Positions 1-64,000 of a stretch of DNA of 64,000 nt are shown here, one piece after another. The stretch is taken from the NCBI GenBank assembly GCA_027618995.1, contig JAQCGO010000001.1, forward strand, positions 1-64,000, in the 5' to 3' direction. Both the position numbers and the translations under genes were made by a program. Each line of letters starts with the position of its first letter. Positions within the stretch are counted from its first letter, which is position 1. The stretch is from Pseudomonadota bacterium (GTDB taxonomy: Bacteria > Pseudomonadota > Gammaproteobacteria > Steroidobacterales > Woeseiaceae). The notes below the pieces were generated by a model. That model saw nothing but the letters and a program-made list of their open reading frames with translations. It was not told the origin of the DNA and did no database searches.

Positions 1-52
1 CCTAATTGACAAGACCTTACGCTACCGTTTTTAGCTACCAATGCCAAACAGG

Positions 53-86
53 CAAAAAAAAGCCCGGCAATTGCCGGGCTTTTTTG
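53..86. terminator. Bidirectional intrinsic terminator
   Basis: A perfect 20-base palindrome (positions 61-80, GC-rich arms around AATT) is preceded by a run of A and followed by a run of T. It can therefore act on either strand. It lies just beyond the stop codon of the minus-strand receptor gene at 106 and probably ends that transcript. Confidence 0.85.
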
Positions 87-105
87 TTGCTGCGTCTGTT
101 CAGGC

Positions 106-2720
106 CTAGAAGTCGGCTGCCAGACGTATGTACATGAAGCCACCGTTGTTGCCGAATGGCGAAGTTATTGCCGTTCTTGCGCCGAGGAATGCGAGTGTGC
201 CGTCGCCTTCGAGATCCAGCTCGACGTCAAAAACATTCTCGGCACCTACCGTCACCCGGAACATGTCGTTGAAGCGGTAGGTCGCTTCCAGGTCGACCAG
301 CAACTATGAGCCGTAGCTATAGACATCGGGCGGGTTGCTGCCGTTGAACAGGCCGCCGGTCGAATCCCAGCCACCGTAGCTGTTCAGACGCAGGTAGCCG
401 CTAAGTGCGTTGCCCGTGTCGTAGTTAAACGTCAGGGCTACCCGATTGTCCGGCACCTGCTGCTCGAGGTCGATCACGCGCGCCGCATTGATCGTGCCGG
501 ACGCCACATTCGATATGTCCTGCTCGTTCTGGTTGTAGCGCAGATCAACGAGCAAATCGCCCGAGCCTACGTCGAAATTGACGATGATCGCCAGATCAAA
601 GCCGGTCACGTCCGAATCGAAGGCGTTGGTGAAATAACCGGCGAGGCCTCCCAGCAGCAAGCCGGCATTCGGAACACCTGCGGCTGTCAGGTCAAGTACA
701 TCCTTAGCGGTAATGGTCGTGTTGAACAGCGCCAGCCGGTCCTCGATCGAGATGTCGTAGTAGTCGAGTGTGATGCTGACATTGTCCGCCGCGGACCAGA
801 CAGCGCCCAGGGTATAGCTTGTGGACTCTTCGGGCGTCAGCGGCACGGATCCCAGTACCATGGCTACCGTACTGCCGACCGGGTAGGTACCGCTCGGGAT
901 CAGGTTACCACTCGGATCGGCGGTGGTGGTCGTATTGAGCGTATTGACCTGGCCCGGTGTTGGCGCACGAAAGCCTGTGCTGGCCGTTGCGCGCAAAGCG
1001 AATTGCTCGCTGATCTCAAGTCGTCCCGATAATTTGAAATTGGTTGTATCGCCGAACTCGTCATAGTCTTCGTAGCGAACGGCGCCGCCCAGCGTGAAGC
1101 TATCGGTCAGATCCGCTTCGATATCGATATAGCCGGCATAGCTAGCGCTGGCGAAACTGCCTTCCGATTCAAGCGGGAATCCCTGGAAACCGTCGGAACC
1201 CACGCCGAAAATGAACGCGGGGCCTGCGCTGTAGGAGGCGACGTCGCCAGCGGCGATCTTGTAGGTTTCTTCACGCCATTCCGCGCCGAAAGCGAAGTTC
1301 AAAGGTGACGGCAGGTTACCGACATCAAAGGTCTTCACGAAATCTGCGTTCAGACCGGTCTCTTCCTGGGTCAGTATGCCGGGCTTGAAACTGGTCGGAG
1401 ACAAGCGACCCAGACTTGGATTGATGCTCGCGTCCAGAGTTTAGTCCGCTTCGCTCTCGGCGACCCGTGCACGCACGTCCCAGCTCATGCCACCGCCGGT
1501 TTCGCCGCGCAAACCGCCGACGAATGCCATGTCGCTGATGGCGGCGCCGAATTGCGGGTTGTAACCACCCGGGAACTGCGTGTGGATCGGGTTGAGTAAA
1601 TCCCATCCGCTCGGGCTGCCGTTGGTGGTTGCCGTCAGATAGTCGGCCGGAAGGCCGCCACCCGCGATAATGTCGTCGACCAGGGACTGCGGTGCCGGGT
1701 CGGGCAGGAAATCGTGGGGGCGATATCAACGATCAAAGTATTGCGGCCGTCGACCCCCGCGGCCGGGTCCAGAACCTGGCGGCGATAGAAGAAATCGGAA
1801 ATCGTGTCGTTGTCCGAGAAGCTGGCGTTGCCATAGAGCTCGGTGGTGTCGTTGATGTCGAAGCCTGCGTTCAGGAAGAACTTGAGGGTCTCAACATCGG
1901 GGTCGCCCCAGCGTTGGCACAGCTCGTCCAGTGGTACCACACCCGATCCGACCTCGTCGATCACGCTCTGGCAGTCGCCGCGCGTTACACCACGCGAGGT
2001 CTTGTCCGCCGATGAGCTCTCGATCGTTGCGTTCAGAAAGCCCGAGTCACCGAGACTGAATCCACCGTTGGCTGCGAATGTCGTGCGCGTGCCGTCGCCT
2101 TCAAAATACTCGCCGGTCTGTGCCAATACGGAGAAGCCTTCGTTAACGTCTTTCAGGATCACGTTGATGACACCCGCGATAGCGTCCGAGCCGTACTGGG
2201 CCGAGGCACCATCGCGCAGAATTTCAACACGCTTGATAGCCAGTGATGGCAGCGCCGAAAAATCAACCGCCTGCGAACCCTGATTCACGGTGCCGAGCGG
2301 AGCCAGCTGCAAATTGACCAGCGGTGAGCGATGCCGGCGCGTGCCGTCCACCAGCACCAGGGTCTGGTCCGGTGACAGGTTGCGCAAGGTTACCGGCCGG
2401 ATGAACGCGGTGCCGTCAGCGATCGGGAAACGTTGTGTATTGATTGATGGTGCGACTTTGGTTATGCCGTCGGTCATGTCAAACGTTGCCTGGTTGGCAA
2501 ACGCATCGCCGGCCAGCACATCGATGGGCGACATTGTTTCTGTGGGCGACTGCCCCTCTCTGCGTGTACCGGTGACAACGACCTCTTCAACCGCGTCGCT
2601 ACCCTCATCGGATTGTGCATGGGCTGGCATCGTGCCGGCCGCAAGCAGTGCTACCGGCACCACCGCCAACCAATGCAATTCACGACCCTTGATTCTTGTT
2701 GCAAAAATGTTGCGTTTCAT
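106..2720 (-). pseudogene. TonB-dependent receptor, disrupted by one frameshift and two in-frame stops
   Basis: Outer-membrane TonB-dependent receptor of about 871 residues if repaired. ATG at 2720 follows a GGGGG ribosome site. The signal peptide ends near PAHA, followed by a TonB-box-like stretch (EEVVVTG), a plug domain with the typical ILRDGASAQYGSDAIAGVINV region, and a beta-barrel ending in an aromatic residue (ADF). Three lesions are visible. A single base is missing near 1715-1722: the frame runs ..DIAP then resumes as DFLPDPAP in another frame. TAA at 1441-1443 and TAG at 304-306 are in frame with barrel sequence on both sides. The coding sequence between lesions is well preserved, so decay is recent or the lesions are sequencing errors. 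The substrate is unknown. Confidence 0.85.
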
Positions 2721-2784
2721 AAAACCCCCTTGCGAATTGCCACGAGCGGCAAATACGCGAACGATACTAAACATAAGCAAATGG

Positions 2785-2812
2785 AATATAAGCTGTTGTA
2801 CTATTGCCACAA
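2785..2812 (-). promoter_or_regulatory. Possible sigma-70 promoter for the receptor at 106-2720
   Basis: On the minus strand TTGTGG and TATATT are separated by 16 bases, about 65 bases upstream of the receptor ATG. The match is only moderate. The 290-base divergent interval 2721-3010 is AT-rich compared with its neighbours and holds no gene that I can support. Confidence 0.3.
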
Positions 2813-3010
2813 CAGCGCCCGAGCCCGCCAAAAAACTTTGACGCGCCGTGCCGCCTTTCGTTCCGCAGAAATGATCCGTGGCCGCAGCGGCCGTAATCGA
2901 CGTAGTACACTCGTATTATTTTTCCGATTCGCTAAAAAACGCGTAATGCGTCAATATTCTCGGCGGCGAAAACCGGCACAATAATCGAGCAATAAGGGAA
3001 TCCAGTAAGC

Positions 3011-4210
3011 ATGACGATGTCACCGGTCATTTATATTCAGGGTGCGTTGGCCACAACCAGCCTGATTATCGCGATCATTTTTTTCATGGCGTGGAGGACG
3101 CTCGGTGAAAAGCCGTGGGCGTTGAACTGGTCAGTCGCGTTCGTTGCTTCAACACTTTACTGGCTGATCAACCTGGGTTCGGTCTTTTTTCCTGGTCATG
3201 CGTCCTACTGGCTGCTGGCGAACGCGTTCGGCGTGGCGACGGTGACGCTGGCATTGCGCGGCCATTGCCAGCGTACCAAATGTGAGAGGCTGCCCGACAA
3301 CCTGTGGCCGTATGCAATCCTGGTCTTCGCCGGCATCCTTTGGACCACCGTCGTGCGGCCGCATGCGGGGCTCAGCGCTGCAATTCTGCCATTGGTGACG
3401 GCGATTTCCTTGTTGCTGTCCGCAGCCATGGTCATCCGTCATCGCGAGCAAACCCGGGTGGCGGAATGGGCCTCGGCGATCACAATGATCCTGTTCGCGA
3501 TCGTGCAACTGCCCGCCGCTGCTTACGTTTACGGCCTTGGTCCGGACAAGGATGTCGTGACGGGCCTGATGTATTCTCATCCCAGCGTACTGCTCCTGCC
3601 GGCGGGTTTTATCGGTATGGCGATTTTTGTCATTTTCATGCTGGCATCTGACGTGTATGAGGACATGAAGGAAATTGCCGTCCGCGACCAACTCACCGGG
3701 CTGCTTAATCGCCGCGGCTTTGGCGAGCAATCGGTGGTGGCGTATGCGACTGCGCGGCGCACAGTGCAGCCGGTATCGGTGATAGCGGCTGATATCGATC
3801 ATTTCAAGTCGGTCAATGACGAATTCGGGCACAACATCGGTGATAGGGCGCTTGTGCATTTTACGCAACTGCTGACCGCGGATCGTCGTGTCGAAGACAT
3901 CGTCGCGCGCATTGGCGGCGAGGAATTCCTGCTGGTATTACCGGGTACCGATCTCATCGAGGCATTAGCAATCGCCGATGAGCTTCGCGAGCGTCTGGCG
4001 GCGTCGCCGATGGGTGTCGATGAACGCAAGGTCGTGATGACGTCGAGCTTTGGCGTTGCCGCGATTTCTGACAAGGACGCGAGCCTGGCGGACGTGGTTA
4101 TCAAGGCAGATCGGGCTTTGTACCGATCCAAACGCGCGGGCCGCAACCGGGTCGACCTGGAATCGTCGCAAACACTGCGCAACCTTGACGGTTCGTTGGA
4201 AACTAATTAG
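3011..4210 (+). CDS. Membrane-bound diguanylate cyclase (GGDEF protein)
   Basis: Predicted to make the second messenger cyclic di-GMP from two GTP. About 399 residues: the first 215 hold roughly seven hydrophobic segments (an uncharacterised membrane sensor) and residues 225-385 are a GGDEF domain. The active-site motif is GGEEF (302-306), with the metal-binding region ADIDHFKSVND (260-270). An RVED motif at 293-296 sits five residues before GGEEF, the spacing of the PleD inhibitory I-site, so product feedback inhibition is likely. No EAL domain is present. An AAGGGA ribosome site precedes the ATG. The stimulus and output are unknown. It is divergent from the broken receptor. Confidence 0.9.
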   Translation: MTMSPVIYIQGALATTSLIIAIIFFMAWRTLGEKPWALNWSVAFVASTLYWLINLGSVFFPGHASYWLLANAFGVATVTLALRGHCQRTKCERLPDNLWPYAILVFAGILWTTVVRPHAGLSAAILPLVTAISLLLSAAMVIRHREQTRVAEWASAITMILFAIVQLPAAAYVYGLGPDKDVVTGLMYSHPSVLLLPAGFIGMAIFVIFMLASDVYEDMKEIAVRDQLTGLLNRRGFGEQSVVAYATARRTVQPVSVIAADIDHFKSVNDEFGHNIGDRALVHFTQLLTADRRVEDIVARIGGEEFLLVLPGTDLIEALAIADELRERLAASPMGVDERKVVMTSSFGVAAISDKDASLADVVIKADRALYRSKRAGRNRVDLESSQTLRNLDGSLETN

Positions 4211-4255
4211 CTTCGGGACGCATCTAAGTCCTGATAACAAAACGGGGAATCTCCA

Positions 4256-5131
4256 ATGAGAACTCAGTCCAGGCCAGTTATGGCCGGCGTTCTTGTGCTC
4301 ATTCTTGCCGCATGCGGCGCTGAAAAAGAACCGGCTGGCGTTGCCAGCGACGATCCGTTTCGCCTTTCCGCCGATGTTCGGCCCATCGCACAGACTTTGA
4401 CGCTCGAGATCGACCCGGAAAAGACCGACTACTCCGGGACGACAACAATATCGCTGCAGGTCGCCAAAGAGCAGGCAAGTATTCGTTTGCACGCCAAGGA
4501 TATGCAGATCACCTCGCTGAGCCTGTCGGGCAAGGACGGAGCGATAGCAGTAACGCACGAGTCCGGCGCACGGCCTGCTGACCATCGTAGCGGCGAGACC
4601 GTTTGCGCCGGGTGACTATGAGCTGCAAATTGCTTTCAGCAATAACTTTAACGAGGACGGCGTCGGCATCAATCGCACCGAGCAGGAAGGGCGGCATTAT
4701 ATATTCAGCCAGTTCGAAGCGATCGATGCTCGCCTGGCGTTTCCCTGTTTCGATGAACCTGGCTTCAAGTTTCCATGGCAGATGACGATGGTGGTGCCGA
4801 CCGATGTCACGCCGATTACCAATACGCCGGTTGTGTCGGTGACTGAGAAGGACGGTCTGCAGACCGTGGTCTTCGATACCACCCCGGCGTTGCCTTCCTA
4901 CCTGATCGCCGTTGCCGTAGGGGCGTTCGAGCTCGTGCCCATAGAAGGCATGTCGGTGCCCTGCAATGTCGTGGTGCCGAAGGGCAAGTCACATCTCGCG
5001 GCTATGGCCGTCGAAACCACGCCACCGTTGCTCGCGTTTCTCGAGGACTATTTCGGTCAGCCATACCCGTTCAAAAAACTGGACCTGATCGCAACCAACC
5101 AGTCATTTTCCGGCGCCATGGAGCACCCGGG
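4256..5131 (+). pseudogene. M1-family aminopeptidase, N-terminal remnant
   Basis: Lipoprotein signal (LILAAC) followed by the N-terminal beta domain of an M1 (gluzincin) aminopeptidase. FPCFDEPGFK and the substrate-recognition motif GAMEHPG are clear. Near 4565-4575 the frame changes: HESG continues as HGLLTIVAARPFAPGDYEL in another frame. Directly after GAMEHPG (about 5131) the sequence turns into TonB-receptor sequence, so the HExxH zinc site and the whole C-terminal half are missing. The remnant is about a third to a half of a normal M1 enzyme and cannot be active. It lies 45 bases after the GGDEF gene. Confidence 0.8.
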
Positions 5132-7571
5132 CGTAGCGCCGAGGACCTGCCGGTACCGGTGGACACGATCGGCTCGGAAGCGATGGCAGAGACAGGCCAG
5201 ACCGAGGTTGGCCACATGCTGCAAACCTTGGCGCCATCCTTCAATTTCTCGACCTCGGCCATCAGCGATGGCACGGATGCGCTGCGACCGGCGACCCTCA
5301 GAGGCTTAGGCCCGGACCAGACTCTGGTGCTGGGTGAACGGTAAGCGCCGCCACCAGGCGTCGCTGATTCATATCAACACCTCGGTCGGCCGCGGTACCG
5401 CGGGAACGGACATGAACGCGATTCCAGCGGCCTCGATCAAGCGCATTGAAGTGCTGCGCGACGGCGCAGCCGCGCAATATGGTTCCGACGCGATCGCAGG
5501 TGTTATCAATATTGTCCTCAAGGACGACGCTGAAGGCGGCAACTTCGGTATTTCGCAGGGGCAGACAGCTGAAGGCGATGGCGAGACGACCAACATCAAT
5601 TTCAGCAAGGGCTTTGCGCTCGGTGACAGCGGATTCATCAACGCGAGCGTGAACTGGCGTGACCGGGATTTCACGAACCGCGCCGGACTGGTTGGCTCAT
5701 GTATGTTTCCTGGCTGTACGGATAGCGACGGTGATGGCATACGTGAACCCGGCGATCCGCGCGAGGTAACGACACCGCGTGATGTGTTTCGTATCGGGGA
5801 CGCGATTTTCGAGCAGTTCGCCATGACGCTGAACGCGGCACTGGAGTTTGGCGACGGTGAACTGTACGGTTTCGTTACCTATTCGAATCGGTAAAATCAG
5901 TCGGCTGCATTCTTCCGCCACAATGGCAATACCGGTGGCAACGCACCATTGGCTGATGGCGACGCCACGATTCCGCCGGGTTTCCTGCCGCTGATCAATT
6001 CGGATATCGACGATCTGTCTTACAGCGTCGGCTATCGGGCCGAGTTCAACAACGACGCAACGTTTGATATTTCGTACACGACCGGCGAGAACACGATCGA
6101 GTACGTGACCAGCAACTCGATCAATTCCTCGTTCGCCAACGCGCAGCGCTTCGCGCTGGTAAATTCGGACGATATTCGTGCAACGATTCCGCGCGAAGCG
6201 ATTGCCTACGGGCTGGAACTCGAGCTTGATACGATCAACATCGATTTCACGCAGTCGTACGGGGACCTTTTCTTCGCCATGGGTGCGGAGATGCGTACCG
6301 ATGAGTTCAGAATTATCGCCGGCGAAGAATACGCCTACCTGGATTACGACACCGAAGATGGCGTCCCGCTGTTTGCGGTGGATCGCGAAGCCGGCATCCA
6401 GGGCTTCCCCGGCATCGGGCCGCAGTCCGCCGTGGACCGCACGCGGGACGTGTTTTCGTTTTATGCCGACGCAGAATATGAAGTTTCCGACAGATTTATC
6501 GTCGATGGCGCAGCGCGCTATGACGACTATGACGGCTTTGGCGACACGGTCAATTTCAAGCTGGCCGGCAAGTTCGACCTGACCGATCGCGTCGCTTTAC
6601 GTGGTGCCGTGAGTACCGGCTTCCGCGCGCCGTCGATGCAACAATTGTATTTCAATAACGTCAGCACCCAGTTTGTAGCGGACGTGAATGACATCGACAT
6701 GGATGGCGACGTTACGGAGCTCATCCCGCAGCAGGTCGGTACGTTCCGCAACGACAGTACGCTGGCGCAGGCAATCGGCATACCACAGCTGAAAGAAGAA
6801 GATTCGACGAACTACAGTATCGGCGTTGTTGCCGATATAACCGATCGATTCGGCCTGACCGTTGATTATTATTCGATCGACATTGACGATCGCATCGTGG
6901 TCAGCAACCGGCTTGGATTCGGGCTTTCTTCGGCGCTGGATGCGGCACTGATCCAGTCTGGCGCAGGTGCCGGCCAGTTCTTCCTCAATGGGGCTGATAC
7001 TGAGACCAGCGGTGTGGACATCGTCGCGACCTACAGCGGCGTCGAACTGTTGGGCGGCGAACTCGACTTTACGCTGGCTGCAAACTTCACCGAAACCGAG
7101 GTGGTGGATATCTTCACGCCGTCCGGGTCGGGGCTTGAAGCGGTAGATGTTGAGGACGTATTCAATGCGCAGGACATCTCCATCATTGAGGAGTGGCAAC
7201 CGGAGGATCACATCAATCTGAACGCGCGCTACAGTCGTGATGCGCTCAGCATAAATCTCGGACTGAGTCGTTACGGCGAATACACGGTGACCGACAGTGG
7301 CAGTCAGACTTATGGTGCCGAGATGTTGACCGACCTGTATGTCTCCTATGCATTTGACAATGGCATCAGGATCAACCTGTCCGGCAACAATATTTTTGAC
7401 GTCTATCCGGACAAGACCACGATCGGCCGCTCACGCAATGGCGCCATCGAAAATGGCCCTAATGGCGAGTTAATTGTTGACAGTGATGGCGTATTTGTTT
7501 ATTCACGTCGTTCGGTACCGTTCTGCTTTAACGGCGCCTACTATTCGCTGGGGCTGTCCTGGGATTTCTAA
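5123..7571 (+). pseudogene. TonB-dependent receptor lacking its N-terminus, with a frameshift and an in-frame stop
   Basis: The sequence begins abruptly at the plug domain (AEDLPVPVDTIGSEA) with no signal peptide or TonB box, joined to an aminopeptidase fragment. It then has the plug motifs GPDQTLVL, NGKRRHQ and VLRDGAAAQYGSDAIAG, and a barrel that ends in GLSWDF. Near 5330 an extra G (GGG where GG is expected) shifts the frame between TLVL and VNGKRRHQ. A TAA at 5892-5894 interrupts YSNR*NQSAAFF in frame. The barrel from 5895 to 7571 is open and well conserved. It is related to, but clearly different from, the receptor at 106-2720. Confidence 0.85.
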
Positions 7572-7599
7572 GCAACAGAACGCTTTTGCAGTAACATCA

Positions 7600-7629
7600 G
7601 ACGCGGGCTTAATGCCCGCGTCTTTTTTT
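7600..7629 (+). terminator. Intrinsic terminator after the receptor remnant
   Basis: Nine-base GC-rich stem (7600-7608 with 7614-7622), loop TTAAT, then seven T. It lies about 30 bases past the receptor stop codon. Confidence 0.9.
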
Positions 7630-7664
7630 GGCGAACAGGCACAAGCAAGATCAGGAGCGACAGG

Positions 7665-8660
7665 GTGCTGGAAAAATTTCCACGTGTATCGCTGGCTCAT
7701 CTGCCGACACCGCTCGAGCACATGCCGAGGCTGAGCAAGCATCTGGGTGGCCCGCAGATCTGGGTAAAGCGCGACGATTGCACCGGGCTCGCGACCGGCG
7801 GCAACAAGACGCGCAAGCTCGAATTCTCGATGGCCGCTGCGCTGGCGGAGGGTGCTGACACCATTGTCACGGTTGGTGCCGTGCAATCGAATCACGTGCG
7901 GCAAACCGCAGCGGCGGCGTGCAAGCTCGGTCTCGCATGCGAAGTGCTGCTCGAGCACCGCGTCAAGAGACCCAGCGAGCCCTACGCCAATTCCGGCAAT
8001 GTTCTGTTGGATCGGATTTTCGGCGCGAATCTTCGTGAGTATCCGGACGGCACCGATTTCGCAGCCGCTATGGATAAGGTTGCCGACGAAATCAGGGTGG
8101 CAGGCGGCAAGCCCTACCTGATTCCGGTCGGTGCTTCGAACACGGTCGGGGCGCTGGGCTACGTCAATTGCGCGATCGAATTGCTGCAACAAGCCGGTGC
8201 ATCAGGTCTGGCGATCGATCACCTGGTAGCAGCAACCGGCAGTGCGGGTACGCAGGCTGGTCTCATTGTCGGGCTCCGGGCGATGCAGAGCGATATGCCG
8301 CTGCTCGGCATCGGCGTCAATATTCCGCAGGCCGCGCAGGAAGAAAAAGTCTATGCGCTGGCCACAGCAACAGCCGACTACATCGGCCGGCCGGGTATTG
8401 TCACGCGCGACGACATCATCGCGAATTGCAACTACGTCGGCAGCGGCTATGGCGCGCCGACGGAGGCGATGAACGAGGCCGTGTTACTGCTGGCACGGAC
8501 CGAAGGACTGCTGTTGGACCCCGTATACAGCGGCAAAGCACTGGCCGGCATGATCGACCTGATCAGGAAAGGCGAATTCGGTGCGGCATCGAATATCGTT
8601 TTCCTGCATACGGGAGGATCAGCCGCGCTGTTCGCCTACGTCGACCAGCTCAGGACATGA
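7665..8660 (+). CDS. dcyD: D-cysteine desulfhydrase / ACC deaminase family PLP enzyme
   Basis: Pyridoxal-phosphate enzyme of the fold-type II (tryptophan synthase beta) family, 331 residues, close in length to E. coli DcyD. The PLP lysine lies in GGNKTRKLE (about residue 48), and [12 protein letters not shown] carries the substrate-binding residues. The likely reaction is D-cysteine to pyruvate, ammonia and sulfide; ACC deaminase activity is an alternative that sequence inspection cannot exclude. GTG start at 7665 is preceded by AGGAG at good spacing. It appears to be a single-gene unit between a terminator and a separate ABC operon. Confidence 0.85.
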
Positions 8661-8675
8661 CGGCAGATATCCTGC

Positions 8676-8703
8676 TTGTGCTTGCTACGCGTCTAGGTAT
8701 GAT
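8676..8703 (+). promoter_or_regulatory. Possible promoter giving a near-leaderless ABC transporter transcript
   Basis: TTGTGC and TATGAT are 16 bases apart. The -10 element ends only eight bases before the ATG at 8712 and no Shine-Dalgarno sequence is present, so the transcript could start at or next to the ATG. The -35 match is weak. Confidence 0.3.
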
Positions 8704-8711
8704 TTCGCGGC

Positions 8712-9635
8712 ATGCAGCCCATCATCAGCGTATCGGGCCTGAATAAAGCTTACGGCGACTTTCAGGCACTCAAGAATATCGACCTCGAAATCAATCGCGG
8801 CGAAATTTTTGGTTTGCTAGGGCCGAACGGTGCCGGCAAGACGACGCTGATCAATATTATTTGCGGCATCGTCAAAAAATCCTCAGGCACGATCACTGTT
8901 GACGGCTTCGACAACGCCGAGAATTTTCGTGCGACACGCTCGCGGATCGGGCTGGTACCGCAGGAGTTGCCGACCGAAACCTTCGAAACGCCGTATGACG
9001 TCTGTCGTTTCAGCCGCGGCCTGTTCGGCAAGCGGGATAACCCGGCGCACATCGAAAAAGTGCTGCGGTCGTTGTCCTTGTGGGACAAAAAAGATAATAA
9101 AATCAGGACTTTGTCGGGCGGCATGAAGCGGCGCGTGCTGATCTGCAAGGCACTCGCGCACGAACCCGAGGTGTTATTCCTGGACGAACCTACCGCCGGT
9201 ATGGACGTCGAACTGCGCCAGGACATGTGGAACGTTGTGCAGTCGCTGCGGGAATCGGGTGTCACCGTCATCCTGACGACGCACTACATCGAGGAGGCCG
9301 AGCAACTCGCCGATCGTGTGGGTGTGATCAATCACGGCGAAGTGATCCTGGTACAGGAGAAAACCCGGTTGATGAAGGAGATGGGCAAGAAGCAACTTGT
9401 GCTGCATCTATCAGATTCGATTGCGGCGCTGCCATCCAGTCTCGATGACTACCACTTGGATCTTAGCGACGATGGCCTGGAGCTGACTTATCACTATGAC
9501 ACCAAGCGGGACCGCACCGGGATTACGGCACTGCTGAGCGATTTGCAAGCGGTGGACATCAGGTTCAACGACCTGCACACGTCGCAAAGCTCACTGGAGG
9601 AAATCTTTGTCGGCCTGGTGAGTAAGAACACATGA
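8712..9635 (+). CDS. yadG: ABC transporter ATP-binding protein (YadG type)
   Basis: ATPase subunit of an ABC-2 type exporter, 307 residues. Walker [11 protein letters not shown]-loop LVPQE, signature LSGGMKRR, Walker [12 protein letters not shown] and the H-switch TTHYIEEAE are all present. Length and sequence closely follow E. coli YadG (308 residues), including the C-terminal extension ending in LEEIFVGLV. The substrate is unknown for this family. The gene overlaps the permease gene by four bases (ATGA), which suggests translational coupling. It shares no neighbours with E. coli yadG apart from the permease. Confidence 0.9.
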
Positions 9636-10393
9636 ATTTTCACGCAATTAGAGCGATCTACCGTACCGAGATGGCACGCATGATGCGCACTGTCGTGCAA
9701 AGCATTGTCGCGCCCGTGCTCTCGACCTCGTTGTACTTCGTGGTGTTTGGTTCTGCGATCGGCTCCAGGATTACCGAGATTGATGGCGTGGGATACGGCG
9801 CGTTCATCGTGCCGGGCCTGATCATGCTGGCAATCATGACCGAGAGTATTTCGAACTCGTCGTTCGCGATCTATTTTCCAAAGTTCACCGGCACGATATT
9901 CGAATTGTTGTCGGCGCCGGTATCGTTCGTCGAAGTCGTGATCGGCTATGTCGGTGCGGCCGCCAGCAAATCGGTGGTGATCGGCCTGATCATTCTCGCT
10001 ACGGCAGGGCTCTTTGTCGATCTGCAGATTGCACACCCGTTCGTCATGCTGCTGTTCCTGGTACTGATCTCGGTATCGTTCAGTCTGTTCGGTTTCATCC
10101 TCGGCGTCTGGGCAGACGGCTGGGAAAAACTCACGATCGTGCCGGTGCTGGTGATCATGCCGTTGACGTTTCTTGGCGGTACGTTCTATTCCATCAGCAT
10201 GTTGCCGCCGGCCTGGCAGACGATCAGCCTGTTAAACCCGGTTGTCTATCTCGTCAGCGGCTTTCGCTGGGCCTTTTTCGAAAACTCGGATGTGGCAGTT
10301 GCAGTGAGTTTCGCCATGGTCATGGCCTTCCTGCTCGTATGCCTGTTCGCCGTGTACTGGATTTTCAAGACCGGCTACAAAATCCGCAGCTGA
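9632..10393 (+). CDS. yadH: ABC-2 type transporter permease (YadH type)
   Basis: Inner-membrane subunit partnering the ATPase at 8712-9635. 253 residues with about six membrane segments and the ABC-2 family signature region near [18 protein letters not shown]. Length and order match E. coli YadH. The start codon overlaps the ATPase stop. The gene ends immediately next to the stop codon of the convergent peptidase at 10394, leaving no intergenic space. Confidence 0.9.
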
Positions 10394-11797
10394 CTACGGC
10401 CGCGTGTACTCGTCGATGACTTTTTCAATCGCGGCGGAGCAAATGGAACAGAAATAATCGGTGCGCGTGAACATCAGGCAGTTCTGCTCGGACCGATAGT
10501 AGCCATGCGCCTCGTAGTTGGCGCCTTCAAACGCACCGACGACACTCTTGTACTCACTGTTGGCAAACAGCTTCGCCGAGTATTCCTCGGTGAAACGGAA
10601 TAACTCGTTCATCTCGGATTCGGGCACGTTATCGGCCCGCATCTGCTCGCGCGTTTTTTGCACCGCCAGCGAATGCTCTTCGAACTCCTGTTTCGGCCAC
10701 GGCGTCGGTAGCGGTGTGCTTGCGCCAACCAGGTGTCGCCACTTGAGGTTCTCGGGGTCCAGCAGAGCGGTGACGTTGGGTTCGTAGGGCTCAATGATGA
10801 CGTCCGGGCCCGTGTACGCGACTGAGCTGGTGTAATACTCGTCGGCGAGGCCCGCAAAGTGGTGGCCAAATTCGTGCACGAACAGATAGGGTGCCCATTC
10901 GCTGTTCGCGGCCGCCGTACTGAACAGGCCGTAAATTCCGCCACCGCCATAAGTCTCGGTGTTGGTCAGGATCTCGACGAAGTCATACGGTGTCGACGAC
11001 GCGATGCGCCGCCAGCCCTTGTTGTCGAAGGTCAGCACGTAGCGCTCCGAACGGAAGGAGTCATACATGGCGCCAACCGGTGAGTCGCGCCAGGTATTGG
11101 TCGAGGGGCGGGAAACGCCGGATTCTGCGGCCGGGGGAACGAGTGCCCAGACATTGAAGTCCGTCTTGCGCTCCTTGAACGGTGATGTGGCGAACAGAAT
11201 TTCTGTCATTTCGTGCGCTTTCGCGATGAACGCATCGTGCTCGGCGGCCGTATAGCCGTCGCCCAGCAGCAGCAGGTCCACTTTCTGTGCCGGGCCGCCA
11301 TTGTTGACGATGGCGACAACCTGATCGGCATACATCGCTTTTTCGCGATGATGCATGTAGTCGTCAGGGTCGACGGGCAGGCGCCAGACTTCGGCAAACT
11401 GGTTCGCGGCGTCGCGCTTCTTCATGACGACATGAAATGCGGCGGGGGGGCGTGGAAAACGCAGCGACTCGTGGAATGTGCGATTGATCTTCTGTGCTTC
11501 GGCAGTTGTTTCCCACTCGCCATAAATGCTGCTGAAGCTTCGCGACCATGACACTTCGCCCGACGCATCGTCCACGATCTCGAACAGGTATTTGCCACGC
11601 AGCGTCTTGTCGAGCGGCTGTTGCATATTGCCCGTCCAGAGCGGTGTTTCGATGACAACCTGATCGAGACTGAATATTTCCATTGTGTCATTGCCGCTAT
11701 GGAAGTAATCGAGACGCATCGTTTGCGGCGCATCTGCGGCCGCGTCACCAACAACCGAAAGGAACGCAACCAGTGCGGCTATTGTCTGAATCTTCAT
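10394..11797 (-). CDS. Secreted M64-family metallopeptidase (IgA-peptidase M64 domain)
   Basis: Predicted exported zinc endopeptidase of 467 residues. The N-terminal signal peptide ends near GDAAADA. An N-terminal beta domain (about 25-160) precedes the catalytic domain, which carries VDLLLLGDGYT and the zinc motif HEFGHH (308-313) followed by GLADEYY, characteristic of family M64. Known M64 members cleave immunoglobulin A, but most environmental members have unknown targets and general protein degradation is more likely here. The start at 11797 gives a clean signal peptide; longer upstream starts add an implausible leader. Divergent from the DUF885 lipoprotein at 11859. Confidence 0.85.
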   Translation of the reverse strand: MKIQTIAALVAFLSVVGDAAADAPQTMRLDYFHSGNDTMEIFSLDQVVIETPLWTGNMQQPLDKTLRGKYLFEIVDDASGEVSWSRSFSSIYGEWETTAEAQKINRTFHESLRFPRPPAAFHVVMKKRDAANQFAEVWRLPVDPDDYMHHREKAMYADQVVAIVNNGGPAQKVDLLLLGDGYTAAEHDAFIAKAHEMTEILFATSPFKERKTDFNVWALVPPAAESGVSRPSTNTWRDSPVGAMYDSFRSERYVLTFDNKGWRRIASSTPYDFVEILTNTETYGGGGIYGLFSTAAANSEWAPYLFVHEFGHHFAGLADEYYTSSVAYTGPDVIIEPYEPNVTALLDPENLKWRHLVGASTPLPTPWPKQEFEEHSLAVQKTREQMRADNVPESEMNELFRFTEEYSAKLFANSEYKSVVGAFEGANYEAHGYYRSEQNCLMFTRTDYFCSICSAAIEKVIDEYTRP

Positions 11798-11858
11798 TAT
11801 TCTTAACTCACGTATACTGCGCAGGCATTCAATATTGCACCAAGGTGGGGGAAAACAC

Positions 11859-13157
11859 ATGCGAGCGATGATTTTTGTACTGTTGCTGCTCACGGCATGC
11901 ACGGAACGTGTGGCGCAGGATGTGACGGCGGCTTTCGATCCGCTGGCCGAGCGCTATGTAAAGCTGGCGCTGGCGCTGGGTGAGCACGATGCCGATTACG
12001 TCGATGCCTATTTCGGGCCGGCCGAGTGGCGCGATGCCGCACGCGCCAACCCACAGAGCCTGGCCGACATCGCCAGCAGCGCCACGGAACTCGCGGCGGC
12101 CGTGCGCGCGATTGACGTTTCGGGCGAAGAGTATCTGCTCGTGTTGCGGCAGGACTTCATTGCCTCGCATCTCGAGTCGCTGGCGACGGTTGCGCGCATG
12201 CGTGACGGGACAAGCTTAAGTTTCGACGATGAGTCGCGGCTTATATACGGCTTCGTCGCGCCGACTTTTCCACGTGGACATTACGACGCTGCGCTGCAGG
12301 AAATCGAAGCAATCCTGCCGGGCGATGGACCCGTGCACGAACGCGTTGACACATTTCGCCAGCAATTTCTCGTGCCCGAAGAAAAGGTCGAGGCGGTAAT
12401 ACGCGCAGGCATCGATGAATGCCGTGCCCGTACGCTGCAGCACCTGCGACTACCCGAAGGTGAGTCGTTCCAGCTCGAGATGGTCAGCGGCAATCCGTGG
12501 AGCGCCTACAACTGGTATCAGGGCGCAGCCCAGGGATTGATCCAGGTCGAGACGAGCCGGCCATCGTACGTCTCGAGCGCCACGCGGCTGGGTTGCCACG
12601 AAGGTTATCCCGGCCATCACGCGTTCAGCAGTCTGCTTGACCAGAATTTTCTGCAGGATCGTGGCTGGGTCGAGTTCTCGGTGCTGCCGTTATTCTCGCC
12701 GCAAGGCCTGATATTCGAGGGCAGCGGCGATTTCGCAGAACGTATCGCGTTTCCCGGCAGCAGCAGGAACGATTTCCTGCGCGACAAGATATTGCCGGTC
12801 GCCGGCATCGATAACGTCGATTTCGAGACTAACGATCGCCTCAAGGCTGCGACCGACAAGATTCGATACGCCGATATCGAGGCCGCCAGGAACTATCTCG
12901 ATGGCCACTGGGATCGCGAGCAAACCAAAGACTGGATTACGCACTACGCATTGGTCGCGCCGGAGCAGATCGATGCGTGGTTCCGCTTTACAGAGCGCTA
13001 TCGCGCTTACAAGATCAACTACGTTCTGGGCGAGGACCTGGTTGAGGCCTATGTCAGGCGCGCCAATCCCGCTGCGGATGAGCAAGGCGACTGGGAAGCG
13101 CTGGCAACACTGTTGTCCTATCCGCCGACACCATTACTGTTTGCACCTGGCGACTGA
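11859..13157 (+). CDS. DUF885-family putative metallopeptidase, lipoprotein
   Basis: Lipoprotein signal (LLLLTAC, cysteine 14) followed by a DUF885 domain of about 410 residues. The HEGYPGHH motif (247-254) resembles the HExxH zinc site and is diagnostic of the family; a second acidic region, FEGSGDFAER, probably supplies the third ligand. The family is thought to be gluzincin-like peptidases but few members have been assayed. ATG at 11859 has GGGGG upstream, preferred over an in-frame ATG 24 bases earlier. Followed within three bases by an MFS gene. A second DUF885 protein lies at 21842-23580. Confidence 0.8.
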   Translation: MRAMIFVLLLLTACTERVAQDVTAAFDPLAERYVKLALALGEHDADYVDAYFGPAEWRDAARANPQSLADIASSATELAAAVRAIDVSGEEYLLVLRQDFIASHLESLATVARMRDGTSLSFDDESRLIYGFVAPTFPRGHYDAALQEIEAILPGDGPVHERVDTFRQQFLVPEEKVEAVIRAGIDECRARTLQHLRLPEGESFQLEMVSGNPWSAYNWYQGAAQGLIQVETSRPSYVSSATRLGCHEGYPGHHAFSSLLDQNFLQDRGWVEFSVLPLFSPQGLIFEGSGDFAERIAFPGSSRNDFLRDKILPVAGIDNVDFETNDRLKAATDKIRYADIEAARNYLDGHWDREQTKDWITHYALVAPEQIDAWFRFTERYRAYKINYVLGEDLVEAYVRRANPAADEQGDWEALATLLSYPPTPLLFAPGD

Positions 13158-13160
13158 GCC

Positions 13161-14413
13161 GTGACGACGACACGGCGCATATTGTTCATTGCCGCGCTGG
13201 TGATCGCCGCGGAAATGGTGTTCGGCCTGCCGTTCCACATCACGCGGTTTTTCCGGCCGACGTTTCTCGAGGTTTTCAACTTCAGCAACACCCAGCTCGG
13301 CGATGTATTCGCGGTATACGGCATTGCGGCTACGCTGTCGTTTTTCCTGGCGGCGTACTCGCGGATTACTATTCTGCGCGCAAGTTGATCACGCTCGCAT
13401 TGATGGCGACGGCTGCGGGCGGCCTGTACATGGCGACCATACCAGGTGCTGCAGAGATGGCTGTGTTGTACGGTTACTTCGGCGTGACGACGATATTCCT
13501 GTCCTGGGGCGCACTGATTCGTGCCACGCGTGAATGGGGTGGCGAATCGGCGCAGGGTGTCGCCTTTGGCACGCTCGAGGCGGGCCGCGGTCTGGCAGCC
13601 GCGCTGGTTGCCGCCGGCGCGGTGGCCCTGCTTGCTTTCCTGTTACCGGTGGACGTGGTGACGACAACCGCCATCGAACGGCTTGCGGGGTTGCGGGCGG
13701 TCATCATCGTCTATACGTCGGTTACGTTCGCGGCGGGTGTGCTTGCCTGGCTTTGCATTCCGGACAGCGACGCAGCGACGTTGAGTCGTCACAACCCGTT
13801 TCTCGGCATGGCCGAAGTGGTCAAGCGCCCGCTCATCTGGGCGCAGGCGGCGATCATCGTGAGCGCTTACTGCCTGTTCAAAGCTACCGACAACTACGGC
13901 CTGTATGCGCAACAGGTGCTGGGGTTCGACGAAGTTGCAGCTGCCCGTCTTACAGCGTATGGCGCGTACCTGCGACCGCTTGCCGCGCTTGCCGCGGGCC
14001 TCATTGCGGATCGATTGACTGCTGCGCGTTCTATCGGTGGCAGCTTCGCGTTGCTGCTGGTCGTGTTTTCTCTGCTCGCGATCGTGACGCCGGACATGGT
14101 TGGCACGGCATTCATCATCGTGAACCTGGCCGTCAGCCTGTTCGCCGTGTTCGCCCTGCGCGGCATTTACTTCGCGCTGCTCGAGGAAACTCGCACACCG
14201 CGACATATCACCGGTACCGCCGTCGGTATGGTTTCCTTCATTGGTTTCACGCCGGACATATTCTTCGGCCCGGTCTCCGGTCGTATTCTGGATGCGAACC
14301 CCGGCATCGTCGGGCACCTCAACCTGTTCACGTTGCTGGCCAGTATCGCGGCTGCTGGCATATTTGTTGTCTTCTGGCTCTTGTATTTGCAACGTAAGAA
14401 CCTGGGAAAATAG
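13161..14413 (+). pseudogene. MFS transporter with a single-base frameshift
   Basis: Major facilitator superfamily protein of about 417 residues if repaired. The first part starts at GTG 13161 and runs to ..AATLSFFL; near 13350 one G appears to be missing (CTGGCGGC where CTGGGCGGC restores LGGVLADYYSARKLITLAL). The second part, about 342 residues with ten or so hydrophobic segments, starts at about 13385 in the other frame. The restored GGVLADYYSARK is the typical MFS loop 2-3 motif, so the frame correction is well supported. The substrate is unknown. It probably forms an operon with the peptidase upstream and two small membrane genes downstream. Confidence 0.8.
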
Positions 14414-14415
14414 GC

Positions 14416-14850
14416 ATGCAAAGTTCACGATTTATCGAACAACTCCGGCGCAACAGCGTTGCACTGATCAGTCTTGCCATCGCGATCGCGAGCCTGAGCT
14501 ATAACAGCTGGCGCAACGAGCTGAGCGAAGACAACCGCACTCAGCGAACCGTGTCGATCGAGGTGCTGCGCAATCTCTCCGACCTGCAGGAACTTGTCTG
14601 GCACAACCACTACGATCGCGACACACAAGATAAGGGTAATCTTCGTAGTGGTTGGGCAATCGTGATCACCACTAGGGATATTGCGACGATACTGAATGCG
14701 CCGCTACCGGAGTCCGCGGCAATGCTCTACGACACCTGGAGCAAGAATAACGAAGAGCTGGGCAAGGATGACGCCGCGAAAGACGCGATTATTGAGGCGA
14801 TAGAAAAGTGCCGCAGCAATACACTGAATTTATTGCAGGAGCTTAGGTGA
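14416..14850 (+). CDS. Small single-pass membrane protein of unknown function
   Basis: 144 residues with one hydrophobic segment near residues 13-30 (SVALISLAIAIASLSYNSW) followed by a soluble, charged, largely helical region. No family is recognised. It starts two bases after the MFS stop, and its TGA overlaps the ATG of the next gene (TGATG), so it is very likely cotranscribed and translationally coupled. Orientation is probably N-in with the helical domain outside, but this is a guess. Confidence 0.7.
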   Translation: MQSSRFIEQLRRNSVALISLAIAIASLSYNSWRNELSEDNRTQRTVSIEVLRNLSDLQELVWHNHYDRDTQDKGNLRSGWAIVITTRDIATILNAPLPESAAMLYDTWSKNNEELGKDDAAKDAIIEAIEKCRSNTLNLLQELR

Positions 14851-15233
14851 TGCACACAAGGATTCTAATGATATCGAGCGCCGCGTTAATGGCGGTTATT
14901 GGTCTTGCCGCCTCGTTCGCGCCGCAGGAAGTGCTGGGCCTGCACGGTACGGTGCCGGACAACGCCACGGCGCTGTTCGTACAAATGGCGGGTGCTGTGT
15001 ATCTGGGCTTCGCGATGCTCAACTGGATGGCGCGCGGCATCCTGATCGGTGGCATCTATGCGCGACCGGTCGCAGCCGGTAATTTCCTGCACTTTGTCAT
15101 GGTCGGGATCACCCTGATCAAGGCGGCGTCAGTGTTTCGTGCCGTGCCATTGATGATCAGCGCCGCGGTGTTCTCGGTGTTTGCGATATGGTTCGGACTG
15201 GTGATGTTCCGGCCGCCGCTGCCGCGTGACTAG
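14850..15233 (+). CDS. Small four-helix membrane protein of unknown function
   Basis: 127 residues with about four hydrophobic segments (around 5-22, 43-62, 74-92 and 100-118). No catalytic motif is visible. The ATG at 14850 overlaps the stop of the preceding gene, which favours it over the GTG one codon earlier. Last gene of the 11859-15233 run. I recognise no family beyond a general small integral membrane protein. Confidence 0.7.
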   Translation: MHTRILMISSAALMAVIGLAASFAPQEVLGLHGTVPDNATALFVQMAGAVYLGFAMLNWMARGILIGGIYARPVAAGNFLHFVMVGITLIKAASVFRAVPLMISAAVFSVFAIWFGLVMFRPPLPRD

Positions 15234-15401
15234 GCCAGGTCGAAGAATAGCATCTCGGCGTCTTCAATCGCCCGCACGGTGAAGTTGTTCTGCCGTTGCA
15301 TCGCGACGGCGTCCAGTGTCGCCGAATACAGAACGGGTCCGATTGCGGTGTCCAATGTGCGTGACTATAGTTTCACAATCAATAGCCCTGAGTTGAGCCG
15401 C

Positions 15402-16649
15402 GTGAGAAACCTAAGCAATAGCTTAATACTGGTCCTGGCCCTCGTGCTGAGTTCGGCCTGTTCGAAGCCGTCGGCCACTGATTCGGCGAACCCGGCCGGC
15501 GAATATCAAAAGTTGCTGCAGACGCAGCTCATCCAGGCGAAGCCCGGCGACGTCATTATGATTCCCGAGGGCGGACACCCGATCAATCGCGGATTGTCGC
15601 TGAATGTCTCGGGCGTTACGTTGCGCGGTGCCGGCATGGACAAGTCGATATTGTCATTCAAAGGTCAGCTGCAGGGCGCCGAGGGCCTGCTCGTCAATGC
15701 CAGTGATTTTACGATTGAGGATCTTGCCATCGAGGACACGGCCGGGGATGGGCTGAAGATCAACGAAGGGCGTAATATCATCATTCGCAGGGTTCGGACT
15801 GAATGGACCAATGGCCCGGACGAAAACAACGGCGCCTACGGTATCTACCCGGTGCAGATCGAGAATCTGTTGCTGGAAGAGTCGGTGGCGATCGGCGCCT
15901 CGGATGCAGGCCTGTACGTCGGGCAATCACGCAACGTCGTGGTGCGAAACAATCGCGCGGAACGCAATGTGGCCGGCATCGAGATTGAAAACACGATTAG
16001 TGCTGATGTGTACGGCAACACGGCGACGGGCAATACAGGCGGCATCCTGGTTTTCAACATGCCGGACCTGCCGCAGCCAGGGCATAGCACACGCGTTTAC
16101 AAGAACATTGTCAGCGGCAACAACACCGATAACTTTGGTGCCGAGGGTACGCCGGTGGCGAGCGTGCCGGCGGGATCGGGGATCGTTATCAATTCAAACG
16201 ACCTGGTAGAGATTTTCGACAATGACATCGCCGACAACGATACCGCCAATATTATTGTGAGCAGCTACTATGCGACCGGGTATCAGGGCACACGCGAACT
16301 CGCGGCGGCGTATGACCCCTACCCGGAAACGATCTACATCTACAACAATCGCTTTTCGGGTGGCGGTTCCTCGCCCGATGGCCTGGATCTCAAGGCGCTG
16401 AAGGTCGCGATGTTCGGTTTGAGTGGCCGGATCCCGGACGTGCTCTGGGATGGCTACGTCAATCCGGACAAGCTCGATGCCAATGGCAAGTTAAAGCCTG
16501 AGTTCGGCATCTGCGTCAACAATGGCGCTGCGGAGGTGCTGAACGCCGACCTGCCGAACGGCAGCGACAACATCGTTGTCGGTGACCCACAACATCGTTG
16601 CGAGCATGAAAAGCTGCCCGCCGTCGTTCTGACGCCACCGTTAGGCTGA
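15402..16649 (+). CDS. Parallel beta-helix repeat lipoprotein
   Basis: 415 residues. Lipoprotein signal (LSSAC), then repeated right-handed beta-helix coils (for example GLSLNVSGVTLRGAG, NIIIRRVRTEW, NVVVRNNRAERN) as in PbH1/NosD-like proteins. GTG start at 15402 places the lipobox correctly. Such folds usually bind or cleave polysaccharide, but no polysaccharide lyase active site was recognised. It is followed after two bases by a diheme cytochrome-like lipoprotein. As I recall, this pairing is conserved in several proteobacteria (TIGR03805 next to TIGR03806), suggesting a joint envelope function that is still undefined. Confidence 0.8.
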   Translation: MRNLSNSLILVLALVLSSACSKPSATDSANPAGEYQKLLQTQLIQAKPGDVIMIPEGGHPINRGLSLNVSGVTLRGAGMDKSILSFKGQLQGAEGLLVNASDFTIEDLAIEDTAGDGLKINEGRNIIIRRVRTEWTNGPDENNGAYGIYPVQIENLLLEESVAIGASDAGLYVGQSRNVVVRNNRAERNVAGIEIENTISADVYGNTATGNTGGILVFNMPDLPQPGHSTRVYKNIVSGNNTDNFGAEGTPVASVPAGSGIVINSNDLVEIFDNDIADNDTANIIVSSYYATGYQGTRELAAAYDPYPETIYIYNNRFSGGGSSPDGLDLKALKVAMFGLSGRIPDVLWDGYVNPDKLDANGKLKPEFGICVNNGAAEVLNADLPNGSDNIVVGDPQHRCEHEKLPAVVLTPPLG

Positions 16650-16651
16650 TT

Positions 16652-17755
16652 GTGCGCCAGGCCGCTGCATTGCTTGCAGCCAGCTTATTGCTCGGCTGCG
16701 CCCAGCCCCGGCAGGACGTGGTGGTGCACCCGGCAGAGCAGCCGCCAGCGTTGCTGAGCGAGTGGGGCGTCGTGTTGGCGACGGGCAATCGCCTGGAACT
16801 CAATGCGGGCGTGATCCCGTATGAGCTCAATGCGCCACTGTTCAGCGACTATGCGCTCAAATTGCGCGCTGTCTGGATGCCACCGGGAAGCCACGCAGAA
16901 TTCGATGCGAGCCGGGAGTTTTCCTTCCCCGTTGGCACGATCATCAGCAAGACGTTCTATTATGAAAAGGCGAGTGACTGGGCGGCTGATCGGCATGCGG
17001 TCGTGATGACTGATAGACAACATGAATTGCCACCCGCCGGTTCCTTGCTGACGGATCAGTACCTGTTGCTCGAAACCCGCCTGCTGGTCCGCTACGCCGA
17101 TGGCTGGCGCGCTTACCCGTATGTCTGGAATGCCGCGCAGGACGATGCAAGGCTGGAAATCGCCGGTGACGTGCATGCGCTCGAACTGGTGAGCGCGACC
17201 GACAGGCAAAGCATCAACTACGTTGTGCCGGATGCGAATCAATGCAGCAACTGCCATACACCGGATCACAGCGCCGGGGAATTGCGCCCGTTGGGGCCCA
17301 AAGCGTGGCAGATGAATCGCAGCTACGCCTGGTGGGACGATGATCTTGGCCAGCTGCAGCACTGGACCGCGGCGGGCCTGCTGCAGGGTGCGCCGGCCGA
17401 TCTGTCGGCACCAGCGGTCACGGCGGAGTGGCGCGTCAAGGCTTATCTCGATGCCAACTGCGCGCATTGCCACAATCCGGTCGGTGCCGCAGATACCTCG
17501 GCATTGCACCTGAACATTGAGGCGCCCGTTGACCGACACTACGGTGTGTGCAAAACGCCGGTGGCTGTCGGTCGCGGTAGTGGCGATCGACCCTATGATA
17601 TTTACCCAGGCAGGCCGGATGATTCGATACTGCTGTATCGCATGCAACACGCAGATCCCGCCATCGCGATGCCCGAGCTCGGTCGCAGCGCGATTCACAC
17701 GGAAGGAGTAGCAATGGTGCGTGCGTGGATTGCGGCAATGCCGGGCGAATGTTGA
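16652..17755 (+). CDS. Diheme c-type cytochrome-like lipoprotein (SO2930/HNE_0200 family)
   Basis: 367 residues. Lipoprotein signal (LLLGC). Two haem c attachment motifs, CSNCH (198-202) and CAHCH (270-274), lie in the C-terminal half. The N-terminal half has the conserved NAPLFSDYALKLRAVW region typical of this family. Probable role: periplasmic electron transfer or a haem-dependent oxidoreductase working with the beta-helix lipoprotein encoded two bases upstream. GTG start. The family is widely annotated but its reaction is not known. Confidence 0.85.
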   Translation: MRQAAALLAASLLLGCAQPRQDVVVHPAEQPPALLSEWGVVLATGNRLELNAGVIPYELNAPLFSDYALKLRAVWMPPGSHAEFDASREFSFPVGTIISKTFYYEKASDWAADRHAVVMTDRQHELPPAGSLLTDQYLLLETRLLVRYADGWRAYPYVWNAAQDDARLEIAGDVHALELVSATDRQSINYVVPDANQCSNCHTPDHSAGELRPLGPKAWQMNRSYAWWDDDLGQLQHWTAAGLLQGAPADLSAPAVTAEWRVKAYLDANCAHCHNPVGAADTSALHLNIEAPVDRHYGVCKTPVAVGRGSGDRPYDIYPGRPDDSILLYRMQHADPAIAMPELGRSAIHTEGVAMVRAWIAAMPGEC

Positions 17756-17820
17756 CGGCGCAACATTTTAGTCAATGCCGGGTCGTAGATACGGTAACCT
17801 GCAGAAAAGGATCTCAGCTG

Positions 17821-18225
17821 ATGAAGTTTTTCGCGCACATCATTGCAACAACGCTGCTGACACTATTCGCTATGCCGCTGTTCGCGGGCGAGTTGGTGCG
17901 CGAATTCAAGGGAACGGGCAATACAACGACCGTGGATTTTTCGGTCGAATCGCCGTGGATCATCGATTGGCGTCTCGACAGCGACTACGATTCGCAGATT
18001 TCGCTGGATATCGTGCTGCTTGATGCGATGACCGGCCAGTTCGTCGGCGGCATCAAGAGCGGTTCGCGTCAAAACGTAACGTATCGCAGCAATGGTTTAC
18101 GGCTGCTTACCACGAGTGGCCGTTACAAATTGCGTATCAGCTCCTCACTGGCGCGCTGGACCATCAGGATCGAACAGTTAACTGAAGAAGAAGCCGAGAT
18201 GTACACGCCGCGAAACGCGGATTGA
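17821..18225 (+). CDS. Small exported protein of unknown function
   Basis: 134 residues with a clear signal peptide (hydrophobic 5-20, cleavage after LFAG or nearby). The mature part is rich in beta-type sequence (TVDFSVESPWIIDWRLDSDY) with no cysteines or known motif; it could be a small beta-sandwich. ATG with AAAGG upstream at long spacing. It sits 65 bases after the cytochrome gene and ahead of the M48 peptidase, all on one strand. Confidence 0.65.
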   Translation: MKFFAHIIATTLLTLFAMPLFAGELVREFKGTGNTTTVDFSVESPWIIDWRLDSDYDSQISLDIVLLDAMTGQFVGGIKSGSRQNVTYRSNGLRLLTTSGRYKLRISSSLARWTIRIEQLTEEEAEMYTPRNAD

Positions 18226-18389
18226 ACGACAGCAATCTCGGCGCAACCAGTCGGGGCGTCAGCTTCGCCGCCGTTAATGACCCTGAAACTGGGTTTGGAA
18301 AGCGACGCACGTACGCGCTGGATAGCGATCCTGATCGGTTCCGAGAGCGATGCCCAGCGCGCCATCGAAAGCACGACAGCGAGTACGCC

Positions 18390-19916
18390 ATGAAAAAACT
18401 TTTCTCATTTGCTGCGTTGGCTTCGCTCAGCGCCTGCGCCGTCAACCCTGTGACGGGTGACCGTCAATTCATGACCGTATCACCGGGGGAAGACCTGGCG
18501 CTGGGCGCGCAGAATTACGCGCCCATGGTGCAATCACAGGGCGGTGCCTATGACGTCGACCCGGCGTTGACGGCGTACGTGCAGTCGGTCGGCCAGCGGC
18601 TTGCGGCGGTCAGCGATGTTGCGTTGCCGTATGAATTCACGGTCCTGAACAGCTCGGTGCCCAATGCCTGGGCGCTGCCCGGTGGCAAGATCGCGATCAA
18701 TCGGGGTCTGCTGACCGAGATGGGCTCGGAAGCGGAGCTGGCCGCCGTGCTGGGTCATGAAATCACGCACGCGGCGGCGCGCCACTCGGCGCAGCAGATT
18801 TCGCGCGGGCAGCTACTGCAAGGGCTCGTGCTGGCCACCAGCGTTGTCACCAGCGACAGCAGCTATGGCGATCTTGCTGTTGGCGGTACCGGAGTTGCGG
18901 CGCAACTCATATCGACCAAGTATGGCCGCGAGGCCGAACTCGAGTCAGACAAGTACGGTATGCAGTACATGTCGAAGGCCGGCTACGATCCGCAAGGTGC
19001 CGTAACACTGCAGGAAACTTTTGTGCGACTGAGTGAGGGTCGAAACCAGGACTGGCTGAGTGGCTTGTTTGCGAGCCATCCGCCGTCGCAGGAGCGCGTC
19101 AATGCAAATCGCGATCGAATCCGGAACCTGCCGGCGGGTGGCACGCTCGGCGTCGAAGCCTATCGGGCCGCAATGCAGAATACGCTTGCGGCGAAATCTG
19201 CTTACGACGCTTACGACGAAGGTCGCAAGGCGCTGAGCGAGAAGAAAAACGCAGAAGCCCTTGCCCTCGCCGACAAGGCCATTGGAAGTTTTGCAGCCGA
19301 GGCGAATTTCCACGCCTTGCGCGGCGACGTGCGACTGATGAACAAGGAATACGACATGGCGGTGACCAATTACGATCGGGCCATCAGCCGCCGCGGCAAT
19401 TTCTTTTACTATCCGCTGCAACGCGGTCGCGCGAACAAGGAACTCGGCAAGACCGATGCAGCGGTCGCCGATCTTGAGCGGAGCATCAGTCTGTTGCCGA
19501 CGGCGCCTGCCCATTACAACCTCGGTATGATCAAAATGGAGCGCGGCCAGAACGCGGCAGCCATCGAACATTTCAGGGTGGTTGCGAAAAGTGGCGGTGA
19601 CTACGGCAAGGTGGCGAGCGGCCAGTTGGCGCGTCTCGAGCTGGCCGACAATCCGGCAGGCTATGTGTCGCGCGCCTGCGGTGTGGGCAGCAAGGGACAA
19701 CTGATGGTGTCGGTACGCAACGATGCGTCGATCGCCGTCACCGGCGTGCAGGTCCAGGTCAACTACACGGACAACGCTGGTCGCGCACAGCAACTGCGGC
19801 GCAATGTGGGTGGCCGGCTGGAACCGGGGCAGGTGGCGACGGCCGACACCGGGCTCGCGCCCTATGCCGGCAGCAGTTGCCCGGCGACGGTAATCAGTGC
19901 GCGGATTGCGGACTGA
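18390..19916 (+). CDS. M48-family zinc metallopeptidase lipoprotein with TPR repeats (BepA-like)
   Basis: 508 residues. Lipoprotein signal with cysteine 16 (LSAC). The peptidase domain has HEITH (123-127) and a downstream glutamate in EAELESDKYG. The second half has tetratricopeptide-like helices (about 315-460) and a C-terminal beta region. The layout resembles BepA/YfgC, the periplasmic protease-chaperone that monitors outer-membrane protein assembly, but the lipid anchor and C-terminal addition differ. Fits an envelope with many TonB receptors. ATG 18390 overlaps a short upstream open frame (ATGA). Its 3' end overlaps the convergent M3 peptidase by 23 bases. Confidence 0.85.
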   Translation: MKKLFSFAALASLSACAVNPVTGDRQFMTVSPGEDLALGAQNYAPMVQSQGGAYDVDPALTAYVQSVGQRLAAVSDVALPYEFTVLNSSVPNAWALPGGKIAINRGLLTEMGSEAELAAVLGHEITHAAARHSAQQISRGQLLQGLVLATSVVTSDSSYGDLAVGGTGVAAQLISTKYGREAELESDKYGMQYMSKAGYDPQGAVTLQETFVRLSEGRNQDWLSGLFASHPPSQERVNANRDRIRNLPAGGTLGVEAYRAAMQNTLAAKSAYDAYDEGRKALSEKKNAEALALADKAIGSFAAEANFHALRGDVRLMNKEYDMAVTNYDRAISRRGNFFYYPLQRGRANKELGKTDAAVADLERSISLLPTAPAHYNLGMIKMERGQNAAAIEHFRVVAKSGGDYGKVASGQLARLELADNPAGYVSRACGVGSKGQLMVSVRNDASIAVTGVQVQVNYTDNAGRAQQLRRNVGGRLEPGQVATADTGLAPYAGSSCPATVISARIAD

Positions 19917-21795
19917 CGCCCTGACCCTGCGATTCTTTCTGGTCCAGCAGGCGTTCCATTTCGTCCATGATTGCATTCATCTTGCGCACCATCGCCTGGT
20001 AGGGCTCGGGCTTCGTCAGATCGACGCCCGCCGCGACGAGTAGGGCGTACGGGTAGTCCGAACCACCCGCCTTCAGCAGATTCTTGTAGTTCTCGACACC
20101 GGCCGCACCTTCATTGGTAATTTTGTCGTACAACGCCGTACCCGCGATCTGCGAGGTCGCGTACTGAAACACGTACATGTTGCGGTAGAAGTGATTGATG
20201 AACATCCACTCGTTGTTGTACAGGTCGTCAACCACGACGACGCCGTCGTCGTGACCGTGGTAGCGGCGCTGGATTTCACCGTAAATCTTCGAAATACCTT
20301 CGCCGGACAAGGCTTCGCCGCGCTCCGCTGCTTCATAAAGTGCAAGTTCGAATTCGGCAAACATCGTCTGGCGGAAAAATGTGCCACGCATGCCCTCGAG
20401 CCCCTCACCGAGGTAGAACAACTGTTCGTCAATCGACTCCGCATGCTGCGCCATGTAATCCTGCAAAATCAGTTCGAGCGAGGTCGACGGAATTTCAGCG
20501 ATGAAGATTGCATAGTCGGAAGTCTCATAGGGCTGTGCCTGTTTGGCATACAGTGTATGTATGGCATGGCCCCACTCATGTGCCAAAGTCGTTAGCCCAT
20601 CGTAGTTGTCGCTATGATTCAGCAACAGGTAGGGATGCACATCGTAGACGCCCCACTGGTACGCACCGGAACGTTTGCCCTGCTGTGGATACACGTGCGT
20701 CCAGCGCTGCTCCATGCCAGCTTTCTGCATCGCGACCCAGTCCGCACCGAGCACGCCCATTGCATCGAGCGTGATCGCTTTGCTGGTCTCGTAGTCAAAT
20801 GTCTTGTCCAGTGACACCAGCGGTGGGTATATGTCGTAGTAGTGCATCTGTTCCAGACCAAGAATACGCTCCCGTAGCTTGAAGTAGCGGTGCAGCGTTG
20901 GCAGTGCCTTGTTAACTTCGGCCACCAGCGTGTGATAAACGGCCGGCGGCAGGTTGTCTTGATCCAGTTCGCGTTGCAGCACGCTGTCATAGTTTCTGGC
21001 CTTGGCGAGCGCAACCTGGGTCTGGATATGCGAGTTCAGCACCATGCCGGTGGCGCTGCGATACTCGCCCCACTTGCCCCAGAAGGTATCGAATACAAGC
21101 TTGCGGTCGGCACGATTTTCACTGGCGCGGGCGTAGCTGTAGCCCTGCGAGTCGACGCGCACTTCCTCGCCATTGGCGAGCGTGATCGTGGGCCACGGAA
21201 TGTCAGAGTTCGCGAGCAGCTCATAGGTTGTGGACGGTGCGCCGAACGACTGCGAAAAATACGATAGTGTTTGCTCGGCCTCCTCGCCTAATGTGTGCGC
21301 CGCGTTGCGCAGGCTGTCGTCAAGCTGGAATGTGAACGGGGCGAGCCGCTCATCGTCGGCTATATACGATTCGATAACCTCACGCCCGACGGCAATCAAT
21401 TCCGGTTGCACCCAGGCGGTGGATTCGCCGAGGCTCGAATAGAGCATCGAGGCGAGTTGGCGGTGCTCCAGAGTTTCGGTTACTCGCTGGTCCTCGTCGA
21501 AGTTGAGTCCCGCATACACAAGTACCCGACCTGCTTTTCGTTCCGTATCCGAGATCAGCTGCAGGGTCTGATACAGGTCGTTGGCACTCTTTCCCAGGGT
21601 GCCACGGCGTTGCTCGATTTTTTCGAAGTTCGCGGCGACTTCCTCGCGTGCCTTGTCCCAGGCCTCGATCGATGGATACATGTCGCTGAGGTCCCAGGTG
21701 TGGCTGGGGTCAACGGTAACTTCTTCTGCGGCGACAACGGTGTGCGCGGCAAGCAAGGCGATAAAAGCAGTGAGCAGGAGCTGGCGGTAGCGCAT
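19894..21795 (-). CDS. pepF: Exported oligoendopeptidase F (M3B family)
   Basis: 633 residues. Zinc motif HEWGHAIH (406-413) and the M3 architecture seen in PepF (about 600 residues), including the N-terminal FNxD region (AGLNFDED). PepF degrades short oligopeptides and is usually cytoplasmic, yet this protein starts with a signal peptide (hydrophobic 6-22, cleavage near VVAA), so it probably acts in the periplasm on peptides released by the secreted proteases encoded nearby. It is downstream of, and on the same strand as, the DUF885 gene, 46 bases apart. Confidence 0.9.
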   Translation of the reverse strand: MRYRQLLLTAFIALLAAHTVVAAEEVTVDPSHTWDLSDMYPSIEAWDKAREEVAANFEKIEQRRGTLGKSANDLYQTLQLISDTERKAGRVLVYAGLNFDEDQRVTETLEHRQLASMLYSSLGESTAWVQPELIAVGREVIESYIADDERLAPFTFQLDDSLRNAAHTLGEEAEQTLSYFSQSFGAPSTTYELLANSDIPWPTITLANGEEVRVDSQGYSYARASENRADRKLVFDTFWGKWGEYRSATGMVLNSHIQTQVALAKARNYDSVLQRELDQDNLPPAVYHTLVAEVNKALPTLHRYFKLRERILGLEQMHYYDIYPPLVSLDKTFDYETSKAITLDAMGVLGADWVAMQKAGMEQRWTHVYPQQGKRSGAYQWGVYDVHPYLLLNHSDNYDGLTTLAHEWGHAIHTLYAKQAQPYETSDYAIFIAEIPSTSLELILQDYMAQHAESIDEQLFYLGEGLEGMRGTFFRQTMFAEFELALYEAAERGEALSGEGISKIYGEIQRRYHGHDDGVVVVDDLYNNEWMFINHFYRNMYVFQYATSQIAGTALYDKITNEGAAGVENYKNLLKAGGSDYPYALLVAAGVDLTKPEPYQAMVRKMNAIMDEMERLLDQKESQGQGVSPQSAH

Positions 21796-21801
21796 CTGAA
21801 G

Positions 21802-21823
21802 ATCCCCGAATGATTTCGGGGAT
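21802..21823. repeat. Hairpin between DUF885 and pepF
   Basis: Nine-base perfect inverted repeat (21802-21810 with 21815-21823) around TGAT. No T-run follows on either strand, so it is more likely an mRNA processing or stabilising hairpin between the two minus-strand genes than a terminator. Confidence 0.5.
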
Positions 21824-21841
21824 TAGACCGCGAGCGGCCGG

Positions 21842-23580
21842 TCAGTTCCCTTGTACATGCCGGATCCAGGACTCGATGTTTGCACCCAGCATCGGCAGTG
21901 TCACGCCACCGTGCTCGAGCAGGCGATCGTGAAACTCACGGATATCGAAGCGCTCGCCCAGCACGTCTTCGGCGTGTTGCCGCAGGCGCTGAATTTCGAG
22001 GCTGCCGATCAGGTACGAGGTCGCCTGTCCGGGTACCGCCGAGTAGCGATCCACTTCGCTGTTGATACTGATCGGACTTTCGGCCGTGTGATCCAGCATG
22101 TACTTGATCGCATCGTCACGTGACCAGCCCATCACATGCATGCCCGGATCGACCACCAGCCGCGCGGCCCGATACGCTTCGTTGGACAACATGCCAAGCC
22201 GCGCAACTTCGCTGGAATACAGCCCCATCTCGTCGGCGAGCTTTTCCGTATAGAGGGCCCAGCCTTCAGCCGAGCCGGACACAAACATATAGCGCAGAAT
22301 CGGGTGCGCCGATTGATTCGCCAACGCGACCGCGCTTTGCAGATGATGTCCCGGATAACTCTCGTGAAAAGCGGTCGATTCCTGGCCCGCCTTGCTGATG
22401 CTGGTCGGATTGTAGGTGCCGACCAGGTAGGTGGCGGGTCGACTGCCATCCGCCGCCGCCGATGAGAACCAGCCACCACCCGAATTCTTCTCATACGCCG
22501 GAAACGGTGTGACCAACAACTCTACGTCAGGAACATTGCCAAACCAGTCGCCGACAGCGGCTTTGCCGCGCGCGATCGCCGCATTGACGTAGTCGAGCAT
22601 GGCTTGTTCGTCGCTGAACGTATATTGCGGGTTCGTACGCAGCTCCTCGAGTAGCGCCGGGACGTCATCGATGCCAAACGATGTTTTGGCAATATCGAGC
22701 ATCGCGCCCTGGATGCGTGCCATTTCGGACAAGCCTTTGCGATGAATATCTTCGGCATCCATCGAGATCGACGACCAGTAGCGAACTGAGGCGGCATAAC
22801 AGGCAGCACCATCGGGATTTGCGCTGACGCCGGGCGAGTCGTGGCCCTGGTAGTCGTTGGCGAGGAAGTCGCGGTAAGCGAGCATCGCATCACGCATATC
22901 CGACTGCAGAATCGCTTTGTAGGCCGCGATGAAATCGGCGTCCGTGGAGCGTGCGGCGGGGCTGTACAGCGGCGAATCTTCTGCCGGCGTTTCCAGCAAG
23001 GCGGTTACCTGCTCGATGACCCTGACGACATTGTTCTGGCCGGCCGTATAGCCCAGGTCCTGGCCGCGTCGCAAGTTACTGATTTCATTTCGAATATAAC
23101 GCGCCGCGTCAGTCAGGCGAGCACGGCCGCTCGTTCAGCCGCGGTGTCGACAGGCTGCACGGCCAGCGTTGAGGAAAACATGAATTGCCAGCCGGTCCAT
23201 TCGGGACTGATGTTCCAGAGCTCGGTCTTGCAAATGCGCCGATCGACAATGGCCTGCATTTTCTCGCGTGCAAAGACATAGGTCAGCGCGGCGTTCGTAT
23301 CAGTGACCTGGGTCAGGTCCATGCCATCCAGCGTCGCCAGCCAGCTGTCGACCCTGGCATCCCAGGCAAGCAGTGCCTGCTCACTTTGACCACCAAAGCG
23401 GTCTTGCGGCGCGTCGAGATAGCCAATCTCGTACACCTCTTCGGGATACTGAGCGTAGTAGCCATCGACAAAATCCGTCGCAACCTGGTTGATTAGCGTC
23501 GCAGTATCGATGTCGGCGGGTTTGCTACAAGCACAGAGCACAAGCGCTAGAATGGAAATCGAAATTCTGTTTCTGGACAC
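21842..23580 (-). pseudogene. DUF885-family putative metallopeptidase lipoprotein with a single-base frameshift
   Basis: About 579 residues if repaired. GTG start at 23580 has GGAG upstream and gives a lipoprotein signal (LVLCAC). The N-terminal part runs to ..ERAAVLA, where the frame breaks at about 23105-23112 (one base, probably a C, missing). It resumes as LTDAARYIRNEISNL and continues to the stop at 21842. The family motif HESYPGHH is intact in the larger part. The protein differs from the 432-residue DUF885 protein at 11859 in length and sequence. Without the missing base the product would be truncated at about 156 residues, before the active site. Confidence 0.8.
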
Positions 23581-23671
23581 ATCCGGCTCCAATTCATCTG
23601 GGTTCGTGCATCTGAGCATATTCAGCAGCACGAATACAGTCAGCAAGGGTCGAAGCAGCAGGGAGGTTTTT

Positions 23672-24475
23672 TTGCAAAGAACCATAGTCATCATCGCTGT
23701 CAGTCTCGCAGCCATCGTTGCTTCCGCTGCGTTCGTGTTGCGCACGGTCGACTCGGGTTCAGTCGAGTTGCCCGCCAATTCAGGGCCAGCCGACGAGCGC
23801 CTGCGGGCACTCGAATTCGCCGTTGCCGAAAAACGCGCGGCTCGCCAGATGCTGGAGGAGCAGCTGCTGCTGTTGTTCGAGGAAATCGATCGGCTCGAAG
23901 CAGGGAGCGAGCTGCGTGACGAAAACAGGACCGTTCCGGTCGAGGCGTCGGCCGACGCGGAGGTCCGTAATTTCCAATTCCGCGGCGCGATTGAACCGCG
24001 CAGGCTAGAGGGCAATTTGCTCGAGGCAGGCCTTAGCCAGGACCGCGTGGACTGGATAGTTCGGCGCGAGGAAGAGCTGCGCTTCGCCGCCTTGCAGGCA
24101 AACTACGAAGCGCGCAATTTCGGCGGGGCGGTAGACCCGTTCGATCCGCGAATGAATCCCGACGCTGCGCTGCGAGCCGAGCTTGGCGATGCGGAATATG
24201 AAAAGTATCTGCAAGCCTCGGGTCGACCCACGTCGGTACCGGTTGCGAACGTGCTGGCGTCCTCGCCGGCCGCCAGCGCCGGTCTGCAGCCGGGCGACGA
24301 GATCGTTGGCTATGACGGACATCGCGTGTTCAATGGTGGCGACCTGGTACAGCAAACCATGGCCGGCGGCACGGGCACCGTGGTCGTCGATGTGCTGCGA
24401 GGCGGCGCGCCCATGCAGGTCGTGGTTCCGCGTGGACCCATCGGCGTCGAAATCGGCCGATTCAGTCGTCGCTGA
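23672..24475 (+). CDS. Membrane-anchored coiled-coil protein with a C-terminal PDZ domain
   Basis: 267 residues from TTG 23672, chosen because GGGAGG lies seven bases upstream; longer in-frame starts run back through the divergent DUF885 gene. One N-terminal hydrophobic segment (about 3-22), then a helical, probably coiled-coil stretch (about 40-75), and a PDZ domain (about 185-265) with the carboxylate-binding loop near SPAASAGLQPGDEIVGYDGH. No protease domain is attached, so it may be an adaptor or the regulatory half of a periplasmic proteolytic or secretion complex. The partner is unknown. Confidence 0.8.
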   Translation: MQRTIVIIAVSLAAIVASAAFVLRTVDSGSVELPANSGPADERLRALEFAVAEKRAARQMLEEQLLLLFEEIDRLEAGSELRDENRTVPVEASADAEVRNFQFRGAIEPRRLEGNLLEAGLSQDRVDWIVRREEELRFAALQANYEARNFGGAVDPFDPRMNPDAALRAELGDAEYEKYLQASGRPTSVPVANVLASSPAASAGLQPGDEIVGYDGHRVFNGGDLVQQTMAGGTGTVVVDVLRGGAPMQVVVPRGPIGVEIGRFSRR

Positions 24476-24532
24476 TGCTGCGATGACGGTACAATCGGCT
24501 CGCTCGTAACAAACACCAGTCTGGGAGTGCCT

Positions 24533-25267
24533 GTGGGTATCCTGCGATACACAATTCCAAACAGTTTCACTGCATTAAGCCTGCTGCTCGGGCTCGCGTC
24601 GGTCGCCACTACGCAGGTCGGCGATCTCGAATTCGCCGCGTGGATGATCGTCTGGTGCGGGCTGCTGGACACGATGGATGGCGTTGCAGCACGCGTGCTG
24701 AACGCGACCTCGAGTTTTGGTGCGGAGTTCGACTCGATGGCTGACTTGGTCGCATTCGGCGTCGCACCGGCGATGCTCGTGTTCAATCTTGGCCTGCAAT
24801 ACGGCGACGTGGAGCTCGAGACCGGCCAATTCTGGGTGCTGCTGTCCGCCTGTGGCGTGTTCGTTCTGGCCGGCGCCATGCGTCTGGCGCGATTCAACCT
24901 GAGCTCCGATGTGCCGCACGGCGGCTGGTTTACCGGCATTCCTATTACGGCGGCGGGCGGTGGCCTGATTTCATCGATGGTGATCGTGATGATCTGGCAC
25001 GACGACATATCGACGGCATTGCCATTGCATTTGTACCTGCCCGTGCTGATGTTTATCCTCGGCATCCTTATGGTGTCGAGAATTCGTTTCCCCAAGGCGA
25101 CCTTGCGCAAAAGCAAAATCATTAACGCTTTCCAGATCGTCAATATCGCGCTGATTTTTTACTGCGGCATCTTCCGCGTCTATCCTGAGTACCTGTTTGG
25201 CATTGGCATCTTCCTGCTGGTCGCTGGCACCATTGCAGGACGTATTACGCGCGACCGTCCGATATAA
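24533..25267 (+). CDS. pssA: CDP-diacylglycerol-serine O-phosphatidyltransferase
   Basis: Makes phosphatidylserine, the precursor of phosphatidylethanolamine, from CDP-diacylglycerol and serine at the inner membrane. 244 residues, the length of the membrane-type PssA. The CDP-alcohol phosphotransferase signature is complete: DG-x2-AR-x8-G-x3-D-x3-D beginning at DGVAARV. About eight hydrophobic segments follow. GTG at 24533 has GGGAG at ideal spacing and is preferred to the GTG six bases earlier. No phosphatidylserine decarboxylase is in the window. Separated by 14 bases from the metalloprotease gene downstream. Confidence 0.9.
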   Translation: MGILRYTIPNSFTALSLLLGLASVATTQVGDLEFAAWMIVWCGLLDTMDGVAARVLNATSSFGAEFDSMADLVAFGVAPAMLVFNLGLQYGDVELETGQFWVLLSACGVFVLAGAMRLARFNLSSDVPHGGWFTGIPITAAGGGLISSMVIVMIWHDDISTALPLHLYLPVLMFILGILMVSRIRFPKATLRKSKIINAFQIVNIALIFYCGIFRVYPEYLFGIGIFLLVAGTIAGRITRDRPI

Positions 25268-25281
25268 AAACGAGAAAGCCT

Positions 25282-27702
25282 ATGCGACATCGACACCTGC
25301 CAATAGCCGTGGCAGCAACTCTGTTGGCCCTGGTGGCCTGTGATACGCAGCCGGACGCCGGCGATGCTGCGGAAGACTTTTCGGTATATGAAGCCTACGC
25401 CGGATTCGTCGATCTGTGCTGGGACGAGAATGGCGGGCGGCTGCTGATTCGCATCGAAGATATGGGCGCACAGTTTTTGTACCAGCCATCTTTGCCGCGC
25501 GGCGTTGGTTCGAATGATCTCGGCCTGGACCGCGGGCAACTGGGTGCGACGAAGCTGGTTTCTTTTGAGCGCAGCGGGCCCAAGGTGCTGCTGGTGCAAC
25601 ACAATCTTGGCTATCGTGCGCGCAGTGCTGATGCGAGCGAGCGCCAGGCGGTCACGGAATCTTTCGCGACCTCCGTGATCTGGGGCTTCGAGGTGCTCGG
25701 CGAAGATGCTGGTGCAATCGTCATCGATGGCACGGGTTTTTTCCTGCGCGATGCACACGGTGTTGCGAAAAGGCTGGAAGAGAGCGAGGAAGGGACTTTC
25801 GCCGTCGACGCGACGCGCTCGGCGATTTACCGGCCGCGCACCAAAGCGTTTCCGGACAACACGGAAGTAGAGGCAATCGTCACCTTTGCCGGGCAGGCAA
25901 CAGGCGAGCACTTGCCGACCGTGTCGCCGGATGCCGATGTCGTCACTGTGCACATGCACCATTCCTTTATTCGCCTGCCGGACGAGGGTTATGAACCGAT
26001 CGCTTATGACCCGCGGGCGGGTGTCATAGGCTTCAGTTATGACGGCAGCGGCTTTGCGGACTACACCAGCGAAATCGGTGATCCCTTGTACGTCAACTTC
26101 GGACGGCGTCACCGTCTGGAAAAAATCGATCCGACAGCCGAGGTCAGCGCTGCGGTGGAGCCGATCGTTTACTACCTGGACCCGGGCGCACCCGAGCCGG
26201 TGCGCTCGGCCTTGCTCGATGGCGCACGCTGGTGGAACCAGGCATTCGAAGCGGCGGGCTACAAGGATGCGTTCCAGGTGCAGATGCTACCCGCTGATGC
26301 TGATCCGATGGACGTACGCTACAACGTCATTCAGTGGGTACACCGTTCGACGCGCGGCTGGTCGTATGGTGGCTCGGTGGTCGATCCACGCACGGGCGAG
26401 ATCATCAAAGGTCATGTCTCGCTGGGTTCCTTGCGCGTGCGCCAGGACTACCTGATTGTCGAAGGCCTGCTCGCGCCGTACCGCGATGAATCGGTACCTG
26501 ACACCATGCTTGAGGTATCGCTGGCACGCATTCGCCAGCTTTCGGCCCACGAGGTGGGCCACACGATCGGTTTCGAGCATAATTTCGCGGCCAGTACGCA
26601 GGATCGCGCATCGGTAATGGACTATCCCTTCCCGCTGGTGAGCTTCGCGGCTGACGGCACACTCGATTTCTCGAAGGCCTATGACGACGCGATCGGTGCC
26701 TGGGATAAGCGCACGGTGTTGTACACATATCAGGATTTTGCCGATGAAGTTGATGCCGATGCGGCACGAAGCGGCATCCTGGAAGAAACGATAAAGCTCG
26801 GTTACAAATATCTGAACGACAACGACTCGCGCGCGCTGTCATCAGCGCACCCGGATGGCAATCTGTGGGACAACGGCGCCGATGCGATCGCAGAGTTGCA
26901 GCATTTGCTGAAAGTTCGTGCTCACGCGCTCGCGGCGATGTCGGAATACAGCATTCGCACCGGTCGGCCACTGGCGACCATCGAAGAGGTTCTGGTGCCC
27001 GTCTACCTGCTGCATCGCTTCCAGATTGAAGCGGTCGGCAAGCTGATTGGCGGCGCGTATTACGACTATGCCTTGCGCGGTGACGGCCAGAAAAGTATGA
27101 CTATGGTTGCCGGTGACAGGCAGCGTGCGGCGATCGCTGCGCTGATCGATACGCTGGATCCAGCCGTGCTGCGCCTGCCTGATACATTGCAGGCCGGCAT
27201 ACCGCCGCGACCACCGGGCTTTCCGAAATCGCGTGAGTCGTTCAGCGGCAACACCGGTGTGATGTTCGACCCGCTCGCGCCAGCTGCCAGCGCCATCAGC
27301 CTCACGCTCGACGTGCTGCTCGACCAGGTTCGTGCGGCACGCTTGGCACGCGGCGGCGCGCCGGATTTTGCCGAGGTCACGGATCGCCTGCTCGCGCTGG
27401 CGTGGTTCGACGACAACGGTGATGCAGAAATCCAGGCACTGACTGCGGACATTGTGCTCACACGTCTGCTGCATCTGTCTGTTGCTACGACTGCTGATGC
27501 GAGCGTGCGCGCGGGCGCGCTGGCTGCGGTGAACAAGGTGGACGCCTGGCTGGCTGACCAGGTTGCCGCGGTTACGCAGGCGCGCCCGCATTACGCTATG
27601 GCGCGACTGCAGATAGAACGGATGCGGGCCGATCCCGCCAGTGTTGCAACGCTGCCGCTCGTGTCGGCGCCGCCAGGTTCACCCATAGGGTCATCAAGAT
27701 GA
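25282..27702 (+). CDS. Large zinc metalloprotease lipoprotein (DUF5117/DUF4953 type)
   Basis: 806 residues. Lipoprotein signal (LALVAC). The catalytic domain has HEVGHTIGFEH (423-433), a full metzincin-type HExxHxxGxxH motif. The overall layout (N-terminal beta region, EPIVYYLDPGAPE before the catalytic domain, C-terminal helical part) matches the zinc-dependent metalloproteases annotated with DUF5117 and DUF4953 in Bacteroidetes and gammaproteobacteria. Likely degrades extracellular or periplasmic protein. Its stop overlaps the start of the symporter gene (ATGA), suggesting that digestion and uptake are coupled. Confidence 0.85.
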   Translation: MRHRHLPIAVAATLLALVACDTQPDAGDAAEDFSVYEAYAGFVDLCWDENGGRLLIRIEDMGAQFLYQPSLPRGVGSNDLGLDRGQLGATKLVSFERSGPKVLLVQHNLGYRARSADASERQAVTESFATSVIWGFEVLGEDAGAIVIDGTGFFLRDAHGVAKRLEESEEGTFAVDATRSAIYRPRTKAFPDNTEVEAIVTFAGQATGEHLPTVSPDADVVTVHMHHSFIRLPDEGYEPIAYDPRAGVIGFSYDGSGFADYTSEIGDPLYVNFGRRHRLEKIDPTAEVSAAVEPIVYYLDPGAPEPVRSALLDGARWWNQAFEAAGYKDAFQVQMLPADADPMDVRYNVIQWVHRSTRGWSYGGSVVDPRTGEIIKGHVSLGSLRVRQDYLIVEGLLAPYRDESVPDTMLEVSLARIRQLSAHEVGHTIGFEHNFAASTQDRASVMDYPFPLVSFAADGTLDFSKAYDDAIGAWDKRTVLYTYQDFADEVDADAARSGILEETIKLGYKYLNDNDSRALSSAHPDGNLWDNGADAIAELQHLLKVRAHALAAMSEYSIRTGRPLATIEEVLVPVYLLHRFQIEAVGKLIGGAYYDYALRGDGQKSMTMVAGDRQRAAIAALIDTLDPAVLRLPDTLQAGIPPRPPGFPKSRESFSGNTGVMFDPLAPAASAISLTLDVLLDQVRAARLARGGAPDFAEVTDRLLALAWFDDNGDAEIQALTADIVLTRLLHLSVATTADASVRAGALAAVNKVDAWLADQVAAVTQARPHYAMARLQIERMRADPASVATLPLVSAPPGSPIGSSR

Positions 27703-29138
27703 ATGCCATTATTGTCGTTGCCCTGGTTTATCTCGCCTTGCTCGCGGCGTTCGCTATTTGGAGCCGCAGCGCGACGCACTCGCTTGTCGGCTACTACCTC
27801 GGCGGCAGGAAAATGCCCTACTGGGTGGTCGCGTTCAGTACCAATGCGACGGGTGAAAGTGGCTGGCTGCTGCTCGGACTGACGGGCATGGGTTACGCGG
27901 TTGGTGCCAAGGCCTACTGGGTCGTGGTTGGCGAAGTGACCGGCGTGGCCCTGGCCTGGTTTTATGTGTCACGACGTCTGAAACAATTCAGCGATGATAC
28001 GAATTCGATTACGGTGCCGGATTTGCTCACGGCGCGCTTCAAGGATCACTGGCACCTGATTCGCGGCATCGCGGTCTTCATCATCCTGACCATGGTGACG
28101 GCTTACATTGCCGCGCAAATGGTCGCGACGGGCAAGGCGGTCGAGAGTTTTACCGATTTCAGCTACGAGTTGGGTATCTACGTAGGTGCAGCGGTTATTA
28201 CCGGCTACACGCTCGTCGGCGGCTACAAGGCGGTGGCCTATACCGATGTGTTACAGGGCGTACTGATGCTGGCCGGGCTGATCCTGGTCCCCGTCGTCGC
28301 AATCTACGCCGGCGGCGGCTGGGGTGCTGTCAGCGCGAACATTGCGGCCCAGGACCCGGCCTTGCTCGACCTTTTCTCGTTCACGGGCGACGGGCTTGCG
28401 GGCTGGGTCGGCGTGCTGAGCTTCCTGGCGATTGGGCTGCCGTTCATCGGTGTGCCGCAACTGCTGGCGCGCTACATGTCGGCGCGCGACGATGATGAAC
28501 TGAAAAAAGCGCGCTGGGTATCGATTTTCGTCATGGCCAGTTTTGGTCTCGGCGCAGTGACTGCCGGCATCGCTGGACGCGCCCTGTTTCCGGGGCTCGA
28601 AGGTTCGGAAACCGAAACCATATACCCGCTATTGTCGACGGAGCTTTTTCCACCGCTCATCACGGGTTTGCTACTGCTGATTGTTTTGTCAGCCATCATG
28701 TCGACGGCCGATTCATTGCTGTTGCTTGCCTCGTCAGCCGTCGTGCGCGACACGGTGCAGTGCATCCTTGGCAGCCGTAAAAGCGATGAGAGGCTTGCGA
28801 TCTACGGCAAGATCGCAACGCTGGTCATCGGTGTGCTCGGTGTCTGGCTTGCTTTCAAGGTCGAGGCATTGATCTTCTGGTTCGTGTTATTTGCCTGGTC
28901 CGGGCTGGGCTCGGCTTTCGGGCCCGTGGTGCTGTGTTTGCTGTATGACAAGAAAACGACCGGTCCCGGCGTAGCCGCGGGCATGCTGGGGGGGTTCCTG
29001 ACCAGTGTCGTCTGGGTGGTTTGGCTGAAGCCCTACACGTACGACCTGTATGAGGCATTGCCGGGATTTGTCGTCGGCGTCATCGTAACTTTGCTGGTCA
29101 GTCGCCTGACTTGGAAGGGTGTGCCCACCCATGCCTGA
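27699..29138 (+). CDS. Sodium:solute symporter (PutP-like)
   Basis: 479 residues with about thirteen membrane segments. The SSS-family signature is visible around VGGYKAVAYTDVLQG, and GYYLGGRKMPYWVVAFSTNATG matches the first helices of sodium/proline symporters. Proline or another amino acid is a reasonable substrate, given the protease gene immediately upstream with an overlapping stop/start. The specificity cannot be fixed from sequence alone. The 3' end overlaps the next gene by eight bases. Confidence 0.85.
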   Translation: MNAIIVVALVYLALLAAFAIWSRSATHSLVGYYLGGRKMPYWVVAFSTNATGESGWLLLGLTGMGYAVGAKAYWVVVGEVTGVALAWFYVSRRLKQFSDDTNSITVPDLLTARFKDHWHLIRGIAVFIILTMVTAYIAAQMVATGKAVESFTDFSYELGIYVGAAVITGYTLVGGYKAVAYTDVLQGVLMLAGLILVPVVAIYAGGGWGAVSANIAAQDPALLDLFSFTGDGLAGWVGVLSFLAIGLPFIGVPQLLARYMSARDDDELKKARWVSIFVMASFGLGAVTAGIAGRALFPGLEGSETETIYPLLSTELFPPLITGLLLLIVLSAIMSTADSLLLLASSAVVRDTVQCILGSRKSDERLAIYGKIATLVIGVLGVWLAFKVEALIFWFVLFAWSGLGSAFGPVVLCLLYDKKTTGPGVAAGMLGGFLTSVVWVVWLKPYTYDLYEALPGFVVGVIVTLLVSRLTWKGVPTHA

Positions 29139-31002
29139 CAAACTCGATATCACGCGCCGCGATTTCCTCAACGGCGTGGCCTTAAGCCTCGCAGCCGGCA
29201 CCACGCTGTCACCGCTTGAAATCCTGGCGGCCACCAACAGCCGCTACTACCCACCGGCGCTAACCGGCATGCGCGGCAGCCACGCGGGTTCGTTCGAAGT
29301 GATGCACTCGCTGGCAATGCAGGGTGCGAAATTCCTGAGGCCTGAGAAGCGTCGTGATTCGATCTACGACCTCGTCGTCGTTGGCGGCGGCATCTCGGGT
29401 CTCGCGGCGGCGAAACTGTTTCGCGACCAGGCGGGCGATGGCAAGCGTGTATTGGTGCTCGACAATCATGACGACTTCGGCGGGCACGCGAAACGGAACG
29501 AATTTGTCATTGACGGTCGCACCCTGCTTTGTCATGGCGGCAGCCAGTCGCTCGAATCGCCGGGCCGCTACTCGGCACAAAGCAAACAGCTGTTGCAGGA
29601 TCTGGGCGTCGAGCCGCAGCGTTTCTACGACTACTATGATTTGAAGTTTCGTGACAGGCACGACCTGCGCTCCGCGATTTATTTTTCGGCTAAGGATTAC
29701 GGCAGAGATCTCACGCTGCCGAACCTCGTCGATAGCGCGCCGGAGGAACAGGGCATTGAGGACGTGGAATCCGTCGTCGCTGCTTACCCGATCAGCGCGG
29801 AATCACGTGCCGCGTTAATAAGTCTGCTTCGCAATAATACCGACTACCTGGCGCCGCTGACGCAGGCGCAAAAAACCGAGCGCTTGCGTGGTATCAGCTA
29901 CGTGGAGTTTCTGCGCGCGCACGTGGGCGTGACCGACGAAGTCGTGACGATCATGCGCGACTCCAAGAAAGGCTACTGGGGGTTTGGCTGGGATGCGCTG
30001 TCCGCGCTTGAGGCGGTGCGGATGGAAATGCTCGGCACTTACGGCCTGCGTCTTGATATTAACGCGCGCCGCGGCGGGGCCGAGGAAGAGCCGTACATTT
30101 TTCATTTTCCGGATGGCAATGCGAGTGTCGCGCGCCTGCTTGTGCGCGACCTCGTTCCGGGATCTGCGCCGGGCTCGACCATGGACGACATTGTTCTGGC
30201 GCAACTGGATTATTCGCTGCTCGATAGGCCGGGCAACGAGGTTCGAATTCGGCTGAATGCCACGGCCGTTGATGTGGCGCATACGGCTGATCAAAAGCAT
30301 GTTGACGTCTTGTATGTGCGCGACGGCGCGGTCGAACAGGTTCGCGGCCGGCACGTGATCCTGGCCTGTTACAACATGGTGATTCCGCATATCTGTGCCG
30401 AGCTTCCAGCAGAACAGCGCAAGGCCATTAGCTACCCGGAAAAAACGCCGCTCGCGTACATCAGTATTGCGATTCGCAACTGGCGGGCATTCAAGAATCT
30501 CGGCGTCGGCCAGATCTATCAGCCGAATGCCGAGTTCATGTATTCATTCGGCCTCGACTTCCCGGTCAGTATGGGTGGCTACCAGTATGCGTCATCGCCG
30601 GACGAACCGACGGTCTTGCACGGCACCTTCGCGCCGACGTTGCCGGGACAGGGACTGAACCAGAAGCAACAACATCGTGCGGGCAGGTCGCGCATGTTGC
30701 AGATGAGCTTCGACGACTTCGAGCAGGGCATCATCGCGCAGCTTGATGGCGCGCTCGGTGGTGGCGGCTTCGATAGCTCGCGCGATATTGCGGCGATCAC
30801 AGTCAATCGCTGGCCGCACGGTTATGCTTACGAGTACAACGATCTTTACGACCCGCCCGAATACAGCCCGCAAAACGGGCCGCATATCGCCGCGCGGGCG
30901 CAGATCGGCCGCATCTCGATCGCGAACTCGGATTCGAGCGCCTATGCCTTCGTCGACGCTGCCATCGACGCCGCCGCGCGGGCCGTCGCCGAACAACTCT
31001 AG
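29131..31002 (+). CDS. Tat-exported FAD-dependent oxidoreductase (amine-oxidase/spermidine dehydrogenase-like)
   Basis: 623 residues. The twin-arginine signal RRDFLNG is near residue 10, so a folded, cofactor-loaded enzyme is exported. A Rossmann FAD motif VVVGGGISGLAAA and DNHDDFGGHAKRN follow, as in the flavin amine oxidase and spermidine dehydrogenase group. ATG 29131 was chosen over a GTG 12 bases upstream because it keeps a sensible AAGG spacing. It overlaps the symporter gene, forming a protease, transporter and oxidase run. The substrate (an amine or amino acid) is inferred only. Confidence 0.8.
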   Translation: MPDKLDITRRDFLNGVALSLAAGTTLSPLEILAATNSRYYPPALTGMRGSHAGSFEVMHSLAMQGAKFLRPEKRRDSIYDLVVVGGGISGLAAAKLFRDQAGDGKRVLVLDNHDDFGGHAKRNEFVIDGRTLLCHGGSQSLESPGRYSAQSKQLLQDLGVEPQRFYDYYDLKFRDRHDLRSAIYFSAKDYGRDLTLPNLVDSAPEEQGIEDVESVVAAYPISAESRAALISLLRNNTDYLAPLTQAQKTERLRGISYVEFLRAHVGVTDEVVTIMRDSKKGYWGFGWDALSALEAVRMEMLGTYGLRLDINARRGGAEEEPYIFHFPDGNASVARLLVRDLVPGSAPGSTMDDIVLAQLDYSLLDRPGNEVRIRLNATAVDVAHTADQKHVDVLYVRDGAVEQVRGRHVILACYNMVIPHICAELPAEQRKAISYPEKTPLAYISIAIRNWRAFKNLGVGQIYQPNAEFMYSFGLDFPVSMGGYQYASSPDEPTVLHGTFAPTLPGQGLNQKQQHRAGRSRMLQMSFDDFEQGIIAQLDGALGGGGFDSSRDIAAITVNRWPHGYAYEYNDLYDPPEYSPQNGPHIAARAQIGRISIANSDSSAYAFVDAAIDAAARAVAEQL

Positions 31003-31010
31003 AAAGACGT

Positions 31011-31060
31011 CAGACCCTTGGTCTGGTAAAGGGCCTGACCCCGATGTAACCAATCGGGGT
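31011..31060. repeat. Two adjacent hairpins after the FAD oxidoreductase gene
   Basis: CAGACC-CTT-GGTCTG (31011-31025) and an eight-base stem (31038-31045 with 31053-31060) lie between the oxidoreductase stop and the next gene at 31108. Neither has a T-run, so factor-independent termination is unlikely. They may stabilise the upstream mRNA. Confidence 0.4.
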
Positions 31061-31107
31061 GGCCGGCACTATAAACAGGTATCTGAGCTACTTTCCGGGA
31101 CGCAACC

Positions 31108-32025
31108 ATGGTTTTACGACGCTTCTTTACGATTCTCATCCTCGCCGCTTTGCCGAGCACGCTGCTGGCGGAACTCGCCAATGGCGATCTGCCGGCAGCA
31201 CGCTGGTACGCCCATGTCGACCTGGTCAGCATGCGTAAGGGCGAGGCGGGCAAGCAACTTTACGCCTGGCTCGATCGCGAGGTGTTCGATGACCTGCGCG
31301 AGGAGATTGGGTTCGACGCAGCCAAGGAGGCCGACTCTGTGACCGCCATCGCGAGTCCCGATGGCGGCATCATGATCGTGGTCGACGGCCACTTCAGCCA
31401 GATGACGACCGACCGGATTGTCGCGCTGGCCGCGCTGTCCAGCGATTTCGAGACGCTGAACATTGAGAGCAAGCCGTACTTTTTTGTCGGCGACGATGAG
31501 CACGACTCCGAGGGGGCCAGCGGCCCAGAGACGAACTCCCTGGACGAGGGCGCCTATGTGAGCGTCGCGCTCAAGAACAAGCTGCTGATTGCTCAATCCG
31601 AGCAGCAGATGCAACAGCTGCTGAAGAACAAAGGCAGGATTCCGGGAGATTACGGCAGCAGCAGTAAGCTGCTGGTACTCAGTGCCCAGCAGAATCTCGT
31701 GCAGGCGGGCACGGATACGGCAGGCTTTGGCGAAGACCTGGGATGGGACTCGAGTGTGTTGCAGAATACCAGGCAGGCCGCACTGCTGGTTGCCGAGGCG
31801 GCCGGCAAGATTGCTATTGAAGGGCAGTTGATTGCGACCGATGCCAATGTCGCCAATTCCCTGGCCAGCATAGTGCGGGGGCTGATCAGCCTGCAGGTAT
31901 TCAATGACGAGCTCGACCCCGCGCTGTCGGACCTCCTGAAAAATACGAATGTGAGTGTCAGTGACGTGACGCTGACTGTGAATCTGGTCCTGGATCCGGC
32001 TACCGTGCTCAGCGTCATCGACTAG
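31108..32025 (+). CDS. Exported protein of unknown function upstream of an ECF sigma factor
   Basis: 305 residues with a signal peptide (hydrophobic 5-20, cleavage after LLA). The mature part has alternating strands and helices. It contains ALKNKLLIAQSEQQMQQLLK followed by two similar halves that suggest an internal duplication. No cysteine pair, metal motif or known domain was recognised. Followed after 20 bases by an ECF sigma gene and its putative anti-sigma gene, so it could be the sensed or regulated envelope component. Confidence 0.7.
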   Translation: MVLRRFFTILILAALPSTLLAELANGDLPAARWYAHVDLVSMRKGEAGKQLYAWLDREVFDDLREEIGFDAAKEADSVTAIASPDGGIMIVVDGHFSQMTTDRIVALAALSSDFETLNIESKPYFFVGDDEHDSEGASGPETNSLDEGAYVSVALKNKLLIAQSEQQMQQLLKNKGRIPGDYGSSSKLLVLSAQQNLVQAGTDTAGFGEDLGWDSSVLQNTRQAALLVAEAAGKIAIEGQLIATDANVANSLASIVRGLISLQVFNDELDPALSDLLKNTNVSVSDVTLTVNLVLDPATVLSVID

Positions 32026-32045
32026 CGGTTGCCCGGGGAGCGAGC

Positions 32046-32594
32046 GTGAACAGCGAGATGGCGTTGATTGCGGCGGCCAAGCGTGGCTCGGTTCTTGCGT
32101 TCACCGAGCTGGTCGCCAGGTATCGCATCGGTTTGTTGCGCTTCCTCGTCACCCGAACCGCCAGCTTCGCCGATGCGGAGGACGCATTGCAGGATACCTT
32201 GATCAACGCGTTTCGTTACATCAAGAGTTACGACGCAAGGTGGCGATTCAGTACCTGGCTGTACCGCATCGCCATCAACAATGCTGCCGGCATACGGGTC
32301 GCAGATACCGAAGCTCTCGGCGACCTTTGCGACGAGGAGAGCGATCCGCTTGAGCAATGTATCGCCGCGTCGGAACGAGAAAACCTCTGGATCAGTGCCA
32401 GGAGGGTGCTAAGCGACGAAGTCTATACCGCCATGTGGTTGCGCTACGCCGAAGACATGTCGGTCAACGACATCGCGGCCGTACTGGGACGATCCGTCTC
32501 CTGGACCAAGGTAAACCTGTTACGTGCCCGGCAGCAACTTGACGCTGCGATAGCCGGTACGAAGAATGCTGAAGTGAGCAAAGCCTATGGATAA
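32046..32594 (+). CDS. ECF-type RNA polymerase sigma factor
   Basis: 182 residues. Region 2 is recognisable from AFTELVARYRIGLLRFL to FSTWLYRIAINNA, with DAEDALQDTLINAF (core polymerase binding). Region 4 is near DIAAVLGRSVSWTKVNLLRARQQL (binding of the -35 element). GTG 32046 is preceded by GGGAG. It overlaps the next gene by eight bases, the usual layout for a sigma factor and its regulator. The target promoters cannot be identified by eye. Confidence 0.9.
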   Translation: MNSEMALIAAAKRGSVLAFTELVARYRIGLLRFLVTRTASFADAEDALQDTLINAFRYIKSYDARWRFSTWLYRIAINNAAGIRVADTEALGDLCDEESDPLEQCIAASERENLWISARRVLSDEVYTAMWLRYAEDMSVNDIAAVLGRSVSWTKVNLLRARQQLDAAIAGTKNAEVSKAYG

Positions 32595-32991
32595 GTTAGC
32601 CAAGCAGTTGCGCGACGATGCGCAACGCATTGAGGTCGAGGTATCGCCGGAACTCGATGCACGAATTCGCGCATCGCTGGCTGGTTTACGACAGGAGACT
32701 GGCCGGCCGCCGAGAGAAAGAATAAAGACGGCGTCCTACTGGTGGGCCAGCAGTCTTACCGGGATAGCGGCGACCGTCGCAATCATCAGTGTGATCAATC
32801 TCAATAAAGTTGACCCCGAATCGGCCATCACCGAACCGGCGCCGCAACAGTTCACGATGCCGCAATTTACCTGGAAGCCGAAGCCTGCGGTACTGACCGA
32901 AACGCTGGAGCAGGAGCTTGACGCTATTCAGTCGGACCTGAAAAAGGCAGAGCAAGTCATCAGGGACGATTTCGACAAAATCGGTATATAA
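32587..32991 (+). CDS. Single-pass membrane protein, probable anti-sigma factor
   Basis: 134 residues: a charged cytoplasmic N-terminus of about 45 residues, one membrane segment (about 50-68), and a periplasmic C-terminus with a predicted coiled coil (LEQELDAIQSDLKKAEQ). No zinc-binding HxxxCxxC motif is present, so it is not a classical ZAS protein. The assignment rests on its size, topology and eight-base overlap with the ECF sigma gene. It could sequester the sigma factor until the periplasmic part senses a signal. Confidence 0.65.
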   Translation: MDKLAKQLRDDAQRIEVEVSPELDARIRASLAGLRQETGRPPRERIKTASYWWASSLTGIAATVAIISVINLNKVDPESAITEPAPQQFTMPQFTWKPKPAVLTETLEQELDAIQSDLKKAEQVIRDDFDKIGI

Positions 32992-33161
32992 AGAGCTGCC
33001 TTTCGAAAAGAGCTCCGCCCCCTTGGAACAACCGATACGCGGTGGATTTCGAGCCCTGATTCCACTATCCTCGAGCCCGGATATATTATGCGAGCACAGG
33101 CAGGGACCATTCGGCTGTCCCCGCAATAAATCGCATTGATCAATAAAAGGATGCACTAGGT

Positions 33162-34514
33162 ATGGCTTTCGCTGTTGTCTTGATCCTGCTCGTCGTCGGC
33201 TCCATCCTTTTTCATCTGCTCAGCCCCTGGACTTTCACGCCACTGGCATCCAATTGGTCAATGGTGGACGTGACGGTCGACATTACCCTGTATGTCACCG
33301 GGCTTGTGTTTGTTGCCGTCAATCTTTTCATGGCGTACTGCGTCATTCGGTTTCGCTACAAGAAGGGAGCGCGGGCGACTTATGAGCCGGAAAACAAGAA
33401 ACTTGAGGGCTGGCTGACGCTCTGGACCTCGGTCGGCGTCGTTGCGATGCTGACACCGGGCCTGTTCGTCTGGGCGCAGTTTGTCGACGTGCCCGAAGAA
33501 GCCCATGTCGTTGAGGCCGTTGGCCAGCAGTGGCACTGGACCTTCCGCTACCCAGGTGCCGACGGCAAATTCGGCGAAGTCGATGCCGAGCGCATCACGT
33601 CGGATAATCCATTCGGCATGGATCCGGATGATCCGAACGGGCAGGACGACGTGCTCGTCTATAGCCCCGAGGCACATATTCCGCTCGGTAAGCCGGTGAA
33701 GTTCCTGTTGCGCTCGAAAGACGTGCTGCATGATTTTGCCGTTGCCGAGTTCCGCGTAAAGATGGATCTCGTGCCGGGCATGGATACTTTTCTCTGGCTG
33801 ACGCCAACCGTAGCCGGTCGTTTTGAGATTCTTTGCGAGGAGCTTTGTGGAATTGCGCACCACACCATGCGCGGCGCCGTCATTGTCGAAGAAACGGCTG
33901 ACTACGATGCCTGGCTTGCAAAACAGAACACCTGGGCGATGAACAGCACGATGGTCGCGGGCAACGCGGCCGTCGGTGGGGCCCAATACGCCGTCTGCGC
34001 GGCCTGTCACGGGCAACAGGGCGAGGGCCTGCAGGCGTTGAACGCGCCGAAGCTGGCTGGCCAGAGTGCCTGGTACCTGAAGCGGCAGCTGCAAAACTAC
34101 AAGAGCGGCGCACGCGGCGCCCACCAGGACGATCTGTACGGAAAACAGATGGCGCCGATGGCCGCGATGCTCGCGAATGAAGCAGCAATCGACAACGTCA
34201 TCGCACACATCCAGACGCTGGCCGACGAGGCGCCGGCCACGACGGTCGAGGGCAATGTCGCGAACGGCGCGAAAGAATATGCGATCTGCGCGTATTGCCA
34301 TGGCAAGGACGGTCTGGGCAACCAGGCGTTGAACGCGCCACGCATGGCGGGCATGACCGACTGGTATCTGAAGCGCCAGCTGGAGAATTTCCAGCAAGAC
34401 ATACGCGGACAACATCCGACCGATTTCTACGGATTTCAGATGGGCCTGATGGCAAGAACCCTTTACGGCGAGCAGGAAATAGATGACCTGATCGCCTACC
34501 TCAACACGCTATAA
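33162..34514 (+). CDS. coxB: Cytochrome c oxidase subunit II fused to two cytochrome c domains
   Basis: 450 residues. Two N-terminal membrane segments are followed by the CuA domain with ligands in VLHDF and C225-EEL-C229-GIAH (His233, later Met). Two class I cytochrome c domains follow with CAACH (279-283) and CAYCH (376-380). Most caa3-type subunit II proteins carry one haem c; this one carries two related domains, probably from a tandem duplication. It accepts electrons from a soluble or membrane carrier and passes them to CuA. First gene of the oxidase operon (33162-38011), with AAAGGA upstream. Confidence 0.95.
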   Translation: MAFAVVLILLVVGSILFHLLSPWTFTPLASNWSMVDVTVDITLYVTGLVFVAVNLFMAYCVIRFRYKKGARATYEPENKKLEGWLTLWTSVGVVAMLTPGLFVWAQFVDVPEEAHVVEAVGQQWHWTFRYPGADGKFGEVDAERITSDNPFGMDPDDPNGQDDVLVYSPEAHIPLGKPVKFLLRSKDVLHDFAVAEFRVKMDLVPGMDTFLWLTPTVAGRFEILCEELCGIAHHTMRGAVIVEETADYDAWLAKQNTWAMNSTMVAGNAAVGGAQYAVCAACHGQQGEGLQALNAPKLAGQSAWYLKRQLQNYKSGARGAHQDDLYGKQMAPMAAMLANEAAIDNVIAHIQTLADEAPATTVEGNVANGAKEYAICAYCHGKDGLGNQALNAPRMAGMTDWYLKRQLENFQQDIRGQHPTDFYGFQMGLMARTLYGEQEIDDLIAYLNTL

Positions 34515-34528
34515 GGAAGGACAAGCGG

Positions 34529-36292
34529 ATGGGATACGTTGCAATAGCCGATCGCGATCACGACATTGAGCATCACGATCCGCAAACTTTCATAACGAAA
34601 TACATCTGGAGCCAGGACCACAAGGTCATCGCCATTCAGTATGGCGCCACCGCGATTTTTGTCGGCCTGATCGCGCTCGGCCTGTCAGCGATGATGCGTC
34701 TGCAGCTCGGTTTTCCCGATACCTTCTCCTTCATCACTCCTGAGAACTATTATCAGTTCATCACCATGCACGGCATGATCATGGTGATCTACCTGCTGAC
34801 GGCACTGTTCCTGGGCGGTTTCGGTAATTACCTGATTCCGCTCATGGTCGGTTCGCGTGACATGGTATTCCCGTACATGAACATGCTCAGCTACTGGGTG
34901 TACCTGCTGTCGGTCATCATCCTGATTGCGAGCTTCTTCGTGCCGGGCGGCGCGACGGGCGCCGGCTGGACGTTATATCCGCCGCAGGCGATCATGCAGG
35001 GCACACCGGGCACCGAATGGGGCATCGTCCTGATGCTTGCATCTCTGGCTGTGTTCATCGTCGCGTTCACGATGGGTGGTCTGAATTACGTCACGACGGT
35101 GCTGCAGGCACGCTGCCGCGGCATGACCCTGATGCGTATGCCGCTTTCGGTCTGGGGCATTTTCATGGCAACGGTGCTGGGCCTGCTGGCATTCCCCGCA
35201 CTGCTCGTCAGCGCGATCATGATGCTGCTCGACAAAGGCATACACACAAGCTTTTTCATGCCGGCAATCAGCTCGATGGGTGCGGACCCGGGTTACACGG
35301 GCGGCAGCCCGATCCTGTTCCAGCACTTGTTCTGGTTCTTCGGCCATCCCGAGGTGTACATCGTCGCGTTGCCCGCATTCGGCATCGTTTCGGATCTCCT
35401 GAGCACGCATGCACGCAAGAACATCTTCGGTTACCGCATGATGGTCTGGGCCATCATCGCGATCGGCGGCCTGAGCTTCGTCGTCTGGGCGCATCACATG
35501 TATGTCAGTGGCATGAATCCGTACTTCGGTTTCTTCTTCGCCACCACAACGCTCATCATCGCGGTGCCAACCGCGCTCAAGGTGTACAACTGGGTGTTGA
35601 CGCTATGGGAGGGCAATATTCATTTACGCGTGCCCATGCTGTTCGCGATCGGTTTCATCTTTACATTTATTCATGGCGGTCTGACCGGCCTGTTCCTCGG
35701 TAATGTCACGATCGACCTGCCGTTGTCCGATACTTACTTCGTCGTCGCGCACTTCCACATGGTGATGGGTGTGTCGCCGATTCTCGTGGTGTTCGGTGCG
35801 ATCTATCACTGGTGGCCGAAAATCACGGGCAAGATGTACCACGAGACGCTCGGCCGCTGGCATTTCTGGATGACCTTCCTCGGTACCTACGCAATTTACC
35901 TGCCGATGCATTACCTGGGCTTTGCGGGCGTACCGCGGCGTTACTTCGCCATGGGCAACACGGATTTCCTGCCGGACTCGGCGCAGGACCTGAATGCTGC
36001 GATCACGATATCGGCGCTGTTTGTTGCAGCAACCCAGATCCTGTTTTTTATCAACATGATCTGGAGCCTGACCAAGGGTCCGAAGGCCGACGGCAATCCA
36101 TGGCAGGCGACCTCGCTTGAATGGCAGACGCCGGACACGCCGCCGAAACACGGCAACTGGGGACATGACCTGCCCGAGTGCTATCGCTGGGCCTATGACT
36201 ACAGCGTGCCGGGTTATGCGGATGACTTCATTCCGCAAAACGTGCCGGCCAGCGTTGCACCGGTGGGCCGTGACCACGGTGGCGCGCACTAG
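34529..36292 (+). CDS. coxA: Cytochrome c oxidase subunit I (caa3-type, A family)
   Basis: 587 residues, twelve membrane segments. Haem a, haem a3 and CuB histidines are present: MHGMIM, GHPEVY (CuB His and the cross-linked Tyr), HHMYVSG and VAHFHMV. The glutamate of GHPEVY and the D-channel region GNYLIPLMVGSRDM mark a type A proton-pumping oxidase. It reduces oxygen to water and pumps protons. AAGGA ribosome site; 14 bases after coxB. Its last base is shared with the GTG of the next gene. Confidence 0.97.
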   Translation: MGYVAIADRDHDIEHHDPQTFITKYIWSQDHKVIAIQYGATAIFVGLIALGLSAMMRLQLGFPDTFSFITPENYYQFITMHGMIMVIYLLTALFLGGFGNYLIPLMVGSRDMVFPYMNMLSYWVYLLSVIILIASFFVPGGATGAGWTLYPPQAIMQGTPGTEWGIVLMLASLAVFIVAFTMGGLNYVTTVLQARCRGMTLMRMPLSVWGIFMATVLGLLAFPALLVSAIMMLLDKGIHTSFFMPAISSMGADPGYTGGSPILFQHLFWFFGHPEVYIVALPAFGIVSDLLSTHARKNIFGYRMMVWAIIAIGGLSFVVWAHHMYVSGMNPYFGFFFATTTLIIAVPTALKVYNWVLTLWEGNIHLRVPMLFAIGFIFTFIHGGLTGLFLGNVTIDLPLSDTYFVVAHFHMVMGVSPILVVFGAIYHWWPKITGKMYHETLGRWHFWMTFLGTYAIYLPMHYLGFAGVPRRYFAMGNTDFLPDSAQDLNAAITISALFVAATQILFFINMIWSLTKGPKADGNPWQATSLEWQTPDTPPKHGNWGHDLPECYRWAYDYSVPGYADDFIPQNVPASVAPVGRDHGGAH

Positions 36293-36957
36293 TGGAAATC
36301 GGGCTCATCATCGTGGCTGTCATGCTTGCCAGCCTGATCGGCTGGCTGCTGAAGCAGACTTTGAATGCCGAGCCGTGGGTGGCCGAGGCAGTCGACACGA
36401 TTGATGAGTCGCGCTACCAGGCGCCATTCAGTGCCAAGCCCAAGCTCGTTGCCCTGACGCTGTTTCTTGCGGTCGTCACGTCGTTCTTCGCGCTGATTTT
36501 CAGCGCCTACGCGTTGCGCATGGAATTGGGTGACTGGGTGCCGTTGACCGAACCGCAACTGCTCTGGACCAATACGGTGGTCCTGATCCTCGCGAGTATC
36601 GCGTTTCAGTGGACGCGCAACGGTGCGAGCACTGGTGACATCGGCCGGCTGCGGCCGGGCCTCGCTGTGACCGGCTTGCTGACAGCCGCTTTTCTGTTTG
36701 GGCAGTTCATTGCCTGGCAGCAGCTGCAGTCCTCGGGTCATTACATGACCAGCAACCCATCCATCGCGTTTTTCTTCATGCTGACCGGCCTTCATGCACT
36801 GCATATTCTCGGTGGCATGTACGTCTGGGCGCGTGCGACGCTGAGAGTTTTTGGTGGCGACAGCGACGTTGAGCAAAGTATTACTTTATGCACGATCTAC
36901 TGGCATTTCCTGTTGCTGGTCTGGCTCGTGATGTTCGGATTGATGTTATCGACCTAG
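36292..36957 (+). CDS. Cytochrome c oxidase subunit III-like protein (first copy)
   Basis: 221 residues with about six membrane segments. The conserved GLHALHILGG and IYWHFLLLVW mark the haem-copper oxidase subunit III family. The region that normally reads QxxEW is QFIAWQQ here, so the lipid-associated glutamate seems to be absent. It starts with GTG overlapping the coxA stop. A second subunit III gene follows directly. This copy may be a divergent structural or assembly partner rather than the standard subunit. Confidence 0.8.
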   Translation: MEIGLIIVAVMLASLIGWLLKQTLNAEPWVAEAVDTIDESRYQAPFSAKPKLVALTLFLAVVTSFFALIFSAYALRMELGDWVPLTEPQLLWTNTVVLILASIAFQWTRNGASTGDIGRLRPGLAVTGLLTAAFLFGQFIAWQQLQSSGHYMTSNPSIAFFFMLTGLHALHILGGMYVWARATLRVFGGDSDVEQSITLCTIYWHFLLLVWLVMFGLMLST

Positions 36958-36971
36958 TTTAGAGGTTCTCT

Positions 36972-37643
36972 ATGTCTGAAGCGGTAATGGAGCCCGGCGG
37001 CACGGCAGGAGTCGTCAACGACTTTGCCAGGGACAAGCAGGTATTCGGCGTGCCCTGGGGCAAGGCGATGATGTGGATCTTCCTGCTTAGCGACACATTT
37101 ATTTTCAGTTGTTTCCTCGTGTCCTACATGATGGTGCGCATTTCGACAACGGATCCGTGGCCGAACCCAAGCGAGGTATTTGGTCTGACGGCATTCGGAT
37201 ACGATGTGCCATTGCTGCTGATCGCGATCATGACCTTCGTGCTGATTACCTCTTCAGGCACGATGGCCCTAGCTGTCAACATGGGCTATCGCAAGAATCG
37301 CAAGGCGACGTTCTGGCTCATGGTGGCAACCGCCGCTCTCGGTGCGACCTTCGTCAGTATGCAGGCCTTCGAGTGGACCAAGCTGATCATGGAAGGTGTT
37401 CGACCCTGGCAGAATCCTTTCGGTGCCGCGCAATTTGGATCCAGCTTCTTCATGATAACGGGCTTTCACGGCATGCACGTGACCGCCGGCGTCATTTACC
37501 TGCTCATTGTGGCGAACCGTGTGCGCAACGGCTTCTACGAGCGTTGCGGCAGCAACTACGAAATCGTCGAGATCGCGGGCCTGTACTGGCACTTCGTCGA
37601 CCTCGTGTGGGTATTCATTTTCGCGTTTTTCTATCTCTGGTAA
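36972..37643 (+). CDS. coxC: Cytochrome c oxidase subunit III (second copy)
   Basis: 223 residues with about six membrane segments. It has the standard family motifs QAFEWTKLI (with the conserved glutamate), GFHGMHVTAG and GLYWHFVDLVW. Subunit III stabilises the proton-uptake side of subunit I. It lies 14 bases after the first subunit III-like gene. The two copies share only the family motifs, so the duplication is old. Confidence 0.9.
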   Translation: MSEAVMEPGGTAGVVNDFARDKQVFGVPWGKAMMWIFLLSDTFIFSCFLVSYMMVRISTTDPWPNPSEVFGLTAFGYDVPLLLIAIMTFVLITSSGTMALAVNMGYRKNRKATFWLMVATAALGATFVSMQAFEWTKLIMEGVRPWQNPFGAAQFGSSFFMITGFHGMHVTAGVIYLLIVANRVRNGFYERCGSNYEIVEIAGLYWHFVDLVWVFIFAFFYLW

Positions 37644-37663
37644 GTTCGTCAGGAGTCGCATGC

Positions 37664-38011
37664 ATGGCTAGTGCAGAAGGACAACAGCACCCGTTAAAGA
37701 TCTACTACGTCATGTGGATCGCACTATTTGTATTGAGCGGTTTTTCCTACGCAACGGACTTCATGGATGATGGCGCATTGCGGACGTTTTTCATCCTGAC
37801 GTTCATGCTGCTGAAGGCCGCTGGTATCGTCTTTATTTTCATGCATATGGGCTGGGAACGGCTGGCCTTGAAGCTCGCGATCCTTGGTCCGCCGGTCGCC
37901 ATCCTGGTGCTGATCTGGCTCATGTCCTATGAGGGCTTTTATGTCGAGGACACGCGCATCGAGAACTACGGCCCCAGCACGTTTGTTCCTGAGGCTGTGC
38001 CGCACCATTAG
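37664..38011 (+). CDS. Cytochrome c oxidase subunit IV family protein
   Basis: 115 residues with three membrane segments and KAAGIVFIFMHMGWE, typical of the small prokaryotic subunit IV (COX4/caa3) family. AGGAG lies eight bases before the ATG at 37664. Last gene of the oxidase operon. No haem A synthase, CtaG or Sco assembly genes are present in the window. Confidence 0.85.
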   Translation: MASAEGQQHPLKIYYVMWIALFVLSGFSYATDFMDDGALRTFFILTFMLLKAAGIVFIFMHMGWERLALKLAILGPPVAILVLIWLMSYEGFYVEDTRIENYGPSTFVPEAVPHH

Positions 38012-38036
38012 CTGGTTTTTAGGCCGATGCCGGGCA

Positions 38037-38122
38037 GAACCCGGCTTCGGCATATTCCTCTCCCTCATGGCTCGCTGACGCTGCGCTTTACTTCGGTCGA
38101 GAAACATCCCGAAGCCGGGTTC
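38037..38122. repeat. Intergenic inverted repeat between the oxidase operon and deoB
   Basis: A 14-base sequence at 38037-38050 (GAACCCGGCTTCGG) recurs in perfect reverse complement at 38109-38122, enclosing 58 bases. A smaller stem CCGGG/CCCGG lies beside the left arm. It could form a long hairpin ending the oxidase transcript or be an interspersed repeat of the genome. No T-run is present. Confidence 0.6.
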
Positions 38123-38152
38123 CGCTCGGCGGCGATCTGCTAAAGTACGAGC

Positions 38153-39358
38153 ATGGGCAGGGCAATCATCGCGGTTCTGGATTCGTTTGGTGTTGGCGCA
38201 ACGGCTGACGCCGACAAGTTCGGCGATGTGGGCGCCGATACCTTCGGGCACGTCGCCGAGCGGCGCGCCAAGTCCGATGCAGGCCCGCTGAATCTCCCTA
38301 ATCTCGCCAGGCTGGGACTGTTTCATGCGGGCCGCGATAGCACAGGGCGGTTTGCGCCGGGCGCAATCGAAAACGTCGACATCATCGGTGCCTACGGCTT
38401 TGCCGAAGAGCTGTCGAGTGGCAAGGACACACCCAGCGGCCACTGGGAAATCGCCGGCGTCCCGGTGTTGTTCGACTGGGGCTATTTCACTAAGAAGACC
38501 AACACCTTTCCGCCGGAGCTGCTCGAAAAGCTGATCGACAAGGCCGGGCTGCCGGGCGTCATCGGTAATTGTCATGCCTCGGGGACGACGATCATTGCCG
38601 AACTCGGCGAGGAACACGTGCGGACCGGTAAGCCGATCGTCTACACCTCGGCCGACAGTGTTTTCCAGATAGCCTGTCACGAAGAAGCATTCGGTCTCGA
38701 GCGGCTTTACGAACTCTGTAACATCGCGCGCGAACTCGTCGATGAGTACAACATCGGCCGGATCATTGCGCGGCCGTTCGTCGGCAAGGATGCCGCATCG
38801 TTCGTGCGCACCGGCAATCGCCGCGACCTGACCACGCCACCGCATGCGCCAACCCTGCTGGACAAACTGGTCGCCGATGGTGGTAAGGTGATCAGTGTGG
38901 GCAAGATTTCGGATATCTATGCGCACCAGGGCATTACGAAAAACATAAAGGCGACCGGCAACGCCGCGTTGTTCGATGCGACGCTGGACGTATTGCGTAA
39001 CGCGGAAGATCGCAGCATCGTGTTCACGAATTTTGTCGACTTCGACATGCTTTATGGCCACCGGCGGGACGTCGAAGGCTACGCCGCCGCGCTCGAATAT
39101 TTCGATCAGCGCCTGCCCGAGTTGCAGAAGCTCATGCAGGATGATGACATCCTTATGATCTGCGCCGACCATGGCTGTGACCCGACCTGGCCGGGATCGG
39201 ATCACACGCGCGAGCACATCCCGGTGCTCGCCTACGGCGGTGGGGTCAAACCCGGGCCGCTCGGAAAACGTGAATCGTTTGCCGACATCGGGCAGTCACT
39301 CGCGAGTTTCTTCGGCCTGACGCCGATGGACTACGGCACCAGCTTCCTGAATCAATAA
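38153..39358 (+). CDS. deoB: Phosphopentomutase
   Basis: Interconverts ribose-1-phosphate (or deoxyribose-1-phosphate) and the 5-phosphate, linking nucleoside phosphorolysis to central carbon metabolism. 401 residues, the usual DeoB length. Alkaline-phosphatase-superfamily metal motifs are present: DSFG at the N-terminus, [11 protein letters not shown] with the catalytic threonine, and ADHGCDPTW with HTREH near the C-terminus. It opens the nucleoside-salvage part of the window. Confidence 0.95.
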
Positions 39359-39359
39359 A

Positions 39360-39767
39360 CTATTTGCCGAACTGAAGCGGCGAGACCTTCCAGGCCAGCC
39401 AGGCGCTGGCCAGAATCGCGAGCAGCGACACCGCCGAAAACCACAGAGGGTGCGGAATCGCGATCAGAGTTGCAGTGGTCGCCGCGAACATCAAACCACC
39501 GACCAATGTCGGGTAGACCCACGCTTTAGCGGTTCCGATGCGACCGGCCACCACCGCGCCAACCAATGTCGCGACGACCCAGCCACCCATGACCATGAGA
39601 AAAGCGCCGAGCGGCATGGATGCAATGTACGGTCGCAGCGCCTCGTAATCGGTCGGGTCGAGGCCTTCGGGCAATGGGTACATCATATGACTCAGCTCAT
39701 CCGACAGGAACACGATCAGGACGGCGATGGCTACGCCGAGAACACCTGCAAATATGTCTCGCAACAT
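39360..39767 (-). CDS. Small membrane protein of unknown function
   Basis: 135 residues with four hydrophobic segments and no recognised motif beyond a glycine-rich GGWVVATLVGAVVAGRIG stretch. AGGAGG precedes the ATG at 39767 at ideal spacing, preferred over longer starts that would run into the upstream gene. It lies ten bases downstream of the lipoprotein deaminase gene on the same strand, so it is likely cotranscribed with it. Convergent with deoB, one base apart. Confidence 0.7.
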   Translation of the reverse strand: MLRDIFAGVLGVAIAVLIVFLSDELSHMMYPLPEGLDPTDYEALRPYIASMPLGAFLMVMGGWVVATLVGAVVAGRIGTAKAWVYPTLVGGLMFAATTATLIAIPHPLWFSAVSLLAILASAWLAWKVSPLQFGK

Positions 39768-39777
39768 GCGGCGCCTC

Positions 39778-41202
39778 CTAGTTCGCTCGATTGCGTTCTG
39801 CCAGCGCGGCATGAATTTGCGCGGCCAGGGCGCGCGCCTCGTTTGTGACCTTTGCCGTGTCGATGGTCAAGATCCTGCGATCCTGCATCAGCACTTGGCC
39901 GTCGACGATTACGGTTGCGACGTCCTGCTCATCGGTCACGTAAACGAGATGCGAAATGACGTCGAAGGTCGGGATATGGTGCACGTCATCGAACGCGACC
40001 TGGATCAGGTCGGCGCGCTTGCCGACTTCGAGTGAGCCGATCGTGTCGCCCATGCCGATCGCGGCCGCACCGCCGCGCGTCGCCATCGTCAATACCGTGT
40101 GCGCGGGCAGTACTTCGGGATTCATCTGCTCGACTTTCTGCAGAAACGCGGCGAGGCGCATCTCCTCCCACATGTCGAGATCGTTGTTGCTCGCCGCACC
40201 ATCGGTGCCGAGACCGACGCGAACACCGGCTGCAAGCATCTTTGTGACTGGCGCTATACCCGAGGCGATCTTCATGTTCGAGCTCGGGTTGTGGATCACG
40301 CCGACCTCGCGTTCGACGAGGATCGGAATCTCGGCATCGGTTGGCCAGATGACGTGTGCGGCAATAGTGGGCCCGTCAAAGAAACCGATGTCTTCGTAAA
40401 ACTCAATGCTGGTCTTGCCGTAGGTGTCTTTCGAATACTGCAGTTCGAACGGCGACTCGGAGACATGGATGCTGATCGGCACGCCGAGTTCATTGGCTGC
40501 TGCGCGCGTTGCCTGCAACTGCGCGGCGTTGAGTGTGTAATTGGCATGCGGCCCGAATATTGGCGTGATGCGGCTGTTGCGGCCTTTCCAGCGGCCGATG
40601 AACTCGCTGCCCTTACGTATGGAATCGACGGCGTTCTCGGCGTCGGGGCTGCGCTGGTCAATTACCGTGGCTGATACCAACGCGCGCATCCCGCAACGTT
40701 CGACCACGTCCGCAACCACGTCACCGTAGTAGTACATGTCAACAAATGTCGTCGTGCCGCCGCGTATCATTTCCCAGCAGGCGAGTTCAGTGCCGATGCG
40801 CACGAACTCTGCGTCAACGAACTCGACCTCGGCCGGAAAAATGTAGTTGTTGAGCCAGTCCATCAGCGCGAGGTCGTCGGCAACGCCGCGCAGCAGGGTC
40901 ATCGCCGCATGCGAGTGGCCGTTCACAAGGCCTGGCATGAGCACGCGTTGCTCGCCGGTGATCGTTTCTGCCGCCGTGTAGCGTGCGTCAATATCGTCAC
41001 TGGCTCCGACCGCGACGATGATGCCTTCATTGATTGCGACCGCACCATTTTCTATTACCGTAGCGGCCGCATCCATGGTGACAACGGACTGTCCCTCGAT
41101 GATGAGGTCGATTTCATCGCTGTCGCTGTCGCTGTTGCTCTTGCAACTACCAAGACCAAGCAATATCAGTGCCAGCGTGATGCTATTAATTGTTTTTCGC
41201 AT
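39778..41202 (-). CDS. Lipoprotein amidohydrolase, MTA/SAH (adenosine-type) deaminase family
   Basis: 474 residues. Family members deaminate 5-methylthioadenosine, S-adenosylhomocysteine or adenosine to the inosine form. Metal and catalytic motifs: GHSHAAMTLLRG, HVSES, the HVIWPTD region, and GLGTDGAASNNDLDMWEEM. Unlike usual MtaD proteins it begins with a lipoprotein signal (LGLGSC), followed by a serine/aspartate-rich linker, so it is probably anchored in the envelope. It is divergent from the NUP lipoprotein gene by only 36 bases, suggesting shared control. The substrate is inferred from family only. Confidence 0.85.
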   Translation of the reverse strand: MRKTINSITLALILLGLGSCKSNSDSDSDEIDLIIEGQSVVTMDAAATVIENGAVAINEGIIVAVGASDDIDARYTAAETITGEQRVLMPGLVNGHSHAAMTLLRGVADDLALMDWLNNYIFPAEVEFVDAEFVRIGTELACWEMIRGGTTTFVDMYYYGDVVADVVERCGMRALVSATVIDQRSPDAENAVDSIRKGSEFIGRWKGRNSRITPIFGPHANYTLNAAQLQATRAAANELGVPISIHVSESPFELQYSKDTYGKTSIEFYEDIGFFDGPTIAAHVIWPTDAEIPILVEREVGVIHNPSSNMKIASGIAPVTKMLAAGVRVGLGTDGAASNNDLDMWEEMRLAAFLQKVEQMNPEVLPAHTVLTMATRGGAAAIGMGDTIGSLEVGKRADLIQVAFDDVHHIPTFDVISHLVYVTDEQDVATVIVDGQVLMQDRRILTIDTAKVTNEARALAAQIHAALAERNRAN

Positions 41203-41238
41203 GCCGTATTCTGACACAAATAATAAGAGGAACCAGCG

Positions 41239-42318
41239 ATGCCGCATCCATGTACGCGCGTCCGCAATTTCATTGTCCCGCTGCTGGCCGGCCTGTTGCT
41301 GCTCGGCTGTACACCGACACCCGAGCGTATCGAGGTCAGGGTCGTCGTGCTCGCGATGTTCGAGCGCGGCGAGGTGCGTGGCGATGTACCCGGGGAGTTG
41401 CAGTTCTGGGTGGAGCGACTTGGAATGAATACCGAGTACGACTTCGCGCTGGGCCAGGGAACGCTGTACATGAACGACGCCGGCGTCATGGCGGTGCTGC
41501 TCGGCGGCGGCATACCGAATGCCACCGCGACCACGCTTGCACTCGGTCTCGATGAGCGCTTCGACTTCAGTCACAGCTACTGGCTGGTAGCAGGTATCGC
41601 TGGCGCCGACCCGGCCGACCTGTCGCTGGGATCCGCCGCCTGGGCGCGGCACGTGGTGGATGGCGATCTGCTCTACGAGATCGATGGCCGCGAAATCCCG
41701 GCCGAATGGCCTTACGGCATGATGCCACTCGGTACGCGCGCGCCGGCGATGGATCCTGAGGATCTCGCCGGTGGCTGGACCGTCGATACCATTGCCTATT
41801 CGCTGCACGCAGGTCTCGTGAACTGGGCCTATTCCGTCACGCGCAATATTGATCTGGACGATGCGCCCGGGATCGCCGCCTACCGCGAACATTACGGTAC
41901 GTATCCCGAAGCTCAGAAGCCGCCATTCGTGACCGTTGGTGACACGCTGAGTGCGAGCACTTACTGGCATGGCGAGCTCATGAATCTCTGGGCCAATGAC
42001 TGGATGAAGCTCTATCGCGGCGCGGACGCCAATTTCATGACGTCGAATATGGAGGACAGCGGCACGCTCACCGCGTTGCACCGGCTGGCCAACGATGGCC
42101 GCGTTGACGTCGATCGCATCCTGGTGCTGCGGACGGCCAGCAATTTCACTATGCCGCCGGAGGGGCAGACGGTGCAGTGGAGTCACAGCCAGCCCTATCC
42201 GGATGGCGGCCTGCCGTCGCTCGAGGCCGCGTTTGTTGTCGGCAATGCCGTGGTGCAAGCCTTGCTCGACGGTTGGGCACAGTACCGCGATGAATTACCG
42301 AGGGCCGAGACGCCATGA
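41239..42318 (+). CDS. NUP-family (purine nucleoside permease) lipoprotein with a nucleoside-phosphorylase-like fold
   Basis: 359 residues. Lipoprotein signal (LLLGC). The sequence matches the NUP family, named after a yeast nucleoside permease, but it has no further membrane segments and shows phosphorylase-like features: LLGGGIPNATATTLAL, VAGIAGADP, and MEDSGTLTAL with a following RTASNF, which parallels the MExxA and xSD motifs of purine nucleoside phosphorylases. It may therefore bind or cleave purine nucleosides in the periplasm. GAGGAA ribosome site. Overlaps the base permease gene by four bases (ATGA), consistent with base release followed by import. Confidence 0.8.
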   Translation: MPHPCTRVRNFIVPLLAGLLLLGCTPTPERIEVRVVVLAMFERGEVRGDVPGELQFWVERLGMNTEYDFALGQGTLYMNDAGVMAVLLGGGIPNATATTLALGLDERFDFSHSYWLVAGIAGADPADLSLGSAAWARHVVDGDLLYEIDGREIPAEWPYGMMPLGTRAPAMDPEDLAGGWTVDTIAYSLHAGLVNWAYSVTRNIDLDDAPGIAAYREHYGTYPEAQKPPFVTVGDTLSASTYWHGELMNLWANDWMKLYRGADANFMTSNMEDSGTLTALHRLANDGRVDVDRILVLRTASNFTMPPEGQTVQWSHSQPYPDGGLPSLEAAFVVGNAVVQALLDGWAQYRDELPRAETP

Positions 42319-43610
42319 AGCTTCTGCAAAGACTATTTCATCTACAAGAGCACGCGACCACGCCGCGCGTCGAATCGATGGCGGGGCTCACGACCTTTCT
42401 GACGATGGCGTATATCACGGTCGTCAATCCGTCAATTCTGTCCAGCGCAGGCATGGATTTCGGCGCCGTGTTTGTCGCCACCTGTATCGCGGCGGCTTTC
42501 GGAAGTATCGTCATGGGGCTGTACGCGAATTACCCGATCGCGCAGGCGCCGGGCATGGCGCAAAATTCGTTCTTCGCTTTCGGCGTGGTGCTCGGCATGG
42601 GTCACGCCTGGCAGACCGCGCTCGGCGCCGTGTTCATATCGGGCGTGATTTTCGTGGTCCTGAGTGTGCTGCCGGTGCGCGAGTGGCTGATCAATGCGAT
42701 TCCGCGCAATCTGAAGCTCGGCATGGCGGCCGGCATCGGTCTGTTTCTCGGTTTCATCGCCCTGAAGAACGCCGGCATTGTCGTCGACCATGAAGCGACG
42801 CTGGTGTCGCTCGGCAAGCTCGTCAGCTTCGAACCGATGGTGTGTATCGGCGCGTTCGTCATCATCGCCGCACTCTCGGCGCGCAAGGTGCGCGGCGCGG
42901 TCATCATCGGCATCCTTGTGGCCACTGCGGTCGGCTGGTTGTTCGGTAACAACGAATTCCACGGCATTATTGCAATGCCGCCATCGCCGGCACCCGTGTT
43001 GCTGCAGCTCGATATCGTAGCGGCGCTGCAGTGGTCAATGGTGACCGTGATCCTGTCGATGCTGATCGTCGACGTGTTTGACACGGCCGGCACGCTGGTC
43101 GGTGTTGCACATCGTGCCAAGCTGACCGACGCCAATGGCAAGCTGCCGCGACTTGGCAAAGCGCTGCTGTCGGATTCAAGCGCAACCGTCGTCGGCGCGT
43201 TCGCCGGCACCTCGTCAACGACGAGTTATATCGAGAGTGCGGCGGGCGTGGAGGCGGGCGGCCGCACCGGCCTGACCGCGGTCGTCTGCGGCCTGCTGTT
43301 TCTCGGCTGCCTGTTCTTCGCACCGCTCGCGCAAAGTGTGCCGGCCTACGCGACTGCGGCGGCGTTGTTGTTCGTCGCCTGCCTGATGGCACGCAGTCTT
43401 GCCGATATCGACTGGGACGACATCACCGAGAGCGCACCGGCCGTGATTGCCGCGCTCGCCATGCCGCTGTCGTTCTCGGTGGCCGAGGGCATCGGGCTCG
43501 GCTTCATCAGCTACATCCTGATCAAGCTCGTTAGCGGCAAAGCGCGCGATTGTTCTGCGGCGGCTTATGTGATCGCCGTGATCTTCGCTCTGAAATATAT
43601 TTTTCTCTAG
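42315..43610 (+). CDS. NCS2-family purine base permease (AzgA/GhxP-like)
   Basis: 431 residues, twelve or more membrane segments, of the adenine/guanine/hypoxanthine branch. The N-terminal GLTTFLTMAYITVVNPSIL, QAPGMAQNSFFAFGVV and GTSSTTSYIESAAGVEAGGRTG are typical of that branch. It probably imports purine bases with protons. The exact base cannot be told. It is translationally coupled to the upstream NUP gene. The stop overlaps that of the convergent kinase fusion at 43607. Confidence 0.9.
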   Translation: MKLLQRLFHLQEHATTPRVESMAGLTTFLTMAYITVVNPSILSSAGMDFGAVFVATCIAAAFGSIVMGLYANYPIAQAPGMAQNSFFAFGVVLGMGHAWQTALGAVFISGVIFVVLSVLPVREWLINAIPRNLKLGMAAGIGLFLGFIALKNAGIVVDHEATLVSLGKLVSFEPMVCIGAFVIIAALSARKVRGAVIIGILVATAVGWLFGNNEFHGIIAMPPSPAPVLLQLDIVAALQWSMVTVILSMLIVDVFDTAGTLVGVAHRAKLTDANGKLPRLGKALLSDSSATVVGAFAGTSSTTSYIESAAGVEAGGRTGLTAVVCGLLFLGCLFFAPLAQSVPAYATAAALLFVACLMARSLADIDWDDITESAPAVIAALAMPLSFSVAEGIGLGFISYILIKLVSGKARDCSAAAYVIAVIFALKYIFL

Positions 43611-45388
43611 TAAGAGCTCGTGCGCCGCACTGGCTGAAACAGGTCCTTGCGGTGCGCACAAGCCGGATCGACAGCGCATTCCGCACATCGTGGTGGACTC
43701 ATTTCCGGGCAGCGCTCGCGCGCCTGGAAAAAGAACCAGTCAACGGCACCCATGCTCTTGCCCGAGAGCATCACAAGTTGCTGCATGGCGCCGAAAGCCG
43801 CCGAGCGTACCGCCCACTCGTCGCTCTCGGGCAACAATGCACGCCGCACCAGTCGCTCCCGGAGCGTTGGCTCGCGCACCTCGATCAGGCCCATACGCAA
43901 GCAGGACCGCATGACGTGGTAGTCGACGATCGGCGGCACCTCGGCGGCGTTTGCAACCAGCCACGCCTCTGGGCGCTGCAGCAGGATCACGGCGAGCAGG
44001 GCCGATTTCTTACGCAGCGGATCTTCCTTGTAGCCGCCGATGTGATCGAGCAATTGCAGCAGCGCAGTCACAGGCGCGCCCGACGCATTGATTTTCGCGA
44101 GTGCAATGCTCGGCGTGAGGTCCAGGGCCAGCATGTCGCGCCCGTAGGCGCGTGCGAGGGCGAGGTGCGTATCAAGCTCGGGCATTGGTTCGCTGCCATC
44201 GTCGGCGCGCAACACGGCTCTTAGCTCCGCTGCCGTCAGTTTCGCCTGTGCCGCCGGCGACAGGCGCTCCGGGTCGTCCCGCAGCCAGCGCATCCAGGCA
44301 CGGAACAGGTAAAACGCGCCTTTGCGTTGCTCGCCATCGATATGCGCGATCAACGGCTGCGCGTAATGATCGTTCGCGGCGGTCCAGAAGCCGAATTGTT
44401 GCAGCGCACTCGTGAAAAAGTAGTCGAGCGCGGCCGGGTGATCTGTTGCCGGCAGATCGGGCCCGGTAAACGCAAACGGTGTGATATCAGGCAGCCCGGC
44501 AATCAATGCGGCGATGCGTTGCAGCTGTTGCTCGTGGACGATGACGCGTGCGTCGGTCGCGGTGACGGGTGCCGGCAGCTCGCTGAGCAAGGCGGCAGGC
44601 CCGACCTTTGTGGTCATTTCTGCAGCAAGCGGCATTGCACGCCGCGCCGCCATCACAGGGTGCTGCGCTGCGGCAATTCCGACCAGTGTCGCGCCACAGA
44701 AGGTATCGCCGGCGCCGGTCGGATCCAGAAGAGTTGCCGGAACACCAGGGACATCCGTCTGTGTTTTTCCCTGCACCACGGTGGCGCCCTGCCGTCCGCG
44801 GGTGACGAACAGCAATTGTCCGGCGCGTGAATGTGTTGCGGCCACGGAGCCGAAGAGGCGTATTGCCTCCGCTTCATTCATGAAGAAGATATCGGCAGCC
44901 TGCAGCACCGCGCGGGCCTCGTCTGCCTGAGTCTTCATCAGTGTCAGCGCGGTGCCCGCAGAAATACAGCGTGCGCCTCGTACGCGACAGGCCTGCAGGA
45001 AGGCGTACTGCCGGCGAATATCGCCAAGCGGCACAAGGTGTACAGCGTCAAAGCCGGACAGGTCCTCGGGAAGCCCTTCCGGTGACAGTTCATCTTCGGC
45101 ACCGAAAAATGCGCTGACGTAAGTCGTCCGGCCATCATGGTGATTGATCTCAAAGCGCGGCAGATCTTCCGGCCTGATTGACGGGCCGAGCCAGGTCAGA
45201 CCGGCAGCAACCGGCTGTAGTGCGCCCGGCATCGGTTCCGGCCGTGGCGCGTACAGGGTGACCGCGGCACCGCTGCGCCGTGCGGCCATGGCCGTGTACA
45301 TACCCGCACCACCGGCAACAATTTCCTCGCGGCCATCGAGCCTGTCGAGCGACGCGCCGCCGACGATGAGTAATTGGACTTCAGGCAA
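43607..45388 (-). CDS. PfkB-type kinase fused to a Qng1/endonuclease III-like Fe-S glycosylase domain
   Basis: About 593 residues from TTG 45388, chosen for AGGAAG eight bases upstream; an ATG at 45436 without a ribosome site is the alternative. Residues 1-280 are a PfkB kinase: GGASLDRLDG, GGAGMYTAM and the catalytic DPTGAGD (222-228). Residues from about 315 to 593 resemble Qng1 (queuosine-5'-phosphate N-glycosylase): QFGFW, ELRAVLRADDGSEPMP, and VDYHVMR (Asp489), which also aligns with the catalytic VDTH aspartate of endonuclease III. The end has four cysteines (560, 568, 571, 577; spacing 7, 2, 5), like the endonuclease III Fe-S loop (6, 2, 5). Likely chemistry: phosphorylate a nucleoside, then release the base and ribose-5-phosphate. 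Queuosine is one candidate substrate. The domain assignment is by eye. Confidence 0.7.
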   Translation of the reverse strand: MPEVQLLIVGGASLDRLDGREEIVAGGAGMYTAMAARRSGAAVTLYAPRPEPMPGALQPVAAGLTWLGPSIRPEDLPRFEINHHDGRTTYVSAFFGAEDELSPEGLPEDLSGFDAVHLVPLGDIRRQYAFLQACRVRGARCISAGTALTLMKTQADEARAVLQAADIFFMNEAEAIRLFGSVAATHSRAGQLLFVTRGRQGATVVQGKTQTDVPGVPATLLDPTGAGDTFCGATLVGIAAAQHPVMAARRAMPLAAEMTTKVGPAALLSELPAPVTATDARVIVHEQQLQRIAALIAGLPDITPFAFTGPDLPATDHPAALDYFFTSALQQFGFWTAANDHYAQPLIAHIDGEQRKGAFYLFRAWMRWLRDDPERLSPAAQAKLTAAELRAVLRADDGSEPMPELDTHLALARAYGRDMLALDLTPSIALAKINASGAPVTALLQLLDHIGGYKEDPLRKKSALLAVILLQRPEAWLVANAAEVPPIVDYHVMRSCLRMGLIEVREPTLRERLVRRALLPESDEWAVRSAAFGAMQQLVMLSGKSMGAVDWFFFQARERCPEMSPPRCAECAVDPACAHRKDLFQPVRRTSSY

Positions 45389-45495
45389 AATCCGTGCTTC
45401 CTGCAAAGGTATAATCTTGTTGGCTTTTATTTTCATCTGCAGTTTGATCTGCGGGTTCAATTTACCGACATCTGCCTCGGCGAGCGACAACAATT

Positions 45496-46410
45496 ATGAA
45501 ATCAGAGATCGTCGTCAAGGACGGCAAGGTATTGCACCTCGGGCTGGCGAAAGGCCAGCTTGCAGACAAGGTATTTTTGGTTGGTGATCCGGCGCGTGCA
45601 TTGCGGGTCGCCGAGCGCTTTGATCGCATCGACTGCGATGTGCGTAACCGGGAGTACGTGACAATCACGGGCAGCTACCACGGCCTGCCCATTTCCGTCA
45701 TTGGCACCGGAATTGGAGTGGACAACGTCGAAATTGCGTTGGTCGAGGCCTACGCGGTCGGTGCGATCGACTTTGATTCCTGCGAAACGGTGCCGGGCCG
45801 CACAGCCATGACGTTTATTCGCATCGGCACGTCGGCCGGTATGCAGGACGATATCGAGCCCGGCACCCTGGCGATATCAAGCTACGGCCTGGGTCTGGAT
45901 AATGCGGGCTTGTACTACGATCACCCGGCTGGCGACGAGCTGGTAACAGAAATCGAGACCCAGGCATTGCGCATTCTCACTGATGCAACATTGGCCGGCG
46001 CGAGATTTCGCGGCAAAATCATACCGTATGCATCCAAAGCGACGCCGCGGGTGGCGGATGCGCTCGCGGCGTGTGCGGCGACGTTGAGAATCGCGCACGT
46101 CACCGGCATTACGGCCGCCACACCGGGCTTCTATGGTCCATCCAGTCGCCGTATCGAGGGACTTTGCAACACGGTTCCGGACATCAAGACGCAACTATCG
46201 CGATTACAGGTGCAGGAACAAAAGGTCGTCAACATGGAAATGGAATCGAGCCTGTTGTTTCATGTTGCGGCACATCTTGGCTGTGCGGTGGGTACCATTT
46301 GCCCGATCATCAGCAAACCGCGCTCGAGTACCGCGATCCTCGATTACGCCGCCAGCGTAGAGCAGGCAATCAGTGTGGGGCTGGACGCGATGTGCGAGCT
46401 GCAGGCCTAA
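45496..46410 (+). CDS. Nucleoside phosphorylase (uridine phosphorylase-like)
   Basis: 304 residues of the PNP/UDP superfamily. Phosphate-binding LVGDPAR, GTGIGVDNVEIAL, IRIGTSAG and the nucleoside-binding MEMESSLLF are present, in the order seen in uridine phosphorylase. The product is a free base and ribose-1-phosphate, which DeoB (38153) could process. Substrate preference (uridine, purine or modified nucleoside) is uncertain. It is divergent from the kinase-glycosylase fusion. A TATAAT at 45410-45415 precedes it but lacks a convincing -35. Confidence 0.85.
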   Translation: MKSEIVVKDGKVLHLGLAKGQLADKVFLVGDPARALRVAERFDRIDCDVRNREYVTITGSYHGLPISVIGTGIGVDNVEIALVEAYAVGAIDFDSCETVPGRTAMTFIRIGTSAGMQDDIEPGTLAISSYGLGLDNAGLYYDHPAGDELVTEIETQALRILTDATLAGARFRGKIIPYASKATPRVADALAACAATLRIAHVTGITAATPGFYGPSSRRIEGLCNTVPDIKTQLSRLQVQEQKVVNMEMESSLLFHVAAHLGCAVGTICPIISKPRSSTAILDYAASVEQAISVGLDAMCELQA

Positions 46411-46418
46411 GTCCCGGT

Positions 46419-46991
46419 TCAGCTCCGGTCGGCCACCAGTATGCTGGCCAGGTAAAACAGTGTGCCGAGCGCAGGGCGCTGTGGCAGCTGCGTTGCGATC
46501 TCGGTCATGATCGAGCCAAGCATGTGAATGTTCTTGGGAAACAGTGACGCCGCCTGGGCGCGCAGGAACACCGTGCCGCTGAGGCGGCTGCCGTCATCCA
46601 GGTACAAATGCAGTTCGCGCACGCATTTCGCGTCCACGTCATTACTGTGCTGCGGCATCGGCTCATTGCAAAACGTGATCACGGCGCGTTTCGACTGCGG
46701 AAACCTGCTCAGGCAATTGACTACGTTTGCCATTTTTTTGGCCATGCCATCGCGATAATTGCCCTGGGCGCCACCGCGTGTCTCGTTGATATGACGCCGC
46801 TGCTCGTCGCTCAGCGATATTTCCATGTTGTATGCACTGTAAGCCTGCAGCGCTGGCTCCGGGAATAGATCTGTCGCAACCACATGGTCGCTCATATCGA
46901 GCAGTTGCACATAGTTGCGTACCGGCCCCTGCGCGCAGGCCGTGTTCATTGTTTGCCAGGCGAGACGGCAATTTTTCGGCAAAATGCTCAT
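46419..46991 (-). CDS. Truncated thymidylate-synthase-like protein
   Basis: 190 residues. The segment from Cys123 (CVRELHLYLDDGSRLSGTV) aligns with E. coli ThyA from its catalytic Cys146, with the tyrosine and DG at identical distances. Arg144 matches ThyA Arg166 and Asn154 matches Asn177. The RSxD motif is RAQA, so its serine and aspartate are lost, and the C-terminal HxY region is missing. It may be a nucleotide-binding or hydroxymethylating relative, or inactive. The ATG overlaps the aldehyde dehydrogenase stop (ATGA). Last gene of a four-gene minus-strand run from 51188. Confidence 0.6.
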   Translation of the reverse strand: MSILPKNCRLAWQTMNTACAQGPVRNYVQLLDMSDHVVATDLFPEPALQAYSAYNMEISLSDEQRRHINETRGGAQGNYRDGMAKKMANVVNCLSRFPQSKRAVITFCNEPMPQHSNDVDAKCVRELHLYLDDGSRLSGTVFLRAQAASLFPKNIHMLGSIMTEIATQLPQRPALGTLFYLASILVADRS

Positions 46992-48436
46992 GCGGGCGCA
47001 GCGCAAATGCTTTTGATCTCGACGTACTCGTCGAGGCAATCCAGGCCGTGCTCGCGGCCGAGACCGGATTGCTTGATGCCGCCAAACGGCAGGTCATTGG
47101 CAAAGATATGCGCCGAATTGACACCGACGACGCCGGCTTCGAGTGCCAGGGCGCAGCGCTCGAGCCGTCTGGCATCACTGGAATAAACATAGGCGGCGAG
47201 GCCCGCCTGTGTGGCGTTGGCCATCTGCAGTGCCTCTGCTTCGTCTGAAAATTCGTAGAGACAGGCGATAGGGCCGAAGATTTCCGCGTCATAGGCCGGC
47301 ATGTCCGGCGTCATGGCGGCGAGCACCGTAGGTTGAAAGAACAGCGTCGATGTATCGTCCTGGCCGCCACCCGTTAACAGCTCGGCACCCATGCTGGTCG
47401 CCGTTGCGACCAGGCGTGAGAGACGCTCGATGGCCGCGCGATTGATCATCGGACCGATATCGCTCGCGTCGTCGAAGCCGTCGCCCGCCCGCAGTTTTGC
47501 GACGCGCGCTGCGAGCCGGGTGGCGAATTCCGTGTAAATTCCTTGCTGCACAAGATAGCGATTGGCACCGACGCAAATCTGCCCGCTATTGTAAAAGCGT
47601 GCCCCGACCGCACCGTCCAGCGCCTTTTCCAGATCTGCGTCGTCAAAAACGATGAACGGCGCGTTGCCACCAAGTTCCAGCGCGAGGCGTTTGACGGTGT
47701 CTCCGCAAGCGACGTACAGCTGCTTGCCAACTTTCGTCGAGCCCGTGAAGGAGAGCATACGCACGTCAGGGCTGATACACAGTTCGTGGCCAATGTCCGC
47801 GGGATTCTTGCACGGCAACACATTGTAGACACCAGCCGGAATTCCAGCGCGCTCGGCAAGACGCGCGAAGGCCAGTGCGATCAGCGGCGTTGCATCGGAT
47901 GGTTTGACGATAGTCGTGCAGCCAGTCGCGATCGCCGCGCCGGCCTTGACGATGACAGCAGCGGCCGGAAAGTTCCATGGGGTGATACAGGCGACGACGC
48001 CGATAGGTTGCTTGATCGTGGAATTGCGTTGCCCGGAGTCTTGTGTGGGCAAGTCCGTGCCTTGCAGGTATTCAGCGCGTTCCGCAAACCAGCGCAACAA
48101 GGCCGCACATTGCAGGATCTCGCCTTTCGCCTCACGCAGCGGTTTGCCGTTTTCCGCACAAATAATCGTCGCGAGGTCTGCAACATTGCGGCTGATGAGT
48201 TCGGCCCAGCGGTGTATGGCAGTAAGCCGTTCCTCGAGTGGCGCGTCTTTCCAGCGCGCAAGGGCGCGAGATGCCGCCGCAATCGCGTCGCGCACATGCG
48301 ACGCGTCGAGATCGCTGACTTCGGCGACAACCTGCAGTGTTGCCGGATTGACGACTGTAAATTGCCGCGCAGAGTCAATGCCAACACCGTCGATCCAGCC
48401 GCTCGTCAACAGCAACTCATTGTGCGCTAACTGCAT
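46988..48436 (-). CDS. NAD(P)-dependent aldehyde dehydrogenase, succinate-semialdehyde type
   Basis: 482 residues. Motifs: ITPWNFP, KPSDATPL, SFTGSTKVGK, the general base in LELGGNAP, and the catalytic cysteine in NSGQICVGANR. The C-terminal NDLPFGGIKQSGLGREHG closely follows GabD-type succinate-semialdehyde dehydrogenases. It oxidises an aldehyde to the acid, presumably the product of the alcohol dehydrogenase encoded just upstream (ten-base overlap). The natural aldehyde is unknown; there is no 4-aminobutyrate transaminase nearby. Confidence 0.9.
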   Translation of the reverse strand: MQLAHNELLLTSGWIDGVGIDSARQFTVVNPATLQVVAEVSDLDASHVRDAIAAASRALARWKDAPLEERLTAIHRWAELISRNVADLATIICAENGKPLREAKGEILQCAALLRWFAERAEYLQGTDLPTQDSGQRNSTIKQPIGVVACITPWNFPAAAVIVKAGAAIATGCTTIVKPSDATPLIALAFARLAERAGIPAGVYNVLPCKNPADIGHELCISPDVRMLSFTGSTKVGKQLYVACGDTVKRLALELGGNAPFIVFDDADLEKALDGAVGARFYNSGQICVGANRYLVQQGIYTEFATRLAARVAKLRAGDGFDDASDIGPMINRAAIERLSRLVATATSMGAELLTGGGQDDTSTLFFQPTVLAAMTPDMPAYDAEIFGPIACLYEFSDEAEALQMANATQAGLAAYVYSSDARRLERCALALEAGVVGVNSAHIFANDLPFGGIKQSGLGREHGLDCLDEYVEIKSICAAPA

Positions 48437-49596
48437 TCGGTGCTCCGATAGTCTGGGTCGATTATCACGACCGGCTTGACCACGTCGCCACGACTCATAG
48501 CAACAACGGCGGCCTCAATGCTGTCAATGCCGTCGAATTGTGTAATCAGCTTTTCGAACGGGAAGCGGCCCTGTTGCCATGCATCGATCAGTCTGGGGAT
48601 GAACTCCTTTGAGACGCTGTCGCCCTGCACGACGCCGCGCAGCGACTTGCCGGGCAGCAGGCCCTGCATCTCAATGCAAACCTCGGTGCCTGGTACGCCC
48701 GGCGCAATCATGGCCGTGACACCGAGTGGCCTGCAGCTGTCGAAGGCCTGCCGTAACACAGCCGGTATGCCCGTCGTATCGATGGCGTAATGGCAGCCAC
48801 CAGCAGAACTGATCGTCTTGATGTGTGTGTGGACCTGCCTGGCGTCTACGAACTCACTCGGTAGCACGCAATGTGTGGCGCCGAGTTCCTCTGCGAGCTG
48901 CAGGCGTCGCGGATTGACGTCCACGGCGATAATATTTTTCGCTGCCGCCATTTTCGCCGCCATGATGGCCGACAGTCCCACGCAGCCGCAGCCAAACACG
49001 GCGAGGCTCGTGCCTGGCTGCACCTGCAGCGTATTGAGCACCGTGCCGGCGCCGGTCTGCACGCCGCAGCCCAGTGGTGCGAGTAGTGTCAGGGGCAGGG
49101 ATTTGTCTACCTTGATCGTGTTGGTCGTGTGGCTAAGTGCGTAGGTCGCAAAAGATGACTGCTGGAAAAACGAGCCAAATACGTCCGCATTTGTGCTGTG
49201 AGGTCGGCGGTGAGTCTTGGCGCCGCCGGGCCGCACGCCGGCGAAATTCAGGCTGCCGTGTTCGTTGCAGTACGCGGGTTTGCCGCTCGCGCACTGCGGA
49301 CACCGGTCGCAAAAATCGTAACTGAGAATCACGTGGTCGCCGATATCGAATCCGCTGACTTTCTCGCCAAGGGCATCGATGATTCCTGTGCCCTCATGCC
49401 CCAGCACTATCGGGAATGAGCAGAGCCCCTTGGCCTTGGTCATGACGTCGGTATGGCACACACTCGTTGCGACGATCCGAACCCGGATCTCGTGCTCGCC
49501 GGGGGCCTTAAGCCGAAGGGCAGTGCTGACGAACGGTGTATCGCTGTCTACTGCGACCGCTGCCAGGACATCGATCTCGTCAGCGGGCATGCGCAT
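48427..49596 (-). CDS. Zinc-dependent alcohol dehydrogenase (aryl-alcohol/class III-like)
   Basis: 389 residues. Catalytic zinc ligands lie in SVCHTD and GHEGTG, the structural zinc cysteines in CDRCPQCASGKPAYC, and the NAD-binding fold near VFGCGCVGLSA. It resembles benzyl/aryl-alcohol dehydrogenases. With the aldehyde dehydrogenase it can take an alcohol to a carboxylate. Begins six bases after the exported nucleotidase gene; whether this operon link is functional is not clear. Confidence 0.85.
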   Translation of the reverse strand: MRMPADEIDVLAAVAVDSDTPFVSTALRLKAPGEHEIRVRIVATSVCHTDVMTKAKGLCSFPIVLGHEGTGIIDALGEKVSGFDIGDHVILSYDFCDRCPQCASGKPAYCNEHGSLNFAGVRPGGAKTHRRPHSTNADVFGSFFQQSSFATYALSHTTNTIKVDKSLPLTLLAPLGCGVQTGAGTVLNTLQVQPGTSLAVFGCGCVGLSAIMAAKMAAAKNIIAVDVNPRRLQLAEELGATHCVLPSEFVDARQVHTHIKTISSAGGCHYAIDTTGIPAVLRQAFDSCRPLGVTAMIAPGVPGTEVCIEMQGLLPGKSLRGVVQGDSVSKEFIPRLIDAWQQGRFPFEKLITQFDGIDSIEAAVVAMSRGDVVKPVVIIDPDYRSTECS

Positions 49597-49601
49597 AATC
49601 G

Positions 49602-51188
49602 CTATTCACTGCCTGCGACCGGTGTTTGCCGGCCGCGTACCGGAGTTGTAACGAGTTCCCGGTCGCGGAAATACTGGACGACGACTTCTGACACCTTGCC
49701 GACACTGCGGATGACGGGCGACTCCGGGAACGAGTCGTACAGGTCGCCGCCCTCGCTCAGGAAACCCGCCGCGGCGACAGTAAATCGGTCGTCGTCCATG
49801 ACCGGCTGGCCGTTACGCTGCAGCGTAATGACGCGGCTGTACTTGGGCTGGCTCAGATCATAGGTCATGGCCAGACCCGACAATTGCAACAATCCGCGTT
49901 CGAATGTCAATGATTGTTCGAGTGCGCGACGGATCTGGTGGCCGCTCATCTCTATGACGTTGACGTCGTCGACAAACGGATAGGTGTCGAGCAGGTCGAC
50001 CAGCAGCACGTCACCCGCAGGAAGGTCCTTACGCAAGCTGCCACCGTGTATGAAACCGATATCGGCACCACTGGCCGCAACCAAAATATCCGCAAACAGA
50101 TTGCCGACGTCAGACTCCTCGATATAGCGCCTGACCAGCGGCGCTTCGGTGCTGCCGACTTTGACCATGATGTCCGAGTGCTTTTCGCGGTACTTCTGCA
50201 GTTTGGCCAGGATTCGGGGATCTGGCAGCAATTTCGACGACTCAACCGGGATCAGTTTGCCGTCGTAGCTCTTGATTTCGCCGGTAGCACCGTCCAGCGT
50301 CAGCTGCAGGAAACCAAGGTGCGTCGCCTGCCCGTAGGTCTGCATGATCAGCGTGCCTGTTTCTGGTTGCACGACAGGCGCCGGCGTGCCGGCATCAGCG
50401 TGGCCCGCGAACAAAACGTCGATACCGTTGACGGCACCGGCGAGTGCGATATCCGCGTCGATGTCGCGCTGCAGTCGCGGATCGGACTCCGCGTCGGTCT
50501 GCATTGGTGCCGTCATGCCCTGGTGTGTCAGCAATACGATCAGATCGACCTGGTCGCGCAATTCCTCGATCGACTTCTGCACCGCCGCGGCAGGCTCGCG
50601 CACATCGAGGGGTGCGATGTACGACGGAATGATTGCCGTGGCCGCGTCCTGGCCCATGATGCCGATGACGCCGATACGTACACCATCGCGCTCAATAATT
50701 GTATGTGCCTGTGCGTACGGGTGATCGGTATCGCGATAGAAAAAATTCGCACCCAGCACCGGGAACGGCGCGCGATTCTTTTGCCATTCGAAAATCTCGT
50801 GACCGTACTCGAATTCATGATTGCCAATGGCCATTGCGTCATAGCCCATCGTGATCATGAGTTCGAACGCCAGTTCGCCCTCCGTGAGCTTGGCCAGCGC
50901 GCCCGTAAAGATATCGCCGGAGTCGAACAGGAAAACGTTCGGCTCTGTCTCGCGAATCGAGTCGATCAACGTGGTCAGTTCGGCAATGCCACCGATCATG
51001 TCGACATCGTTGAGCCAGAAAGCGGGGATCGGATCGTAGGCACTTTCCACGTCGTTAGTGAACAACAGGGTTACGATTCGGTCGCTCTCGGCCGGTGCCG
51101 ATGCTATCGGTGCCTTTTCTGACGCATCGCAGCCGACCAGCGTCGTTGTCAGGACACAAAGCAAAAGCAGGAATCGATTCATAGTCAT
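49602..51188 (-). CDS. Exported bifunctional metallophosphatase/5'-nucleotidase (copy 1), lipoprotein
   Basis: 528 residues. Lipoprotein signal (TLVGC). An N-terminal metallophosphatase domain (about 35-290) has GDIFTG and GNHEFEYG. The C-terminal 5'-nucleotidase substrate-binding domain includes ESDVGNLFADIL and the aromatic region DTYPFVDDV. Two usual metal-ligand histidines differ: the NDxH motif is TNDVES and GHxH is GHADAG. The likely role is dephosphorylation of nucleotides or nucleotide sugars in the envelope. It is a paralogue of the gene at 61364. Divergent from a HAD nucleotidase. Confidence 0.85.
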   Translation of the reverse strand: MTMNRFLLLLCVLTTTLVGCDASEKAPIASAPAESDRIVTLLFTNDVESAYDPIPAFWLNDVDMIGGIAELTTLIDSIRETEPNVFLFDSGDIFTGALAKLTEGELAFELMITMGYDAMAIGNHEFEYGHEIFEWQKNRAPFPVLGANFFYRDTDHPYAQAHTIIERDGVRIGVIGIMGQDAATAIIPSYIAPLDVREPAAAVQKSIEELRDQVDLIVLLTHQGMTAPMQTDAESDPRLQRDIDADIALAGAVNGIDVLFAGHADAGTPAPVVQPETGTLIMQTYGQATHLGFLQLTLDGATGEIKSYDGKLIPVESSKLLPDPRILAKLQKYREKHSDIMVKVGSTEAPLVRRYIEESDVGNLFADILVAASGADIGFIHGGSLRKDLPAGDVLLVDLLDTYPFVDDVNVIEMSGHQIRRALEQSLTFERGLLQLSGLAMTYDLSQPKYSRVITLQRNGQPVMDDDRFTVAAAGFLSEGGDLYDSFPESPVIRSVGKVSEVVVQYFRDRELVTTPVRGRQTPVAGSE

Positions 51189-51262
51189 GGCATTCAGTCC
51201 GTGCAAAAATGTCAATGTTAACGCAGGTGATAATAACAGAATCATTTCGGGTGTGACGTTCG

Positions 51263-51949
51263 ATGCCGTATACGACCATACTGATTGACCTGGATCACAC
51301 GATTTTTGACTCGGATACGTCCGAGACAACGGCGTTTCAACAGACCCTACTGGCGGCCGGGATCGAGGATTTCGCACGTTATGCCCCCGCCTATCGCGAA
51401 ATCAATCTCGGGTTATGGGCCGCCGTCGAGCGGCACGAGCTGACCCCGCAACAGGTTCGTATCCTGCGCTTCGAACAGCTGGTCGCGACGCAACAACTCG
51501 CTGCTGACCCAATTCGCATGGCGGAAGACTACGTGCTGGCGCTGGGCGCCAACGGCGAGCTTTACGATGGTGCGCGCGAGGTGCTCGAAGCGCTGAGCAG
51601 GCAGGCGTTGCTCGCACTGGTGACCAACGGTTTGAGCGAAGTGCAGCGGGCGCGCATTGAACGCCTCGGCATCGGCGACTATTTTGACGCCATCGCGATT
51701 TCTGCCGAAATCGGCGCGGCCAAGCCCGGCACAAAAATATTCGACATCGTGTTTGCCGATCTGGGTAAGCCGGCCAGGGCATCCGCGATCATGGTGGGTG
51801 ACAACCTGTCAGCCGACATTCAGGGCGGGGCCAACTACGGCATCGCGTCCTGCTGGTATAACCCGCATGGCCGGGTCGCCGGGCCTGCAGTGCGACCGAG
51901 CCATGAAATCGCGACCTTGCATGAGTTGCTGGCGCTGGTATCAGCCTGA
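51263..51949 (+). CDS. yjjG: HAD-family pyrimidine 5'-nucleotidase (YjjG type)
   Basis: 228 residues, like E. coli YjjG (225). HAD motifs: DLDHTIFD (nucleophile Asp), LVTNG, the lysine in AAKPGTKIFD, and MVGDNLSADIQGG. YjjG hydrolyses pyrimidine and some non-canonical nucleoside monophosphates in the cytoplasm. It is divergent from the exported nucleotidase and convergent with the dioxygenase gene, overlapping its 3' end by nine bases. Confidence 0.85.
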   Translation: MPYTTILIDLDHTIFDSDTSETTAFQQTLLAAGIEDFARYAPAYREINLGLWAAVERHELTPQQVRILRFEQLVATQQLAADPIRMAEDYVLALGANGELYDGAREVLEALSRQALLALVTNGLSEVQRARIERLGIGDYFDAIAISAEIGAAKPGTKIFDIVFADLGKPARASAIMVGDNLSADIQGGANYGIASCWYNPHGRVAGPAVRPSHEIATLHELLALVSA

Positions 51950-52807
51950 ATAGCCGAACCCGGTTTTGGGGCCGAGGACCGATGGTGGTTTTGGAAAGTC
52001 GCCTGCCGCAAGTGGCCAGGCGACCGGATGGCCGGCGCCGGTGATCAGTTCACCCTGCTTGTGGCCGTCCCGGTCGAGGGCGAAATAGGCGTCATCGCGC
52101 GAGCGTCTACAGCCATCAGCCATGTAGGCCATCGTAAATACGCGTCGTGTTCGGTCAGTGTCGTTGCGATCCGCCGCGTGAATCGTGCAGGCATGGTGAA
52201 AAATCGCAGAGCCCCGCTTTGCCGGGACGGGAATCAGGGCCATGCCCGCGAGCCGTTCGTCCTGCAACAGCTCATACGGTTTACCGCCGCGTAATTGTCC
52301 GATGTCGACGAACTCCGTTATCCCTGACAGATGCGAGCCTCGGAGGTAACTCATCATGCCGCCGCCCGGATGCACATCGGCGAACGGAATCCACACCGAG
52401 ACCAGGTCGGTCCGGTCGACGGGCCAGAACGGGTAATCGAGGTGCGCATCGGTCTTGCGTCCGCCGGGCTCCTTGTACAACGCCTGGTCGTGCCACAGAC
52501 GCACGCAGTCGACCTGTAACAGTGCCGCGGCCGCGGCACAAAGCTTGGTGTGGAAGGTGAACGGGGCAACCTGCGGATGGTCTTCCCACAGGCGCATGCA
52601 TTGCACGAAAGTCTGCTCATACAGGTTCTTGCTGGCCAGCGGGCGATGATCGTCGCTGGTGCGATGTCGCACCGCGGCATCGACGGCCGGCCCGAATCGA
52701 TCGAGCTCTTCATCCGTGAATAAATCGTCGACCAAAAGAAAGCCATCGCGCTGGAACGCATCAATTTGCAGCTGGCTGAGTCCCGATTGTTCTTTTGCAG
52801 TGCGCAT
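51941..52807 (-). CDS. Phytanoyl-CoA dioxygenase (PhyH) family protein
   Basis: 288 residues. Fe(II)/2-oxoglutarate oxygenase fold with ligands HLD (in DAHLDYPFW) and the distal His in HHACTIHAADRN, followed by an arginine in TRRVF for 2-oxoglutarate. No signal peptide. The family hydroxylates varied small molecules and the substrate cannot be inferred. It ends a four-gene minus-strand run (sulfatase, adenosine deaminase, exonuclease, dioxygenase) and starts 11 bases after the exonuclease stop. Confidence 0.85.
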   Translation of the reverse strand: MRTAKEQSGLSQLQIDAFQRDGFLLVDDLFTDEELDRFGPAVDAAVRHRTSDDHRPLASKNLYEQTFVQCMRLWEDHPQVAPFTFHTKLCAAAAALLQVDCVRLWHDQALYKEPGGRKTDAHLDYPFWPVDRTDLVSVWIPFADVHPGGGMMSYLRGSHLSGITEFVDIGQLRGGKPYELLQDERLAGMALIPVPAKRGSAIFHHACTIHAADRNDTDRTRRVFTMAYMADGCRRSRDDAYFALDRDGHKQGELITGAGHPVAWPLAAGDFPKPPSVLGPKTGFGYSG

Positions 52808-52817
52808 GGATAGCCAC

Positions 52818-53486
52818 CTAGTTCGCGTCGGAGTAGGTCAACAGGGCCCGGTAAACTCTCGCATTCAGCCGCGCTCCTGTGATGCCCGTATGCAACTCGG
52901 CCACGTGTGGCTCATCTTCAATATCAAGACGATCGGCAATGGAGCTGCCTGTCAGGCTGCGTATGCCCCGGCTCCAGGCCATCGACGGCAGGTCCAGGAT
53001 GAAATAGTGATAGAGCTCGCGCCAGCTACGGTTCCGCGATCGAAATAGTTGATCGAGGAAAGCGGCATCGAAATGCGAATTGAATGCAACCATCAGCACC
53101 GTGCGCTCGCCAGCAACGCGGGCGTGAAAGCTTTGCAGGCCGGCGATGGCGGCATCGGTCGATAGCGCGCCCAGCTCGCGCCAGCGCTGGTCATCAAACG
53201 CATTGACGGCGCGGGCGCCGTCGTCCGTTCGCTCCGGGTGTTCGGGCTGGATGCGCATGAACAGTTCGTCGATCACCACACCGTCAAGATCGGTCATCAC
53301 GATGCCGATGTCGATCATCTCGTGGTAGCCGGGAACGAGCCCCGTGGTTTCGACGTCGACGAAGGCCAGCAGCCAGTCCGCGGGTGCCTCGTGCGGCCAG
53401 CGAAATTTTTCGGCAGCGGCCGTCAGCATCGCAGGCGCAAGCGCGAGCAACGTGAGCGCTTGCATTAACGCGCGTTTGGCGTGCAT
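52818..53486 (-). CDS. Exported DEDD-type 3'-5' exonuclease-like protein
   Basis: 222 residues. Exo I motif VDVETTGL and Exo II region AFNSHFDAAFLD belong to the DnaQ/DEDD superfamily. In the Exo III region the sequence HTGITGA stands where HxAxxDA is expected, so the last aspartate appears replaced by glycine. The start at 53486 gives a signal peptide with a basic n-region (MHAKRALMQ) and a hydrophobic core; ATG 53465, overlapping the upstream stop (TAATG), is an alternative. An exported DnaQ-like nuclease is unusual. Context suggests trimming of environmental nucleic acid. Confidence 0.75.
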   Translation of the reverse strand: MHAKRALMQALTLLALAPAMLTAAAEKFRWPHEAPADWLLAFVDVETTGLVPGYHEMIDIGIVMTDLDGVVIDELFMRIQPEHPERTDDGARAVNAFDDQRWRELGALSTDAAIAGLQSFHARVAGERTVLMVAFNSHFDAAFLDQLFRSRNRSWRELYHYFILDLPSMAWSRGIRSLTGSSIADRLDIEDEPHVAELHTGITGARLNARVYRALLTYSDAN

Positions 53487-54877
53487 AGCTCGTAGTGCGT
53501 GCAAATGAAGCGGCGTGTTGGCGGCATCGGCGGGAGGCGGGCGAGCCCGTACTTTTGCATGCCGAGTTCGAACTTCGATATGCGCTCATCGAATTCCCGA
53601 AGCAGCTGTTGTTTGACGCCCGGTTGCACGAAAGCATATTGCAGTGAGTTGCGACTCAGCGTCCTGATCTCTTCCCAGCTCAGATTGAATTCCGTAACGG
53701 CGACAAAAAATTCGTCGGTCATGGTCGAATCCCACATGCCGCGATCATCGGTCGACAAAGCCACGGGAATTCCTGTGCGCAGGTATTCCGGAAACGGGTG
53801 TTCCGCGTAATCACTGACGTACTTCAGTAGCAGGTTACTGATCAGGTTGATCTCGACCAGGTAGGGTCCGTGGCGCATGAGCCGCATCGTATCGTCATCG
53901 GTAATGAGGTTCAGGCCATGGCCGATACGGTCCGCGCCCAGCAATAGCGTGTCGCGCACATGGTCATTCGGCTCGTCAACTTCACCGGCGTGAATCGAGA
54001 GTTTTACGCCCGGATACTGGCGTCGCAAATCGCGCAGTGTTTCCAGAAAGCGCAGCGGATAGCCTTTGTCGTTGTCCTCACGGCCGACCATATTCACAGC
54101 AACAAAGAGGTCGCTGTGATCGTGCACATAGCGGTACACGAAGCGCAGGTGGTCCTCGGCGCCCGGCAGGAAGCGCAATATCGAAATCTGCATGCGTACG
54201 GTGACGCCGGTGGCGACGGCGTCGTCCCGTTGCAGGCGCTCGCGCAGGATGTTCACGGCTTGTTCGGACGGCATCGGCGTGCCATCGGGATTGACAAAGC
54301 CGGCGACGGAAACCTGCGTTTCGAGGTAGCTCAGGCCCTCAGCGCCGAAAGCCTGCATGTTCAGGTACAGGGTTTCGGCTTGAATCCAGGGGTTCCAGCC
54401 CAATGCGTTCATGCGCGGCCAGTGGGTGCCAAAAAACTCGTCGCGGCCCTCGTAAGGTTTGTCGAGGTGGATGCTGTCCAGCCAGCCGGACTTTTCCGTG
54501 GCGTTCAGGTCCTCGAGCGATTTGTACTCACGCTTTTCGCAGTCGTTCAGTGCCTCGTATTCACTGGCCATGATGGTGCGAAACATGAGGTAGTAAGGCG
54601 CGCTACCATATTCATCGCTGCCATAGGCAACACAGTTCTCGATGCGCACCTTGGTGAAATACACGTAGCCGCGCTTCTTTTCCTCCAGAGCCAGGTCATA
54701 CAGCCATTCGGAAAAGTTCGAACCCGACAGGTGATTGTGCAGATCACCGCCCTTCGGCATGGCGTGGAGCACGCGATACAGATCCGTCGCGCTGCCATTC
54801 TGCTTGATGTCGTCAAACCAGTCGGCCGACGCGGGCTGTGCAATCAATAAAGCTGCAATTAGAAGACTTGTCCTCAT
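53465..54877 (-). CDS. Exported adenosine deaminase (ADGF-like)
   Basis: 470 residues, longer than cytoplasmic Add (about 335), and beginning with a signal peptide (MRTSLLIAALLIAQPASA). Catalytic motifs of the adenosine deaminase family are complete: MPKGGDLHNHLSG (zinc ligands), SIHAGEVDEP (catalytic Glu), RIGHGLNL and ALSTDDRGM. It converts adenosine (or deoxyadenosine) to inosine outside the cytoplasm, like growth-factor-type deaminases. Overlaps the sulfatase gene upstream by four bases and the exonuclease gene downstream. Confidence 0.9.
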   Translation of the reverse strand: MRTSLLIAALLIAQPASADWFDDIKQNGSATDLYRVLHAMPKGGDLHNHLSGSNFSEWLYDLALEEKKRGYVYFTKVRIENCVAYGSDEYGSAPYYLMFRTIMASEYEALNDCEKREYKSLEDLNATEKSGWLDSIHLDKPYEGRDEFFGTHWPRMNALGWNPWIQAETLYLNMQAFGAEGLSYLETQVSVAGFVNPDGTPMPSEQAVNILRERLQRDDAVATGVTVRMQISILRFLPGAEDHLRFVYRYVHDHSDLFVAVNMVGREDNDKGYPLRFLETLRDLRRQYPGVKLSIHAGEVDEPNDHVRDTLLLGADRIGHGLNLITDDDTMRLMRHGPYLVEINLISNLLLKYVSDYAEHPFPEYLRTGIPVALSTDDRGMWDSTMTDEFFVAVTEFNLSWEEIRTLSRNSLQYAFVQPGVKQQLLREFDERISKFELGMQKYGLARLPPMPPTRRFICTHYELCTPNAR

Positions 54878-56307
54878 CGTTCGTACTTCTGATCCATGTT
54901 GGGTCGCAGTGGGTCGTTGTTGATTGCCTCGATGAATTGCATGGCCTCGGCGGCCAGCGTCTTGGCAATGGCGGGCTGTTGTGCGAGCAGATTAAAAAAC
55001 TCCAGCGGATCTTCGTCGAGGTTATACAGTTCGCGCGGTGTGGCATCGCGATCCAGCAACAATTTCCAGGACCCGTTGCGAATTGCAAACTCCATATCGG
55101 ACACCGACTCCAGCGCCCAGAACAGGCTGCGCGCCGGCAGCTTCTCGCCGCGAAAAATCGGCTGCATGTCGACGCCGTCAATTGCGCGATCGTCGGGAAC
55201 CGTGCCGCCGCCAATATTGGCCAGCGTTACGAAGAGGTCCATGCCGATGAGCTGTGCATCGGATACGGAGTCGGGCTGCGTCATTTCGGGATAGCGAATG
55301 ATCGCCGGCACTCTAATGCCGCCTTCATACAGGTAGTGTTTGCGACCGCGAAATCCGCCAGTGCTGCCGTAGGCATTTACTTCCCACCAGTTGATCCATT
55401 GTTCTGTCACAGGGCCGTTGTCACTGGAAAACACGATGACAGTATCATCGTAAATCTTTTGCTCGCGCAGCCAGTCGAGGACGCGACCAAGCTGGGCGTC
55501 CATGTAGGTCACGTTGGCGTAGTACTCGCCAGGACCGCGCGGAATCAGCATTTTTTTTGGCGGTTGCGTACCACCATTTGGAACTGGTACGACTTCGCCG
55601 CGCGTGAACTGCTGGTACATAGCGTTGTACTCGGGCGGGTTCGCGATCGAGGTGTGCGGCTCGGCCATACCCAGGTAGAGAAAAAACGGTTTGCGCGGGT
55701 CGCGTTTATCGAGCCATTGAATCGCCTCGTTGGCATACAGGTCCGCCGTGTAGCCCTGTTGTTCGGGCAGCGCGGTCTTGTTGCGATAAATATTTGTCGG
55801 GTTGTGGTTGTGCGGCAGCTGAAAGTCGTTATGTCCGTAGTAGTAGTCGAAGCCCTGATCGGTCGGCTGCGGTTCGGTCGTGCTGCCGAGGTCCGAGTTC
55901 AGATGCCACTTGCCGATGTGTGCAGTGCTGTAGCCCGCGTCGCGCAGTATTTCGGCAAGCGTGATTTCCTCGTCATGCAGATAGACGCCGCTATGGTGCG
56001 GAATCCAGCTTTCGATGCCGGTGCGATACGGGTGGCGGCCAGTCAGCAAGCCGGCCCGCGACGGTGAGCACAACGCGGAAGGCGCGTAGTAATTTGTCAG
56101 CCGCATCCCCTCGCGCGATAGAGCATCGATGTTTGGCGTTTGCAATACTGGGTGGCCGTAGCTGCCCAGATCACCGTAGCCGAGATCGTCAACGTAGATG
56201 AGCAGGATATTCGGTTGTGTGCCGGCCTTTGCCGCAGCGGCCGCAAGCAGCAGGATCAAGAGCGCCGCGCGCAGCAATCCAGTTTTTTTTCTCGTCAGGA
56301 AATTCAC
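54874..56307 (-). CDS. Exported sulfatase (type I, formylglycine-dependent)
   Basis: 477 residues with a signal peptide. The activation motif CSPSRAGLLTGR supplies the cysteine converted to formylglycine. Metal-binding YVDDLGYGDLG and the SSDNGP region are typical of arylsulfatases, including YAPSALCSPSR ahead of the active site. It hydrolyses a sulfate ester, likely from a marine polysaccharide or aromatic sulfate. No formylglycine-generating enzyme is in the window. First gene of a coupled four-gene run to 51941. Confidence 0.9.
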   Translation of the reverse strand: MNFLTRKKTGLLRAALLILLLAAAAAKAGTQPNILLIYVDDLGYGDLGSYGHPVLQTPNIDALSREGMRLTNYYAPSALCSPSRAGLLTGRHPYRTGIESWIPHHSGVYLHDEEITLAEILRDAGYSTAHIGKWHLNSDLGSTTEPQPTDQGFDYYYGHNDFQLPHNHNPTNIYRNKTALPEQQGYTADLYANEAIQWLDKRDPRKPFFLYLGMAEPHTSIANPPEYNAMYQQFTRGEVVPVPNGGTQPPKKMLIPRGPGEYYANVTYMDAQLGRVLDWLREQKIYDDTVIVFSSDNGPVTEQWINWWEVNAYGSTGGFRGRKHYLYEGGIRVPAIIRYPEMTQPDSVSDAQLIGMDLFVTLANIGGGTVPDDRAIDGVDMQPIFRGEKLPARSLFWALESVSDMEFAIRNGSWKLLLDRDATPRELYNLDEDPLEFFNLLAQQPAIAKTLAAEAMQFIEAINNDPLRPNMDQKYER

Positions 56308-56504
56308 AGCGAACCATGGTACTGCAAATTTACAGCTTAGATCATTGATAATGTTGGTAATTGCTAAAAAGCAACAACACTACCAAGGTGCCAGACCCAA
56401 AGTGGCACAAGGCTTTAGATTGAATCTGCGACTCGCCTGTGGTACGAAGCCCGCGGTAAAACAACAATTTTGTATTGCAGCAACACGTCACCGGGGAAAT
56501 TCAA

Positions 56505-59500
56505 ATGAAGAGTTTAAGAGCTGGCTTCCGCCTTGTTTACACGGCATTGCTTTTTGCTATCGCTGTGCCGGTCGCATTAATCAGTACCGACGCAATCGCG
56601 CAGGAAATTACGGCCTCGATCCAGGGCACCGTGCTCGGGCCCGACGGTACCGCAGCGACCGGCGCCATCGGCACACTCACGGACGGACGTGATGGTCGCC
56701 GCCAGACTGCCAGCGCCGATGCGCGCGGCATCATCAACTTTCGCTCGATCAGTTCGGGCGGCCCTTATACGCTGCGCATCAGTGCACCGGGCGCGCAGAA
56801 TACGGTTATCACTGATCTGTACACCGACGTAGCAGGCACATCGTCGTTCACTGTGACTCTTGAGACGACCAGCGCCAGCATCGACGAAGTCGTGGTAACG
56901 GCGGCGCAGATCGAAACCGTCACGACCGCATCCGGGCCGTCCTCGACATTTTCGCTCGAGCAAATCACGGACATGCCGTCGACCACGCGACAGATTCGCG
57001 ACATTATCCGGCTTGATCCAAAAATCAGCATCGGCCAGACCGGTGACGGCGGTGACCAGTCGGGCGCGATCAGTTGCCTCGGTGGCTCCAGTCGCACCAA
57101 CTCCTTCACCATTGACGGCGTGCGCGCGAACGACGCCTTCGGCCTGAACCTGTCGGGTAACCTGGCGCGGTTCACGTTTCCGATTCCGTTCGATTCGGTC
57201 GCGGGAGCTGCGGTCGAGTTTGCGCCGGTATCGGTCGAATACGGCCAGTTCAGCGGCTGCAACATCAATGTCGTTACCAAGTCGGGCGAAAACGAATTCC
57301 ATGGCGGTGGTTTCTACCTGTACAACGACGACAGCATGACCAATGATAAGGTCGGTGACCAGAAATTCGACCAAGGTAGCTTCGAGCGCGAAAACTACGG
57401 CTTTGAGATCGGTGGTCCGATTCTTAAGGACCGCCTGTTTTTCTACACCTCTTACGAGAATTTCGAAACGGCAAACGTTAACCCCTGGGGTGCATTGGAC
57501 GATTCCTCGTTCCCGCGCCAGGCAACCGCTCCGCCACCGCCGACACTTGCCGAGGTAGAGCAGATCAACAGCATTCTGAGCAGCCAGTATGGTCGCGAGG
57601 CCGGCCCAATCGTGCGCAACCTGCCGGTGACTTCGGAACGCTACTTCGGTCGTATCGACTGGAACATCAATGATGACCATCGCTTTGAGGCAACCTACGC
57701 CAGCATCGAGGAAGCTACGGTCATCGGCGACGACATCGGTACGGGGCGCGGTGCCTTCACATTCGCGGATAACTTCCACGCACGCGGATCGGAATCCGAA
57801 ACCTTCGGCGTACGATTCTATTCAGACTGGACCGACAGAATGTCGACCGAGTTGCGCTGGTCAACGCAGGAAGTTGTCGACGCACAGAACCCGGTCGGCG
57901 GTGGTGAGGCGCAGGATGCAATTCCGTTGCCTCGAATCGCCATCAGCCCGTTTTTTGCGAGCGAGTTCGCCGGCACCTCCTTCGTCAGCGGCCCGGGTAC
58001 TTTCCGCTCCGCGAACAAGCTGACGACGGACAAGGATCAGCTGAAACTCAAACTTGATTACCAGCTCGGCGACCACCTGCTCACGGTCGGCTACGAGACC
58101 GAGTCGGTGGACATTTTCAACCTGTTTATTATCAATGCGACTGGCACGGTGTTCTTCCGCGATGTTGCCAACCTGCAGGCAGGTACGGCCTACGACATTA
58201 TTTCGGCCAACTCCTTCACCGGGGTTCCGGATGATGCGGCGGCCGCCTTTACACGCGACATCGACTCTTACTATGTGCAGGACACGTGGAACATCAATGA
58301 CAGCATGGAGCTGATCTTCGGCGTGCGCATCGACGAGTACACCTCCAATGATGCGCCGTTGCTGAACCAGAACTACGTGAATCGCTATGGCATGACCAAC
58401 CAGGTCGGTTTCGATGGTCTGGATGCGGTGCAGCCGCGTATCGGTTTCAACTGGACCCTGCCGGAAAAATTTGGCGATACGCGCCTGTCCCTCGGTTACG
58501 GTGTGTTTTCGGGTAACGATCCGACGGTCTGGTTCTCGAACGCCTTCCAGAACTTCGGCGGCGCATTGGGCCGTGCGACGGCAACCGGTTCAGCCGGTTG
58601 TGACGGCAGCGAGCTCAACGTGCTCGCCGGTGGAAGTTTCTCAGGTATCCCGGACTGCGTACTGGACGCTGCACAGACACAGGCGCTCAATACGGCCGCC
58701 GCGGTCAATGCGACGGACCCCAATATTGAGCTCGCAACCGTTACGCGCTACAGCCTCGGCCTCGAACATAACACAGCGTTCGAGAGCGAGTTCCTGAGCG
58801 ACTGGAACGTGCGTTTCGACCTCATTTACGGTGACCTGAATGATCAGTACGATTTCCTTGATTTGACATTGCATCAGGTTGGCAATGCGCCGGACGGCCG
58901 TCCGATCTACGATCAGGTGGATCCGCTACTCGAAGGATGTGCGGCAACGTTTGCGGGTCTTCGGCAGGGCTTCGATAACGTCACGGCGGAGTGCTACGTT
59001 GGTTCGGTTAACCAGGACGTATTCCTGACCAACCGTCCGGGCAGCGGTGGCAACACTTTCACAGCGTCCATTCAGCTCGCCAAGGCCTTTGACTACGATA
59101 ATGGCTGGAGCCTGAACCTGAATGGCGGCTACTCGTATAACGAATCCGAGGTCGGCAATCCGGGTACGTCCTTCACGGCGGCCGAGAACTTCCGCGCTGT
59201 CGTGGCGACGGACATTGTCAACGTGCCGGTCGGCCCCTCGCTGCGTAACACGCCACACAATTTCGTCCTGAACACGACCTTCTCTAAAGAGTTCTGGTCG
59301 GGTTACAAGACCAGCATCACGGCGTTCATGCAATACCGTGCCGGCAGCCCGGTCAGTGTGGTCTACCTCGGCGGGCCGTTTGCGGGCGCGATCGGCGATA
59401 CGGGTGGGCGTGCACGCAACCTGCTGTATGTTCCGATCGATGAAAATGATCCGCTGGTCAACTTTGGATCCGGTTTCGACACCGATGCGTTCTTTAGCTG

Positions 59501-59852
59501 GGTGGACAAAGAGGACATGAAACGCGGCGCAATCCAGAAGAAGGGAACACTCGACGAAGAGTGGTCCAGCGATCTCGATATTCGCTTTCAGCAGGAGATT
59601 CCGTTCTTTGGCGAAGCAAAGGCGAAGTTCTATTTGGACATCGAGAACGTGCTCAACCTGCTGGACACGGATTACGGTCGGAAGCGCTTTATCGCCACGC
59701 AGGACATCGCGTCAGCGGTCGGTGTCGTGGCGGCGGGTATCGATATCCCGACCAATACCTACAATTACACGTCGTTCACTGCCCCAGTTCAGGTCGTGGA
59801 CACCTGGGACTCGTTGTACCGCATTCAGCTCGGTATCAGGGTGGATTTCTAG
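56505..59852 (+). CDS. Oar-like TonB-dependent receptor with an N-terminal carboxypeptidase-regulatory-like domain
   Basis: 1115 residues, intact. Signal peptide (cleavage after AIAQ or nearby), then a carboxypeptidase-regulatory/CarboxypepD_reg-like beta domain (about 30-125: SIQGTVLGPDGTAATGA), plug domain (IDEVVVTA to VVTKSGENEFHGGG) and a very large barrel ending in IQLGIRVDF. Receptors of this Oar/SusC-like class import large or complex ligands. GGGG lies eight bases before ATG 56505. It is flanked by two sulfatases, which suggests a sulfated ligand. This is the only undamaged TonB receptor in the window. Confidence 0.9.
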   Translation: MKSLRAGFRLVYTALLFAIAVPVALISTDAIAQEITASIQGTVLGPDGTAATGAIGTLTDGRDGRRQTASADARGIINFRSISSGGPYTLRISAPGAQNTVITDLYTDVAGTSSFTVTLETTSASIDEVVVTAAQIETVTTASGPSSTFSLEQITDMPSTTRQIRDIIRLDPKISIGQTGDGGDQSGAISCLGGSSRTNSFTIDGVRANDAFGLNLSGNLARFTFPIPFDSVAGAAVEFAPVSVEYGQFSGCNINVVTKSGENEFHGGGFYLYNDDSMTNDKVGDQKFDQGSFERENYGFEIGGPILKDRLFFYTSYENFETANVNPWGALDDSSFPRQATAPPPPTLAEVEQINSILSSQYGREAGPIVRNLPVTSERYFGRIDWNINDDHRFEATYASIEEATVIGDDIGTGRGAFTFADNFHARGSESETFGVRFYSDWTDRMSTELRWSTQEVVDAQNPVGGGEAQDAIPLPRIAISPFFASEFAGTSFVSGPGTFRSANKLTTDKDQLKLKLDYQLGDHLLTVGYETESVDIFNLFIINATGTVFFRDVANLQAGTAYDIISANSFTGVPDDAAAAFTRDIDSYYVQDTWNINDSMELIFGVRIDEYTSNDAPLLNQNYVNRYGMTNQVGFDGLDAVQPRIGFNWTLPEKFGDTRLSLGYGVFSGNDPTVWFSNAFQNFGGALGRATATGSAGCDGSELNVLAGGSFSGIPDCVLDAAQTQALNTAAAVNATDPNIELATVTRYSLGLEHNTAFESEFLSDWNVRFDLIYGDLNDQYDFLDLTLHQVGNAPDGRPIYDQVDPLLEGCAATFAGLRQGFDNVTAECYVGSVNQDVFLTNRPGSGGNTFTASIQLAKAFDYDNGWSLNLNGGYSYNESEVGNPGTSFTAAENFRAVVATDIVNVPVGPSLRNTPHNFVLNTTFSKEFWSGYKTSITAFMQYRAGSPVSVVYLGGPFAGAIGDTGGRARNLLYVPIDENDPLVNFGSGFDTDAFFSWVDKEDMKRGAIQKKGTLDEEWSSDLDIRFQQEIPFFGEAKAKFYLDIENVLNLLDTDYGRKRFIATQDIASAVGVVAAGIDIPTNTYNYTSFTAPVQVVDTWDSLYRIQLGIRVDF

Positions 59853-59879
59853 ACTAGGAATTGTTTTGAGAAAAGATTC

Positions 59880-61367
59880 ATGAAAGCCTCAAAAGGCGCT
59901 CCCCAACCGGAGCGCCTTTTTTTTGCCCTCTTGCTGGTCCTCGCGCTGGCCACAGTCGAGGTCGGCGCTGCGGAGGCCGCAGCTCGCTCGAATATTATTG
60001 TCGTGATGGCGGACGATCACGGGCAATGGGCGCTCGGTGCCTACGGCCTCGAGCAAATCGACACGCCCAACATCGACTGGCTGGCGCAGCAGGGCGTGCT
60101 GTTTGCCAACGCCATGTCGCCTGCTCCCGTGTGTTCCGCCGCGCGAGCGAGCTTTTACACGGGCAAGATGCCGTCGCAACATGGTGTGCACGATTTTCTG
60201 AGTGAGCAGGCCGAATTCGACGCGAACTGGCTGGCCGGCGAGACATTATTGTCAGAGCGGCTGTCGCTTGCCGGCTATCGCAGCGGACTGTTCGGCAAGT
60301 GGCACGCCACGACCAACAGCAAGCCGCCGCAGCGCGGCTTCGATCGCTGGCTTAGCTATGATCCGTACGGGGCGGGTTATCAGAACCAGTACGTTCACTC
60401 CGGCACAGTCAGTTTCTCGAGCGACGGGGAAGCGCAGACCTACACCGGTGTGCAGGCTCATTTCCTCACCGGGGAGGCGATCCGGTTCATTGATGATGGT
60501 GGCGACAAGCCGTTTTTCATCAGCCTGAATTTTACCGAACCGCACGCGCCGTATGCGGGATTGCCCGAGCGCCTGGTATCGCGCTACCGGCCGGTCGCGG
60601 ATAGCGTCGTCAGGGCCGGTGGTTCGTCGGCGCTTGCCGATCGTGGGCCGGAAACTACGGTTCCAGACGATCATATTGAACAACTGGCGCAATATCTGGC
60701 GGCGATCACACTGATCGACGAGCAGGTCGGGCGTCTGCTCGATGCATTGCAGGGGCGCGGACTGCTCGACAACACCTTGATTGTGTACACCTCGGATCAT
60801 GGCATGCTGGTCGGGCAGTACGGCCTGTACGGTAAGACCAACGCGACCAACCCGCCGAATTTCTACGAAGAGACAATTCGTATTCCACTGATTGTGTACG
60901 GCGCCGGTGGACGCTTGCGCGATGCGCAGACACGCAGCGAGTTCGTGGACCTGCTCGACCTGCACGCGACTGTGATGGACTATGCGAGCAACGGCGCTGC
61001 GGCGACTGACTACGGACCGGGCAGGTCGCTCAGGCCCTTGCTTGAGGGCGAACGCAGCACGGCCTGGCGCACGGTGCAGATGGCCGAGCGCGGCGAGGTT
61101 CGCATGGCGTCGGACGGACGCTGGAAGCTCGTGCGGCAATATCAGCGCGATGCCGCAATACTGCCACTCGATACCTGGTATGACCTGGCTCATCCTTTCG
61201 GCGAGCGCGTCGCCGCGGACCTGCCGGATGCGGCCGTGCGTGGTCGCCTGATGACGGCTCTGGAACGATTTTTCCAGCGCTATGAAACCGATGAGCATTC
61301 GGGGCGACGCATCTGGCAACAGCCGCCACCGAATGCACGCATGCGCGACGATCTCGCCGCTGACTAA
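59880..61367 (+). CDS. Exported sulfatase (second copy, CxAxR active site)
   Basis: 495 residues. Signal peptide with n-region MKASKGAPQPER and a hydrophobic core. Active-site motif CSAARASFYTGK has Ala at the usual Pro position, an accepted variant of C-x-(P/A)-x-R. Metal ligands are in MADDHGQW and YTSDHGMLVG. It is distant from the sulfatase at 54874. It starts 28 bases after the receptor stop, and a strong terminator hairpin lies inside its first 45 bases, so expression from the receptor promoter must be largely cut off unless the terminator is bypassed. Confidence 0.85.
   Translation: MKASKGAPQPERLFFALLLVLALATVEVGAAEAAARSNIIVVMADDHGQWALGAYGLEQIDTPNIDWLAQQGVLFANAMSPAPVCSAARASFYTGKMPSQHGVHDFLSEQAEFDANWLAGETLLSERLSLAGYRSGLFGKWHATTNSKPPQRGFDRWLSYDPYGAGYQNQYVHSGTVSFSSDGEAQTYTGVQAHFLTGEAIRFIDDGGDKPFFISLNFTEPHAPYAGLPERLVSRYRPVADSVVRAGGSSALADRGPETTVPDDHIEQLAQYLAAITLIDEQVGRLLDALQGRGLLDNTLIVYTSDHGMLVGQYGLYGKTNATNPPNFYEETIRIPLIVYGAGGRLRDAQTRSEFVDLLDLHATVMDYASNGAAATDYGPGRSLRPLLEGERSTAWRTVQMAERGEVRMASDGRWKLVRQYQRDAAILPLDTWYDLAHPFGERVAADLPDAAVRGRLMTALERFFQRYETDEHSGRRIWQQPPPNARMRDDLAAD
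59891..59924 (+). terminator. Intrinsic terminator inside the 5' end of the sulfatase gene
   Basis: Perfect eight-base stem (59895-59902 with 59909-59916), loop CCAACC, then eight T (59917-59924), with A residues before it. It follows the receptor stop by about 40 bases but encodes residues 6-15 of the sulfatase signal peptide if that gene starts at 59880. Confidence 0.85.
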
Positions 61368-62941
61368 TTCAGTGGCTGTGCGGCTGCCAGGTCGCGCTGC
61401 CGGCCAGCGACCGGCGTCGTGATATTGCCATGCTTGCGAAAGTAGTCGATTGTCAGCTCTCCGAGTGGTCGGCTTTCGCGCAACAGTCTGGTCTCAAGAA
61501 ATTCATCGTAGTGATCGCCGCCCTGGGCAATGATCGCCGGTGTTGCAACCTCAAACAGGTCGTCGGGCCGGACGGCGACGCCGTTGTGACTGAGTGACAC
61601 CAGCCGCTGCCGTTCCGGCTTCGAAGTGTCGTAAACGATTTCGAGGCCCGATACCTGGAGCAGACCTCGCAGCAGCGTGAACGACTGTTCGAGGATCGCC
61701 CGCAGCTGTTTACCCGTGACCTGCAGGACGACGACTGGATCGACGAATGGATTCGTATCCAGGATGTCGGCGACTTCCACCGCGCCTTGTGGAATGTCTT
61801 TTCGGATTCCGCCCGGGTTCAGCATGCCGATGTCGGCACCTGTCATCTCGACCGCAATGTCGGCCAACAGATTGCCAAGGTCGGACTCATCGAAATAGCG
61901 CCGGTTCAGGCGTTGCTCGACGTGACCGACAACCTCGGTGATTTCCGGGTAGGCAGCGCGATAAGCATCCATCTTCTGCACAATGATTGGGTCCGGGCGC
62001 AGCCGGTCCGAGTCCACAGGCACCAGCTTGCCGTCGTAGGACTTGATCCTGCGAGTCTCGCCATCGAGCGTTAGTTGCAGATAACCCAGATACGTTGCCT
62101 GGCCAAAGGTTTGCATGATTAGCGTTCCCGTTTCCGGATGTACGACGGGTTTGCGCGTGCCCGCATCCGCGTGACCGCCAAATAGCACGTCGATGCCCGG
62201 AACGGCCCCGGCAAGGGCAATGTCGGCATCGATGTCACGGCTGAGGCGTGGATCGGCCTCAGCATCGGTCTGCATGGGTGCCGTGTGCCCCTGGTGGGTC
62301 AGCGCAATGATGAGGTCGACGTCATTGCGTAATGCGCTGACCGACTTTCGTATCGCCTCGGCAGGATCGGTTACGGTGAGCTCATCGATATGCCATGGCG
62401 CAATCGCCGAGGCGGCCGCATCCTGGCCCAGCGTGCCGATGACGCCGATACGAATGCCGTTGCGCTCGATCACTGCATGCCGTTGTGCAAACGGATGATT
62501 GCTACCCTTATAAAGGAGATTCGCTCCCAGAACCGGGAACGGCACGAGATTCTTCTGCCATTCGAGTATGGCCTCACCATAGTCGAATTCGTGATTGCCG
62601 ATCGCCATCGCGTCGTAGCCCATCGTGATCATGAATTCGAACATCAACGCGCCATCGGTCAGCCGGGACAACGCGCCCGTGAAAATGTCCCCGGAATCAA
62701 ACAGAAACACGTTCGGCTCATCGCGGCGAATGTCTTTGATCAGGGTGCTGAGCTCGGCGATGCCACCGATGTGTTGCAAATCATCGCGCCACCAGACCGG
62801 CACCGGTTCGTAGGCGCTCTCCATGTCGTTCGTGAATAGCAGTGTAACGATGACATCTTCACTGTCGGGCTGCGGTTGCGCCCCGACCGGCAGCAGGCAG
62901 CACAGCAGTACAACAATTTTCTGGTGTCGAAAAATTTGCAT
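61364..62941 (-). CDS. Exported bifunctional metallophosphatase/5'-nucleotidase (copy 2)
   Basis: 525 residues with a signal peptide (cleavage near VGAQPQ); unlike copy 1 there is no clear lipobox. Metallophosphatase motifs GDIFTG and GNHEFDYG are present, and the C-terminal nucleotidase domain has ESDLGNLLADIA and LDTNPFVDPV. As in copy 1 the first motif is TNDMES (Glu in place of His) and the last is GHADAG. The two proteins are similar along their whole length, so they arose by duplication. Convergent with the sulfatase gene, four-base overlap. ATG at 62941. Confidence 0.85.
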   Translation of the reverse strand: MQIFRHQKIVVLLCCLLPVGAQPQPDSEDVIVTLLFTNDMESAYEPVPVWWRDDLQHIGGIAELSTLIKDIRRDEPNVFLFDSGDIFTGALSRLTDGALMFEFMITMGYDAMAIGNHEFDYGEAILEWQKNLVPFPVLGANLLYKGSNHPFAQRHAVIERNGIRIGVIGTLGQDAAASAIAPWHIDELTVTDPAEAIRKSVSALRNDVDLIIALTHQGHTAPMQTDAEADPRLSRDIDADIALAGAVPGIDVLFGGHADAGTRKPVVHPETGTLIMQTFGQATYLGYLQLTLDGETRRIKSYDGKLVPVDSDRLRPDPIIVQKMDAYRAAYPEITEVVGHVEQRLNRRYFDESDLGNLLADIAVEMTGADIGMLNPGGIRKDIPQGAVEVADILDTNPFVDPVVVLQVTGKQLRAILEQSFTLLRGLLQVSGLEIVYDTSKPERQRLVSLSHNGVAVRPDDLFEVATPAIIAQGGDHYDEFLETRLLRESRPLGELTIDYFRKHGNITTPVAGRQRDLAAAQPLN

Positions 62942-62997
62942 GTTTGATCTCCGGATCGCTCAGGCATAATAAACCGTGCTTACCGGAGTCGACCACT

Positions 62998-63912
62998 ATG
63001 GCGCGAATATCAGCCGCGATTGTCATTTTTCTTAGCCTCGGCGTGTTGTCGGCCTGCACGCCCGAACAGACGGCCAAGCCCGAGACAACAGCGATTCGGT
63101 CGATGGACATTACTATCGAGTCGCGCGGTGTGGCAGTGCCCGTAACAGTCGTAATGCCGGCGCTGGCCGAGGGACAACGCGCACCCCTGGTCGTCATGGC
63201 ACATGGCCACGGTGGCTCACGACAGGAAGGTGGTGGTTACAAGCTTGCCGCCGAGGCCATGGCGCAGCGCGGCATCGCATCGATTCGCATGGATTTTCCG
63301 GGCTGCGGCGACAGTTCCGAGTCGTTCACGAATAACAACCTCAGCAACATGCTGCAGGATCTGCATGCGGCGCGTCAGTACGCGGTGGCACAGCCGGAAA
63401 TCGACGGCGAGCGCGTCGGCCTGCTGGGTTACAGCATGGGTGGTCGCCTCGTGGTCCTGCTGGCAGAGGTTTACCCGAGCTACAAGGTGATGGTGGCCTG
63501 GACGCCCGCGCTGAACAATGGTGCTGAACGTGAAATCATCGAGTTGGGCGGTACCGAAAAGTACCAGGCGCTCAGGGATCTGGCACGAGACACCGGGGTG
63601 GCCGAATACACGACGCGCTGGGGAACGACACTGCAACTCGGCTATCGTTGGTTTACCGACCTCGAGCAAACCATGCCACTCGCGTCACTGGCGCACTTCA
63701 AGGGCCCATTACTGGTGCTCTATGGCGACCAGGACGATGTGGTACCGCCCGCCGTATCAGAAGCAGCCATTGCTGCGGCAAGCAACAGCAGCGAAGTGGT
63801 ACGGCACGTGGTTGCGAGCGCAAACCATGGGTTGGGCTTCTACACCAACCAGCCCGAGATTGCTGCCGAGGTAACCGCGACCACGGCCGATTTCTTCGCC
63901 GCGCGGCTGTAA
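62998..63912 (+). CDS. Alpha/beta hydrolase lipoprotein
   Basis: 304 residues. Lipoprotein signal (VLSAC). Alpha/beta-hydrolase fold: oxyanion region AHGHGG, nucleophile elbow GYSMGG, the acid in YGDQDDVVPP and catalytic His in ANHGLGF. It is likely an esterase or acyl-peptide hydrolase-like enzyme in the envelope; the substrate is unknown. GGAG lies ten bases before the ATG. Divergent from the nucleotidase, with a 56-base gap. Confidence 0.85.
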   Translation: MARISAAIVIFLSLGVLSACTPEQTAKPETTAIRSMDITIESRGVAVPVTVVMPALAEGQRAPLVVMAHGHGGSRQEGGGYKLAAEAMAQRGIASIRMDFPGCGDSSESFTNNNLSNMLQDLHAARQYAVAQPEIDGERVGLLGYSMGGRLVVLLAEVYPSYKVMVAWTPALNNGAEREIIELGGTEKYQALRDLARDTGVAEYTTRWGTTLQLGYRWFTDLEQTMPLASLAHFKGPLLVLYGDQDDVVPPAVSEAAIAAASNSSEVVRHVVASANHGLGFYTNQPEIAAEVTATTADFFAARL

Positions 63913-63921
63913 ACGAATCCC

Positions 63922-63999
63922 TCAGCTACCGAGGATGTCGCAGCAAACCTGTCGCAACCACTGGTTGGTCGAGTCCTTGTCATAGCGCTTGTGCCAATA
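63922..63999 (-). CDS. C-terminus of a probable LysR-type regulator (partial)
   Basis: Open on the minus strand from the window edge to TGA at 63922-63924. The last 25 residues include YWHKRYDKDSTNQWLRQ, which resembles the end of LysR-family effector domains (typically WHxRxxxDPxxxWLR). Only the tail is in view, so the family call is tentative. Confidence 0.5.
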   Translation of the reverse strand, partial: YWHKRYDKDSTNQWLRQVCCDILGS

Positions 64000-64000
64000 C

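Follow-up and report, generated by a model that had tools for sequence, protein, structure and literature searches.

The locus examined here raises the question of what is done by a polypeptide in which a PfkB kinase is joined to a domain resembling Qng1. Qng1 releases queuine, a base likened to a vitamin, and is a cluster-free protein with which eukaryotes recover this base. The gene lies in a window of 64,000 nucleotides, the whole stretch of DNA that was analysed, from a Pseudomonadota bacterium of the Woeseiaceae (GCA_027618995.1, contig JAQCGO010000001.1). An original prediction, made from the letters of this DNA, had proposed that the protein phosphorylates a salvaged nucleoside, possibly queuosine, and then releases its base. 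The features of the gene are as follows.

43607..45388, minus strand: fusion gene of 593 aa, PfkB kinase plus putative Fe-S-type Qng1-like domain, with a TTG start inferred from the length of relatives
44546..45379, minus strand: PfkB kinase domain, residues about 4-281 (PF00294, E 3e-18; 3kd6_A at Z 31.7 over model residues 4-279)
44705..44725, minus strand: DPTGAGD kinase motif, residues 222-228 (from the sequence)
43610..44521, minus strand: Qng1-like glycosidase domain, residues 290-593 (PF10343; model pLDDT 92.2; Qng1 Z 26.9; hhalign E 2.8e-7)
44009..44011, minus strand: K460, aligned with Qng1 K199
43922..43924, minus strand: D489, aligned with Qng1 D231
43658..43711, minus strand: loop C560-x7-C568-x2-C571-x5-C577, presumed [4Fe-4S] site (52/52 domains)
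43610..43624, minus strand: C-terminal R589-T-x-x-Y593, aligned with the RTxxY end of Qng1

The kinase and the Qng1-like domain had been read as continuous, and this was confirmed, the two being parts of one 593-residue protein in a single open frame which, with its longest start, covers 43607..45493 on the minus strand. The TTG at 45388, the start chosen in the original prediction, gives the same length as that of the nearest relative, L011 (593 aa; 86% identity to the window protein in the C-terminal domain), and is presumably the start codon. Between the window protein and L011, dN/dS was 0.161/1.08 in the kinase part and 0.090/0.80 in the C-terminal part; these values, together with the 52 related loci, indicate that the observation is more than chance. 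In the proposed survey of other genomes, a single frame held the two domains at 51 of 53 loci, which come from six phyla (as named in the record titles) and mostly from metagenome-assembled genomes.

The N-terminal half carries an intact PfkB kinase, as had been claimed. The PF00294 match scored 66.6 bits against a Pfam cut-off of 25.8, and structural comparison of the kinase model (VIA) returned PfkB rows at Z 28-32 over about 260-277 residues, so that the ribokinase-type fold is present. Among 42 aligned full-length proteins, including that of the window, the D-x-x-GAGD motif read DPTGAGD in 39, DPTGAGE in two and DATGAGD in one. The top VIA row was a nucleoside kinase with AMP (Z 31.7), with ribokinase nearly level (Z 31.1), while Foldseek placed ribokinase in rows 1-3 and a nucleoside kinase in row 4. 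Ribokinase was also the first NCBIfam row, scoring 40.4 bits where the cut-off is 299.65, but all NCBIfam kinase matches fell far under their cut-offs and the specificity names that they carry therefore mean little.

On account of this tie, and of the Foldseek and NCBIfam rows, the kinase may act on ribose. The Qng1-like half would then act directly on the nucleoside by hydrolysis, and the ribose so released would be converted to ribose-5-phosphate by the PfkB half as a ribokinase, giving the same net products as phosphorylation followed by cleavage. In favour of this order, the abstract of PMC9406330 reports that the Entamoeba DUF2419 protein turns queuosine into queuine. Against this order of events, the primary substrate of Qng1 is given in a passage of PMC11592518 as queuosine-5'-monophosphate, a 5'-monophosphate, and the low NCBIfam scores speak against it as well; we regard it as distinctly unlikely.

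The likeness of the C-terminal half to Qng1, which had been proposed on the basis of short motifs, was examined by structure prediction, and the model carries the whole Qng1/DUF2419 fold. All of Foldseek rows 1-11 were Qng1 entries (best E 8e-10; query TM 0.70-0.77), and the VIA alignment with Qng1 took in 272 residues of model residues 1-303 at an rmsd of 2.5. Profile comparison of the fusion domains with 30 Qng1 proteins by hhalign gave a probability of 93 over 244 columns. The Q_salvage family PF10343 matched the window protein at E 1e-6 (29.1 bits against a 25-bit cut-off), the match covering only positions 4-108 of the 285 in the profile; at E<=1 it matched 46 of the 52 aligned domains, with a best E of 1e-11, and the remaining six were without a match.

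At the end of this domain, after the last helix and ahead of the RTxxY tail, stands the four-cysteine loop. The original prediction had called it EndoIII-like and given its spacing as 7-2-5, and this spacing was kept exactly in all 52 of the C-terminal domains aligned, that of the window included. The further claim that the loop would set the fusion apart from known Qng1 proteins was supported for the 30 that were aligned, all of which lack C-x7-C-x2-C-x5-C. The four-cysteine motif of EndoIII itself has the different spacing 6-2-5. By analogy with EndoIII-type glycosylases, the loop would most likely carry a [4Fe-4S] cluster in a structural role.

The loop, together with the structural rows that follow Qng1 (AGOG, EndoIII and MutY, at Z about 13-14), could also be taken to indicate an EndoIII-type DNA or RNA repair glycosylase with an accessory kinase, since the EndoIII/MutY-type Fe-S HhH DNA glycosylases share the glycosylase fold and have four cysteines at the corresponding end of the domain. 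However, Qng1 is far closer in fold, and PF00730 (HhH-GPD) gave no match in the window domain at E<=1 and matched three of the 52 aligned domains, with a best E of 0.05. The neighbours in the window are moreover of salvage type, and a repair function appears highly improbable.

Comparison with Qng1 residue by residue gave a divided result. The equivalents of K199 and D231, which are the residues changed in PDB entries 7u5a and 7ulc according to their titles, were invariant in 52 of 52 aligned domains, ten more columns were identical in both 30/30 Qng1 proteins and 52/52 fusions, and F-x-F-W and the C-terminal RTxxY are likewise shared. In contrast, residues present in 30/30 Qng1 proteins (L080 numbering) were replaced in the fusions: Q, R and L take the place of N90, Q257 and R260, respectively, in 52/52, H that of K254 in 51/52 and T that of D87 in 45/52. 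These replacements lower the case that the domain is a Qng1, and not the case that it works like one. The fusion protein differs from Qng1 also in having the kinase and the cysteine loop, and in a Pfam match that covers only part of the model.

We thus consider it rather probable that the fusion is a bifunctional nucleoside-dismantling enzyme, acting by phosphorylation and then cleavage to a base and ribose-5-phosphate. The PfkB half would use ATP to phosphorylate the 5'-OH of a nucleoside, and the Qng1-like half would cleave the resulting 5'-phosphate to the free base and ribose-5-phosphate, with the equivalents of D231 and K199 as its working Asp and Lys, while the C-terminal loop would carry a structural [4Fe-4S] cluster. 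A nucleoside that is modified or purine-like, either imported or derived from nucleic-acid turnover, is the probable substrate.

PsuG, whose fold is unrelated to that of the Qng1-like domain, acts on a C-glycoside, and the PsuKG domain order is reversed with respect to the fusion. The logic is nevertheless the same, as PsuK followed by PsuG pairs a PfkB-type kinase with a nucleoside-5'-phosphate glycosidase, and the two are fused in some eukaryotes according to a passage of PMC9247573. A PF00294-PF05014 protein, in which PfkB is joined to a nucleoside 2-deoxyribosyltransferase, is proposed for purine salvage in a passage of PMC13329287, but its glycosyl-enzyme family is a different one.

Queuosine, which had been named as a possible substrate, is a choice of substrate inside the nucleoside-dismantling explanation and does not exclude it. 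The fusion would then be a queuosine kinase and queuosine-5'-phosphate hydrolase, supplying queuine alone. In keeping with this, Qng1 is the nearest characterised relative and the catalytic residues are retained. The queuosine-pathway genes searched for were TGT and QueA; of the 50 fusion genomes 43 had TGT, 42 of them above the cut-off, but TGT was found in 14 of 14 control genomes too. A true Qng1 coexists with the fusion in three of the 50 genomes, lying about 2, 2 and 18 kb away from TGT, whereas none of 26 fusion genes came within 20 kb of TGT, a count limited by draft contigs. Because of this difference in location, and of the differing Qng1-invariant residues, queuosine is somewhat disfavoured, and we judge its salvage to be a minority possibility, on the unlikely side. 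QueA, which had been tried as a discriminator in the proposed co-occurrence check, first seemed to argue against queuosine salvage (43 of 50 fusion genomes), but it was present in 46 of 50 Qng1 control genomes (50 of the 76 that matched Qng1); the check thus decides nothing and the criterion was dropped.

Nucleoside-salvage genes flank the fusion in the window, where the following were found.

45496..46410, plus strand: PNP_UDP_1 phosphorylase (PF01048, Pfam), divergent neighbour
41239..42318, plus strand: NUP, purine nucleoside permease family (PF06516, E 4e-99), neighbour
42315..43610, plus strand: xanthine/uracil-type permease (PF00860, E 3e-55), convergent neighbour with a 4-base overlap with the end of the fusion
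49602..51257, minus strand: UshA-like 5'-nucleotidase, nearby

The NUP protein, base permease and phosphorylase of the original prediction were each recovered with Pfam, but a Pfam scan of 31 of the ORFs in the window showed no DeoB (PF01676). Its interpretation was supported in part, by the intact kinase, the Qng1 fold, the retained catalytic residues, the EndoIII-type loop and the salvage neighbours. Salvage genes flank the fusion in several related Pseudomonadota loci as well. Among all the loci, the phosphorylase cluster recurs beside it in L017, L019 and L021 (Pfam shown singly for L017), a 5'-nucleotidase adjoins it in L011, L018 and L020, a deoxynucleoside kinase adjoins it in L050, and in L042 the frame of a CNT nucleoside transporter ends one base ahead of the fusion frame. 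Between phyla the neighbours were not conserved, and synteny was lineage-bound. Neighbour ORFs were picked greedily from the flanks, longest first, and may include some shadow ORFs. The 77 pooled in this way matched 83 Pfam families, the commonest being Aldedh and Metallophos (only 4 each); families concerned with nucleosides were in the minority (5_nucleotid_C 3, PNP_UDP_1 3, with single matches to a CNT transporter, a permease, dNK, SurE and SAM_HAT). Neighbourhood was therefore rejected as a guide to the substrate.

A more specific version of the nucleoside-dismantling reading, which we put forward tentatively and at somewhat less than an even chance, is that the polypeptide both phosphorylates a modified nucleoside other than queuosine and cleaves its N-glycosidic bond, as an Fe-S branch of Qng1 in which PfkB supplies the 5'-phosphates that Qng1-type enzymes use. 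By keeping an EndoIII-type cluster loop, this branch would preserve a trace of the passage from a DNA-repair fold to a mononucleotide hydrolase. If true, this would add a route of nucleoside degradation that six phyla, judged by record titles and mostly through metagenome-assembled genomes, possess; it would also add a logic of kinase partners for Qng1-type enzymes that can be tested, and a form bridging Fe-S DNA glycosylases and the cluster-free eukaryotic Qng1. Neither a PfkB-Qng1 fusion nor an Fe-S Qng1 was the subject of any paper listed in a search of the open-licence PMC literature; PMC11130926 is a network-based survey of Qng1 families, neighbours and fusions, and its supplementary tables could include such proteins.

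One locus of 4 kb, L094, encodes the C-terminal domain without the kinase, and a search of its genome (G652) with the kinase half gave weak PfkB matches only, the best at 31 bits. This locus, the ribokinase tie, the glutamate variant of the kinase motif (2/42) and the unconserved neighbours were counted against the best explanation. The longer Chloroflexota Qng1 frames (L096, L099, L100 and L101) were considered as further fusions and rejected, having no second Pfam domain; in L101 a DUF1688 match lay under its cut-off and overlapped the Qng1 domain.

The fusion frame lies on the minus strand and runs over 43607..45493 when the longest start is taken. The TTG codon at 45388, favoured in the original prediction, gives a protein of 593 residues, and L011, the closest relative, has a protein of the same length; the coordinates 43607-45388 were accepted on this basis, with TTG as the probable start. 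The joining of a PfkB kinase and a Qng1-like domain in one frame was confirmed. The gene and its salvage-related surroundings are as follows.

43607-45388, minus strand, PfkB-Qng1-like fusion
42315..43610, permease gene, convergent with the fusion and overlapping its stop by 4 bases
45496 (start), phosphorylase gene, divergent from the fusion
49602-51257, 5'-nucleotidase
61364-62941, 5'-nucleotidase

The C-terminal domain matched Q_salvage (PF10343) with 29.1 bits in the whole protein and 32.0 bits when searched alone. Among 52 aligned C-terminal domains, 46 matched PF10343 at E<=1 (best 1e-11) and six gave no match, while weak HhH-GPD matches were found in three. A profile of the domain recovered human QNG1 from the PDB (E 1.4e-6), and its comparison with 30 Chloroflexota Qng1 proteins gave E 2.8e-7 (probability 93). 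In the domain model (pLDDT 92.2), the first 11 Foldseek rows were all Qng1 structures. The proposed kinship was borne out by VIA, which placed the model at Z 26.9 (rmsd 2.5, 272 residues) against Qng1 with queuosine-5'-phosphate, and at about 13-14 against AGOG, EndoIII and MutY.

Alignment of Qng1 with PDB chains showed that the mutations D231N and K199C hit the Asp of FADYK and the Lys of KRAQ, respectively. Their equivalents in the fusions, D489 and K460, were invariant (52/52), and ten more columns (F332, F334, W335, G357, Y490, E524, R528, D550, R589 and Y593) were identical in all 30 Qng1 proteins and all 52 fusions. Six other Qng1 residues, each invariant in the 30 proteins, were replaced in the fusions: N90 by Q, Q257 by R and R260 by L (52/52 each), K254 by H (51/52), W102 by Y (50/52) and D87 by T (45/52). 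The D and N of D-x-x-N-F-x-F-W are also present in the human QNG1 chain. From these sequence comparisons, at about 17% identity between fusions and Qng1, we infer that the domain would keep the chemistry of Qng1 and may differ in base recognition.

The four-cysteine loop seen in the original prediction has the form C-x7-C-x2-C-x5-C in all 52 domains, where it follows the last helix and precedes the conserved tail; it was absent from all 30 aligned Qng1 proteins. It is placed as in EndoIII, but its spacing is 7-2-5 whereas that of EndoIII is 6-2-5. Judged from this motif, the loop probably binds an Fe-S cluster.

The kinase half was intact, with a PfkB match at E 3e-18 (Pfam) and a whole DPTGAGD motif. 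In the full-length model (pLDDT 92.9, pTM 0.92), residues 4-279 resemble PfkB enzymes. The top VIA row, at Z 31.7, was an AMP-containing nucleoside kinase structure from Chlorobium, followed by E. coli ribokinase (31.1) and nucleoside kinases from Burkholderia and Methanocaldococcus (30.4 each). As rows differing by <=1 Z were counted as tied, and Foldseek rows 1-3 were ribokinases, the kinase may act on a nucleoside or on ribose. The order of events may be reversed, with cleavage first and the PfkB half acting as a ribokinase. In the order originally proposed, the kinase half would convert a nucleoside to its 5'-phosphate, which the Qng1-like half would then cleave to base and ribose-5-phosphate. 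This phosphorylate-then-cleave proposal is partly supported, in that a single chain holds the two domains and that they are conserved jointly, along with the kinase motif and the Qng1 residues listed above; the reactions and their order are conjectural, and queuosine as the substrate is unproven. A parallel is offered by PsuK and PsuG, described as fused in some eukaryotes (PMC9247573), and another by a PfkB-PF05014 protein put forward for purine salvage (PMC13329287). Both halves fall in known superfamilies; no PfkB-Qng1 fusion or Fe-S-type Qng1 branch was found in the literature searched.

Among 50 fusion genomes, the suggested survey of queuosine genes found TGT and QueA in 43 each (TGT above cut-off in 42); as TGT occurred in 14/14 control genomes and QueA in 46/50 Qng1 genomes, their presence decides nothing. 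Three fusion genomes (G060, G062 and G086) also carry a full Qng1 (290-297 bits), lying 18.2, 1.9 and 1.9 kb from TGT, respectively. No fusion lay within 20 kb of TGT in the 26 cases where TGT was found among 29 placed fusions, a count limited by draft contigs. With Qng1 near TGT and the fusion not, this points to different jobs for the two proteins in these three genomes, queuosine still being allowed elsewhere. A second QueA match, weaker than the first at about 250-305 bits, turned up in many of the Chloroflexota that carry Qng1. Five fusion genomes of Anaerolineaceae type likewise gave two TGT matches, the second at about 230-315 bits.

Of the salvage neighbours named in the original prediction, NUP, a base permease and a PNP_UDP_1 phosphorylase are present in the window, as are a YjjG-type nucleotidase, an adenosine-deaminase-family protein and an amidohydrolase. 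Elsewhere the fusion directly adjoins a 5'-nucleotidase (L011, L018, L020), a phosphorylase (L017), a CNT nucleoside transporter (L042) or a deoxynucleoside kinase (L050), and in many other loci unrelated genes. A short frame at 46419-47039 without a Pfam match (cluster 19) has related frames close to the fusion in both L019 and L021. In L035, L046 and L054, all from Chloroflexota, the fusion has an AlkZ-related, DNA-glycosylase-like gene in its vicinity, assigned by its own Pfam match in L035 (2748-3602) and by cluster 27 relatedness in the other two.

A search for related loci gave 52. Kinase and C-terminal matches shared one frame in 52/58 loci scanned, and in 51/53 when the window and L011-L062 were counted; in L029 they occupy two overlapping frames, and in L056 the fusion is broken off by the contig end. 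The 54-row tree, with phyla labelled from the titles of database records, held Chloroflexota (25), Pseudomonadota (12), Gemmatimonadota (7), Acidobacteriota (3), Bacteroidota (2), Fidelibacterota (2) and three unlabelled rows. It required three changes for Chloroflexota and two for Pseudomonadota, thus suggesting, though not proving, movement between phyla, with mis-binned contigs also possible. The fusion was present in 6/25 genomes of its own genus, its own included, and in 0/15 from other families of the order. PF10343 was found in 1/398 genomes of the phylum, the fusion's own, which is a lower bound since the model detects the fusion in just 29/50 known carriers.

Related proteins were also seen outside the fusion. 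L094:1203-2240 (genome G652) encodes a fusion-family C-terminal domain with no kinase in its 4-kb locus, and PfkB matches in the rest of that genome were weak only. Cys-rich Qng1-like proteins lacking a PfkB domain are encoded at L102:2596-3705 (G055) and L095:1844-3379 (G495); the former has an AGOG match below cut-off (E 1.7e-4) and ends in ITTIFY, close to the RTTFY of the fusion, and the latter has a GIY-YIG domain upstream within the same stop-to-stop frame. Two Qng1-like genes with Cys-rich C-terminal ends, L098:407-1552 and L098:5648-6862 (G503, Chloroflexota), possibly represent a further Fe-S branch of the superfamily.
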